Of a stretch of DNA of 46,780 bases, positions 1 to 46,780 are shown piece after piece. This stretch comes from Candidatus Endomicrobium embiratermitis. Lineage in GTDB: Bacteria > Elusimicrobiota > Endomicrobiia > Endomicrobiales > Endomicrobiaceae. Position 1 is the stretch's first letter; each line of letters begins with the position of its first letter. Location: the NCBI GenBank assembly GCA_009781315.1, contig WQYI01000014.1, positions 1-46,780 on the forward strand. Direction: 5' to 3'. Under the pieces are notes generated by a model. It ran no database searches, was not told the origin of the DNA, and saw only the letters and a program-made list of their open reading frames with translations. The translations under genes and the position numbers were made by a program.

Positions 1-172
1 CGGCCAAATCGCGATGTCCGACGTTTCGGCAAGCATTACTATAGACAATACGGATATTACGGCCGACAATGATTTGAACATAAAAACTTTGGCGGATTCT
101 CAGGCAACGGCAAAGGCTGAAGCCAAAAATCTTGCGCTTGCGGCCGGGGTAAATCTTGTTGAATCTAAAATT
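1..172 (+). repeat. In-frame direct repeat, copy 1
   Basis: This block matches 886-1057 with two visible mismatches and lies 885 bp (295 codons) upstream of it. Both copies are in frame in the giant adhesin. The flanking repeat sequence has diverged far more, so this patch looks recently homogenised. Confidence 0.9.
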
Positions 173-3100
173 AATTTAAGCAACAACACAAAATTGGAAG
201 CAGGAAAGGATGCAACCGTAGAAGCAAAATCGAAGATTACTTCCGATGTGGAAGCAAAATCCGATTCAGGCGAATCATTTAGCGGAGCTATTGCCCTTTC
301 AGTAACAATATCAGATACATCTGTAAATCTTGACGAAGGCACAATAAATTCAGGAAAAGACGCTAAAATAGCCGCCGTAACAGAAGAAAATATAAAAACG
401 AAGGCAATTAACGAAAAAGCAAAAACCGACGACGGCGGAGATCAAAAGCCCGAATCCGGCGACGGTGACGGCGACAAAGATACGAAAATAGCCATAGGCA
501 TACCGGTCAATTATACCGACATTAAAAGCAATAATGAAATAAAAGACGCGGTTATTAAAGCCGATAAAAATATAGATATAGCCGGCAAAAACATAAAAAT
601 AGCGGATTCTTCTATAAAATCTACAAACGCTACGGAAAAAGGCAACGTTACAATTAAGGCTGAAGACAAAGGCAAGGAACTTATATCTACCAGAAAAGCT
701 TCCATAGAAATATCCGGTTCTGAGATAGAAGGAAAAGACGTTACAATAGAAGCAATCGCGGAAAACAAATACGAATACGAAAATACGGAATCTATTATAG
801 AAGTCAGCGATTTAAAATCCGGGATTTTAGGAGGCGTCAATGAGATTTTGGAGGTTGTCAAAAACATAACTGAAGATGCCGTAAACGGCCAAATCGCGAT
901 GTCCGACGTTTCGGCAAGCATTACTATAGACAATACGGATATTACGGCCGACAATGATTTGAACATAAAAACTTTGGCGGATTCTCAGGCAACGGCAAAG
1001 GCCGAAGCCAAAAATCTTGCGCTTGCGGCCGGAGTAAATCTTGTTGAATCTAAAATTGATATAAGTAAAACAAATTTAAAAGGAAAGAATATAACCGCGG
1101 AAGCAAAATCAAAAATTAAATCCGAAGTGGAAGCAAAATCCTCTTCAGACGAAAAATATAAAGGCGCCATAGCTCTTTCCGTAGCGGATTCAAATACGTC
1201 GTTAAAAATTGATAATGACAGCACAAAGAAAATAGAAGCAGGAAACGACGTTACTCTTTCCGTTATAACGGAAAAAGATATAAAAACAAAGGCAATTGCC
1301 GAAACTCCGAAAGAAGACAAGCCCGCCGGCGGTGACGGCGACAAGCCAGAAACCAAACCCGAAGTAAAGGCTGAAGGCGACGGCGATAAAGAAACAAAAA
1401 TATCCTTAGGCGTGGCAGTTAATTATACCGACCTTAAGAATGATGCCGATATAAAAAGTTCTATAACTGCCGGAAACAATATAAAGATAGCTTCGGAAGG
1501 CGACAACAGGCGTTCCGTGGGAGACGCAGACCTCAAAATAAAGGCCGATATTATTGCCGGCAAAAGCGTGGACATAGCCGGCAAAAACATAAAAATAGCG
1601 GATTCTTTAATACAAGCCGATGGCACGGCTGAAAGCGTTGAGGCGTCTGAAGGCGTTGAGGCGAAAGAAGGCGACCATATTAAAATAGTTGCTTCTGACA
1701 AAGGGTCGGAACTCATATCGACAAGAAAAGCATCCATAGACATACAAAACACTGCTATAGAAGGCAAAAGAGACGTTATCATAGAAGCAGCTGCGGAAAA
1801 TAAGTATGATTATAAAGAACTTGGGGATATTATAGAAGTAACAGATTTAACCGACACCGCTTTGGAGGCTGCAAACAAGGCTTTAGATTTTGTCAAAGAC
1901 TTGACTAAAGGCGCCATAGACGGCAAAGTAGCCAAAAGCGATGTTTCGGCAAATATTAATATAGGCGGCGGCACAACGATTAAAGCCGATAACGACATAA
2001 ATATTAAAACTTCGGTTGAATCCCAAACAACCGTAAAAACGGATGCTAAAGGTTTGGGAGTTTCTGTAGGAGTAAATCTGACCGAATCAAAAATAGATAT
2101 AGACAAAGCAACTTTGGAAGCGAAAAATGACATTAATGTTAAAGCCGAAAACAAAATAACTTCATCGGTGGAAGCAAAATCGACTTCTTATGATTTCGGA
2201 GGTACTGTTGAACTCGGCGGAGCCGTAGGCGTGGCTTATATTGAGGGAGAAACCTCCATAAATCTTTCCGAGGATTCCAGCCTTGACGCGGGCAAAAACG
2301 TTGCTATAGACGCAACCACGGAAAAAGATACTACTCTTGAAGTTGAAGCCAAAGCCGGTGAAAAAGCAAACGCAGGCCTTGCCGTAGGCGTAAATATAGC
2401 GGAAGTAGATAATTCGGTTACGGTAAAAGGCAAAGTTAAAGCCGGCAACGACGTAAACATAAATTCAAAAATAAATTCCAAAAAAACCAAACAAAACGTT
2501 GCGGCAAGCACCGGAAATAAAAAAGAAGAGAAAGACAAAGATAAAGAAGGAGAGCAAAAGAAAAACATTGATAATACCGAAAACAGTAATCTTCAGGACA
2601 CAACAAACAAAAAATCTGAAGGCGCAAACGATAACGCCGATGTTAAAAAGAAAAAAGACGGCGGCAATGACAGCAACACGATAACTCTTGCCGGAGCCGT
2701 TCTCTATACCGAAAATACAAATACGGCAACTGCCGAGATTTCAGGACCAAAAGCCGAAGTTGAAGCTAAGAACGACATAAATATGAAAGCCGAAGTTATA
2801 AACGCCGACATAACGCAATTTGTCGAATCGAAAGTCGGCGGCGTCAGCGGCACTCCGACGGTTAGCGGCACAGGCGCCGTAGTAATAGGAAGCTATACGG
2901 ATAAGGTTACGGCTGTCGTGAAAGACGGCGCTGCTATAGACGCGGGCAAAAAAATTAACATATCTTCAAACCATGAAATGCCTTTTAGTTCCGAATGGTA
3001 TGACCTTTTTAAGAAATTCGCAGACAATCCGAGTTTAGACACGGGAAAAGAAGTATTTGAAAAATTGTCGAAGTTGACGAAAGAGGGAGAAGGGACTACG

Positions 3101-6100
3101 GAAGAAAAAATAATTACGAGTTTAAAAGACGATCTTGTAAACACATGGGTCCGGTCTTCTGCGCCGGAAAGCGAAGGGGAAGACAATAGCCAAAATAACC
3201 AAGGAAACAACAACAGCGGCGGCGATAATAATAATGAGAAAAAACAAGGCGGTTCGAGTTTTAGCGTTAGCGTTGCGGGCGCGGTAAATATTACGGAATA
3301 CGATTTTACTTCGGAAGCTTATATAAAGGACGCGAAAGTAAACCAGAAAACAGACGCCGCTTTGAGAACCGGCGAGCAGTCCGTAAATGTCGAAGCGAAA
3401 TCCAAAACTACAAGCGTGACTGTCGGCGGAATTTTCGGCGATTCTTACAAGGATCCTTTGGGACAGGGCGGCTCAAGCGTAGGCGTTGGCGGAACTTACA
3501 ATCAGATATGGTATGACACAAAAACAAACGCGTATATAGAAGGGACGGACCTTTACGCCAACGACTTAAACGTTAAAGCGAATTTTGACCAGTTGGATGT
3601 TGCCATAGGAATAGCCGGCGGCAAGGCGGATACTTTCTGCCTTCAGGGCGTTTTCAACTGGCTTAAGTCAGACAGCGATGTAAACGCTTTTATAAAAGAC
3701 TCGGATATAAAAATCGAAACTGGAAATCTTACGGACGGCAAACTTAATATTGAGGCAAAATATACTCCGCTTTTGGTTAATATAGCGGGCAGTCTTTCGA
3801 TGTCGGAGACAGCTGCCGTGGGCGCTTCTGTAGCGGTGAACGATATCACAAAAAATACAAATGCTAAAATAATAGATTCTATTATAAATAATTCGCAAAA
3901 CGCCAGACTCTACGCGTTAAGCGACGGGCTTATACATTCTTATGCCATAGCCGCGGCTTATGCCGGTAAGGATAATTCAAAGAATAAAAACAATCAGTCT
4001 GAAAATCCAGATAAAAATAATATGGCTAATAAAGATTCAGGCACAAGCGAGGGATCCGGTGATTCTGGCAGTTTCGGCATAGCGATTTCGGGTAGTGCCG
4101 GCGTTTCGAATATTACCGGCGAAACAAACGCTGCTATCGAAGGCACGAATAAAACTAAGAGTAAATACACCGGAGAGAAAAACTTAGAAATTATAGCTAA
4201 AGAAGACAGCGACATAGTAAACGCTACCGGCGGAGTAAGCATTACCTCTCCCGATGCCGATACAGGTGTCGCGGTTGCAGGCGCGGGCAGCATCAGCTGG
4301 ATTAAAAATAACGCGAAAGCCTATATAAAAGATTCAACCGTAAAAAATGACGATGACATAACTCTGGACGCAAAAAGCGAAGCGGGAATAGTTTCAGTAG
4401 CGGTAGGACTTGCGGGCTCTTTCTCAAGCGACGGCGTGGCTGTAGCCGGTTCGGGTTCAATTAATTTAACGGATAATGAAACGCAGGCATACATTAAAAA
4501 TTCAGATATTACTTCAGAAGGAAAATTGGATATAAATTCGTCCGATAAATCCAAAATTTTCGCTTTGGCGGGTGCGGTAGGCGTAGCTCAAGGCTCGGCA
4601 GGCATAGGCGCGGCTATAGGTGTCAATCTTTTAGATAACAATACAAGTTCGTATATAGAAAATTCCGACATATCTCTTACCGGCAATGCAAGTAAAAATA
4701 ATATTTCTTTGGATTCAAAAAATTCTTCCAATATACTTTCTATCGCGGGAGCAGTGGGCGTGGGACTCGGACAAGTAGGCGTTGCGGTAACGGTGAATGT
4801 AAACGTCATAAAAAATGAAACGCAAAGCTATATAAAAGGAAGCGGACTGGAATCAATAAAGGCTCAAGACATACTTTTGTCAGCCAAAGACAGTTCCGAT
4901 ATTTTGGCTATCGCTGGCGCAGCCGGAGTAGGAAACAATGTCGGAATAGGCATGGGTGTCGGCTTTAATTATTTAGCCAATTCGGCAAATGCTTATATAG
5001 AAGACGCAAAAATTGAAAACAAAGGCAATATTGAAGCTAAGGCTCTTTCGGAAAGCGACATAATGCTTATTGTGGCTGCTTTGGGCGGCGCGGGGACTGT
5101 TGGTATTTCTGCGGCTGTCGGCGCGGCTTATGTTCACAATGAAGCTAATGCGTACATAAATAAATCTTTTATAGTTTCGGAAGGCTCGATAGGGCTTTTG
5201 GCAGATAATAAAAATAATATTACTCTTATCAGCGGTTCGGTGGCTATAGGCGGCACTGTAGCCGTAGGGGCAAACGTAGGCTTGCATTTTGTAGGAAGCA
5301 GATCTAATGCTTGGGTAGACGACTCAGATGTTACCGCAAAAGGCAATAAAGCGTTAAGCGCTGATTTTGGAACCTCTTTACGCGGCTTGTCCGTCAATTC
5401 AAATATTTACGATAAAATTGCTACATACAGCGCGGCAGGGTCGGGCAGCGGCACGGTTGCGGTTTCCGGAGGTATAACGGGTTCCATTATAGACGGTAAA
5501 TCTATCGCGAAAATCACGAATTCTACTATAAATGACGGTTACTCAGCGGGAACTGCCACGCAATACGATACGAATGCGGGTGTAAGGGTTAATGCCGAAA
5601 ATGAGACTGAAGTAGCTGTTATGGCGGGCGCGGTAGCCGTATCCGGCACTGTCGGAGTGAGCGTTGCCGCGGATTTTGAAACTATGAACAATACGGTTGA
5701 AGCTTCTATCGATAATTCAACCGTAAAAGCCAGAGGCGACGTTGAAGTAAAAACCAAAAATACCGAAAAATACGCGGCCGCTATTATAAGCGGAGCGGTT
5801 TCCGGCGGAGTAAGCGTGGCAGGCAATGTCGTAGTCGGAGTTAATACAAGCGAAAACCATGCCGTAATAAAAAATAACAGCAATATAACCGCGAGAGACG
5901 TTACCGTTGAAGCTAAAGATTCGGTTATTATAGGCGAAGTAAACCCTGCCAGCGGTGAAATAGGCATAGCTATGGGATCTTTGGCAGTAGGAGCTTACGC
6001 GGGCGTAGCGGGAACAGTATTTACAAGCGTCATATCAAATTCAACGATAGCTGAAATTGTGGATTCAACCATTAACGCGTCAAGAAATATAAAACTTGAC

Positions 6101-9100
6101 GCCGAAGGCTATCAAAGAACTTTCGCCAATCTCGCCACTTTCGGCGGCGCGATAGCCGGCATAGCCATAACTGCCGGAGTAAGCGTCAACAATACCTACA
6201 CGGCGGCTCTTATAAGGCGTAGTGACAATAATACGAAGACTTATAATTTAAACGCTCAAAACATCAATATTAACGCTAAAAATACTTTAGACGTGGATAA
6301 AATATTCATAGGCGGGGCAGTCGGTGTTGCCGGCGTTACGGTCGGCGTTTCAGTCGGCGTATATAATAATAACGTTACCGCGGGAATGGGCAGCGGAATT
6401 TATGCCAATACAAGCGGAAACGTAGGCGTCAGCGCGGTAAATGACAGGAATATAAACGATATAGTGATTTCAATGGCGGGAGGTTTTGTAGGTGTTACCG
6501 CTACCGTTGACGTTATAGTTGTCGGCGGAAATGTTAATGACAATAAACTGGAAGAAGATGACGGTACAAGCACAAATACTTACCTTGCAGACAGCAAAAA
6601 CGATATAGACGGCAATATGAAAATGAGCAGCAGGATGGATAAAAACAAAGTCGGAGGCGGCGGACTTATCAATACTGACGAAATTTCAGAATTTGATAAA
6701 TACGGTTCAGACGTCTACACAACGGCGAAGCTTAACAACGGAACGTTTGCTTATATAGACGGAAACGTTACCGCGGCCGGAAATGTCGGCGTAACCGCAA
6801 CCGATAATGCGAAGATAGACGCAGATATATATGCCGCATCGGCCGGCGTCGGGGCTGTCGGAGCCGCCGTCGCGGTTCAGGATTTGAAAACGCGGACTGA
6901 CGCGCATATAGGCGGAACAGTTTCGGCAAGCAATATAAATATTACGGCTAATTCGGACACGACAAACGCCACGGGAATTTACATGGCAGCAGTCGGCGGG
7001 GTTGCGGTTAACGCAGGTGTTGCCGTAATAAACTCTAATAATATCACAAACGCTTACATGCTCAATAATACAAACGTAACCAAAGCAAACAATATTAATA
7101 TTCTGGCTAACGCAAAATCAACTATAACGCCGGACTTCTTTAATCTTGCCGGCGGATATATTGCCGTAGGCGCCGTTGTCGGAGTTGTAAACAAAAAAGG
7201 CTCGACTGACGCCTGGATAGGAAATAATGTAACTATAGGAAACCAAAGCGCGGCTACGCCTACAGTCAACGGACTTACCGTAAAAGCGCAGACAAATAAC
7301 AAAGTAGATGCTGATATGATTTCAGCCGCAGGCGGAGTGGGAGCGGTAGCGGCAAATATTTTTGTAGTAAATGTTACGGATGATTTAAACGCTTATACAG
7401 GCACGGGTTCAAAATTAAATCTTTATAATTTAAACGTTTTGACTAATGGAAATACTGCGGTAAACGCTGATTTTGTCGGAGTCGCCGTAGGTGCGGTCGC
7501 TATGGCCGCTTCGGTAGCGGTTTCAAATATTAAACTCAATAATAACGCGTATATAGGCGGCAATAATACTGTTAAAGCCGAAAATATTTCCGTTTTCGCT
7601 GGTCATTCGGCCTCGGCTGATTTATATGCCGTAGGAGGTTCGGGCGGACTTATCGGAGCAAACGGCATCGTGTTAAATGACAAAATTTCAGGTACCGTAA
7701 AAGCCTCTGTCGGAAAAGGCTCTGCCCTTAATGCAAGCAAAAACATAAACGTTTCCTCAAAAAGCGACACGGTTTTACGTGCGAAAGGCGATTCGATTAC
7801 AGCCGGATTTGTCGCTGTAGGCGTTACCGTAATTAAAGACGAAGCGGCAGTGGATACAATTACCGAAATAGAAGACGGCGTAACCGCTTCGTCAGGCAAC
7901 TCTTTTTATGCCGGCGCGGAATCCTCTTCAAATCTTTCTTCTATAGGGCAGTCCGGCGGAGCCGGATTTGGAGTTATCGGCGGAGCGAATGTTTCAACCG
8001 TAAATAACTCGAATACCAAAATAACATTCGGTTCTTCCAATGTCAGCCAAGCAAACAAAATAGATATTAAAGCCGCAAACTTCACGGTTAACGCGGTAAA
8101 TAAAACCCGGGTTGAAAGTTCTATTTCTTCTTTAGGCTTGGGCGCGGCTACCGTAGGCATTTTTAAGGTAGGAAATGATGCGAACTCAAACGTTGACGTA
8201 ATACTCGGAGGAAATACTAATGTCCTTGCGAATAATCTCAGCGTTAAAGCGTTTAACGAATTTGTAAAACCCGATACGTACAGCGTAAAATCCGGCGCAT
8301 TGTCGGCCATAGGCATATTTTATGCCGACAGTGTCACAAATATCAGCAATAATACGAATATAAAATTCGCGGAAAACTCAACTGTCGAAACATATAAAAA
8401 TTCGGAAAAAACGAGTTCTTTCATTATAGACGCGCATAATGTAATAGACGCGCCGGACAATGTTCATTATGACGCCTTGGCATTGGGTTCGGCTGTTGAG
8501 ATGACGTCGGAAATAAATAATAATTCAACGGCTAAAGTTCAATTTGACGGAAACATATATTCCGCAAAAGATTTTATTGTCAATGTGAGAACGGACTTGG
8601 ATATAAGAACAAACTTATATATGGGTATAGGCGCGGCAATAAGCGGCGCGCAAGGCAAGCTGTTCAACAATTCGGTAACTAATAATGAAATAGCCGTAGG
8701 CGCTAAAGGGAAAATTTTTGCCGGCGACGATCTTTATTTTAATCTTAATCAGGATGAAAATCAGGAATGGTCGCGTTATTCCGCTACCGCGGTAGGCGAT
8801 ATTTATAATATGGCTGTCATTCCCATAGCGTCGGGTTCAAAGGCGATAGTAGACCTTACGAATAATAATAAAGTTACTGTTGCTAACGGCGGCCAAGTGT
8901 TGAGTATGCGCAATATAAGAATTGATTCCGCTGTTAATGAAAGATATGTAAATGCGTTTTGCAAAGAACTTTTAACCGTTTATACTCCTTATGGCAGCAC
9001 ATCTTTAAAATCTGTTTTGGGCGGAAGCGTTCCCATAAAGCATACTTCCGATGTAGAGGTAAACGGGCTTATGAGGGCAGGCGTAAATAATAAGCAGCAT

Positions 9101-12100
9101 ATTACCATAACCCAGACAGGCGGGGAGGGCGAGGTGGAAGGCCCTGACGACGCTCAATTTTTCGTAGATATTTTAAATCCTGAAGGCGTTAAATGGTGGC
9201 AGTCAGTTGAAAGTCTTGTTGACAATATACAAGCCGACATTGAAAATCTGCAGCTATTGATAGCGGAGTACAGCGAAGACCCGGTTTTAAAAGCCGCTTA
9301 TGCCGCCGATTTAAGAAGGCTTCAGGACGACCTTGAAAAATTAGGCCTTTTTGAAATGGTCGTAGATGACTACGGAGTAGAGCATAAAGTATATGTAAAT
9401 CAGATAGGGGCGGAATATATAACTTTTGACGAAGTTTATGCCAACAGAGGAGACATAATAATTAATGCCGACAACCTTTACGGCACGGGAACTCTCCACG
9501 CGCCCGGATATGCGGAAATAATCATAACAAATAACAGCAGGCAATATTTAAGGCTTGGCGACGTTAAGATTTCGTCGTATTCAAACGGTGATATATGGTT
9601 TAACCAGGTATATGTCAGGAATAATTCGGAAATAAGCGCTGTCAATAAATCTAAAACAGCCGGATTTGCAGACGTAATTTCAAGAGAAGGTTCGGATAAT
9701 GACCCGGTAATAATAATTAATAACAACTACTCTTATAGAAACAATGCCCCGCAGCTTGAAATATCAGGCGATGTTGAAAATAGGGATGGTCTTATAAAAA
9801 TTGATTCTATGGGAAGCATTTACATCTCGGGAAGTATCAGAGGTAAAGAACTGTCCATTACGGGCGGCAAGGATTTGGTGATGTCTTTTTACGACGGATT
9901 CCGGCATCTCGGCGGGGACCCGACAACACTTATCGGAGGCACTGCCGGAGATTATGAGAAACTTTACCAAAACTCAGGTATATATTCCCAAAGAGTTGTT
10001 GATAACAATATAGCGGTTGCCGGCACTTCTGGCCCCGGAAAAGGCATAGAAATGAAAAGCAATATTTTTATAAGCGCCAGATATTTAAACATTAACGGCA
10101 CTATTCAGGCTGGAGTAGCCGACTGGAATTTGCTTATAGACAACAGTCCGCTCTCTTTAATTAACGGCCATACGGTTGAAAGCGCTGCGGCTCAATATTA
10201 CTCTTTAAAAAATCAGGGAACCTACGCGGATGAACTATATAAGCTTGACTCCGGTTACGGAAACATTGACGCCTGGTACAATGTTGTTACGGGCGAAATA
10301 GTAGTTAAGGATTTCAGCGTAGACGGCGGCCGCATTGAAATTCTCGGAACTATTTTCAATACGGGAGAAGGGAACGACGTCGGCAGGCTTATCGCTTTGG
10401 ACGGTTACGGGCAGATAAATATAGTCAACAATTCAACTTACGATTTAAAGCTTAACAGCATATATAATGATGAGAGAGTAAAGGGTGTGATAACCATAAC
10501 CGATACGTCGGACAAGAAAAAAGTAAACGGTATGTTCCTTACGACCGAATATACGTTTAATAACGGAAGCGTATATTATAACACTTATACTACAGATGAC
10601 AATGGGAAAAGAATTGCCGTACAGGGACTTACTTTGGCGTCGCAAGGAATTTGGGATGCTAAATATCAGAGATACGGCAGTTATTATAATCCGACTCCGG
10701 GACTAAGATATACATGGACTTCCGGCCACACAAGCACTAGTGTAACTGAATATAGGGCTTCTCACAGGAAGTTTTGGGGTATTAATCATGCGTATGAGGT
10801 TGACTGGGATGTATCCGGACCTTATTACGGTACCCCAAGGCCTATTATGACAGGGGAGTATCTTGATTATGGAAATGTCTCGTCAAATAAATATGAATTC
10901 GGATATTCCGGAGTGAAGAATCTTTCGTATAAGGAAGAAATCATAGATTGGGGCACGAGAGTTTCGCACGGTTTGCCGCCTGTTTTCGGCTATTACACGT
11001 ATCATTATTATAAGATTATACGAACCGGAGACATAGAATATTATTCACACAGCATAAAAGCCGATTATCCTATTAAGATTAATTTTATCGGTTATGAAAA
11101 TCCTTTGTTAAACGTAACCTCCGTTAACAATATTTATTTGGCGGGCGATATAAAAAATTCCAACGGAAATGTTAATATAACGTCGCAGCAGGGTTTTATA
11201 GACGCCAAAGGGTCTGCTTCGATTTCCGCGCAGAATTTGACGCTTGACGCGGCCAGAGGCATAGCCGGAGGCTCGCGGTTTGGCGGCGGAATGCAAAATA
11301 TCGACGCAAGCCTTATAAACATAAAACTTAATAACGGCGGTATTTTGACGGCTAACACAATTTCGGGGAACATAAATTTAAAGTCGAGGGAAAGCCTTGT
11401 TTTTTCAAATATCATAAACACATACGGAAACGTTAAACTTTATGCCGAGCATGACTTATTGGGAAATACTTCCGGTTCTAAAATACAGGGAAAAGAGCTT
11501 GATTTAACCGCTGACGGAGGAAGAATAGGCTTAAAAAATAATGCCGGAGCGCTGCTTGAAATTAATACCAGTCTTATAAACGCTTATGCTAAAGATAACA
11601 TAAACCTTATTAAAACGGAGACCGGAGATTTGGGTATAAAAAGCATCCGCTCGGGAATCGGCGATGTCAATTTGACGGTCTCAAAAGGCTCTGTTACGGA
11701 TGTTCTTACGGATGCGATAATAGATACAAGAACCAGAGACGAACTTATCAGGCTTTGGGATTCGCTCGGGTTGTTTGGAGAACATGATATAACGGAGACT
11801 TTCGACACAGGAAAAGTAGATGAAATGGGAAATGCAATATATGACGAAAAGGTAGTCGGCAAATCGCAGGCATGGACCGAAGATCAGCTGCTTTATGCGA
11901 TGAGATCAAGCAAAGAAGGCGGAACGCAATATATGGAAGAAGATCCGAATATTGTCGCCAAAAATGTAAATATAAAAACCGGAGGCTCGGTAGGAATAAA
12001 TGAAGGCGAAATTTATTTTAAAGTAGAAGATTTTTCAAATCTTGAGGAGTCTGATAAACTTCTTGTCGCCACTGCGGAATATTATAATGTGACATGGCAT

Positions 12101-14383
12101 ACCGACGAAAATGACAAGTTGACGGGAATAACAGTGCGCAATCAGGAAGACCTGAACGTACACGCGGATAAAATCAATATTGACGCCGCAGGATATGTGT
12201 ATCTTGGCGCCGCAACCGATATTAATATCGATCAAATAAAATCCGGCGGCAATGTAACGATAAAAAGCAAAGAAGGCATATATAATATTTCTTCAGGCAA
12301 TAATCCCACTATTATCGGCGACAGCGTTATTCTTGAAGCCGGCAGAGGCGATATAGGAGAGCTGAATAAGAGGATTATTCTTGATATTACGGGAGTTCTT
12401 ACCGCAAGAACGCCGTACGGAAGCATTTATCTGAATTCTGCCAATAATCTGTCTCTTGATTATTTAAGCGCGGCGAAAAACGTTTATATTGATGCAAACA
12501 AGAATATTTATTCGGCCGGTTACGGAGCGGCCGACGATTCTAATATAACGGCGCACAGCATAAACTTAAACGCCCAAAACGTCGGAACAGCCGCTAAAAA
12601 CTTGAACGTAATTTTGCGCGAAAATTCGGAAATGTCAGACGGAAAAATGATAAACATTTCAGCGCCGGGAAGCATTTACGTCAAAAATGTCGGACAATCT
12701 AACAGTTTCGATATAAGCGGAGATTTATATTACGGAAAACTTACGGCCGGCGAATACGTTTCGGTTATGTCAAAATACGGCGCGATATACGAATTTGACA
12801 AAGATTCTCTTATAACCGCGAAAAACTTAATTTTGGGCGCGTCGGACAATTCCATAGGAACCGCAGACGATAAAATAAAAGCCGACGTAAAAGAAATAAT
12901 TACGGCTTTTGCCAAAGGCGATATTTACATTGAAGCTCAAAATAAAGGAATTTTTGAAGACATACGTTCTACCCATGGGCTTGTGGATATATCCGCGACG
13001 GAAAACCTTTATGTCGATAAAGTTTTTGCCGATAAAAACATAACTATAACCGCCGCGAACGGTTCAATTGAAACAGGAACACAGAGTATTACTTCGGAAA
13101 ACGGCAATATACTCATCACGGGCAAAGACGAAGTTGAAGTTAACGCGGCAATTTTCGCAAAGAAAGGCAATGTTGAAATATTGTCGGAAGAAAACGAACT
13201 TTATGTAACCGGAAATATCGTTGCTTCCGAAGGCACAGTTGTGTTTTTAAGCGAGGGGAAAACGGAAATAACCGGAAACGTAACCGCCGATAAAGACATA
13301 ACCGCGGACAGCAAAAAAGAGCTTAAAGTTAAAGGCGATATGACATCCGAAAACGGCGGCGTTGACCTGAAAAGCAGGGAAAAAACCGATATTGAAGGCG
13401 CGATTACCGCGAAAGAAACTATAAAATCTCTCGTTAAAAACGGCAATCTAACGATAAAAGGCGCGGTAAGATCGCTTGAAGGAAATCTGAATTTCAAAGT
13501 TTTAAACGGAGCGCTGATTATCGGAAATAAAGCCGTTTCTAACCAGGGTTCGATTTTAGCAAACGTTTACGGCGATATTACCGGCGACAGAACGAGTGTA
13601 TCGGAAGCGGGTTTTTATGCCGGAGATGTCAGGCTTAATTCGAAAAACGGCGATATAGGAAAACCGGACAATTTCCTTTATATAGACAATGAAAATCCGG
13701 ATTTTGTGATAGCAAATCTCATCGCTTTAAACGGCGGAATTTATGTGGAAGGCTTTACTAACGGACTTATAATAGAGCGTTTCTGGTGCGGTAAAGATTT
13801 GTTCGTAATAGCAGGCGGAGACATATTAGCCAAAAGTTTGGGTGACCAGGAGCCTAATGTTGTTGCCGCAAATATTACTCTTCATTCTTTAAACGGTTCA
13901 ATCGGCAAAGAAAATTTAAGTCCTTCTTTAGCAGCTATAATAGGCAAAGAAGATTCAAGGATTATAGCCGCGCCTATAGAAGAAAAAGGCAAAGTTAATT
14001 TGTCGGCGGTAACCGGAATTTACCTTGACCAGTATGTCCACACCACTTTCTATTCGGATTACGTAAGAAATTCCGGCAAAGGCAAGGTTTCTCTGCTTAT
14101 TCCGGACAACAACGCTTTTATAGTTGACTTCTCGGTTTTACCCGGTACGGACGTAAATATCCGTTTTGTTAACAATATGCACGTTAAAAACGTCAGCCTC
14201 GGATACAACGACATTAAAAAACTCACGGTGCATCCCGTTGCGGTATGGGCACCGGTATTCAGAACGGCTTCCGAAGAAAGATACGGTATTTTGTCCAATA
14301 AGAATATTGAAGACTATGTAGAAAAAATGCAAAACGAAACTTTGATAATAAGCTCGAACTTATTGCAGGAAATTGGAGAGTAA
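2..14383 (+). CDS. Giant LktA/filamentous-haemagglutinin-like adhesin, 5' partial
   Basis: The reading frame is already open at base 2. The first ATG (14) lies inside a repeat whose second copy is internal, so the true start and signal peptide are upstream. At least 4,793 residues are present. The N-terminal third has repeats of 295 and 345 residues followed by a diverged third copy, with charged Asp/Glu/Lys/Gly linkers near 430-480, 1310-1395, 2520-2680, 3170-3250 and 3970-4060. The middle (about 4200-8400) has Gly/Ala/Val-rich units of roughly 60-70 residues ending in AYI-x-x-S. A helical, charged insert lies at 9190-9350 and a Tyr/Trp/His-rich non-repetitive segment at 10680-11080. The C-terminal third has short beta-strand repeats (GNV, NIYIDA) typical of beta-helices. 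No outer-membrane barrel is visible at the C-terminus. I recall this pattern from the leukotoxin LktA family of filamentous adhesins. The likely role is a secreted or surface adhesin, and the secretion partner is not evident. Confidence 0.8.
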   Translation, partial: GQIAMSDVSASITIDNTDITADNDLNIKTLADSQATAKAEAKNLALAAGVNLVESKINLSNNTKLEAGKDATVEAKSKITSDVEAKSDSGESFSGAIALSVTISDTSVNLDEGTINSGKDAKIAAVTEENIKTKAINEKAKTDDGGDQKPESGDGDGDKDTKIAIGIPVNYTDIKSNNEIKDAVIKADKNIDIAGKNIKIADSSIKSTNATEKGNVTIKAEDKGKELISTRKASIEISGSEIEGKDVTIEAIAENKYEYENTESIIEVSDLKSGILGGVNEILEVVKNITEDAVNGQIAMSDVSASITIDNTDITADNDLNIKTLADSQATAKAEAKNLALAAGVNLVESKIDISKTNLKGKNITAEAKSKIKSEVEAKSSSDEKYKGAIALSVADSNTSLKIDNDSTKKIEAGNDVTLSVITEKDIKTKAIAETPKEDKPAGGDGDKPETKPEVKAEGDGDKETKISLGVAVNYTDLKNDADIKSSITAGNNIKIASEGDNRRSVGDADLKIKADIIAGKSVDIAGKNIKIADSLIQADGTAESVEASEGVEAKEGDHIKIVASDKGSELISTRKASIDIQNTAIEGKRDVIIEAAAENKYDYKELGDIIEVTDLTDTALEAANKALDFVKDLTKGAIDGKVAKSDVSANINIGGGTTIKADNDINIKTSVESQTTVKTDAKGLGVSVGVNLTESKIDIDKATLEAKNDINVKAENKITSSVEAKSTSYDFGGTVELGGAVGVAYIEGETSINLSEDSSLDAGKNVAIDATTEKDTTLEVEAKAGEKANAGLAVGVNIAEVDNSVTVKGKVKAGNDVNINSKINSKKTKQNVAASTGNKKEEKDKDKEGEQKKNIDNTENSNLQDTTNKKSEGANDNADVKKKKDGGNDSNTITLAGAVLYTENTNTATAEISGPKAEVEAKNDINMKAEVINADITQFVESKVGGVSGTPTVSGTGAVVIGSYTDKVTAVVKDGAAIDAGKKINISSNHEMPFSSEWYDLFKKFADNPSLDTGKEVFEKLSKLTKEGEGTTEEKIITSLKDDLVNTWVRSSAPESEGEDNSQNNQGNNNSGGDNNNEKKQGGSSFSVSVAGAVNITEYDFTSEAYIKDAKVNQKTDAALRTGEQSVNVEAKSKTTSVTVGGIFGDSYKDPLGQGGSSVGVGGTYNQIWYDTKTNAYIEGTDLYANDLNVKANFDQLDVAIGIAGGKADTFCLQGVFNWLKSDSDVNAFIKDSDIKIETGNLTDGKLNIEAKYTPLLVNIAGSLSMSETAAVGASVAVNDITKNTNAKIIDSIINNSQNARLYALSDGLIHSYAIAAAYAGKDNSKNKNNQSENPDKNNMANKDSGTSEGSGDSGSFGIAISGSAGVSNITGETNAAIEGTNKTKSKYTGEKNLEIIAKEDSDIVNATGGVSITSPDADTGVAVAGAGSISWIKNNAKAYIKDSTVKNDDDITLDAKSEAGIVSVAVGLAGSFSSDGVAVAGSGSINLTDNETQAYIKNSDITSEGKLDINSSDKSKIFALAGAVGVAQGSAGIGAAIGVNLLDNNTSSYIENSDISLTGNASKNNISLDSKNSSNILSIAGAVGVGLGQVGVAVTVNVNVIKNETQSYIKGSGLESIKAQDILLSAKDSSDILAIAGAAGVGNNVGIGMGVGFNYLANSANAYIEDAKIENKGNIEAKALSESDIMLIVAALGGAGTVGISAAVGAAYVHNEANAYINKSFIVSEGSIGLLADNKNNITLISGSVAIGGTVAVGANVGLHFVGSRSNAWVDDSDVTAKGNKALSADFGTSLRGLSVNSNIYDKIATYSAAGSGSGTVAVSGGITGSIIDGKSIAKITNSTINDGYSAGTATQYDTNAGVRVNAENETEVAVMAGAVAVSGTVGVSVAADFETMNNTVEASIDNSTVKARGDVEVKTKNTEKYAAAIISGAVSGGVSVAGNVVVGVNTSENHAVIKNNSNITARDVTVEAKDSVIIGEVNPASGEIGIAMGSLAVGAYAGVAGTVFTSVISNSTIAEIVDSTINASRNIKLDAEGYQRTFANLATFGGAIAGIAITAGVSVNNTYTAALIRRSDNNTKTYNLNAQNININAKNTLDVDKIFIGGAVGVAGVTVGVSVGVYNNNVTAGMGSGIYANTSGNVGVSAVNDRNINDIVISMAGGFVGVTATVDVIVVGGNVNDNKLEEDDGTSTNTYLADSKNDIDGNMKMSSRMDKNKVGGGGLINTDEISEFDKYGSDVYTTAKLNNGTFAYIDGNVTAAGNVGVTATDNAKIDADIYAASAGVGAVGAAVAVQDLKTRTDAHIGGTVSASNINITANSDTTNATGIYMAAVGGVAVNAGVAVINSNNITNAYMLNNTNVTKANNINILANAKSTITPDFFNLAGGYIAVGAVVGVVNKKGSTDAWIGNNVTIGNQSAATPTVNGLTVKAQTNNKVDADMISAAGGVGAVAANIFVVNVTDDLNAYTGTGSKLNLYNLNVLTNGNTAVNADFVGVAVGAVAMAASVAVSNIKLNNNAYIGGNNTVKAENISVFAGHSASADLYAVGGSGGLIGANGIVLNDKISGTVKASVGKGSALNASKNINVSSKSDTVLRAKGDSITAGFVAVGVTVIKDEAAVDTITEIEDGVTASSGNSFYAGAESSSNLSSIGQSGGAGFGVIGGANVSTVNNSNTKITFGSSNVSQANKIDIKAANFTVNAVNKTRVESSISSLGLGAATVGIFKVGNDANSNVDVILGGNTNVLANNLSVKAFNEFVKPDTYSVKSGALSAIGIFYADSVTNISNNTNIKFAENSTVETYKNSEKTSSFIIDAHNVIDAPDNVHYDALALGSAVEMTSEINNNSTAKVQFDGNIYSAKDFIVNVRTDLDIRTNLYMGIGAAISGAQGKLFNNSVTNNEIAVGAKGKIFAGDDLYFNLNQDENQEWSRYSATAVGDIYNMAVIPIASGSKAIVDLTNNNKVTVANGGQVLSMRNIRIDSAVNERYVNAFCKELLTVYTPYGSTSLKSVLGGSVPIKHTSDVEVNGLMRAGVNNKQHITITQTGGEGEVEGPDDAQFFVDILNPEGVKWWQSVESLVDNIQADIENLQLLIAEYSEDPVLKAAYAADLRRLQDDLEKLGLFEMVVDDYGVEHKVYVNQIGAEYITFDEVYANRGDIIINADNLYGTGTLHAPGYAEIIITNNSRQYLRLGDVKISSYSNGDIWFNQVYVRNNSEISAVNKSKTAGFADVISREGSDNDPVIIINNNYSYRNNAPQLEISGDVENRDGLIKIDSMGSIYISGSIRGKELSITGGKDLVMSFYDGFRHLGGDPTTLIGGTAGDYEKLYQNSGIYSQRVVDNNIAVAGTSGPGKGIEMKSNIFISARYLNINGTIQAGVADWNLLIDNSPLSLINGHTVESAAAQYYSLKNQGTYADELYKLDSGYGNIDAWYNVVTGEIVVKDFSVDGGRIEILGTIFNTGEGNDVGRLIALDGYGQINIVNNSTYDLKLNSIYNDERVKGVITITDTSDKKKVNGMFLTTEYTFNNGSVYYNTYTTDDNGKRIAVQGLTLASQGIWDAKYQRYGSYYNPTPGLRYTWTSGHTSTSVTEYRASHRKFWGINHAYEVDWDVSGPYYGTPRPIMTGEYLDYGNVSSNKYEFGYSGVKNLSYKEEIIDWGTRVSHGLPPVFGYYTYHYYKIIRTGDIEYYSHSIKADYPIKINFIGYENPLLNVTSVNNIYLAGDIKNSNGNVNITSQQGFIDAKGSASISAQNLTLDAARGIAGGSRFGGGMQNIDASLINIKLNNGGILTANTISGNINLKSRESLVFSNIINTYGNVKLYAEHDLLGNTSGSKIQGKELDLTADGGRIGLKNNAGALLEINTSLINAYAKDNINLIKTETGDLGIKSIRSGIGDVNLTVSKGSVTDVLTDAIIDTRTRDELIRLWDSLGLFGEHDITETFDTGKVDEMGNAIYDEKVVGKSQAWTEDQLLYAMRSSKEGGTQYMEEDPNIVAKNVNIKTGGSVGINEGEIYFKVEDFSNLEESDKLLVATAEYYNVTWHTDENDKLTGITVRNQEDLNVHADKINIDAAGYVYLGAATDINIDQIKSGGNVTIKSKEGIYNISSGNNPTIIGDSVILEAGRGDIGELNKRIILDITGVLTARTPYGSIYLNSANNLSLDYLSAAKNVYIDANKNIYSAGYGAADDSNITAHSINLNAQNVGTAAKNLNVILRENSEMSDGKMINISAPGSIYVKNVGQSNSFDISGDLYYGKLTAGEYVSVMSKYGAIYEFDKDSLITAKNLILGASDNSIGTADDKIKADVKEIITAFAKGDIYIEAQNKGIFEDIRSTHGLVDISATENLYVDKVFADKNITITAANGSIETGTQSITSENGNILITGKDEVEVNAAIFAKKGNVEILSEENELYVTGNIVASEGTVVFLSEGKTEITGNVTADKDITADSKKELKVKGDMTSENGGVDLKSREKTDIEGAITAKETIKSLVKNGNLTIKGAVRSLEGNLNFKVLNGALIIGNKAVSNQGSILANVYGDITGDRTSVSEAGFYAGDVRLNSKNGDIGKPDNFLYIDNENPDFVIANLIALNGGIYVEGFTNGLIIERFWCGKDLFVIAGGDILAKSLGDQEPNVVAANITLHSLNGSIGKENLSPSLAAIIGKEDSRIIAAPIEEKGKVNLSAVTGIYLDQYVHTTFYSDYVRNSGKGKVSLLIPDNNAFIVDFSVLPGTDVNIRFVNNMHVKNVSLGYNDIKKLTVHPVAVWAPVFRTASEERYGILSNKNIEDYVEKMQNETLIISSNLLQEIGE
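886..1057 (+). repeat. In-frame direct repeat, copy 2
   Basis: Second copy of the block at 1-172. A third, clearly diverged protein-level copy begins near 1934, 345 codons further on. Confidence 0.9.
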
Positions 14384-14384
14384 T

Positions 14385-14513
14385 AAAAGCCTGCATTTGT
14401 CATACCGTGCTTGACACGGTATCCAAGTTGCCTAGATTGCGGGTCAAGCCCGCAATGACGATAAAAATGGATTCCGTTTTTCAACGGAATGACACCGCTC
14501 TGGCAGGCTTTTT
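14385..14513 (+). terminator. Terminator hairpin with repeat modules in its loop
   Basis: AAAAGCCTGC (14385-14394) directly after the adhesin stop pairs with GCAGGCTTTT (14503-14512), which continues as a T-run. The stem is perfect, but about 108 bp separate the arms, and that space holds three GTC-hairpin modules. The simplest reading is that an intrinsic terminator acquired the repeats in its loop. Confidence 0.6.
14399..14493. repeat. GTC-hairpin element G (three modules)
   Basis: Three modules are present: 14399-14424 (+), 14434-14459 (inverted) and 14469-14493 (inverted). Read in module orientation, each is GTC, a perfect 8-bp stem, a short loop, then CC or CT. The stems differ: ATACCGTG, ATTGCGGG and ATTCCGTT. 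The first two share the loop CTTGA. Confidence 0.85.
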
Positions 14514-14526
14514 AGAGAAACAAAAT

Positions 14527-14553
14527 TCGTAATTTGTAATTCGTAATTGATAA
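14527..14553. repeat. AT-rich word repeat (TTCGTAAT/TTTGTAAT)
   Basis: Tandem degenerate 8-9-bp words (TTCGTAATTTG and variants). The same words recur at 29954-29990 and in reverse complement at 25376-25408. The role is unknown. Confidence 0.6.
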
Positions 14554-14566
14554 TATAGGGGAATTT

Positions 14567-17500
14567 ATGAAATTTAAGAAAGCCGCGGTATTGCTGCCGT
14601 TATTTATTTTTTATTTTGCGTCTTTTGCGTATTGCGCGAATGAAACCGTATTAAAGTCTTCGTGGACGTCTCAGTCAAATACCGGCGGGACAAAATACCA
14701 ACTTAGGGAAGACGTCGTTTATGGCAGTGCAATGCCCGCGGTTACAGAACAAGATGTGTTTACGCCATACTATACTTCTTGGCCTGAATGGGGAGGAACT
14801 TGGACCAATGGTCCCAGTAATCTTAACTTTTCGGTTAAATCCGCTTCGTATACGATGGTATTTGTATCTACGGCGCCGAATCCTATTATGCCGTGGCTTC
14901 CTCCTATAGACGTATATGTAAGTTCTCCGACAGATGCAAGATTTGCCGTAGACGCAAACAAAAAAAGCTCGGCATTTACTTTTATTACCGGAGAACGCCC
15001 TCTTGGAAGAGGAACTTTAGTAAAACATGATTTTGAATATCTGACCATAACAAACGGTCTTGTTACAAGCACAAACACTGCCGTAAAAGGCGGCGGCGCT
15101 TACGGGAACTATTATTACAATTATCAGTACGATCAATCTTATTCGACTTATTCTTATAATATGACTAACAGAACAATAGATTTTAAAGATATTCATTTTA
15201 TTTCAAATATCGTCCGGGGCAATAACGAGGCAAACGGAGCTAATGTTTATGGCGGAGCTGTTTTTATAGGAGGATATTCCTCTTTGACCGGGACAACTCC
15301 TTCGATTAGCGTAACTTTTTCAAGCGGAACTCAGTTTATAGGAAATAATTCAAGCGGTTACGGCGGGGCTTACGCTTCGCTTTACAACGGCATCAATACG
15401 GTTTTCGGAGTATTTATAGACACGTTTACGTATGAAGCTATAACCGATGGTGAAGGAAATGTCGTCGGCGTGAGCAGTTCTCCGATTGTAATCAGCGATT
15501 TTACGCTGTTTGAAAGCAATAAGGCGGGTAAAGACGGCGGAGCCGTATATTTTAAAGGCGGACAAGGCAGTACCATAACTTTTAAAGGCGCATCTGTTTT
15601 CAGTTCAAATTCTTCGGGCGGTTCGGGCGGCGCGGTTTATTATGAAAAGATGAATACCGGCGGAACTCTTGTTTTCGGAAATGGAAATTATCTCGGATAT
15701 TCTCCGGCATTGTTTATAAATAACACTGCTGGCGGTTATGGCGGAGCGATATATTCTTCAAATACGGCGGTATTGTTTTACGACGGAGCGCTGTTTTTTT
15801 CAAATACCGGGGCTCTGGGCGGCGGTGCAATTTACGTTACAAAAGGCGATATTGCTTTCAGTTCTCATTCCGCGACGGTTTTTTATAATAATTCCACTTC
15901 AAATAACTCAAACGCGAACGGCGGGGCAATATATAAAGGTAATGTAAGCGCGATGTCGTTTGACGCGGGAATATATTTTACAAGCAATACCGCAGGCGGT
16001 TCGGGCGGAGCAATTTATAACGCCGGCGGAGGTATTACTTTTTCTTCTAACGCTTATATAACGGGAAATAAGACGCAATTCGGAAGCGGCGGAGCAATTT
16101 ATAGCGCGGGCGGAGCCATAACTTTTTTTAATGCTATTGAGTTGGTACGTAATGCTTCAGGAGACGCAGGCGGGGCGATTTATGTTTCGAGCGGAGCTGT
16201 CTCATTTTTGTCAAGCGCCGGTATATTCGGTAATTCTGCCTACGGACACGGCGGGGCGATTTACGGCGGGCAGGGAGGCTCATTTAGCTTTCAATCCGAA
16301 ACGGATTTTACGGAAAACAAATCTTTATTGGGCGCAGGCGGGGCAATTTACAAATTGATGTCTTCGGCTGCCGACGGCATAACTTTTAACCAATCGGTAA
16401 GTTTTACTACAAATACCGCGGCATTGGGCGGCGGTGCGATTTATAGCTCAGGCAGAGGCTTAGTGACTTTTAACAATAGCGCTTCTTTCCGCGGAAACAG
16501 CGTCACGGACGAGTCGTCTCAATTAAGCGCCGGAGGCGCAATTTACGCCGACAGCATAATTTACAGATTTTACGGCAATGCCGTTTTTGAACAAAATTCA
16601 GCGGCTCTTTCGCGCGGCGGGGCAATTTATGCGCAAGCATCGACTTTTACTTTTTCATCCGCCGCTTCCTTTTACGCTAATATCGTAAAAGGCGCTAATC
16701 TTGAAGGCGGCGCGGCAATATACTCGGTTGGCAGTTATTTTGATTTTCAATCCGACGCTACGATTTTTTCCGGAAATAAAACGTCCGAAGATACGCAGGT
16801 TTCCGGCGGAGCGATTTACGCGCTGTATTCAAATTACAAATTTAAGCAAGCCGTTTTTACGGACAACTCCGCAACAGACAAAGGCGGCGCCATTGCTTTG
16901 ATTGACTGTGACACCGTCTTTACCGGAAACGTTAGGTTTGAAAGGAATTCAGCGGCTGCCGGCGGAGCTTTGTATTTGGGACATTTGGCAGGAAGTTCCA
17001 ATTTAGTGAATTTTAACGGCCAAGTGTTGTTTCAGTACAATAATTCTTTGAAATGGAATTTAATCGGCGGCGGAGCAATTCTTCTGAACGCTTCGACAGG
17101 GAGTCTTCAAATTAATTTTGCCCAGATCGCTTCTTTCAACTATAATGAAAGCGCTGCAAACGGCGGAGCCTTTACTATATATTCCGGTGCGCAAAATACA
17201 ATTAATTTTTCCGGCGTAACGAATTTTGATGATAATGCCGCAGCTGCAAACGGCGGAGCTTTTTACAGCCTTATATACGGAACCGGAAAAGGCGAATACA
17301 ATTTTACGAATAGCGGTTATTTTGCGGATAACACAGCAGGAAATTCCGGTGGAGCAATCTTTGCTCACGGAAACAATAAGTTTACCATAGACTCATCTTT
17401 CTACTTTGGCTCAAATTTTGCGGGCGGAACAGACGCAAACGGCGGCGGAGCGATTTTTTCAAGCCTTTCAACGTTTACTTTCTCCGGAAGCCAAGCAGTG

Positions 17501-19855
17501 GAATTTGAATATAACGAGGCTTCTTCAAGAGGCGGCGCTGTTTATCAAGAGAACGGATTATTTGATTTTCAGTCGTCTGCAGATTTTAAATTCAATTCCG
17601 CGGGTGTTTCAGGCGGAGCGGTTTATGCGTCATACGGCGCTATGACTTTTAACCGTTCCGTATCCTTTACTTCGAATACGGCTTCTGGCGACCTTTTGAC
17701 TTCAGGCGGCGGAGCGCTTTACGCTTTTGAACAGACTTTAAGATTTTTGGCAAACACAAACTTTGAAAACAATTCGGCTAAAGGCATAACAAACGGTTCG
17801 GGCGGGGCGATTTACGCTTCAAAAAGCAATTTATCTTTTACCGGAACAGGAACCGCTTCTTTTTCAAATAATGAAGCCTTATTCAGAGGCGGAGCTTTTT
17901 ATCAAAACGAAGGGACATCGGTTTTTAAAAGCATCCCTGCTATTTTTACAAACAATGTTGCAGGTTCGGAAGGCGGCGCGGTTTATTTAGCCGGAAAAGG
18001 CACAATTGAATTCACTAATGCCCAATTTATATCAAACTCTGCCGGGGTAAACGGCGGCGCGATTTATATAAAAGGGGCAAGTTCGTCAAATATTTCGGAA
18101 ATTTATTTTAATCAAACGGTGTCTGCGCTTACGCTGTTTAATGCGAATACGGCAAACGGCTTCGCAAATTCTATGCATTTTGCGGGAAATTCTTACGTTG
18201 AGTTTACCGTTTTGCAAAATCAAACTTTAAACGTTAACGACGGTTTTACTGCCGCCGGAAGAAATAATCTCGTAACGCTCAAAGGCGGCGGAACTTTCAA
18301 TATGAACGACAATATATCGGGTTTTGAATCGCTGAATTTGAATTTAGACAATATTTCGTTTAATCTTGCCGACGGTAAAAATATGTCATTAAACAATTTA
18401 TCCGTTTTAAACGGATCTGTTTTAAATATGCAGCAAAGTTTTGACGGGCAAACTGTTTCGGTAAGCGGGGATTTAACTCTTGATTACATGAGCGAGTTGA
18501 GGCTTTGCGTAATTTCCGGCGGAGATTGCGACGTTATAGACGTAGGCGGCAAAGCGTTTCTTGACGGAACGGTAAGCGTAAAAGCCGGAGTCGGGACTTA
18601 TGATAACGAATGGTTTACGCTTATAAACGCCGCGGACGGTTTCGAAGATACGGATTTTGCGGTAAAATTTCTTGACGATAGCGGCATTCATCAGACAGAT
18701 CCGTGTCCTTTAAAATATACTTTTGAATTTGACGAAACCCAGAAAAGATTTATGCTGGTGATAAACGGCATAAGGCAAAGCTATTTTTCGCAGCTTGACG
18801 GACTGGGGAGAAATCAGAAAAACGCCGCGGCAATGTATGACGCTTTGTCCGCTAACGCTTCGCGTCCTTTGGCGAACGTCATAAACTCCATTACCGATAT
18901 GTCGACCGTTTCACAGCAGGCCGCGCTTCTTGAAACAGCCCCTTATTTTATAGCCAATGCTTTGAACTATAGACTGCATAACAGAAGCAAACGCGATCTT
19001 TTCAACAATATAGAAAAGAGCGATAAAACTAATAATATATGGGCTTATGCCGACGGCGGCGGGTCTCTTGTTTTTCAATCCGACATAAATTCGCCAGGAG
19101 ATTTTGAAACCGCGGATTACGGCGCGGTTTTCGGCGCGGACAAAAAGTTATCTCCGGATTTTATACTCGGTTTTTACGGAAAATACAATATAGCCAATAT
19201 TTCGCAGGGAAAAAGCGAAGGAAATATTGCAAGTTACGGACTCGGAACGTATGCTTTGGCAAATAAAGATGCGTGGCAGTTTAAAGCCGCTCTGGGTTAC
19301 GAAGGGCAATCATACGATATTACAAGAAGTATCGTCAACGTTGGGAGCGATACTATTCGTTCGGCAAAAACGGAATTTAACAGCTATCTTTTGGAAGCCG
19401 ACATAGAAGCTTCTTACGATATACCGGTTTCTAAAGTTTTTTCGTTAAGCCCTTTCGCGGGAATTAACGGTTCATGGGCGCATTACGGAAGCTTTGATGA
19501 AACAGGGGCTGATGTTTTGAGCTTGGAAATAGAAGGTTCAAACTCTTTTGTTACCAACACGAGGTTAGGAATAAGCGCGAATATGAAGGTATCATCAAAA
19601 TTAGATTTACGTCTTTCGGCGGAATATGACAGGCTTTTCAGCGGATATCTACCGGAGCTTAACGTAAAATTGAACGGAGAAACGGAAGTTTTTGAAACCG
19701 TCGGAAGCGAAACAGGCCGGGATATTTTTGGATTTAATTTATATGCTTCTTACAATATAAACGAAAATGTTAAAACATATGCTTCAGGCACAATAAAAAC
19801 CGCGCAAAACCTTTCAAGCTTAGGCGGAACTCTGGGCGTGAAATACTCATTTTAG
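14567..19855 (+). CDS. Pmp-like autotransporter with GGAIY repeats
   Basis: A 1,762-aa protein with a Sec signal peptide (residues 1 to about 23, basic start, hydrophobic core, cleavage near AYCA-N). Residues about 165-1210 carry some 32 copies of GGA[IVFL]Y, each followed by an F-x-x-N/FxSN motif. These are the two motifs that define chlamydial polymorphic membrane proteins and indicate a right-handed beta-helix passenger. Residues about 1210-1400 are a non-repetitive end of the helix and 1405-1480 a helical linker. From about 1489 to the end is an autotransporter barrel finishing in GVKYSF, with the terminal Phe expected for BAM recognition. AGGGG (14557-14561) lies 5 nt before the ATG. The likely role is a type Va self-secreted surface adhesin. 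It follows the giant adhesin across a terminator-like gap, so it is probably transcribed separately. Confidence 0.9.
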   Translation: MKFKKAAVLLPLFIFYFASFAYCANETVLKSSWTSQSNTGGTKYQLREDVVYGSAMPAVTEQDVFTPYYTSWPEWGGTWTNGPSNLNFSVKSASYTMVFVSTAPNPIMPWLPPIDVYVSSPTDARFAVDANKKSSAFTFITGERPLGRGTLVKHDFEYLTITNGLVTSTNTAVKGGGAYGNYYYNYQYDQSYSTYSYNMTNRTIDFKDIHFISNIVRGNNEANGANVYGGAVFIGGYSSLTGTTPSISVTFSSGTQFIGNNSSGYGGAYASLYNGINTVFGVFIDTFTYEAITDGEGNVVGVSSSPIVISDFTLFESNKAGKDGGAVYFKGGQGSTITFKGASVFSSNSSGGSGGAVYYEKMNTGGTLVFGNGNYLGYSPALFINNTAGGYGGAIYSSNTAVLFYDGALFFSNTGALGGGAIYVTKGDIAFSSHSATVFYNNSTSNNSNANGGAIYKGNVSAMSFDAGIYFTSNTAGGSGGAIYNAGGGITFSSNAYITGNKTQFGSGGAIYSAGGAITFFNAIELVRNASGDAGGAIYVSSGAVSFLSSAGIFGNSAYGHGGAIYGGQGGSFSFQSETDFTENKSLLGAGGAIYKLMSSAADGITFNQSVSFTTNTAALGGGAIYSSGRGLVTFNNSASFRGNSVTDESSQLSAGGAIYADSIIYRFYGNAVFEQNSAALSRGGAIYAQASTFTFSSAASFYANIVKGANLEGGAAIYSVGSYFDFQSDATIFSGNKTSEDTQVSGGAIYALYSNYKFKQAVFTDNSATDKGGAIALIDCDTVFTGNVRFERNSAAAGGALYLGHLAGSSNLVNFNGQVLFQYNNSLKWNLIGGGAILLNASTGSLQINFAQIASFNYNESAANGGAFTIYSGAQNTINFSGVTNFDDNAAAANGGAFYSLIYGTGKGEYNFTNSGYFADNTAGNSGGAIFAHGNNKFTIDSSFYFGSNFAGGTDANGGGAIFSSLSTFTFSGSQAVEFEYNEASSRGGAVYQENGLFDFQSSADFKFNSAGVSGGAVYASYGAMTFNRSVSFTSNTASGDLLTSGGGALYAFEQTLRFLANTNFENNSAKGITNGSGGAIYASKSNLSFTGTGTASFSNNEALFRGGAFYQNEGTSVFKSIPAIFTNNVAGSEGGAVYLAGKGTIEFTNAQFISNSAGVNGGAIYIKGASSSNISEIYFNQTVSALTLFNANTANGFANSMHFAGNSYVEFTVLQNQTLNVNDGFTAAGRNNLVTLKGGGTFNMNDNISGFESLNLNLDNISFNLADGKNMSLNNLSVLNGSVLNMQQSFDGQTVSVSGDLTLDYMSELRLCVISGGDCDVIDVGGKAFLDGTVSVKAGVGTYDNEWFTLINAADGFEDTDFAVKFLDDSGIHQTDPCPLKYTFEFDETQKRFMLVINGIRQSYFSQLDGLGRNQKNAAAMYDALSANASRPLANVINSITDMSTVSQQAALLETAPYFIANALNYRLHNRSKRDLFNNIEKSDKTNNIWAYADGGGSLVFQSDINSPGDFETADYGAVFGADKKLSPDFILGFYGKYNIANISQGKSEGNIASYGLGTYALANKDAWQFKAALGYEGQSYDITRSIVNVGSDTIRSAKTEFNSYLLEADIEASYDIPVSKVFSLSPFAGINGSWAHYGSFDETGADVLSLEIEGSNSFVTNTRLGISANMKVSSKLDLRLSAEYDRLFSGYLPELNVKLNGETEVFETVGSETGRDIFGFNLYASYNINENVKTYASGTIKTAQNLSSLGGTLGVKYSF

Positions 19856-19861
19856 AAGATT

Positions 19862-19996
19862 AGAAGTTGAGATGTTGGGAAGTTGAGTAACAACAAAAAC
19901 AAAAGGTTTTTGCTTTTGTTCGGTTTCTCAGCCGCCGATATTCTCAACTTATAATTTTTTTGCTCATCTTCTCATCATCCCATCTTCCTAACTTCT
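19862..19996. repeat. Inverted word repeat, GAAGTTGAGATG family, copy 1
   Basis: A purine-rich left arm (19862-19889, words GAAGTTGAG and GATGTTGGGAAG) is mirrored by a pyrimidine-rich right arm (19961-19996, CATCTTCTCATC and similar). The loop has its own complementary segment (AACAAAAACAAAAG with CTTTTGTT). Related copies lie at 33191-33283 and 38471-38575. Confidence 0.8.
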
Positions 19997-20007
19997 GATT
20001 TATTTAA

Positions 20008-20013
20008 TATAAT
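20008..20013 (+). promoter_or_regulatory. -10 box giving a near-leaderless start
   Basis: A TATAAT hexamer ends 7 nt before ATG 20021. No Shine-Dalgarno sequence lies between them and no good -35 box is visible. If it is used, the transcript would begin at or next to the ATG. Confidence 0.4.
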
Positions 20014-20020
20014 TTTCCTT

Positions 20021-23000
20021 ATGAAATTGCGTCTAAAAACCTATAAACTTCCGTTAATTGTTTTCTGCATGTTTATCTGCGGCGTTTGCGCGGCGGATTA
20101 TACCCCTCAAAAGAAAAAATATTCGATTGTATCCCCGGATGACGAAATATACACGCAGTTTGACCAATACGACCAATTCAGAAATATTGAAGTTATCGAA
20201 CCGTCCGAAACCTTAATTTCCGAAGATTTAGACGAGGAGGATTCGGATATTTCCTATCCCATAAGCGTCCAATCCATAGCCGGACAGCAGATTTTAGATT
20301 TTCTCGATGACGCTCTTTTAAGACGAAGAGGCTATTCCCCCGAAAGATGGAACAGAAGGGATAGCGCGGAACCTTATTACGGAGAAAGCTCCCCGAGACA
20401 ACAACAGCAGCAGCTGCCGCCCGGAATTACAACAAAACTTCCTTTTGAGTCGAGTTTATCTCTTTCAGGAAGAAAGCTGATAGCTTTTGACCTTATCTCA
20501 AGAGTTTATGACAAAGAAGAGGACGGAAAAAGAAAAAACGCTTCGAATTTTAAAATGGACCAGGAACTTCAGATGCGTATTATGGGGCGCGTCGGAGACA
20601 GGCTCAGCATAAATGTAGATTACGACGATACTGCGGATAAAAGAGACATATCCTTAGTTTACACGGGACAGCCCGGAGAAGTTATACGCGAGGCGGCTTT
20701 CGGGGATATTTCGGTTTCGCTTCCCGCTACGGAATTTATGGGCTATTCAAAAGAACTTTTCGGTTTGAAAGTCGATGCCGGTTACAAAAATTTCAGTGCT
20801 AAAGGTTTTTTCAGCAGCACAAAAGGCACGTCGGAAATAAAACGATATACGGGAAACACGCAGCTTGAAAGGCGGACTATCTCGGACACTTCTTACATAA
20901 GGCTCAGATATTATTCGATATTAAAACCCCTGGAAACAAAAATAATAAAATCCGGCACGGCAAGGGTTTTTGTGGATTATCAAAGCATTGACCCCCGGTT
21001 TAATGTTTCAATCAGCACGTCCACGGAACTTGACGACATAAGAGTTTCGGGATTTAAACACAGAGGAAATTTCGTCCTGCTTGTCCCGGGGCAGGATTAT
21101 ACCATAGACTACAATACCGGAGTGCTTTATTTTCAAAATTCTCTGGCAAATAATTACGCGGTAGCGGTAGATTATCAGTTTACCGACGGCACATGGCTTC
21201 ATGATTATAGCACGGTTCCAAACGCGCCTCTTTTGATAAAAGATCCCAACAATACCCAGAATGTTACCACGGAACTTCTTACGTTTTACAACTTAGGAAA
21301 TTTGAAAATAATCCGCGACGACGGAAGAGGAAATTTTATTCTCGCGATACAGGACTTAAACGGCGACGTTCCGTCTATAATAGACGGCGGGAAACCTGTT
21401 CCGAAATATCCGCCGCAAAATAATTATCCGTCTAACATAACGGTTGATTTTGAAAAGGGCGTATTCAACTTAAATCCTATTGACGGACAGCCTTTGCACG
21501 ACGATTTATATTCTTTAAACAACCATAAATACAATTTTATTACGGAATATCAATATACGGCGAAAGTCCTGACTTTAAGGCCGGGAATAGTTCCCCAGTC
21601 GGAAAAAGTCGTGGTTGACGGTCTGACACTCGCGCAAAACTCTGATTACATTATAGATTACGATTTGGGAATTTTAACCATAGTCAGAGACGAGGTGATA
21701 AGAGAGAATTCGGTTATCGACGTTTCTTACGATTATTCAATGTTCGGCGCGGCTTCGGAGTCTACTCTTATAGGCGCTAATTCGAGGCTCGATTTAACGG
21801 AAAATGTATCGATAGGCGCGAGCGCCTTGTATAATTTCAGTTCCAAAGGAACCGTTTTGCCGGACATAAGAAGCACTCCCAGCAGCCTGCTTGTCGCGGA
21901 AGGCGACGTGAAAGTCCGGGATTTGGATATAGACGCTCTGAATTTGAGGATTAACGCCGACGCCGAATACGCCGTAAGTTCGCAGGACGATAATACCGCC
22001 GGGAAAGCGCTGATAGATTCCATGGATAGTTCCGTATATGAAAATCCTGCAAGCATGGTGGACGAAAGCTGGGTTCACGCGGCGAATGCCGGAAAAGTAA
22101 TTACGCCGGGAAATGTTACGGGAAGCGTTCAGCAGCGAAGGTATTTAAGAGAGTTGTCATGGCGAAGCAGGGAGATTAACATAAGAGACATAGATCCCGC
22201 TTTGGAAACGGTTGACGGGCAAAGACAGCTTATACTTGACGTAAATTATGATAATATTTCAGCCGCTTCAGAACTTGCTTTCGCGCAAATTTTGTCTTTG
22301 GCAGGATATGATTTTTCAAAAAAACTTTATGTGGATGTCTGGATCAGCGATAATAATCCCGGCGCGGATTTTGCCGTTGATTATCTTGCGGCTATAAACG
22401 AAGACGCGGACGGAAACGGAAAACTGGACACGGAAGATAAAAACGGCAACGGATTTATAAGCCCGTGGGAAGACACTGGGCAGGAATATGAAAATCCCGA
22501 CGGGTCGATATCTTTAATCGGCGCGCATAACGGGAAATTAGATACCGAAGACCTCAACGGCAACGGAATTTTAGATACTTATGAAAGTATTGCCGGAAGT
22601 TTTTTATTAAGTTCCGGGACAGTCATAAAAAACATAAACGGATGGAAGCAAATAAGAATTCCCATAGACACGTCTTCTTCTCCTGCCGAATGGAGAAATG
22701 TCCGGTATCTGAGGTTTAGGGTAATAAAAGGGTCAAGCGGAGGCGGAAACATAAGTATCGGAAAAATTTCAATAGTCGGAAACAGGTGGGAACAGGCCAA
22801 CGGCGCGGACGCGGATTTTGCCGTTTCGGCGATAGGAAAAAGCGATCCCCGTTATGTCAGCATTTTTAACAACTCGTATTTCCGCAGTTTGTACAATATA
22901 ACCGGTTCCATAAAAAGAGACGAGCAGTCTTTGAGCGTAGCTTATAACATAACGGGAGCAAATCATGAGGCTTTGGCCCGTTCGGTCTTTAACGGGGATT

Positions 23001-25372
23001 ATTTAGACGTATCAAAATACGAAAGCATAAGATTTTTTGTTTTCGCGAAATACGCAGCGCCGGGGGACATTATAGTTTTCAGGGCAGGGGGAAGCGAGAA
23101 CAATTATTTTGAATATTCCGTCGAAATTACAACCGATACAAGCTGGAGCGACTGGAAACTTATTACAATAAACCAGAAAGGAGCGGGCAGGGCTACGCAA
23201 TGGTCGTCGCCCGACCCGTCGGCGGTTATCAGAGTCGAGGGAATGCCGACGCTTGACAGAATAAGCCAGTTTACTTTGGGAGTGTCGTCCGGCTCAACGC
23301 CGGCAACCGGAGAACGGCAGGTCTGGTTTAAAGAAATTCACGTCATGGGAAGCAAAACTTTAGACGGGCTTGCGTGGACGGCAAGAGGAAATTTAAAGTG
23401 GAAAGGCAACGGGACTATAGGCGCCGTAACCGCGGGAATTTCAAGAAAGTCTATAGAAAGAGATTTCCAGAATGTCAGCGCCGGGATTTATGACAGAGAT
23501 TATCTGGAAGATAACGCGTACGTTGATTTTGAAGGCGTAAAAACGCAGACGCTTACCATACTGCCTTTAAAAGCCGGTATTTCAAGATTTAGAACAGTTA
23601 CGCCGGACGTAATGGACAACACGTCGAATTTAATTTCGATAAACGAACAGGGAAAAGTCATAACATATACCGGTTATGCGGAAACAAGTTTAAATTTGGG
23701 CGTGGACATTCCGCAAATCAACGCGCAGTATTCGAGATCTATTATCGATACTTCGGAACTTGAGCGTCTTGAAGACAGAGAGACCGTGACGGCAAACCTT
23801 GTGTACAACACCCCTGTTTTGTTTCCGCTTCTTCCTACAAGCGTCATGGCAAACGCAAGAACCGTCAATTCTTATTATAAAGTGTATCCGACAAAACCTG
23901 TCGCCGATTCCGGCGGATTTTTAGGTCTGGACAGCATACGTGATTACCTTTCCGTCACCGATTATCATACTTTGGAACAGGGAAAAATGTTTTCGGTCAG
24001 GCTGCCTTTTAAATTTTCCAATGGGATAACTTTTTCTCCGGCTTATTCAATCGACACGGTCAATGAAAAAAACAGAGATTTCGCGACGGAAATCGAGTAC
24101 GGAAAAACAATGAACCAGACTGCCGGCGCGAGCCTTGTTTTAGGCATAGTAAACTGGTTCAGCCCGTCGTTTACATACAGCATAAATACCATGGAAAATT
24201 ATAATATAAATTCAAGCACTGATCCCGCTAACCTGATAATCCCGGGACAAAACAAATACATAGAAAGAAACGGCGTGGGAGAAATCTCGTGGAATCTTAA
24301 CGCTTACGATATTACTCGGTCGAAATTTTTTAAAAGTCTTAGTTTTTCGGCGTATTACAGACTGCAGGATTCGGATTCTTACGACAATGTCGATAAAGAT
24401 TTTAATTCCATAGGTTTTGCTTCAGACAAACTTTGGATAAGAGACAATTTGCTTATGGATATTTTACCTTCATATTCGTCGAATTCTTACGTTGTAAGAA
24501 CCGTTATGAGCCGCAACGACGTGCGCATTATCGGGCGCTATATGCCTTTTGAAGCGTTCGGATTTAAAGGAAATCTGTCGCCTTTGAGAAGTTTTAGCGC
24601 GAATTTTACATATACCGAAGGGAACGAAAATTCTTATGTTACCGGGACGATTAAAGACGTCTATACGCGTATTTTTCCGGAATTGCTGTGCGGAATGTCC
24701 GGTATAGAAAGGTTTTTCGGCGACATAAAATGGATGTCCGATTCCCAGCTGAATTTCAGATATTACTACAAAAACATAACCACTTACGGAGTTTCGTATT
24801 TGGGAAGCAATATGTACGGTTTGGATTACAGATTTAAACTTTTGAAGAAACTTGATTTGTATTTCGCGGCCGAAAGCACTGATAGCGGAGAAGAAGATTA
24901 TTTCACGCGTGATTCCGTTTCCGACGCTTTTGCCAAAAGATATACGTGTCAGAGCGGATATGATTTGGGAAGATGGAGATTCAGCCTTAGATATGAAAAC
25001 GAAGAGCAATGGCAGAAAAACGGCCTTGGCAGATATTCGTCCCAGGTTGTAAAAAACAGTTATCTGGGGCAGATTAACGCCGACCTACTTTTTCCGTCGG
25101 GGATAAAAATTCCGGTTATTAACACGGTTATACCGTTAAGAAACAGGCTGATTCTTCTTTCAAACATAAAATACATAATGCAGGAATCCGGAATCAACGT
25201 TGAAGTCGACAACAATACCAATTACGGCATTTCTGCCGACGCGGATTACGAAATATCGAAATATTTAAGGTTTTTGCTCGGCTTTGGCTGGGACAGGTTT
25301 ATATATACCTATAACGCGGATTTAAATTATTCCGATATTTCCATAGTAAGCAGACTGACGATACAGTTTTAA
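20021..25372 (+). CDS. SprA-like outer-membrane secretion/motility protein
   Basis: A 1,783-aa protein with a signal peptide (residues 1 to about 25). Residues about 140-320 (LPFESSLSLSGRK, then a run on inner strands with DYDDTADKRDI, YTGQPGEVIREAAFGDIS and FGLKVDAGYKNFSAKG) match my recollection of the SprA N-terminal repeat of the type IX translocon. Paired VDYNLG-like strands (SDYIIDYDLGILTI near residues 545-560) are also SprA-like. Two Asp/Asn-rich calcium-type loops (DADGNGKLDTEDKNGNG and a second) lie at residues about 795-860. The remainder is alternating, aromatic-rich beta-strand sequence that ends in TIQF, consistent with a large barrel. Flavobacterial SprA is longer (about 2,400 aa). 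In that family it is the outer-membrane channel of type IX secretion. Whether this shorter homologue exports proteins is inference, and no other T9SS gene is in the window. Confidence 0.72.
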   Translation: MKLRLKTYKLPLIVFCMFICGVCAADYTPQKKKYSIVSPDDEIYTQFDQYDQFRNIEVIEPSETLISEDLDEEDSDISYPISVQSIAGQQILDFLDDALLRRRGYSPERWNRRDSAEPYYGESSPRQQQQQLPPGITTKLPFESSLSLSGRKLIAFDLISRVYDKEEDGKRKNASNFKMDQELQMRIMGRVGDRLSINVDYDDTADKRDISLVYTGQPGEVIREAAFGDISVSLPATEFMGYSKELFGLKVDAGYKNFSAKGFFSSTKGTSEIKRYTGNTQLERRTISDTSYIRLRYYSILKPLETKIIKSGTARVFVDYQSIDPRFNVSISTSTELDDIRVSGFKHRGNFVLLVPGQDYTIDYNTGVLYFQNSLANNYAVAVDYQFTDGTWLHDYSTVPNAPLLIKDPNNTQNVTTELLTFYNLGNLKIIRDDGRGNFILAIQDLNGDVPSIIDGGKPVPKYPPQNNYPSNITVDFEKGVFNLNPIDGQPLHDDLYSLNNHKYNFITEYQYTAKVLTLRPGIVPQSEKVVVDGLTLAQNSDYIIDYDLGILTIVRDEVIRENSVIDVSYDYSMFGAASESTLIGANSRLDLTENVSIGASALYNFSSKGTVLPDIRSTPSSLLVAEGDVKVRDLDIDALNLRINADAEYAVSSQDDNTAGKALIDSMDSSVYENPASMVDESWVHAANAGKVITPGNVTGSVQQRRYLRELSWRSREINIRDIDPALETVDGQRQLILDVNYDNISAASELAFAQILSLAGYDFSKKLYVDVWISDNNPGADFAVDYLAAINEDADGNGKLDTEDKNGNGFISPWEDTGQEYENPDGSISLIGAHNGKLDTEDLNGNGILDTYESIAGSFLLSSGTVIKNINGWKQIRIPIDTSSSPAEWRNVRYLRFRVIKGSSGGGNISIGKISIVGNRWEQANGADADFAVSAIGKSDPRYVSIFNNSYFRSLYNITGSIKRDEQSLSVAYNITGANHEALARSVFNGDYLDVSKYESIRFFVFAKYAAPGDIIVFRAGGSENNYFEYSVEITTDTSWSDWKLITINQKGAGRATQWSSPDPSAVIRVEGMPTLDRISQFTLGVSSGSTPATGERQVWFKEIHVMGSKTLDGLAWTARGNLKWKGNGTIGAVTAGISRKSIERDFQNVSAGIYDRDYLEDNAYVDFEGVKTQTLTILPLKAGISRFRTVTPDVMDNTSNLISINEQGKVITYTGYAETSLNLGVDIPQINAQYSRSIIDTSELERLEDRETVTANLVYNTPVLFPLLPTSVMANARTVNSYYKVYPTKPVADSGGFLGLDSIRDYLSVTDYHTLEQGKMFSVRLPFKFSNGITFSPAYSIDTVNEKNRDFATEIEYGKTMNQTAGASLVLGIVNWFSPSFTYSINTMENYNINSSTDPANLIIPGQNKYIERNGVGEISWNLNAYDITRSKFFKSLSFSAYYRLQDSDSYDNVDKDFNSIGFASDKLWIRDNLLMDILPSYSSNSYVVRTVMSRNDVRIIGRYMPFEAFGFKGNLSPLRSFSANFTYTEGNENSYVTGTIKDVYTRIFPELLCGMSGIERFFGDIKWMSDSQLNFRYYYKNITTYGVSYLGSNMYGLDYRFKLLKKLDLYFAAESTDSGEEDYFTRDSVSDAFAKRYTCQSGYDLGRWRFSLRYENEEQWQKNGLGRYSSQVVKNSYLGQINADLLFPSGIKIPVINTVIPLRNRLILLSNIKYIMQESGINVEVDNNTNYGISADADYEISKYLRFLLGFGWDRFIYTYNADLNYSDISIVSRLTIQF

Positions 25373-25375
25373 AAA

Positions 25376-25408
25376 CAATTACGAATTCAAAATTACGAAT
25401 TACGAATC
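25376..25408. repeat. AT-rich word repeat, reversed
   Basis: Reverse complement of the TTCGTAAT-type words seen at 14527-14553 and 29954-29990. It lies directly after the SprA-like stop codon. Confidence 0.55.
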
Positions 25409-25430
25409 AATGGCATTTTATCGTTATTTC

Positions 25431-25465
25431 CCTCGCCCCTTGCGGGAGAGGGCAGGGTGAGGGGT
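25431..25465. repeat. GC-rich palindromic repeat (CCCTCGCCCC type)
   Basis: CCCTCGCCC pairs with GGGAGAGGG, separated by a short CTTGC loop, and is followed by CAGGGTGAGGGG. I recall nearly the same sequence as an interspersed repeat in many proteobacteria. It contrasts sharply with the AT-rich surroundings. Confidence 0.65.
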
Positions 25466-25484
25466 TGCCGTTGTCTTTAATAAA

Positions 25485-26210
25485 ATGAAAAAAACTATTA
25501 AAATTCTTTCCCAAATCATCTCTTATATCTTTCCGATAACCTGTTCTTCCTGCGGAGCGGACATGCATTTTTCATCAGACTCGAGAATATGCGAAAACTG
25601 CAAAAAATCTTTTCCCAAAAACTCCGGCCTTATATGCAAAAAATGCGGGCTGCCTCTGCCTGACGGCGGAGAGTACTGCCGTATCTGCCGGAAAAATAAA
25701 GGAGAATATTCTTTCGATATTATGCGTTCCGCGTATATTTATAAAGACGCTCTGAGAAAACTTGTTTTGAGGTTTAAATATTCGAACAGAATGTTTCTTG
25801 CAAAAGACTTCGGACGCGAAATGTCAAAAACCGTAATAGAAAACGGTTTGCATAATACGGCGGATTTTATAATACCGGTTCCGCTTAATATCATAAGAAG
25901 AATCAAAAGAGGCTATAATCAGGCGGAGCTTTTGGCCGAAGAAATATCCGGAAACATAAAAAAGCCGGTACTTGATGATGTTCTGCACAGAAAAAAGATA
26001 ACAAGACCTCAGTTTAAACTTTCTAAAACCGAACGTGCGGAAAATATTAAAGATTCTTTTCTGGTAAAAAACGCGGATTTAATAAAAAAGAAAAATATTT
26101 TACTTGTTGACGATATAGCCACTACATCGGCTACCGCGTCAGCCTGCGCTTTGGCTCTGAAATCCGCGGGAGCTTCAAAAGTTGCGGTTATAACAATCGC
26201 GAGAGACTAG
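25485..26210 (+). CDS. comF: ComF family phosphoribosyltransferase-like protein
   Basis: A 241-aa protein of the usual ComF length. The N-terminus carries paired cysteines (CSSC, CENC, CKKC, CRIC at about residues 20-70), a probable zinc ribbon. The C-terminal half is a type I phosphoribosyltransferase fold with the motif ILLVDDIATTSAT (about residues 205-217), and IPVPLNIIRRIKRGYNQAE upstream is characteristic of the family. ComF proteins are needed for DNA uptake during natural transformation in several bacteria, probably at the cytoplasmic face. No other competence gene is nearby, so that role here is inferred from the family. No Shine-Dalgarno sequence precedes the ATG. Confidence 0.9.
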   Translation: MKKTIKILSQIISYIFPITCSSCGADMHFSSDSRICENCKKSFPKNSGLICKKCGLPLPDGGEYCRICRKNKGEYSFDIMRSAYIYKDALRKLVLRFKYSNRMFLAKDFGREMSKTVIENGLHNTADFIIPVPLNIIRRIKRGYNQAELLAEEISGNIKKPVLDDVLHRKKITRPQFKLSKTERAENIKDSFLVKNADLIKKKNILLVDDIATTSATASACALALKSAGASKVAVITIARD

Positions 26211-26218
26211 TTTTTGCC

Positions 26219-26292
26219 GTCATACTGAACGTAGTGAAGTATCCATTTTCGTTAACATATGGGTTCTTCACCACTGCGGGGTTCAGAATGAC
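26219..26292. repeat. GTC-hairpin element D (two modules)
   Basis: The modules are 26219-26244 (+) and 26261-26292 (inverted). The first reads GTC, ATACT, GA, AC-gta-GT, GA, AGTAT, CC. Its outer stem ATACT/AGTAT differs from ATTCT/AGAAT of elements A, B and C by a compensated base pair. Confidence 0.85.
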
Positions 26293-26316
26293 ATCATTGT
26301 TGTTTTTTGATATAAT
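26288..26316 (+). promoter_or_regulatory. Candidate promoter of the PHP-domain gene
   Basis: ATGACA (26288-26293) and TATAAT (26311-26316) are 17 bp apart, ahead of AAGGGG and ATG 26339. The -35-like hexamer is mostly the conserved GAC end of repeat element D, so the element may supply half of the promoter. Confidence 0.5.
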
Positions 26317-26338
26317 TGCAGCATTACAAGGGGTTAAA

Positions 26339-26986
26339 ATGATAGATTTGCATATGCATACTTTTTTTTCCGACGGCGGCTTAATTCCTTCGGAACTTGT
26401 ATACAGGGCTAAATATAAAGGTTATTCCGCTATGGCTATTACCGATCATATTGATTTTTCCAATATGGATTTTGTAATTCCGAAAATATCCAAAGCCGCG
26501 AAAATTCTTACTGAAAATTACGGAATAGACGTTTTTGCGGGAGCGGAGCTGACTTATGTTCCTCCAAAACTCATAAAAGAGGCGGTCGCGGAGTGCAGAA
26601 AACTGGGCGCCCGGATTATCGTGGTTCACGGAGAAACTATAGTGGAAACCGTTCCTCCGGAAACAAATATTTACGCGGTTGAAGCAGGCATAGACATACT
26701 TGCTCATCCTGGACATTTGTCTTTTGAGGAAGCGTCCGTCGCGGCTAAAAACGGCGTTAAAATTGAAATTACGACAAGAAAAGGACATAGCGCTACAAAT
26801 AAAGAAGTTGCCGAAATTGCATTGAAAGCCGGGGCGAAAATAGTTTTAAATACGGATACCCATACTCCGGAAAATATTCTTACGCCGGAATTAATAGAAA
26901 AAACTCTTTCGGAAGCCGGACTTACGGCAGATTACTACCGGACAATGCAAAAAAACTCTTTGGAAATAATATCCAAATACAAATAA
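26339..26986 (+). CDS. PHP-domain phosphatase-like protein
   Basis: I place the start at ATG 26339 because AAGGGG lies just upstream and the protein then opens directly with the PHP motif DLHMHTFFSDG. The longer in-frame ORF from 26234 runs through a repeat element. The product is 215 aa. Metal-binding motifs are HMH near residues 5-7, ITDH (about 35-38), the Glu of AGAELTY, VVHGE (about 98-102), DILAHPGH (about 120-127) and the terminal NTDTH (about 178-182). This is a single-domain PHP hydrolase related to histidinol-phosphate phosphatases. The substrate is not determined by sequence, and no his gene is adjacent. Confidence 0.85.
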   Translation: MIDLHMHTFFSDGGLIPSELVYRAKYKGYSAMAITDHIDFSNMDFVIPKISKAAKILTENYGIDVFAGAELTYVPPKLIKEAVAECRKLGARIIVVHGETIVETVPPETNIYAVEAGIDILAHPGHLSFEEASVAAKNGVKIEITTRKGHSATNKEVAEIALKAGAKIVLNTDTHTPENILTPELIEKTLSEAGLTADYYRTMQKNSLEIISKYK

Positions 26987-27106
26987 GACAAAGTGAAAAG
27001 TGAAAAGTTAAAAAGCTGAGTTTTTGCTTTGCAAAAACATAAAATAGGTTTCGGCAAAGCCGAAACACAATATTTTCACTTTTCACTTTACTCTTTTAAC
27101 TTTGTC
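26987..27106. repeat. Inverted word repeat, AAAGTGAAAAG type
   Basis: The outer arms GACAAAG (26987-26993) and CTTTGTC (27100-27106) enclose GTGAAAAG words on the left and CTTTTCAC words on the right. Between them are two perfect hairpins, TTTTTGC-ttt-GCAAAAA and GTTTCGGC-aaa-GCCGAAAC. The element starts right after the PHP stop codon. Confidence 0.8.
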
Positions 27107-27125
27107 GTTATAAAGGGAGCGTAAA

Positions 27126-27776
27126 ATGCACGGAGTATCGCAAAATAATACTAAATTAGAGAAGTTTGCGGATTATATCGTCAACCAGATTAAAAATAAC
27201 AGAACAAGATTCTTCACTATTATCGGATTTACTTTGGGTTTTTTAATTTTGGGAATATTTATTTATTCAAGGATGTCTTCTTTTGCAATAAGCGCGTCCG
27301 ATAAATTGTCAATGGCTTATATGTATTTCAATTACGGAGACAGCCAAAAAGGCGCGCAGCTGCTTGAAGAAACTATCAGCACTTTCCCGAAAACAAGCGC
27401 CGCTTATCAGGCCCGTTTGTTTAAAGCCGATATGCTTATTGACAAGCAGCAGTATGACGAAGCATTAAGTCTGCTCCTTGAAGTTTCGAAAAACGCAAAA
27501 CCCGAAGCTCTCAGGCCTTTTGCATTATCAAGAATTATATACCTGTACGACGCGCAGAAAGATTATCATAACGCCATATTGTATTCGAATGAATTTATAA
27601 ATAACTATAAAACGAATTTTCTTATAAAAAACATGTATTTAAATTTGGCGCAATATTATTTGTCGGTCGGTTCAGTCGATGACGCTTCAAGAGTATATAC
27701 GGATATTCTCGTAACATTCCCGGCTACCGATGAAGCCGCGATAGCCGAAAAAGCCCTTAACGACCTTAAAAAATAA
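27126..27776 (+). CDS. Membrane-anchored TPR protein (YfgM-like)
   Basis: A 216-aa protein. A cytoplasmic N-terminus of about 28 residues is followed by one transmembrane helix (about residues 29-49) and then helical TPR-like repeats (about 58-214) with spacings such as AYMYFNYGDSQKGAQLLEETI and YLNLAQYYLSVGSVDDASRVY. The layout resembles YfgM, the SecYEG/chaperone-linked periplasmic TPR protein, and similar tol-pal or BamD-like scaffolds. It is probably anchored in the inner membrane with the TPRs in the periplasm. AAAGGGAG precedes the ATG at normal spacing. The exact partner cannot be read from the sequence. Confidence 0.75.
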   Translation: MHGVSQNNTKLEKFADYIVNQIKNNRTRFFTIIGFTLGFLILGIFIYSRMSSFAISASDKLSMAYMYFNYGDSQKGAQLLEETISTFPKTSAAYQARLFKADMLIDKQQYDEALSLLLEVSKNAKPEALRPFALSRIIYLYDAQKDYHNAILYSNEFINNYKTNFLIKNMYLNLAQYYLSVGSVDDASRVYTDILVTFPATDEAAIAEKALNDLKK

Positions 27777-27854
27777 GATGCATAGATGCATTGAGGCAAA
27801 GATGCATGGCAAAGACAAACGACGTTGCCGTGCATCCGTGCGTTTATGCATCTA
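27777..27854. repeat. Inverted word repeat, GATGCAT type, between convergent genes
   Basis: The words GATGCATAGATGCAT and GATGCATGG on the left mirror CCGTGCATCCGTGC and TTATGCATC on the right, with an inner GGCAAAG/GTTGCC pairing. It fills the gap between the TPR gene and mtaB, which converge, so it may act as a two-way terminator. No T-run is obvious. Confidence 0.7.
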
Positions 27855-29018
27855 AACTTCTGCCATTGCTGTTATTTCAACTTCAAAAATTCCGGATGGT
27901 TTTTCTGGGATGTTTACGGTTATGTAATTGTCGGTCAAGGCTTTGTTCTTTCCCGCTCTTACGGCTTTTCTTTTTGTTCCGATATTTTTGCTTAAAAATT
28001 CTTTTCTTTTTATTTTGTCGATTTCGAAGAGGTCATTTGACCTCTTTTTTATTGTTTCAATACAGACTTTACCCGGAAGCCGCGAAGCCTTTGTTCCGTC
28101 CCTGTCGGAATATCTGAAAATATGGAATCTTGCGAACAAAGTTCGTTTTACGAAATCGCAGGTTTCATTGTGATGGCTTTCGGTTTCGCCGGGGAAACCC
28201 GTTATTATGTCGGTAGTAAGAGCTAAGTCGGGAAGTTTAGTCATAATTTTTTCGGTTTTATCGGCAAAGTCTTTGGCTTTATATTGCCTGTTCATTTGTT
28301 TTAATATTTCATCGCTTCCGGACTGCAGCGGTATGTGCAGGTGCCGGCATATTTTGTCAGGATTGTTTTTCATAAGACCGATTAGTTCGCCGTTAATTTC
28401 GTTGAGTTCTATTGAAGATAACCGTATTCTGAAATTCAACGGGATTTTAACTATTTGTTTAATCAGTTCCGTAATGCCGCCCTTATATTTTCCTACATGT
28501 ATTCCCGTTAAGACTACCTCCGAATACCCGGATTTAACAAAATTTTCAATTTCCGAAAGAACTTCGTCTTCGGATTTACTCCAAAGCTTGTTTCTTACAA
28601 AAGGCACTATGCAATAGCTGCAAAAACTGTCGCAGCCGTCCTGTATTTTTAAAAAAGCTCTCGAACGTCCTTCAAAATTTTTTATGCTTTGTTTTTCCGG
28701 TTCAGCGTAAAGTTCGTTTTTGTTTTCTATGATTTGTATTTCCGGAAAAAAGTCTTTCAAACGCTGCGTTTTGTTTTTTGCCATACAGCCGGTCAGTATT
28801 ATTTTCGGACGGTTGCTTAGTTTAAGCGTTTTTCTTAAAAAATATTCGCATTCTTTGTCGGCTTCGGCGGTTACCGTGCAGGAATTGAAAATTATTATAT
28901 CGGCGTCTTCCGGTTTTTCCGTCGGCTCGAAATTATCTTTTTTGAATTTTTCTGAAATAAGGCGGGTTTCATACTGGTTGACTTTACAGCCGAAAGTGTA
29001 TATGTAATATTTTTTCAC
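27852..29018 (-). CDS. mtaB: tRNA t6A37 methylthiotransferase MtaB
   Basis: A 388-aa radical-SAM methylthiotransferase. The N-terminal UPF0004 domain has its three cluster cysteines in FGCKVNQYET, FNSCTV and LTGCMA. FGCKVNQYE with Lys-Val-Asn is typical of MtaB rather than MiaB or RimO. The radical-SAM motif C-x3-C-x2-C appears in DGCDSFCSYC (about residue 130), and a C-terminal TRAM-like strand region follows. MtaB adds a methylthio group to N6-threonylcarbamoyladenosine at position 37 of ANN-decoding tRNAs. The start is GTG (29016-29018), with AAGGA on the minus strand 7 nt upstream. It lies downstream of rsmE in the same direction, separated by repeat element A. Confidence 0.92.
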   Translation of the reverse strand: MKKYYIYTFGCKVNQYETRLISEKFKKDNFEPTEKPEDADIIIFNSCTVTAEADKECEYFLRKTLKLSNRPKIILTGCMAKNKTQRLKDFFPEIQIIENKNELYAEPEKQSIKNFEGRSRAFLKIQDGCDSFCSYCIVPFVRNKLWSKSEDEVLSEIENFVKSGYSEVVLTGIHVGKYKGGITELIKQIVKIPLNFRIRLSSIELNEINGELIGLMKNNPDKICRHLHIPLQSGSDEILKQMNRQYKAKDFADKTEKIMTKLPDLALTTDIITGFPGETESHHNETCDFVKRTLFARFHIFRYSDRDGTKASRLPGKVCIETIKKRSNDLFEIDKIKRKEFLSKNIGTKRKAVRAGKNKALTDNYITVNIPEKPSGIFEVEITAMAEV

Positions 29019-29051
29019 TTGTAAATCCTTTCTTTATCTTTGGCAGTGGTT

Positions 29052-29125
29052 GTCATTCTGAACGAAGTGAAGAATCCAGAAGCTAAAGTAATGGATACAT
29101 TCGGGGCTTTGCCCCTCAGTATGAC
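29052..29125. repeat. GTC-hairpin element A (two modules)
   Basis: The modules are 29052-29077 (+) and 29093-29125 (inverted). The left one is ATTCT-GA-AC-gaa-GT-GA-AGAAT. The right one has the inner stem GGGGC-ttt-GCCCC inside an ATAC/GTAT outer stem. Confidence 0.85.
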
Positions 29126-29142
29126 AGACAAAAGAATACACA

Positions 29143-29874
29143 TCATTTCCTAATTCCATAATTCAAAACCAAAACGCTTACCGTTAAAGCGGCGGTTTCA
29201 ACCCTTAATATATTTTTTCCCAAAGTAACGGTTTTTATGCCAATACTTAAGGCATAGTTTACTTCGTCGTTTTCAAAACCGCCTTCGGGACCTATAAATA
29301 TGTTTGCTCCTTCGTATTTTGTCTCATTTGAAAAAATATCCGCAACGGAATTGCTTTTCTGTTCGGCTTCCCACGGCAGAATATTTATAAAATTTTTATC
29401 CGTCACCGCTTTTTTGCACGCTGTCCTGAAATCTAAGGGTTTTCCGATTTTCATTATGTCGTTTCTTCCGCATTGCGAGCTTGCGGCAATCGATATTTTT
29501 TCAAAACGCTCAAATTTATTGTCGGAAAATGACGTTATTACGCTTCTTTTCGTATTTACGGGGATGATGTTTGAAATTCCGAGTTCACCGCATTTTTCTA
29601 TGAGCCATTCGAATCTGTCGCCTTTTGGTATTGCCGTGTAAAGGTTTATGCTGAATTCCGGCATATTGTATGAAGAAGATATTATTTTTCCCGCCATATG
29701 TTTTTTACCCGATGAAGTTAAAACGGCTTTGTAAGAGTTGCCTATGCCGTCAAATATCATTATTTCGTCGCCGGTTTTAAAACGGCGGACGTCGGAAATA
29801 TAATGAGACTGTTCGCCGTCAATGTAAAATTCGCTGTTTTTTATATTTTCAGGTTTTACGTAAAAATGAGGCAT
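29143..29874 (-). CDS. rsmE: 16S rRNA (uracil1498-N3)-methyltransferase RsmE
   Basis: A 243-aa protein, the usual RsmE length. I start it at ATG 29874, where GGAG lies 5 nt upstream on the minus strand and the family N-terminus MPHFYV begins. A TTG six codons earlier is open but has no such support. The N-terminal PUA-like domain contains HYISDVRRFKTGDEIMIFDG. The SPOUT knot shows IGPEGGFENDEV (about residues 196-207) and LGKNILRVETAAL (about 221-233), both diagnostic. It methylates U1498 of 16S rRNA. It is divergent from the YqaA-family gene. Confidence 0.94.
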   Translation of the reverse strand: MPHFYVKPENIKNSEFYIDGEQSHYISDVRRFKTGDEIMIFDGIGNSYKAVLTSSGKKHMAGKIISSSYNMPEFSINLYTAIPKGDRFEWLIEKCGELGISNIIPVNTKRSVITSFSDNKFERFEKISIAASSQCGRNDIMKIGKPLDFRTACKKAVTDKNFINILPWEAEQKSNSVADIFSNETKYEGANIFIGPEGGFENDEVNYALSIGIKTVTLGKNILRVETAALTVSVLVLNYGIRK

Positions 29875-29885
29875 AATGACTCCAA

Positions 29886-29990
29886 ATAACAATTAACAAT
29901 TTATAACGTACAAATAACAGATAACGAATGTCTAATACTACGGATTATAGATATAATTGTAATTTGTAATTTGTAATTTGTCAATTGACG
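29886..29990. repeat. AT-rich inverted word repeat in the divergent gap
   Basis: AACAATTAACAATTTATAAC-type words (from 29889) face TAATTGTAATTTG words (29954-29990) in rough inverted order. They share words with 14527-14553 and 25376-25408. The arms are imperfect. Confidence 0.5.
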
Positions 29991-30002
29991 TTAAAGGAGT
30001 AA

Positions 30003-30008
30003 TATAAT
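30003..30008 (+). promoter_or_regulatory. -10 box just upstream of the YqaA-family gene
   Basis: TATAAT ends 12 nt before ATG 30021, so a transcript would have only about 6 nt of leader. AAAGGAG (29993-29999) is upstream of this box and 21 nt from the ATG, too far to serve as its ribosome binding site. Confidence 0.4.
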
Positions 30009-30020
30009 AGAATACTTTAC

Positions 30021-30635
30021 ATGAAAAAAATTATAAATTATCCTTTTGTCATAATGCGCGGGATGTACGACTGGACTGTAGGCTGGGCGCATAAAAAAAG
30101 TTCTAATTACGCTCTGTTTTTTATAGCCTTTATAGAAAGTTCTTTTTTTTTGATTCCGCCCGACGTGCTTCTGATACCTCTGGTAGTCGCGCATCCGAAA
30201 AGCTGGTGGAAAAAAGCGGCGATATGCACTGCCGGTTCCGTGTTCGGCGCGTTTTTGGGATACGCGATAGGATATTTGTTTTATGAAACCGTCGGGTATG
30301 CCATTATAAATTTTTACAATATACAGGAAATCGTTAAGGTTGTGGGCGAAAAATACGCCGATAATGCTTTTCTGGCTGTTTTCGCCGGCGCTTTTACGCC
30401 TATACCGTATAAAGCTATTACGATAACCGCCGGCATATTTAAAATTTCAATTCCGGTTTTTTTTATAGGGTCGGCATTAGGCAGAGGCGGAAGGTTTTTT
30501 ATTGTCGCGGGCGCTATAAGACTTTTCGGAGCGAAGATACAATACGTGATAGAGAAATACTTTAATATTCTTTCAATAGCGTTTTTAGTTTTGCTTATAT
30601 CCGGTTTTATAGCGTTTAAGCATTTTCTAAAATAA
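30021..30635 (+). CDS. yqaA: YqaA/DedA-like membrane protein
   Basis: A 204-aa integral membrane protein with about five hydrophobic segments (near residues 32-57, 68-92, 115-132, 140-165 and 182-201). The central F-x-G-AFTPIPYKAITITAGI (about 121-137) and GRGGRFF (about 154-160) are hallmarks of the VTT/SNARE-associated family, YqaA branch. DedA-superfamily proteins include phospholipid and undecaprenyl-phosphate transporters, but the YqaA substrate is not settled. The next feature downstream is a perfect hairpin. Confidence 0.88.
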   Translation: MKKIINYPFVIMRGMYDWTVGWAHKKSSNYALFFIAFIESSFFLIPPDVLLIPLVVAHPKSWWKKAAICTAGSVFGAFLGYAIGYLFYETVGYAIINFYNIQEIVKVVGEKYADNAFLAVFAGAFTPIPYKAITITAGIFKISIPVFFIGSALGRGGRFFIVAGAIRLFGAKIQYVIEKYFNILSIAFLVLLISGFIAFKHFLK

Positions 30636-30663
30636 CATCAGCGGTTGTTTTTACCGCTGATGT
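30635..30663 (+). terminator. Perfect hairpin after the YqaA-family gene
   Basis: ACATCAGCGGT (30635-30645) pairs perfectly with ACCGCTGATGT (30653-30663) across a TGTTTTT loop. The stem begins inside the stop codon and its 3' end merges with repeat element E. No T-run follows on +, so terminator activity is uncertain. Confidence 0.45.
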
Positions 30664-30756
30664 CATACTGAGGCGGCAGCTTCTTTGACGTCGAATGTAT
30701 CTATTTGTTAAAGTTAAAGGCTGTGGATTCTTCACCCCTGCGGGGTTCAGAATGAC
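30662..30756. repeat. GTC-hairpin element E (two modules)
   Basis: The modules are 30662-30702 (+, with a long, weakly paired interior) and 30725-30756 (inverted). Read in module orientation the second is ATTCT-GA-ACCCC-gca-GGGGT-GA-AGAAT followed by CC. Confidence 0.8.
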
Positions 30757-30773
30757 AGGCAGGAGGAGTAATT

Positions 30774-31463
30774 ATGAACAATCTCATATATGCGGTTGAC
30801 GACGAAGAAGATATTTTAAAGCTTGTGGAAGTTAATCTTAAAAAGAATTTTTTTAAGATAAAAACTTTTTCAAGTTCCGTTTCTTTTTTAAAAGCTTTGG
30901 AAAAACAAAAGCCGGATCTTGCGATTTTAGACATAATGATGCCTCATCCCGACGGCATAGAAGTCGCCAAGATAATAAAAAGCAATCCCGAATACGCGAA
31001 TATCCCGGTAATTTTTCTAAGCGCGAGAACCGACGAGAGCGATAAAGTAACGGGTCTTGAAGTCGGCGCGGACGATTATATTGCAAAACCGTTTTCGGTT
31101 AAAGAACTTATCGCCAGAATAAAGGTCGTTTTAAGAAGGTCAAACGCGCCTGTGCCTGAAGGTTCCAAAACATCGTCGCAGGATTTTCGGGAAATACAAA
31201 TCGATAAAGAAAAATTTACCGCTTTTTCCGGCGGAAAAAAAGTCGATTTAACGGTTACGGAGTTTAAAATTCTTGAACTTTTATTGTCTAAAGCGGGAAG
31301 CGTTTTTTCCCGCGATAAAATACTCGACTATCTCTGGGGCGACGAGAAGCTTGTTATAGACAGGACCATAGACGTGCATATAAAGAATCTGAGGGAAAAA
31401 CTCGGCAAAAACGGAAAATCCATAAAAAATATACGCGGAGTGGGATATAAAATTGAAGAATAA
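30774..31463 (+). CDS. phoB: PhoB-like response regulator
   Basis: A 229-aa OmpR/PhoB-family regulator. The receiver domain (about residues 1-120) has the acidic pair Asp9-Asp10, phospho-acceptor Asp53 (AILDIMMP), the switch Ser in FLSARTDE and Lys in IAKPFS. The winged-helix DNA-binding domain (about 135-229) ends with the expected VRGVGYKI-type motif (IRGVGYKIEE). It overlaps the sensor kinase by 11 nt and lies just upstream of a porin and pst-phoU, so phosphate control is the likely function. AGGAGGAG precedes the ATG. The name is inferred from context plus family. Confidence 0.9.
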   Translation: MNNLIYAVDDEEDILKLVEVNLKKNFFKIKTFSSSVSFLKALEKQKPDLAILDIMMPHPDGIEVAKIIKSNPEYANIPVIFLSARTDESDKVTGLEVGADDYIAKPFSVKELIARIKVVLRRSNAPVPEGSKTSSQDFREIQIDKEKFTAFSGGKKVDLTVTEFKILELLLSKAGSVFSRDKILDYLWGDEKLVIDRTIDVHIKNLREKLGKNGKSIKNIRGVGYKIEE

Positions 31464-33192
31464 AGGAAGTTTTTTTCTTAAAATATTCGCGTTTTTTATA
31501 TTAAATTCGCTTCTTTTGGCCGTTATTTTTTTTATCGCGGCTAATGCTTATATAAAGGCTTCAAACATAAATTTGTTCTCGCGTGAATTAAAAACTAACG
31601 CCGTTACCATTATTCCTTTTATTGCCTCTGACATAGAAAAGAAAGATTACTCGGCTTTGAATATTGCGGTTGAGGATATTTCCAGGCGTTTGGGAAACAG
31701 AATTACGGTTATAGATTTGGACGGAACGGTTGTAGCTGATTCCCAAAACGAAGCGTCGTCTATGGCAAATCACGCCGGCAGAGACGAAATTAAAGCCGTT
31801 TTAGGCGGAAAGCCTTTTGCGGTGTCTGTAAGATACAGCTCGACGCTGCAGGAAAACATGCTTTACGCGGCTCTTCCGGTTGAAACGCAAAGCGGGCTTT
31901 TTGCGGTTTTACGTTTGAGCATGCCGTTAAAAAATATAGATCTGTTCACTAAAAACGCGATAAAACACATTTTTCTGATTTTTTTAATCTCGGCGTTTGT
32001 TTCATTTTTTACGGCTTTTGTTATGTCAAGAAAAATGACGCGCGGCATAGATTCTTTAAGCAAAGCGGCTTTAAGCATTTCCTCCGGGGATTTTAAAACC
32101 AAAGCCGAAGTTTTCGCGAACGATGAAATCGGCGCGCTTGCCGTTTCTTTTAACTCTATGTCGGATAAAATAGACGTTTTATTTAAAGAAATAAACGATT
32201 CGAAAAACATGCTGGATAAAATTCTTTCTTCCGCTTCGGACGGAATTATGCTTGCCGACAAAGACGGAAAAGTCTTTCTTGTTAATGAAGCGATGAGAAA
32301 ACTGTTTCCGGATTCGAATCAGGGGCGTTATATATGGGAATTTTTAAGAAACAAAGATTTTGAGACGGCGTTAAAAACCGTATCCGACGGCGCAAGTCAG
32401 GCGCTTTTAGGAGAGTTTAAGTATGAAAATTCAATGTTTTCTTATGCCGTTTCCAAAGTAAAAGACGAAGATAAATTTGTTATTATGCTCAGAGACATCA
32501 CAAAAATAAAACAGCTTGACGATTTGAAAAAAGAATTTATAACTAACGCTTCGCATGAGTTAAAAACTCCGGTTACTTCAATAGCGGGTTTTGCCGAAAC
32601 CCTTGAAACGCAAAATCTTCCCAAAGAAACAGTCCATTATATAGAGATAATAAAAAAGCAGGCGATAAGACTTTCAAATATAGTAAACGACCTGCTTTCT
32701 CTTTCCGCGTTTGAAACTATGAAAAACGTCGACAGAAAAGAAGCCGATATCGCGGCAATAATAAGCGACGTTGTAAACCTTTACAGAAAAAAAGCTTCTG
32801 AAAAAAGTTTGGAAATAAAAATCGACATACCTTCCGATTTAAGAAAAGCGTACGTTAACGAATTTAATATAGAGCAGCTTTTTGCCAATCTTATAGATAA
32901 CGCCGTAAAGTATACCGAAAAAGGGGTAATTTCCATACAAGCCGGGAATTTAAATAATGATTATATAACAATTTCCGTTTCCGATACGGGAATAGGCATT
33001 TCTAAAAGCCATCTGCCAAGAATTTTCGAAAGGTTTTACGTTGCTGACAAAGCAAGGTCTAAAAAAAGCGGCGGCACGGGCTTGGGGCTTTCAATAGTCA
33101 AACATATTTTAAACGTCAACGGCGGAGATATTTCCGTGGAAAGCGAAGAAGGAAAAGGCACGACGTTTACCATAAAACTTCCAACCAACTAG
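31453..33192 (+). CDS. phoR: PhoR-like sensor histidine kinase
   Basis: A 579-aa protein starting at TTG 31453 inside the end of phoB (11-nt overlap), which gives a normal first membrane helix at residues about 8-31. An extracytoplasmic domain (about 32-165, with VIDLDGTVVADSQ and NHAGRDEI) and a second membrane helix (about 167-190) follow. After these come HAMP (about 190-245), PAS (about 255-350), HisKA with phospho-acceptor His368 (ASHELKTP), and HATPase_c with the N box (LIDNAVKY, Asn483), DTGIGIS and GTGLGLS. The domain order is that of PhoR/WalK kinases. It probably phosphorylates the upstream regulator in response to phosphate supply, with PstSCAB-PhoU downstream as the usual signal source. 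Confidence 0.9.
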   Translation: MKNKGSFFLKIFAFFILNSLLLAVIFFIAANAYIKASNINLFSRELKTNAVTIIPFIASDIEKKDYSALNIAVEDISRRLGNRITVIDLDGTVVADSQNEASSMANHAGRDEIKAVLGGKPFAVSVRYSSTLQENMLYAALPVETQSGLFAVLRLSMPLKNIDLFTKNAIKHIFLIFLISAFVSFFTAFVMSRKMTRGIDSLSKAALSISSGDFKTKAEVFANDEIGALAVSFNSMSDKIDVLFKEINDSKNMLDKILSSASDGIMLADKDGKVFLVNEAMRKLFPDSNQGRYIWEFLRNKDFETALKTVSDGASQALLGEFKYENSMFSYAVSKVKDEDKFVIMLRDITKIKQLDDLKKEFITNASHELKTPVTSIAGFAETLETQNLPKETVHYIEIIKKQAIRLSNIVNDLLSLSAFETMKNVDRKEADIAAIISDVVNLYRKKASEKSLEIKIDIPSDLRKAYVNEFNIEQLFANLIDNAVKYTEKGVISIQAGNLNNDYITISVSDTGIGISKSHLPRIFERFYVADKARSKKSGGTGLGLSIVKHILNVNGGDISVESEEGKGTTFTIKLPTN

Positions 33193-33283
33193 AAGATGAG
33201 ATGATGAGAAGTTGAGATGCTGGGCAACGTCGCTGTTTCCTTGCCGTTTCTCAACATCCCAACCTCTTATCTTCCCATCTTCT
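33191..33283. repeat. Inverted word repeat, GAAGATGAGATG family, copy 2
   Basis: The left arm (33191-33223, AGAAGATGAGATGATGAG) mirrors the right arm (33250-33283, CCCATCTTCT). The inner GGCAAC and GTTTCC/TTGCC segments can pair in part. It directly follows the phoR stop. Confidence 0.8.
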
Positions 33284-33313
33284 GTCATTAAACTTCTTAA
33301 CAAAAAACTAACA
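33282..33313 (+). promoter_or_regulatory. Candidate Pho box of the porin gene
   Basis: CTGTCAT (33282-33288), CTTCTTA (33293-33299) and a weaker third unit lie at 11-bp steps. A second reading gives TTAACA (33297-33302) and CTAACA (33308-33313), also 11 bp apart. An 11-bp period and CTGTCAT or TTAACA cores are what PhoB/PhoP sites show in E. coli and Bacillus. Possible -10 boxes are TTTATT near 33319 and TATTAT at 33345-33350. The first unit overlaps the repeat element's end. Confidence 0.45.
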
Positions 33314-33349
33314 AATTCTTTATTTCTCCTTAATTTGCGTTTTGTATTA

Positions 33350-33426
33350 TTTACCCGTAAGAGGACGAAAATGTCCTAATAAAAGGCACAATGTGCCAAG
33401 GTGCGAAGCGCCAGGGGTAAAGACCC
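33350..33426 (+). promoter_or_regulatory. Structured leader of the porin mRNA, possible riboswitch or thermosensor
   Basis: Three hairpins stand in a row: AGGAC/GTCCT (33362-33377), GGCAC/GTGCC (33385-33397) and GGTGC/GCGCC (33400-33412). An outer stem TTTACCC (33350-33356)/GGGTAAA (33415-33421) can close them. The same GGGT can instead pair with ACCC (33423-33426), right beside AAAGGAG (33427-33433). The two pairings exclude each other. I do not recognise a known riboswitch class. Confidence 0.5.
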
Positions 33427-33442
33427 AAAGGAGAAATAAGAG

Positions 33443-34744
33443 ATGAGAGCAAAGTTAGTAAAGCAGTTAAAAAAAGTTGTTTTGACGTTGACGGCAGTCG
33501 TATTTATGAGCAATGTGGCGTTTGCGGGAGAAGTCGATAAACTTGCGACAATACTTGCTGAAAAAGGCATAATTTCTTACGGGGAAGCGCAGAGAATTAT
33601 TACTGAAACTAAAGAAGATATAAGGCATCAAACGGCAACCGGAAAAAACGAAAATCTTCCTCTTTGGATTCAAAGAATGCAGATAAAAGGCGATATTCGC
33701 GTGAGAAGCCAGATTGACAGCGCCGATGTAGATGCTGTTAATACTAACGGCGATTACAGAATTCGCGAGAGAATAAGACTTCGTTTCGGAATAGAAACTT
33801 ATGCTTTAGACAGCTTAAAAGTAGCTTTTGGCATAGCGACAGGCGCATTAGCCGGAACAGGCGATAAAAACCCTACCTCTACAAACCACACTTTTGAAGC
33901 TTTCAATAAAGCTCCCATATTTTTAGATTACGCTTATATACAATATGCCGCTCCTATTATAGAAGGGCTTGTGGTATCGGGCGGAAAAGTTAAAAACGGG
34001 CTTCAGCTTTGGGCTCCTTCGCAGTTGATATGGAAGAACGACGTAAATCCCGACGGCTTAGCTATTAACTATACTACAGACGTCGGAAACGGCATAAACG
34101 TATTTGCAAATGCCGGCTGGTACGCGCTTGGGGAATTAAGAGAAAGAACCAACACAGCGGTTAAAAACGGCATGCCTACTCTTTTAATAGCTCAGCCCGG
34201 CGCAAGTTATTCTAAAGGCGATTTTTCTGCAAAAGTCGGTCTTTCGCTACAACAGTTTTATGTAAAAGGCAATACAATTGCCAGCAATGAACCCGGAACA
34301 TGGTGGAGCTCGGGAGCTGAAATTATGGATTATTCTCTTGTAAATCCGGGCTGGGAAATTAAAATGAAAAACGTTGTTAACGATTACGGAGTCAGCTTTA
34401 GCGGAGATTTTGTTAAAAACGTAACCGAAAGCGCGACCCAAGCCATCAATGATCAAAATAAAGAAGGGTATATACTTTGCATTGGAATAGGCGATGACAA
34501 AATAGGCAGTTTCGGCACTTGGCAGGCAAAAGGCGCGTACCGCCGTTTAGACGCTTATGCGATACCTACAGGCTGGGGTAATACTGATGCTTACAGCGCG
34601 AAACCCGGTAAAGGCTGGGAATATTCTTTGGCTTTGGGATTGTTGGCCAATTTGTCCTTTAACCTTAATTACTATGAAATGACAAATCTTGACGGACAAG
34701 CTCCGACGCGTTTAACTCAGTTTGATTTTATATATAAATTCTAA
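33443..34744 (+). CDS. Putative outer-membrane porin
   Basis: A 433-aa protein with a Sec signal peptide (residues 1 to about 28, cleavage at AFA-G). A short coiled or SLH-like stretch (about 29-60, LATILAEKGIISYGEAQRII) is followed by a barrel of alternating strands from about residue 70 (MQIKGDIRVRSQI, RIRERIRLRFG) to the terminal FDFIYKF with C-terminal Phe. The pattern fits the Porin_5 'putative porin' family. Its place between phoR and pstS, with a candidate Pho box, suggests an anion or phosphate uptake channel induced by phosphate starvation. That role is inference. GGAG lies 9 nt before the ATG. Confidence 0.82.
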   Translation: MRAKLVKQLKKVVLTLTAVVFMSNVAFAGEVDKLATILAEKGIISYGEAQRIITETKEDIRHQTATGKNENLPLWIQRMQIKGDIRVRSQIDSADVDAVNTNGDYRIRERIRLRFGIETYALDSLKVAFGIATGALAGTGDKNPTSTNHTFEAFNKAPIFLDYAYIQYAAPIIEGLVVSGGKVKNGLQLWAPSQLIWKNDVNPDGLAINYTTDVGNGINVFANAGWYALGELRERTNTAVKNGMPTLLIAQPGASYSKGDFSAKVGLSLQQFYVKGNTIASNEPGTWWSSGAEIMDYSLVNPGWEIKMKNVVNDYGVSFSGDFVKNVTESATQAINDQNKEGYILCIGIGDDKIGSFGTWQAKGAYRRLDAYAIPTGWGNTDAYSAKPGKGWEYSLALGLLANLSFNLNYYEMTNLDGQAPTRLTQFDFIYKF

Positions 34745-34761
34745 TAATAGTTTCTTGGTCT

Positions 34762-34835
34762 GTCATTCTGAATCCCAAAGGGGTGAAGAATCCACGCCTT
34801 TAACGACTGGATACATTCGCTTCGCTCAGTATGAC
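34762..34835. repeat. GTC-hairpin element B (two modules)
   Basis: The modules are 34762-34793 (+, inner stem ATCCC-aaa-GGGGT within ATTCT-GA and GA-AGAAT) and 34809-34835 (inverted, minimal inner stem GC-ttc-GC). The element lies between the porin and pstS. Confidence 0.85.
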
Positions 34836-34870
34836 AGACAAAATTAAATAAAAATAAACAGGAGAAAATA

Positions 34871-35671
34871 ATGAAGAAAGTATTAGCTGTTTTAGCGGTA
34901 ATGTTGTTTGCAGTAAATGTGTTTGCCGGTAAAATTGTGCTTGAAGGGTCAACTACGGTTCTTCCCATAGCGCAGAGGGCCGCGGAAGAATATATGGACG
35001 CGAATTCTTCCGTTGATATTACGGTAAGAGGCGGCGGTTCCGGAGTTGGTATAAATTCATTGGTTTCCGGCACCTGCGATATAGCAAACGCTTCAAGGGC
35101 TATAAAAGATTCAGAGATTCAGGCTGCGGCTTCCAAAGGCAGAAAACCGAAAGCGTTTGTGGTCGCGATGGACGGAATAGCAGTTATAGTTAACGCCGGG
35201 AATTCAGTTTCCAATCTTTCTAAAAAGCAGGTTATGGATATTTATACTGGAAAAGTCACCAATTGGTATGAAGTCGGCGGAAAAAATGAAAAAATAGTCG
35301 TAGTTTCAAGAGATTCCGCGAGCGGAACTTTTGAATCGTTCGGAGAACTTGCTTTGAACAAACAGAAAGTAGTAAGCAGCGCTCTTATGCAGGCTTCTAA
35401 TCAGGCCATAGTAACTACGATTTCTAAAACTCCCGGAGCTATCGGTTATGTAGGAATAGGGTATATAAGCTCTCAGGTAAAAGCCGTTTCAATAGACGGC
35501 GTTGCGGCGGATAATACTACTGTTTTGACGGGAAAATATCCTTATTCAAGACCTTTGTTTATGTACACAAACGGCGAGCCTAAAGGCGACGTTAAAAATT
35601 TTATGGATTTTGTTTTGAGCGCCGACGGACAGAAAATAGTTGAAGAAGAAGGTTTTGTTCCGCTGCAGTAA
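34871..35671 (+). CDS. pstS: Phosphate ABC transporter substrate-binding protein PstS
   Basis: A 266-aa protein with a signal peptide (residues 1-19, cleavage VFA-G). Phosphate-binding loops are visible: LEGSTTVLPIAQ (about 23-34), RGGGSGVGINSL (about 55-66) and SRDSASGTFESF (about 144-155). It is a compact member of the PBP-like PstS group. It captures phosphate in the periplasm for PstCAB. GGAG lies 6 nt before the ATG. It is separated from pstC by 216 bp with a repeat element and a strong hairpin, which may allow it a higher expression level than the membrane genes. Confidence 0.95.
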   Translation: MKKVLAVLAVMLFAVNVFAGKIVLEGSTTVLPIAQRAAEEYMDANSSVDITVRGGGSGVGINSLVSGTCDIANASRAIKDSEIQAAASKGRKPKAFVVAMDGIAVIVNAGNSVSNLSKKQVMDIYTGKVTNWYEVGGKNEKIVVVSRDSASGTFESFGELALNKQKVVSSALMQASNQAIVTTISKTPGAIGYVGIGYISSQVKAVSIDGVAADNTTVLTGKYPYSRPLFMYTNGEPKGDVKNFMDFVLSADGQKIVEEEGFVPLQ

Positions 35672-35682
35672 CGACGTAATGT

Positions 35683-35764
35683 GTCATTCTGAAATGCAAA
35701 GCATTGAAGAATCCAGTTGTTAAACTACTGGATACATTCGGCAACGGAGTTGCCTCAGTATGAC
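35683..35764. repeat. GTC-hairpin element C (two modules)
   Basis: The modules are 35683-35714 (+, inner stem AATGC-aaa-GCATT within ATTCT-GA and GA-AGAAT) and 35730-35764 (inverted, inner stem GGCAAC-gga-GTTGCC). These are the clearest examples of the two-level stem. Confidence 0.88.
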
Positions 35765-35830
35765 AGACAAAGACATAAGGAATGACAAGCATATAACAAT
35801 CGTCCGCAAAGCTAGCGGGCTTGGAAGGTC

Positions 35831-35859
35831 TGAAGGCGGCGTTACCCCCGCCGCCTTCA
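35831..35859 (+). promoter_or_regulatory. GC-rich hairpin between pstS and pstC
   Basis: TGAAGGCGGCG (35831-35841) pairs perfectly with CGCCGCCTTCA (35849-35859) around a TTACCCC loop. No T-run follows. Such an intercistronic stem could protect the pstS mRNA end or slow transcription into pstC. The rest of this gap holds element C and the pstC ribosome binding site (GGGGG at 35874-35878). Confidence 0.55.
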
Positions 35860-35887
35860 ACATCAAAGGGGAAGGGGGAAATATTAA

Positions 35888-36772
35888 ATGTACAGCTTTA
35901 AAGAACGAGCCATAAAAATATTGTTTACGATTTTGGCGTTTTCTTCAATGCTTTTTCTTGCCGGAATAGTTTTTGTTTTATTTAAAGAAAGCTTTCCTTT
36001 AATTTCAGAAATAAAAATCTCTAATTTTGTATTAGGCACGCATTGGTATCCGACGCATGAGCCTGCGGAATTCGGCGTTTTGCCTTTAATTCTTGCGTCT
36101 CTGTGGGTTACGGCCGGAGCGTTGGTTGTCTGCGTTCCTCTGGGCATAGGCACCGCTTTATACGTATACGAACTCGCTCCTCTTAAACAGAAACAAATAT
36201 TAAAGCCGGTTATTGAAATTCTCGGCGGAATACCGTCTATTGTGTACGGATTTTTCGGAATGCTTATAGTAGCGCCTTTTGTACAAAATCTTTTTAACAT
36301 TCCTACCGGGCTTTGCGCTTTTACCGCAAGCCTCATTTTAGGAATTATGGCAATTCCGACAGTGGCAAGCATATCGGAAGATGCGCTGAGTTTTGTGCCT
36401 AACAGTTTTAAAGAAGCGTCTTACGCTTTAGGCGCAAACAGATGGCAGACGCTTACAAAAGTAATTATTCCGGCCGCCGCTTCGGGAATATCTACTTCCG
36501 TAATTCTGGGTATGAGCAGAATTGTCGGCGAAACTATGACGGTTTTAATGGTTTCGGGCGGCGCTGCCGTTATACCCAAATCTTTTTTTGACCCTGTCCG
36601 CCCCATGACTTCCGCGATTGCCGCGGAAATGGGAGAAGCCGCAGTGGGAAGTCCCCATTATCACGCGCTTTTCGCGATTGGGCTTATTTTATTTTTAATT
36701 ACTCTGGTGTTTAACGCCGCTGCGGAAATGATAAGTAAAAAATACAGAGTGAAGCTGGGTCTTGATAGATAA
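35888..36772 (+). CDS. pstC: Phosphate ABC transporter permease PstC
   Basis: A 294-aa membrane protein with six predicted helices. The EAA-type cytoplasmic loop reads EASYALGANRWQTLTKVIIPAAASGI (about residues 177-202). GGIPSIVYGFFGM and GRIVGETM-like sequence (SRIVGETMTVLM) are typical of PstC. It forms the inner-membrane channel with PstA, driven by PstB. GGGGG lies 9 nt before the ATG. Confidence 0.96.
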   Translation: MYSFKERAIKILFTILAFSSMLFLAGIVFVLFKESFPLISEIKISNFVLGTHWYPTHEPAEFGVLPLILASLWVTAGALVVCVPLGIGTALYVYELAPLKQKQILKPVIEILGGIPSIVYGFFGMLIVAPFVQNLFNIPTGLCAFTASLILGIMAIPTVASISEDALSFVPNSFKEASYALGANRWQTLTKVIIPAAASGISTSVILGMSRIVGETMTVLMVSGGAAVIPKSFFDPVRPMTSAIAAEMGEAAVGSPHYHALFAIGLILFLITLVFNAAAEMISKKYRVKLGLDR

Positions 36773-36779
36773 ACTTGGC

Positions 36780-36846
36780 GTCATGCCGAACTTGTTTCGG
36801 CATCTCGTCGTAAAGGAAATAGACCCTGAAACAAGTTCAGGGTGAC
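36780..36846. repeat. GTC-hairpin element F (two modules)
   Basis: The modules are 36780-36805 (+, stem ATGCCGA/TCGGCAT) and 36821-36846 (inverted, stem ACCCTGAA/TTCAGGGT). GAACTTGTTTC on the left is the exact reverse complement of GAAACAAGTTC on the right. The end of the element provides AGGGTGA, the only SD-like sequence before pstA. Confidence 0.85.
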
Positions 36847-36854
36847 GAATAAAT

Positions 36855-37706
36855 ATGAAAAATAAAATTATCGAGAAATTCGGATTTGTTTTAATAACCT
36901 TCAGCGTAATCGTAACGCTGGCGTTTTTAGCAATTATTATTTATATGATATTCGTAAAAGGATTCGGCGTAATTTCGTGGGAATTTCTTACTTCCGTTCC
37001 GCGAAAAGGGATGACGGCGGGCGGGGTAGCTCCGGCGATAGTAGGAACTTTTTATTTAACCGTCGGAGCGGTAATTTTCGCGCTTCCTCTGGGGCTCGCG
37101 TGCGCCGTATATTTGAACGAGTACAGCCCGAAGGGCTATATTGTAAACATTATAAGAATGAGCATAAACAATCTGGCCGGAGTTCCGTCTGTTGTGTTCG
37201 GACTTTTCGGTCTTGCGGTTTTTGTCAAATTTTTCGGGTTCGGGGTTTCAATACTTTCAGGAAGCCTTACTTTGGGTATTTTGATTTTACCGGGCATAAT
37301 ATCGGCGTCGCAGGAAGCTCTTATGGCTGTTCCTCAGTCAATAAGAGAGGCTTCTTTGGCTTTAGGCGCAACGCAGTGGCAGACAATAAGAAAAACAGTA
37401 GTGCCCGCGGCGATCCCGGGCATAATGACAGGCGTTATTTTGAGCGTGGGAAGAGCCGCAGGAGAAACCGCGCCGATACTTTTTACGGCCGCGACTTTTT
37501 ATAAAAGAGGCTTTCCTAACTCTATTTTTTCCGAAGTTATGGCTTTGCCTTACCACATATACGCCCTTATGACCGAAGGAACAAAGCCCGAGCAGCAGAC
37601 GGTCATAGCTTATGGCTGCGCGCTGATACTTTTGGCGATAGTGCTTCTGATTTCCGCCGTCGCCATTATTTTAAGAAATAAGTACAGGAGTTCTTATGTC
37701 CACTGA
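36855..37706 (+). CDS. pstA: Phosphate ABC transporter permease PstA
   Basis: A 283-aa membrane protein with six predicted helices and the permease loop [26 protein letters not shown] (about residues 158-183). [12 protein letters not shown] and [14 protein letters not shown] are characteristic of PstA. It pairs with PstC. Its stop overlaps pstB by 11 nt, so the two are translationally coupled. The ribosome binding site is weak and lies within repeat element F. Confidence 0.96.
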
Positions 37707-38463
37707 AAATAAAGCAAGAATAGAAGCGGTAAACGTAAATTTTTATTACGGAGCCCATAAAGCAATAAAAAATATGAGCATTAATTTTTATGATAATAAA
37801 GTTACGGCTTTTATAGGACCGTCAGGCTGCGGCAAATCGACTTTTATAAGGCTGTTAAATAAGATGAACGAATTGGTCCCCAATACCAGAGTCGAAGGCA
37901 GCATTTTTTTGGACGGCGATGACATTTTAGACAAAAAAATCGATGTGGTCAAAATAAGGCGCAAAGTCGGAATGGTTTTTCAAAAACCCAATCCTTTCCC
38001 GAAAACCATATTTCAAAATATCGCGTACGGTCTTGAAATAAACGGCGAAAGAAATAAAAAAACGATTGCCGACATAGTCGAGCAGTCTCTTAAAAAAGCG
38101 GCGTTGTGGAACGAAGTTAAAGACAGGCTTCACGATAACGCGTTGAGGCTTTCCGGCGGTCAGCAGCAAAGGCTTTGCATTGCCAGATGCCTTGCCGTAG
38201 AGCCTGAAGTTATTTTGTTTGACGAGCCCTGCGCAAGCCTTGATCCGATTTCCACGAGTAAAATTGAGGATTTAATTTTAGAGTTAAAAAAACAATATAC
38301 TATCGCGATAGTAACGCACAATATGCAGCAGGCTGCGAGAGTTTCCGATTACACGGCGTTTATGTATTTGGGCGAGCTTATAGAATTCGGAAATACCGAC
38401 AAAATATTTACGGTGCCCAGGGAAAAGAAGACTGAAGAATATCTGTCAGGCAAATTCGGATGA
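37696..38463 (+). CDS. pstB: Phosphate ABC transporter ATPase PstB
   Basis: A 255-aa ABC ATPase. Walker A is GPSGCGKST (residues 41-49). The signature [13 protein letters not shown] (about 152-164), Walker [14 protein letters not shown] and the switch His (IVTHNMQQ) are all intact. The C-terminus [10 protein letters not shown] is typical of PstB. It powers PstCA. The start lies inside the end of pstA. Confidence 0.97.
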
Positions 38464-38470
38464 TAAATTT

Positions 38471-38575
38471 GGAAGATGAGAAGATGGGAAGTTGGGAGGA
38501 TGAGCAAAGGCAAAGATTTTTTTTGTCGTTATAGTCGTTACCCAACATCTCACCTTCTCAACATCTCATCTTCTA
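38471..38575. repeat. Inverted word repeat, GAAGATGAG family, copy 3
   Basis: The left arm (38471-38505, GGAAGATGAGAAGATGGGAAG) is mirrored by the right arm (38541-38575, CAACATCTCATCTTC). It lies between pstB and phoU with the purine arm on the left, as in the other two copies. Confidence 0.8.
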
Positions 38576-38591
38576 ATAACGGAGAATAAAA

Positions 38592-39254
38592 ATGTTTCAG
38601 GAAAAAATTTTATTTTTGAAGAAAGGCATAATAGATTATGCCGAGCACGTTGAAAAAATGGTGTCTAAAAGCATTGAAGGGAGCATCAACAGAAACGAAT
38701 ATTTATTACACGAAGTTATCGATAAAGACGAAACTGTCGCCAATAAATATGAAATGGAATTTGACGAAATATCCGTGGATTATATAGCCCGTTATCAGCC
38801 TGTAACAAAAAACCTGAGAATAATTATAAGCGCGATAAAAATGAGTAACGATTTGGAAAGAATGGCAGACCATGCCGTAAACATATCGCAGAACGGGCTT
38901 TTTATAATAGCTCATCCGTTTATAAAGCCGTTTGTAGATATACCAAAAATGAGCGAACTGACTATGAATATGCTTAAAGATTCAATAAGAGCTTTTGTAA
39001 ACGAAGATATATGCCTTGCGAAAGATGTCCTGAAAAAAGATGAAGAAATTGACAACCTCAAAGTCCGCGTAGTGGAAGAAGTATCCGAATTTATGCAGAA
39101 AGACGGCAAAACCGTCCAACGGGGCTTGAAGCTTATTAATATAGCTTCAAATTTAGAAAGAATAGCCGACCTTGCCACAAATATCTGCGAAGACGCTATT
39201 TACCTTTCGGACGGCGAAGTCATAAAACATAAAAATTTCTACAAAAATCAATAA
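38592..39254 (+). CDS. phoU: Phosphate signalling protein PhoU
   Basis: A 220-aa all-helical protein of normal PhoU length, with two homologous three-helix bundles. The metal-binding signature of each half is visible: MSNDLERMADHAVNIS (about residues 84-99) and IASNLERIADLATNICED (about 184-201). PhoU links Pst transport to PhoR and holds the regulon off when phosphate is plentiful. GGAG lies 7 nt before the ATG. Confidence 0.95.
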   Translation: MFQEKILFLKKGIIDYAEHVEKMVSKSIEGSINRNEYLLHEVIDKDETVANKYEMEFDEISVDYIARYQPVTKNLRIIISAIKMSNDLERMADHAVNISQNGLFIIAHPFIKPFVDIPKMSELTMNMLKDSIRAFVNEDICLAKDVLKKDEEIDNLKVRVVEEVSEFMQKDGKTVQRGLKLINIASNLERIADLATNICEDAIYLSDGEVIKHKNFYKNQ

Positions 39255-39270
39255 TAATTTTTTAAAAAAC

Positions 39271-39332
39271 TCTTGCCATAAACAATAAAAGCCATTAGAA
39301 TTAGGTTATGAAAAAGATAAACCTAGGCAAGA
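39271..39332 (+). other. Foldable segment after phoU
   Basis: TCTTGCC (39271-39277) can pair with GGCAAGA (39326-39332), next to TAGGTT (39302-39307)/AACCTA (39320-39325). AACTCTT (39268-39274) can instead pair with AAGAGTT at 39344-39350. The function is unknown. Confidence 0.3.
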
Positions 39333-39354
39333 CGGATTATTTTAAGAGTTATTT

Positions 39355-39363
39355 TGATATAAT
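39355..39363 (+). promoter_or_regulatory. Extended -10 promoter of the giant repeat gene
   Basis: TG-A-TATAAT is a full extended -10 (TGN-TATAAT). No good -35 is needed or seen. Transcription would begin near 39370, about 105 nt before ATG 39476. Confidence 0.45.
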
Positions 39364-39421
39364 TTTTGCGCGAGATTATATTTATTTGTCGGTAACCATA
39401 AAAACATAGTTTTTGAAAGAC

Positions 39422-39459
39422 AGCCTGCTATATTAAATATAGCAGGCTTTGTTGTTTTT
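39422..39459 (+). terminator. Perfect terminator hairpin in the leader of the giant repeat gene
   Basis: AGCCTGCTATATT (39422-39434) and AATATAGCAGGCT (39436-39448) form a perfect 13-bp inverted repeat, followed by a T-rich run to 39459. It stands between the extended -10 and the SD (GAGGG, 39463-39467), so it is either an attenuator or the end of a short RNA of about 85-90 nt. It could also terminate the phoU operon. Confidence 0.65.
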
Positions 39460-39475
39460 ATTGAGGGCTAGAAAA

Positions 39476-42400
39476 ATGAAGAAATTCTTATTGCTTCCAT
39501 TGCTGATAATAACTTTATTTTGGGTTGACGGTTTTTCCCAGCAGATACAGGTTTCAAGTTTCAGTTATCTGCAAAGTTTGTTCATTCAGACCGGAGGTAA
39601 TTTCGACATATTGCTTATAGACAATATATATTCTGCGACGCGTCTTGGAGCCGCGTCTAATTTGAATATGTCCGTGAGCGGAAACTATTCTTTATCTATT
39701 TCGTCCGGAAACACTGTGAGCAACGGAGGAGCTTTTAGCGTTACTAATTCTAGAATAACTTTTAATGTTAATAATATCTCTTTCTCCGGCAATACGTCAT
39801 CATCTAGCGGCGGAGCGATATACAATGTTAGCCGTTCAACAATGACATTTACGAACAGTAATGTAACATTCAGCCGCAATACGGCAAATTTAGGCGGAGC
39901 GATATACAATGACAATTCAAATATTTTATTTACGGGAAGCACAGTAACGTTCAGCAGCAATACGGCAAGTTATGGCGGAGCGATATTCAATATTAGCGGC
40001 GCAACAATGACATTTACGAACAGCAATGTAACATTCAGCAGCAATGCGGCAACAACTTTCTACGGCGGAGCGATAAACAATAGCAGTAATTCAAATATTT
40101 CATTTACAGGAAGCACAATAACGTTCAGCAGCAATACGGCAAGTACCGGCGGAGCAATATACAATGTTGATGGTGCAACAATGACATTTGCAAACAGTAA
40201 TGTAACATTCAGCAGCAATACGGCGTGGGGATTGTACGGCGGAGCGATATACAATTATAACGGTGCAACAATGACATTTACGAACAGTAATGTAACATTC
40301 AGCATCAATACGTCATCATCTAGCGGCGGAGCGATATACAGCAGTAATAATTCAAATATCTTATTTACGGGAAGCACAGTAACATTCAGCAGCAATACGG
40401 CGGGGGCATCGCACGGCGGAGCGATATACAATATTACTAATTCAACAATAACATTCACAAACAGCAATGTAACATTTAGCAGCAATACGACAAGGGCATC
40501 GTACTACGGCGGAGCGATATATAATAATTCTATACTCTCATTTACAGGAAGCACAGTAACATTCAGCATCAATGCGGCAACTTACGGCGGGGCTATATAC
40601 AACACTAACTCAAGAATGACATTCACAGACAGCAAAGTGACATTTATCAGCAATGCGGCGACAAGTTTCGGCGGAGCGATATACAATATTAGCGGCGCAA
40701 CAATGACATTTACCAACAGCAATGTAACATTCAGCAGTAATACGGCGAATGCTTATGGCGGAGCGGTATACAATAATAATAATAATTCAAATATCTTATT
40801 TACCGGAAGCACAGTAACATTCAGCAGCAATACGGCGAATACTTATGGCGGAGCGATATACAATAACAGCGGTGCAACAATGACATTTAGCAACAGCAAT
40901 GTAACATTTAGCAGCAATAAGGCAACTAGCGGCGGAGCGATATACAATGTTAGCGGTTCAACAATGACATTTACGAACAGTAATGTAATATTCAGCAGTA
41001 ATACGTCAACAACTTCCTACGGCGGGGCGATATACAATCAAAATTCAACGATGACGTTTACAGACAGCAGTGTAACATTCAGCAGCAATATGACTACCAG
41101 CGGCGGAGCGATATTCAGTAGTAATAATTCAAATGTTTCATTTACCGGAAGCACAGTAACATTCAGCAGCAATACGGCAAATACCAGCGGCGGAGCAATA
41201 TACAACACTAATAATTCAAATATTTCATTTATCGGAAGCACAATAACATTCAGCAACAATATAATGACAGGTACCGGCGGGGGTGGTGCGATAATCAATT
41301 ATTATAACGGTGCAACAATGACATTTACGAACAGTAATGTAACATTCAGCATCAATACGTCATCATCTAGCGGCGGAGCGATATCAAATTATAGTAATTC
41401 AAATATTTCATTTACCGGAAGCACAGTAACATTCAGCAGCAATACGGCGAATACTTATGGCGGAGCGATATACAATGCTAGCGGTTCAACAATGACATTC
41501 GCAGGGAGTACGGTAACATTCAGCAGTAATACGGCAGGTTATGGCGGGGCGATATACAATACTGCTAATTCAACAATGACATTTACAAACAGCAATGTGA
41601 CATTTAGCGTCAATGTGGCAACAGGTTCCGGCGGAGCGATATACAATGCTAGCGGTTCAACAATGACATTCACAAACAGCAATGTAACATTCAGCAGCAA
41701 TACGGTAGAGGCATTGTCATCATCGTACGGCGGAGCGATATATAATAATTCTATACTCTCATTTTCAGGAAGCACAATAACATTCAGCAGCAATACTACA
41801 AATCTTTCTGGAGGAGCGATATACAATACTAGCGGTTCAACAATGATATTTACGAACAGCAATGTAATGTTCCTCGGCAATAGGTCAAATTATACTGGCG
41901 GGGCGATAAACAATGCTAACTCAATAATGACATTTATGAACAGTACAGTAACATTCAGCAGCAATACGGCGGCGACAACGTACGGCGGAGCGATATACAA
42001 TAGTAACTCAACAATGACATTTACAAACAGTACTGTAACATTCAGCAGCAATACGGCGGCGACAAGTTACGGCGGAGCGATATACAATGCTAGCGGTTCA
42101 ACAATGACATTCACAGGGAGTACGGTAACATTCAGCAGTAATACGGCAGGCAGCGGCGGAGCGGTATACAATACTAGCGGTTCAACAATGACATTTACGA
42201 ACAGCAATATGACATTCAGCAGCAATACGGCGAATGATGGCGGAGCGATATACAATTATAATAATTCAAATATTTCATTTACCGGAAGCACCGTAACATT
42301 TAGAGGCAATAGAGCAAGTAATAGCGGCGGCGCAATATATTCGGACGGAAGCAGCATGGCGTTTAGCGGAAATACATCGTTTAGCGGAAATATATCGAGA

Positions 42401-45400
42401 AGTTCCGGCGGTGCGATATATGCAATCAGTTCAACAATGAGTTTTAGCGCGTCATATGGAAACATATTATTCAGTTCAAACGGCGCGCTGGGTGATTGGG
42501 CTCACGGCGGAGCCATATTTGCAAGCAGTTCAACAATGAGTTTTAGCGCGTTAACGGGAGATATATCATTTCATTTAAATGCCAGTTCCGTGACAAACAG
42601 TTACGGCGGAGCGATATATGTAAACAGGTCGACTATGAGTTTTAACGCGTTAAACATATCGTTTAGTTCAAACATCGCCCGCAACGGAGGCGCTATTTGG
42701 GCTAATTATTCTACGATGACATTTATTGCAGAAAGCGATATTTCTTTTATCAATAATCGAAGCGGGTTAAGTAACGGAGGCGCTGCTTATGTTCAGAATT
42801 CTATTTTGTCTTTTACTGCCGGGAATAATATTGTTTTCAGAGATAATTATTTCAGCGGCAGCAGCGGCAGCGGCGGAGCTATCTACGCCACTGCTTCTTC
42901 AATGTCTTTTACTGCCAAAAATATAATTTTTGAAAATAACAGATCTTCAGGGAACGGAGGAGCAATATATTTGGCCGCGGGAAGCTCCTCGATAACATTC
43001 AGCGGTAATGTATTATTTACCGGAAATGTGGCGACAAGTTCCGGCGGAGCGATATATAATGGTAGTACGATAAATTTTATAACCGCGGCCGGAAGCAGCG
43101 TAGCTTTTAGAAATAATACCGCCGCCGCTTCCGGCAGAGACATATACAATGCTACCGCCGGAATAATAAATCTAAACGGAGCGGGCAATATATATTTTGG
43201 CGGAGGAATAGAAGGCGCGGGAACAATAAATAAGTCGGGAACAGGGAATGTATATTTTGAAGCCGGTTCAAAAACGGATTTTGGCGGCAGGTTTAATATA
43301 ACCGACGGGAACGTATATTTTTCTACGTCCGTAAAAATAAGCACAATGAGCGTAGGGGCGTCCGGATCGCTCACTGTAGACGTAGACTTTATAGGTTCGC
43401 TGACAAGCGTGATATATCTTAGCAGCATGACGATAAACACGGCAAGCAGCAAGTTGTACATTAATAATGTATCAACGTCGGTCATAAGCGTTTCGGTAAG
43501 CACGGCAATTTTATATTCAAATAACGTATACGGAACGTTCAGCAATAATAATGTATACGATACGGTAACTAACAGCACAACGAGTTACACTTTTATATGG
43601 CAGCCGGGAACATATACGATAGGCGGAATAACATATAGTAATATGGGAGTATTGGCATATATCGGAGACAGTTCGGGATTAGGCCCTTGGGATAGTTTTG
43701 TGGCGGCATATAAAGCAGTGACGTCGGGAAATACAATATATTTGACCCAAAATATAAAGGCATCGGCTGGAGATGAAGATGGGTTTGGATTTCCTACTTC
43801 TACGAATATAACGATAGCCGGCAATGGCGGGAGCGTATATGTAATAGATTCAAACGGGCTTTCGGATAAAGGATTTAAAATATCGTCGACGCAGACAATA
43901 AGCATATCAAATCTGACATTTCAAAACTTCTGTACAAGCAGCAGCTTCGGAAACGGCGGAGTGATATACAATAACGGGGTAGTAAATGTAAGCGGTAATG
44001 TATCGTTTATAGGCACAGGCGTCGGCGGGGCAATATACAATCAAAATTCAACAATGGCATTTACGAATGGCGTAATAACATTTAGCAGCAGTACGGAAAG
44101 AGCAGCAATAACCAATAATACTAGTTCAACAATAACGTTTGTGAACAGCAATGTAACGTTCAGCGGCAATACGGTGGTCAATTTCGGCGGAGCGATGTAC
44201 AGCACTAATTCAAATATTTCATTTACGGGAAGCACAATAACATTCAGTAGCAATACGGCAAGTAACGGCGGAGTGATGTACAATGGTAGTTCAAATATTT
44301 CATTTACAGGAAGTACAATAACATTTAGAGGGAATATGGCGTTAACGGGGCACGGCGGGGCGATATACAATAATAATGGTTCAACAATGACATTTACAAA
44401 CAGTAATGTAGGGTTCAGCGGGAACGTTGCGCAAAGCAGCGGCGGAGCGATATGTAATTCTTCTACTGCAACAATTTCATTTACCGGAAGCACAATAACA
44501 TTCAGCAGCAATACGGCAAGTTCCGGCGGAGCGATATATAATACGGGAACAATAAATTTTGAACCTGCAGCCGGCAACAGCATAACGTTTAGAGGTAATA
44601 CAGCCGCTTCCGGCAGAGATATATACAATACTGCCAGCGGAATAATAAATCTAAGCGGAGCCGGCAATATATATTTCGGCGGAGGAATAGAAGGCGCGGG
44701 AACAATAAATAAGTCGGGAACGGGGAATGTATATTTTGAAGCGGGTTCGAAAACGGATTTTGGCGGCAGGTTTGACATAACCGGCGGGAACGTGCATTTT
44801 TCTACGTCCGTAAAAATAAGCACAATGAGCGTAGGAGCGTCCGGGTCGCTCACTGTAGACGTAGACTTTATAGGTTCGCTGACAAGCGTGATATATCTTA
44901 GCAGCATGACGATAAACACGGCAAGCAGCAGATTGTATATCAATAATGTATCAACGTCGGTTATAACCGTTTCCGTAAGCACGGCAATTTTATATTCAAA
45001 TAACGTAAACGGAACGTTCAGCAATAATAATGTATACGATACGGTAACCAACAGCACAACGAGTTACACTTTTATATGGCAGCCGGGAACATATACGATA
45101 GGCGGAATAACGTATAGTAATATGGGAGTATTGGCATATATCGGTGACGGAACGGGTTTAGGACCTTGGGACAGTTTTGTAGCGGCATATAAAGCGGTGA
45201 CGTCGGGAAATACAATATATTTGGCCCAAAATATAAAGGCATTAGCGGGTGACGAAGGTGAGTTTGGACTGCCTAATTATACGAATATAACGATAGCCGG
45301 CAATAACGGCGGGATATATGTAATAGATTCAAACGGACTTGCAAACAAAGGATTTATAATAGCGTCAACGCAGACAATAAGCATAGCAAATCTGACATTT

Positions 45401-46780
45401 CAAAACTTCTACAAAAGCGGTACCGGAAACGGAGGAGTAATCAGCAGCAGCGGGGCGGTAAATATAAGCGGAAATGTATCGTTTATAGGGAATACGGCGA
45501 GTCTTGGCGGAGCGATATACAATAATAATTCAAGAATCTCATTTGCAGGAAGCACAGTAACATTTAGCGGAAATAGAGAAAGTACTACCGGCGGAGCGAT
45601 ATACAATAACAGTGGTTCAACAATGACATTCACAAACAGCAATGTAATATTCAGCAGCAATGCGGCGAATAATTCCGGCGGAGCGATATGCAATAGTAAC
45701 TCAACAATGACATTTACCAGCAGTAATATAACATTTGGTAGTAATACGGCAAGTACCGGCGGAGCGATATTCAATAACAATTCAGTAATCTCATTTGCGG
45801 GAAGCACCGTAACATTTAGCGGAAATAGAGCAAGTACTACCGGCGGAGCGATATACAATATTAGCGGTTCAACAATAACATTTATGAACAGCAATGTAAC
45901 ATTCAGCAGCAATACGGCATCATCTAACGGCGGTGCGATATATAATAGTAATTCAAATATTTTATTTACAGGAAGCACAGTAACATTCAGCAGCAATACG
46001 GCAAATAACGGAGGAGCAATATATTTGGTAGCGGGAAGCTCGATAACATTCAGCGGTAATATATTATTTAGCGGTAATACCACGACAGCGGGCAACGGCG
46101 GAGCGATATATAATGATGGTACGATAAATTTTAATACCGTATCGGGAAGCAGTGTGACTTTTATCGGAAATAAAGCCGGCGGACAAGGTAACGATATATA
46201 TAATTATAATAACGGGACTATAAATATAACCGGTAACGGAGCAGTAATAATAGGCGGAGGGATAGCCGGCAGCGGTGTTATAAATAATCAGGCAAACGTA
46301 TATTTAAACGGCAGCAGTTCGCTGTATGGCGGATTGTACGCGCAGACAGGAGGCAAAACAGTAGTAACTACCAATACATTTGCAGGTCAGCATAATATAA
46401 CCGGAGGAATATTAGAATTTGCGACGGGAACTAATTTAACGGCAGGTTCGAGCTATTCTGTGATAGGAAGCACATTGAACATAACTGGAACAAATGCGCT
46501 AACATTTAGCGGACAGGTAAGCGGAAGCGGAACAATAAACAAAAGCGGAAGCGGAACATTAAATATAACAGGCAATGAATCAGTCTTTACGGGAACGTTT
46601 AATCAGACATTAGGTACAACGGTAATAAGCAGCAATACGTTTGCGGGTCGTCATAATATAACCGGAGGAATCCTGGAATTCGCGACGGGAACTAATTTAA
46701 CGGCAGGTTCAAGCTATGTGATAGGAAGCACATTGAACATAACTGGAACAAATGCGTTAACATTTAACGGACAGGTAAGC
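39476..46780 (+). CDS. Giant GGAIYN-repeat surface protein, 3' partial
   Basis: The frame runs from ATG 39476 (GAGGG 8 nt upstream) to the last base without a stop, at least 2,435 residues. A signal peptide covers residues about 1-21 (cleavage near GFS-QQ). Block 1 (39727-43120) has about 39 units of 26-33 residues: GGAIYN, a short variable stretch, then STMTFTNSNVTFSSNTA or SNISFTGSTVTFSSNTA. GGA[IVF] and FSSN match the chlamydial Pmp motifs. A linker domain (43120-43932) is followed by block 2 (about 7 units), a second linker copy (44602-45411) and block 3 (about 9 units). From 46200 PATR-like repeats appear (SGSGTINKSGSGTLNITG). This suggests a beta-helix passenger with an autotransporter barrel beyond the window. 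The likely role is a surface adhesin. Confidence 0.88.
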   Translation, partial: MKKFLLLPLLIITLFWVDGFSQQIQVSSFSYLQSLFIQTGGNFDILLIDNIYSATRLGAASNLNMSVSGNYSLSISSGNTVSNGGAFSVTNSRITFNVNNISFSGNTSSSSGGAIYNVSRSTMTFTNSNVTFSRNTANLGGAIYNDNSNILFTGSTVTFSSNTASYGGAIFNISGATMTFTNSNVTFSSNAATTFYGGAINNSSNSNISFTGSTITFSSNTASTGGAIYNVDGATMTFANSNVTFSSNTAWGLYGGAIYNYNGATMTFTNSNVTFSINTSSSSGGAIYSSNNSNILFTGSTVTFSSNTAGASHGGAIYNITNSTITFTNSNVTFSSNTTRASYYGGAIYNNSILSFTGSTVTFSINAATYGGAIYNTNSRMTFTDSKVTFISNAATSFGGAIYNISGATMTFTNSNVTFSSNTANAYGGAVYNNNNNSNILFTGSTVTFSSNTANTYGGAIYNNSGATMTFSNSNVTFSSNKATSGGAIYNVSGSTMTFTNSNVIFSSNTSTTSYGGAIYNQNSTMTFTDSSVTFSSNMTTSGGAIFSSNNSNVSFTGSTVTFSSNTANTSGGAIYNTNNSNISFIGSTITFSNNIMTGTGGGGAIINYYNGATMTFTNSNVTFSINTSSSSGGAISNYSNSNISFTGSTVTFSSNTANTYGGAIYNASGSTMTFAGSTVTFSSNTAGYGGAIYNTANSTMTFTNSNVTFSVNVATGSGGAIYNASGSTMTFTNSNVTFSSNTVEALSSSYGGAIYNNSILSFSGSTITFSSNTTNLSGGAIYNTSGSTMIFTNSNVMFLGNRSNYTGGAINNANSIMTFMNSTVTFSSNTAATTYGGAIYNSNSTMTFTNSTVTFSSNTAATSYGGAIYNASGSTMTFTGSTVTFSSNTAGSGGAVYNTSGSTMTFTNSNMTFSSNTANDGGAIYNYNNSNISFTGSTVTFRGNRASNSGGAIYSDGSSMAFSGNTSFSGNISRSSGGAIYAISSTMSFSASYGNILFSSNGALGDWAHGGAIFASSSTMSFSALTGDISFHLNASSVTNSYGGAIYVNRSTMSFNALNISFSSNIARNGGAIWANYSTMTFIAESDISFINNRSGLSNGGAAYVQNSILSFTAGNNIVFRDNYFSGSSGSGGAIYATASSMSFTAKNIIFENNRSSGNGGAIYLAAGSSSITFSGNVLFTGNVATSSGGAIYNGSTINFITAAGSSVAFRNNTAAASGRDIYNATAGIINLNGAGNIYFGGGIEGAGTINKSGTGNVYFEAGSKTDFGGRFNITDGNVYFSTSVKISTMSVGASGSLTVDVDFIGSLTSVIYLSSMTINTASSKLYINNVSTSVISVSVSTAILYSNNVYGTFSNNNVYDTVTNSTTSYTFIWQPGTYTIGGITYSNMGVLAYIGDSSGLGPWDSFVAAYKAVTSGNTIYLTQNIKASAGDEDGFGFPTSTNITIAGNGGSVYVIDSNGLSDKGFKISSTQTISISNLTFQNFCTSSSFGNGGVIYNNGVVNVSGNVSFIGTGVGGAIYNQNSTMAFTNGVITFSSSTERAAITNNTSSTITFVNSNVTFSGNTVVNFGGAMYSTNSNISFTGSTITFSSNTASNGGVMYNGSSNISFTGSTITFRGNMALTGHGGAIYNNNGSTMTFTNSNVGFSGNVAQSSGGAICNSSTATISFTGSTITFSSNTASSGGAIYNTGTINFEPAAGNSITFRGNTAASGRDIYNTASGIINLSGAGNIYFGGGIEGAGTINKSGTGNVYFEAGSKTDFGGRFDITGGNVHFSTSVKISTMSVGASGSLTVDVDFIGSLTSVIYLSSMTINTASSRLYINNVSTSVITVSVSTAILYSNNVNGTFSNNNVYDTVTNSTTSYTFIWQPGTYTIGGITYSNMGVLAYIGDGTGLGPWDSFVAAYKAVTSGNTIYLAQNIKALAGDEGEFGLPNYTNITIAGNNGGIYVIDSNGLANKGFIIASTQTISIANLTFQNFYKSGTGNGGVISSSGAVNISGNVSFIGNTASLGGAIYNNNSRISFAGSTVTFSGNRESTTGGAIYNNSGSTMTFTNSNVIFSSNAANNSGGAICNSNSTMTFTSSNITFGSNTASTGGAIFNNNSVISFAGSTVTFSGNRASTTGGAIYNISGSTITFMNSNVTFSSNTASSNGGAIYNSNSNILFTGSTVTFSSNTANNGGAIYLVAGSSITFSGNILFSGNTTTAGNGGAIYNDGTINFNTVSGSSVTFIGNKAGGQGNDIYNYNNGTINITGNGAVIIGGGIAGSGVINNQANVYLNGSSSLYGGLYAQTGGKTVVTTNTFAGQHNITGGILEFATGTNLTAGSSYSVIGSTLNITGTNALTFSGQVSGSGTINKSGSGTLNITGNESVFTGTFNQTLGTTVISSNTFAGRHNITGGILEFATGTNLTAGSSYVIGSTLNITGTNALTFNGQVS
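40254..40337 (+). repeat. 84-bp exact repeat inside block 1
   Basis: Identical over 84 bp to 41301-41384, 1,047 bp (349 codons) away, although the neighbouring units differ. Confidence 0.85.
41301..41384 (+). repeat. Partner of the 84-bp exact repeat
   Basis: Second copy of 40254-40337. Sequence similarity falls off sharply on both sides. Confidence 0.85.
43120..43932 (+). repeat. Duplicated linker domain, copy 1
   Basis: Matches 44602-45411 with in-frame spacing; within the core the offset is 1,479 bp (493 codons). Encodes SGRDIYN, a Thr/Ser-rich strand region, WQPGTYTIGG, GPWDSFVAAYKAV and ISNLTFQNF. Confidence 0.85.
44602..45411 (+). repeat. Duplicated linker domain, copy 2
   Basis: Second copy of the linker. 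It differs from copy 1 by scattered substitutions and small in-frame length changes near both ends. Confidence 0.85.
46358..46780 (+). repeat. PATR-like tandem repeat at the right edge
   Basis: 46358-46522 and 46619-46780 are close copies. The first carries one extra codon (TCT) in SSYSVIG. Both end in the TFxGQVS motif of autotransporter-associated strand repeats. Confidence 0.85.

Follow-up and report, generated by a model that had tools for sequence, protein, structure and literature searches.

The RNA in front of a porin gene in the phosphate locus of Candidatus Endomicrobium embiratermitis is predicted to fold into a series of small hairpins that ends just before the ribosome-binding site, which raises the question of whether this leader switches between two states or merely shields the message and keeps it open to the ribosome. 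The gene lies in a window of 46,780 nucleotides (contig WQYI01000014.1, positions 1 to 46,780) from an Endomicrobium-type bacterium of the termite-gut group (Elusimicrobiota, Endomicrobiaceae). An earlier reading made from the letters alone (the sequence-only reading) had proposed a possible new riboswitch here, with an ompA-like stabilising leader as the plain alternative. The leader is most likely an ordinary structured 5' leader, and its structure is real, above chance and recurrent in the family.

The placement of the porin in a phosphate locus proved correct, the gene order being phoB-phoR-porin-pstS-two permeases-ATPase-phoU. NCBIfam models for the PstS family and for PhoU exceed their cut-offs at the locus, and those for PhoB and PhoR give strong matches that nonetheless stay under the curated cut-offs. 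The porin matches no NCBIfam model, and its nearest named relatives come from Candidatus Endomicrobium labiotermitis (60% identity) and neocapritermitis (56%). PhoE of E. coli and OprP of Pseudomonas are PhoB-regulated outer-membrane porins; like them, the present porin stands behind a PHO-box promoter, but it is a member of Porin_5 and is sited between phoR and pstS. Leader hairpins are not known to be a feature of PhoE or OprP. Literature searches found nothing on the porin leader, and in the main text of a genome survey of Endomicrobia (PMC11257099) a word search returned none of the whole words 'porin', 'pst', 'pho' or 'riboswitch'. Among the genomes listed for the large genus g8, many of them small or incomplete, none has a porin match at E 0.001, and this genus is perhaps an endosymbiotic lineage. 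Two repeat-like stretches flank the gene. The phoR-porin intergenic stretch 33190-33229 has similar copies at 38536-38575 and in two samples of the same genome (L092, L098) and is perhaps a dispersed repeat, and the porin-pstS gap holds an inverted repeat with 17-nt arms at 34755-34842, of which partial copies occur at 30713-30758, 29115-29133 and 35754-35771.

The promoter decides which RNA has to be considered. As in promoters of the Pho regulon, 11-nt direct repeats precede the -10 box, here beside the phoBR and pst genes (Table 1); the published PHO box is described as two 11-nt direct-repeat units (PMC4415409). Judged by these letters, the operator would be bound by PhoB. The hexamer at 33345-33350 varies between relatives in the manner of a -10 box: across 19 aligned porin upstream regions it reads TATTAT in 11 and TATACT in three, with single instances of TATGAT, TATCAT, TACCAT, TATATA and TAGAAT. 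A search for a sigma-70 promoter that includes a -35 element found none at the porin, and at PhoB promoters the absence of a -35 element is expected. A DNA search with 33300-33445 as query over 60 genomes, the source genome included, gave full-length alignments only in the two closest relatives (G003, 90%; G001, 78%). At most other porin loci (match E <=1.2e-5) only the promoter part aligned, ending at 33351-33353, and at two (G013, G017) the alignment reached 33360. The promoter is conserved among relatives up to about 33352. Because this conserved PhoB-type promoter has its -10 box at 33345-33350, its geometry places the predicted transcription start near 33357. A literature search on transcription starts in Endomicrobium returned no mapped start. 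No terminator-like site was found on the + strand of 33150-33500. The promoter DNA at 33320-33331 (TTATTTCTCCTT) is the exact reverse complement, over 12 nt, of the Shine-Dalgarno (SD) region at 33431-33442 (AAGGAGAAATAA), a complementarity that would count only for read-through transcripts from phoR. This pairing was set aside, as the promoter DNA precedes the predicted start and the complementary spacer is not constant across species.

Table 1. Features of the porin gene, its predicted promoter and its predicted leader (positions in the window).
Feature	Position	Strand	Basis or remark
Putative PhoB-type operator, 11-bp direct repeats TTAACA-N5-CTAACA-N5-TTTATT-N5-TTAATT	33297..33335	+	also upstream of relatives' porins
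-10 box TATTAT	33345..33350	+	aligned porin upstream regions
TTTACCC, 5' arm of outer stem (last -10 base plus discriminator)	33350..33356	+	probably untranscribed
Predicted transcription start, G, +/- 1-2 nt	33357	+	7 nt past -10 box
H1 AGGAC/GTCCT	33362..33377	+	predicted fold
H2 GGCAC/GTGCC	33385..33397	+	predicted fold; compensatory changes between genera
H3 GGTGC/GCGCC	33400..33412	+	predicted fold; U-G pair becomes C-G in L002
H4 GGGT/ACCC, alternative pairing of the sequence-only reading	33415..33426	+	predicted probability 0.69
Shine-Dalgarno AAAGGAG	33427..33433	+	probability unpaired 0.99 with start 33357
Porin gene, 433 aa	33443..34744	+	Pfam Porin_5 PF16930, 95.1 bits

The fold is more stable than that of shuffled sequence. 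The 84-nt stretch of the sequence-only reading folds at -28.7 kcal/mol, compared with -15.75 (sd 2.68) in 200 dinucleotide shuffles, none of which is as good (z -4.83), and the RNA that begins at 33357 is predicted to fold into H1, H2, H3 and H4 at -25.6 kcal/mol, which against 1000 shuffles corresponds to z -4.75 and p 0.001. The three clean hairpins seen earlier are confirmed where they had been placed, and the predicted fold adds a fourth, in which GGGT (33415-33418) pairs with ACCC (33423-33426) directly ahead of AAAGGAG, the pairing next to the ribosome site to which that reading had pointed. Control leaders came from 447 kb of the same genome, with genes called by a simple script; in this set of 96, which includes the porin and has a mean z of -0.63 (sd 1.67), the porin leader ranks third and alone carries four hairpins of at least four pairs, while one other leader has three.

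The outer stem fared differently and was not confirmed as exceeding chance. Its letters are as had been stated (TTTACCC at 33350-33356, GGGTAAA at 33415-33421), but with the predicted start at G33357 its 5' arm consists of the end of the -10 box and the discriminator. The sequence-only reading had itself named a start at about 33357, removing this strand, as the observation that would speak against a switch, and promoter geometry predicts the start at just that place. Both pairings were computed for RNAs starting at each position between 33346 and 33361. They are encoded together and would compete for starts at 33348-33352 (outer stem 0.49-0.84, H4 0.11-0.35), and the outer ACCC/GGGT pairing vanishes for starts from 33354 on. 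The SD is predicted to be unpaired at 0.97-0.99 for starts 33356-33361 and somewhat less so, at 0.62-0.78, for starts 33346-33355, so that it is not hidden even then. In a swap test, the discriminator of each species was paired with the pre-SD segment of that species and, for comparison, with those of the others; own arms did no better (P 0.21 for 16 leaders, 0.22 when each clade supplied a single leader, 0.83 once the window, L002 and L013 had been removed). Both outer arms are kept in L002, and in L013, of the same genus, they are kept save for one change that by eye sets C opposite A and is uncompensated. As a covarying element the outer stem was rejected, having found no support in the swap test.

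Leaders of relatives show how far the hairpins extend. A porin search over 60 genomes (the source genome included) gave matches in 26, with 33 matches listed and 30 made into loci. Upstream regions were read at 25 and leaders folded at 16, from seven nucleotides past the -10 box to the SD. The 16 do not include L008, L012, L019, L021 and L022, which lack the promoter motif, L028, whose leader carries an insert of 164 nt, or L017, L018 and L030, which fall outside the family; L020 and L023-L026, with partial or weak porin matches, were not among the 25 upstream regions. Eleven of the 16 family leaders are more stable than shuffled sequence (p<0.05), the 16 having a mean z of -3.0 and a combined z of -12 that overstates the case, because close pairs make the leaders non-independent. 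The exceptions are L010, L014, L015, L027 and L029; in L015, of the window's genus, the leader is 15 nt long and forms no hairpin, and the promoter match is weak (6 mismatches). Folded apart, L017, L018, L030 and the porin copy L068 gave p values of 0.046, 0.455, 0.010 and 0.347. Hairpin number and sequence differ among the leaders of other genera. A covariance model built from the three same-genus leaders and run on 41 genomes, with filters that can lose weak matches, gave strong matches to its three source leaders and no further match above 30 bits. What appears to be selected is the presence of hairpins and not their identity, the sequences turning over between species. In L028 (G004 C217) the 164-nt insert has 17-bp near-perfect terminal inverted repeats and folds at -75.9 kcal/mol, and looks like a small non-coding mobile element.

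The excess of structure is found before the porin and not before the gene that follows it. That following gene encodes PstS in the window and in relatives was taken as pstS from position and size. Its leader was measurable in eight of the 16 loci, the gene being too close in five and none being found in the stretch covered in three. The eight leaders have a mean z of -0.68, and one of them reaches p<0.05 by way of a long repeat-like hairpin. Another Pho-type promoter match (L077, 3 mismatches) precedes a 23-nt leader that has no hairpins. Hairpin leaders as a general feature of the Pho regulon were rejected on these two grounds.

The sequence-only reading had asked for covariation in orthologous porin leaders, which was seen in H2, between two genera, and was lacking in the outer stem over the 16 leaders. 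The H2 alignment comprised six rows from the window's genus and genus g13, L013 being omitted as its hairpin could not be lined up. Between the genera 31 of 32 cells are paired, and in two of the six pairs both bases have changed (G-C to A-U and C-G to U-A). The covariation score is attained by 8 of 500 shuffles and the count of doubly changed pairs by 57 of 500, and the paired fraction falls to at most 48% when the partner is shifted by one to three columns. This covariation lends the hairpin modest support, modest because the structure was picked from the same six sequences that were tested. Pair counts in the three same-genus leaders alone were uninformative, as 168 of 500 shuffles reach their paired fraction and 79 their covariation score.

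These results fit the plain alternative better than the switch, and it now stands as the leading explanation: with moderate confidence, we consider it probable that the leader is a non-switching 5' UTR that protects the mRNA and keeps open the SD of a putatively PhoB-dependent porin message. The stretch 33357-33442 would be the 5' untranslated leader of the porin, made from the PhoB-dependent promoter under phosphate scarcity, and its four short hairpins would stand in series from about 5 nt past the start to 2 nt before AGGAG. Most likely they act passively, withholding the 5' region from RNases that depend on the 5' end or act on single strands and tying up the RNA ahead of the SD, which is thereby left accessible. 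RNase E and RppH are described as needing single-stranded 5' ends, 5' structure thereby stabilising mRNA (PMC3997798), and stem-loops and 5' UTRs are listed among protective mRNA features (PMC7509114). Candidates for a 5'-end-sensitive RNase are predicted in the source genome, where an RNase E/G-family gene (329 bits) and an RNase Y gene (690 bits) score over cut-off, and where RNase J, at 23 bits against a cut-off of 400, falls far below. Blocking of the 5' end in the strict sense may be incomplete, because about 5 unpaired nucleotides precede H1 and RppH of B. subtilis is described as needing at least two unpaired 5' nucleotides and preferring three or more. Counted against a stabiliser are the five of the 16 family leaders and two of the four further porin leaders that do not differ significantly from shuffles, together with the mostly paired SD of L005 and the short distance, 2 nt, between H4 and AGGAG. 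Across the 16 leaders the first stem lies not significantly closer to the 5' end than in shuffles (P 0.065), and 5'-terminal placement of the first hairpin was not retained as a selected feature.

The closest model is the 5' mRNA stabiliser of ompA, reportedly described by Emory, Bouvet and Belasco in 1992 and by Arnold et al. in 1998. Both leaders belong to an outer-membrane protein gene, carry stem-loops near the mRNA 5' end and leave the SD outside the stems; unlike ompA, the porin leader has about 5 unpaired nucleotides at its predicted 5' end and four small hairpins. The likeness is one of predicted structure, with no sequence relation claimed. If its hairpins do lengthen the life of the porin mRNA, the principle of the ompA-like stabiliser would extend to a phosphate-starvation porin far outside the Proteobacteria.

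The other explanations partly overlap with this one, and the probabilities given to them do not sum to one. The hairpins might act on translation alone, stopping upstream RNA from pairing with the SD and leaving mRNA stability unaffected, which overlaps the stabilising leader and which we regard as rather unlikely by itself. Across the 16 leaders the SD is more open than in 200 shuffles (0.83 vs 0.755, P 0.005), with L005 as a case in which it is mostly paired (unpaired probability 0.18), and the window's leader reaches 0.99. Against this, the SD is also largely unpaired in shuffles of the window's own leader (mean 0.87), by which measure four hairpins seem surplus to the task.

It is less probable still that the hairpins serve as binding sites for a trans-acting factor, an RNA-binding protein or a small RNA, that tunes porin synthesis. 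Their excess in porin leaders and its absence from next-gene leaders would suit such a platform, and elsewhere the mRNAs of outer-membrane proteins are described as small RNA targets, as with MicA on ompA (PMC2777011). A specific site would, however, need a common sequence, and by eye the stems and loops share none across genera.

About equally doubtful is a mutational by-product, in which short palindromes without any selected role would arise and persist, either by chance or as small dispersed repeats. The high turnover of sequence and a repeat-like hairpin array elsewhere in G002 speak for it, as does a somewhat greater frequency of perfect mini-hairpins in the genome sample than in a single shuffle (173 vs 129 with a loop of 3). 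That excess is modest and not found at every loop length (90 vs 90 with a loop of 6), the control being one shuffle. Dispersed repeats were rejected after a search of the 447 kb sample that allowed up to two mismatches: neither H1 nor H3 recurs, H2 is nearly matched once, and for the 13-nt H4 there are seven loose matches with one or two mismatches. The lack of an effect in next-gene leaders and the compensatory changes in H2 likewise count against a by-product.

A bolder reading, which we put forward as speculation and hold to be unlikely, is an interchangeable hairpin array in one particular mRNA leader of the Endomicrobiaceae, in which number, stability and an open SD are selected, the sequence being free to turn over, and which would form a tunable platform setting porin output in phosphate starvation. 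As a part of that idea, and equally speculative, the array would serve resistance to RNases or an RNA-binding protein that reads structure. For comparative work the locus offers apparent selection for hairpins without sequence conservation, in the leader of one gene and in the little-studied phylum Elusimicrobiota.

Weakest by far, and in our estimate highly improbable, is the two-state switch or new riboswitch, in which competition between the outer stem and GGGT/ACCC, perhaps with a ligand, would set access to the SD: it is unsupported because the start is predicted at 33357, which excludes the 5' arm, the SD is predicted to be largely unpaired whichever state forms, no core was found beyond close relatives in 41 genomes searched with filters that can lose weak matches, and L015 has no hairpins. 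Its rejection rests on promoter geometry, on the swap test and on the lack of a core in that search. The leader shares with Rfam riboswitches and cis-regulatory leaders a structured RNA upstream of the SD; it differs from them in matching no family, in the lack of a conserved core and in having no alternative state that hides the SD. The remark that no known riboswitch class fits agrees with Rfam, which at gathering threshold gave no match in the whole window; at E up to 10, two sub-threshold matches to eukaryotic families lay near the leader, each on the opposite strand. The riboswitch candidate is thereby lowered, and a plain, testable leader takes its place.

Among the weaker matches of the covariance model were two kinds of structured RNA elsewhere. 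One is the G002 array (L102:490-563 and around, on C1), a tandem series of small hairpins of the GGGGCATTGCCCC / GGGTCATTGACCC kind, with no reading frame of at least 90 aa running through the match. The other is the leader of a gene that, from its protein sequence, we take to be rpsB (ribosomal protein S2), found in the source genome (L103:360-458, C1) and in G003 (L104:276-362, C14). Rfam placed nothing over threshold there. Both rpsB leaders carry strong hairpins that differ between the two species and possibly reflect autoregulation by S2, and before the SD they end similarly to the porin leader (GGGTAAAAACCAAAGGAG).
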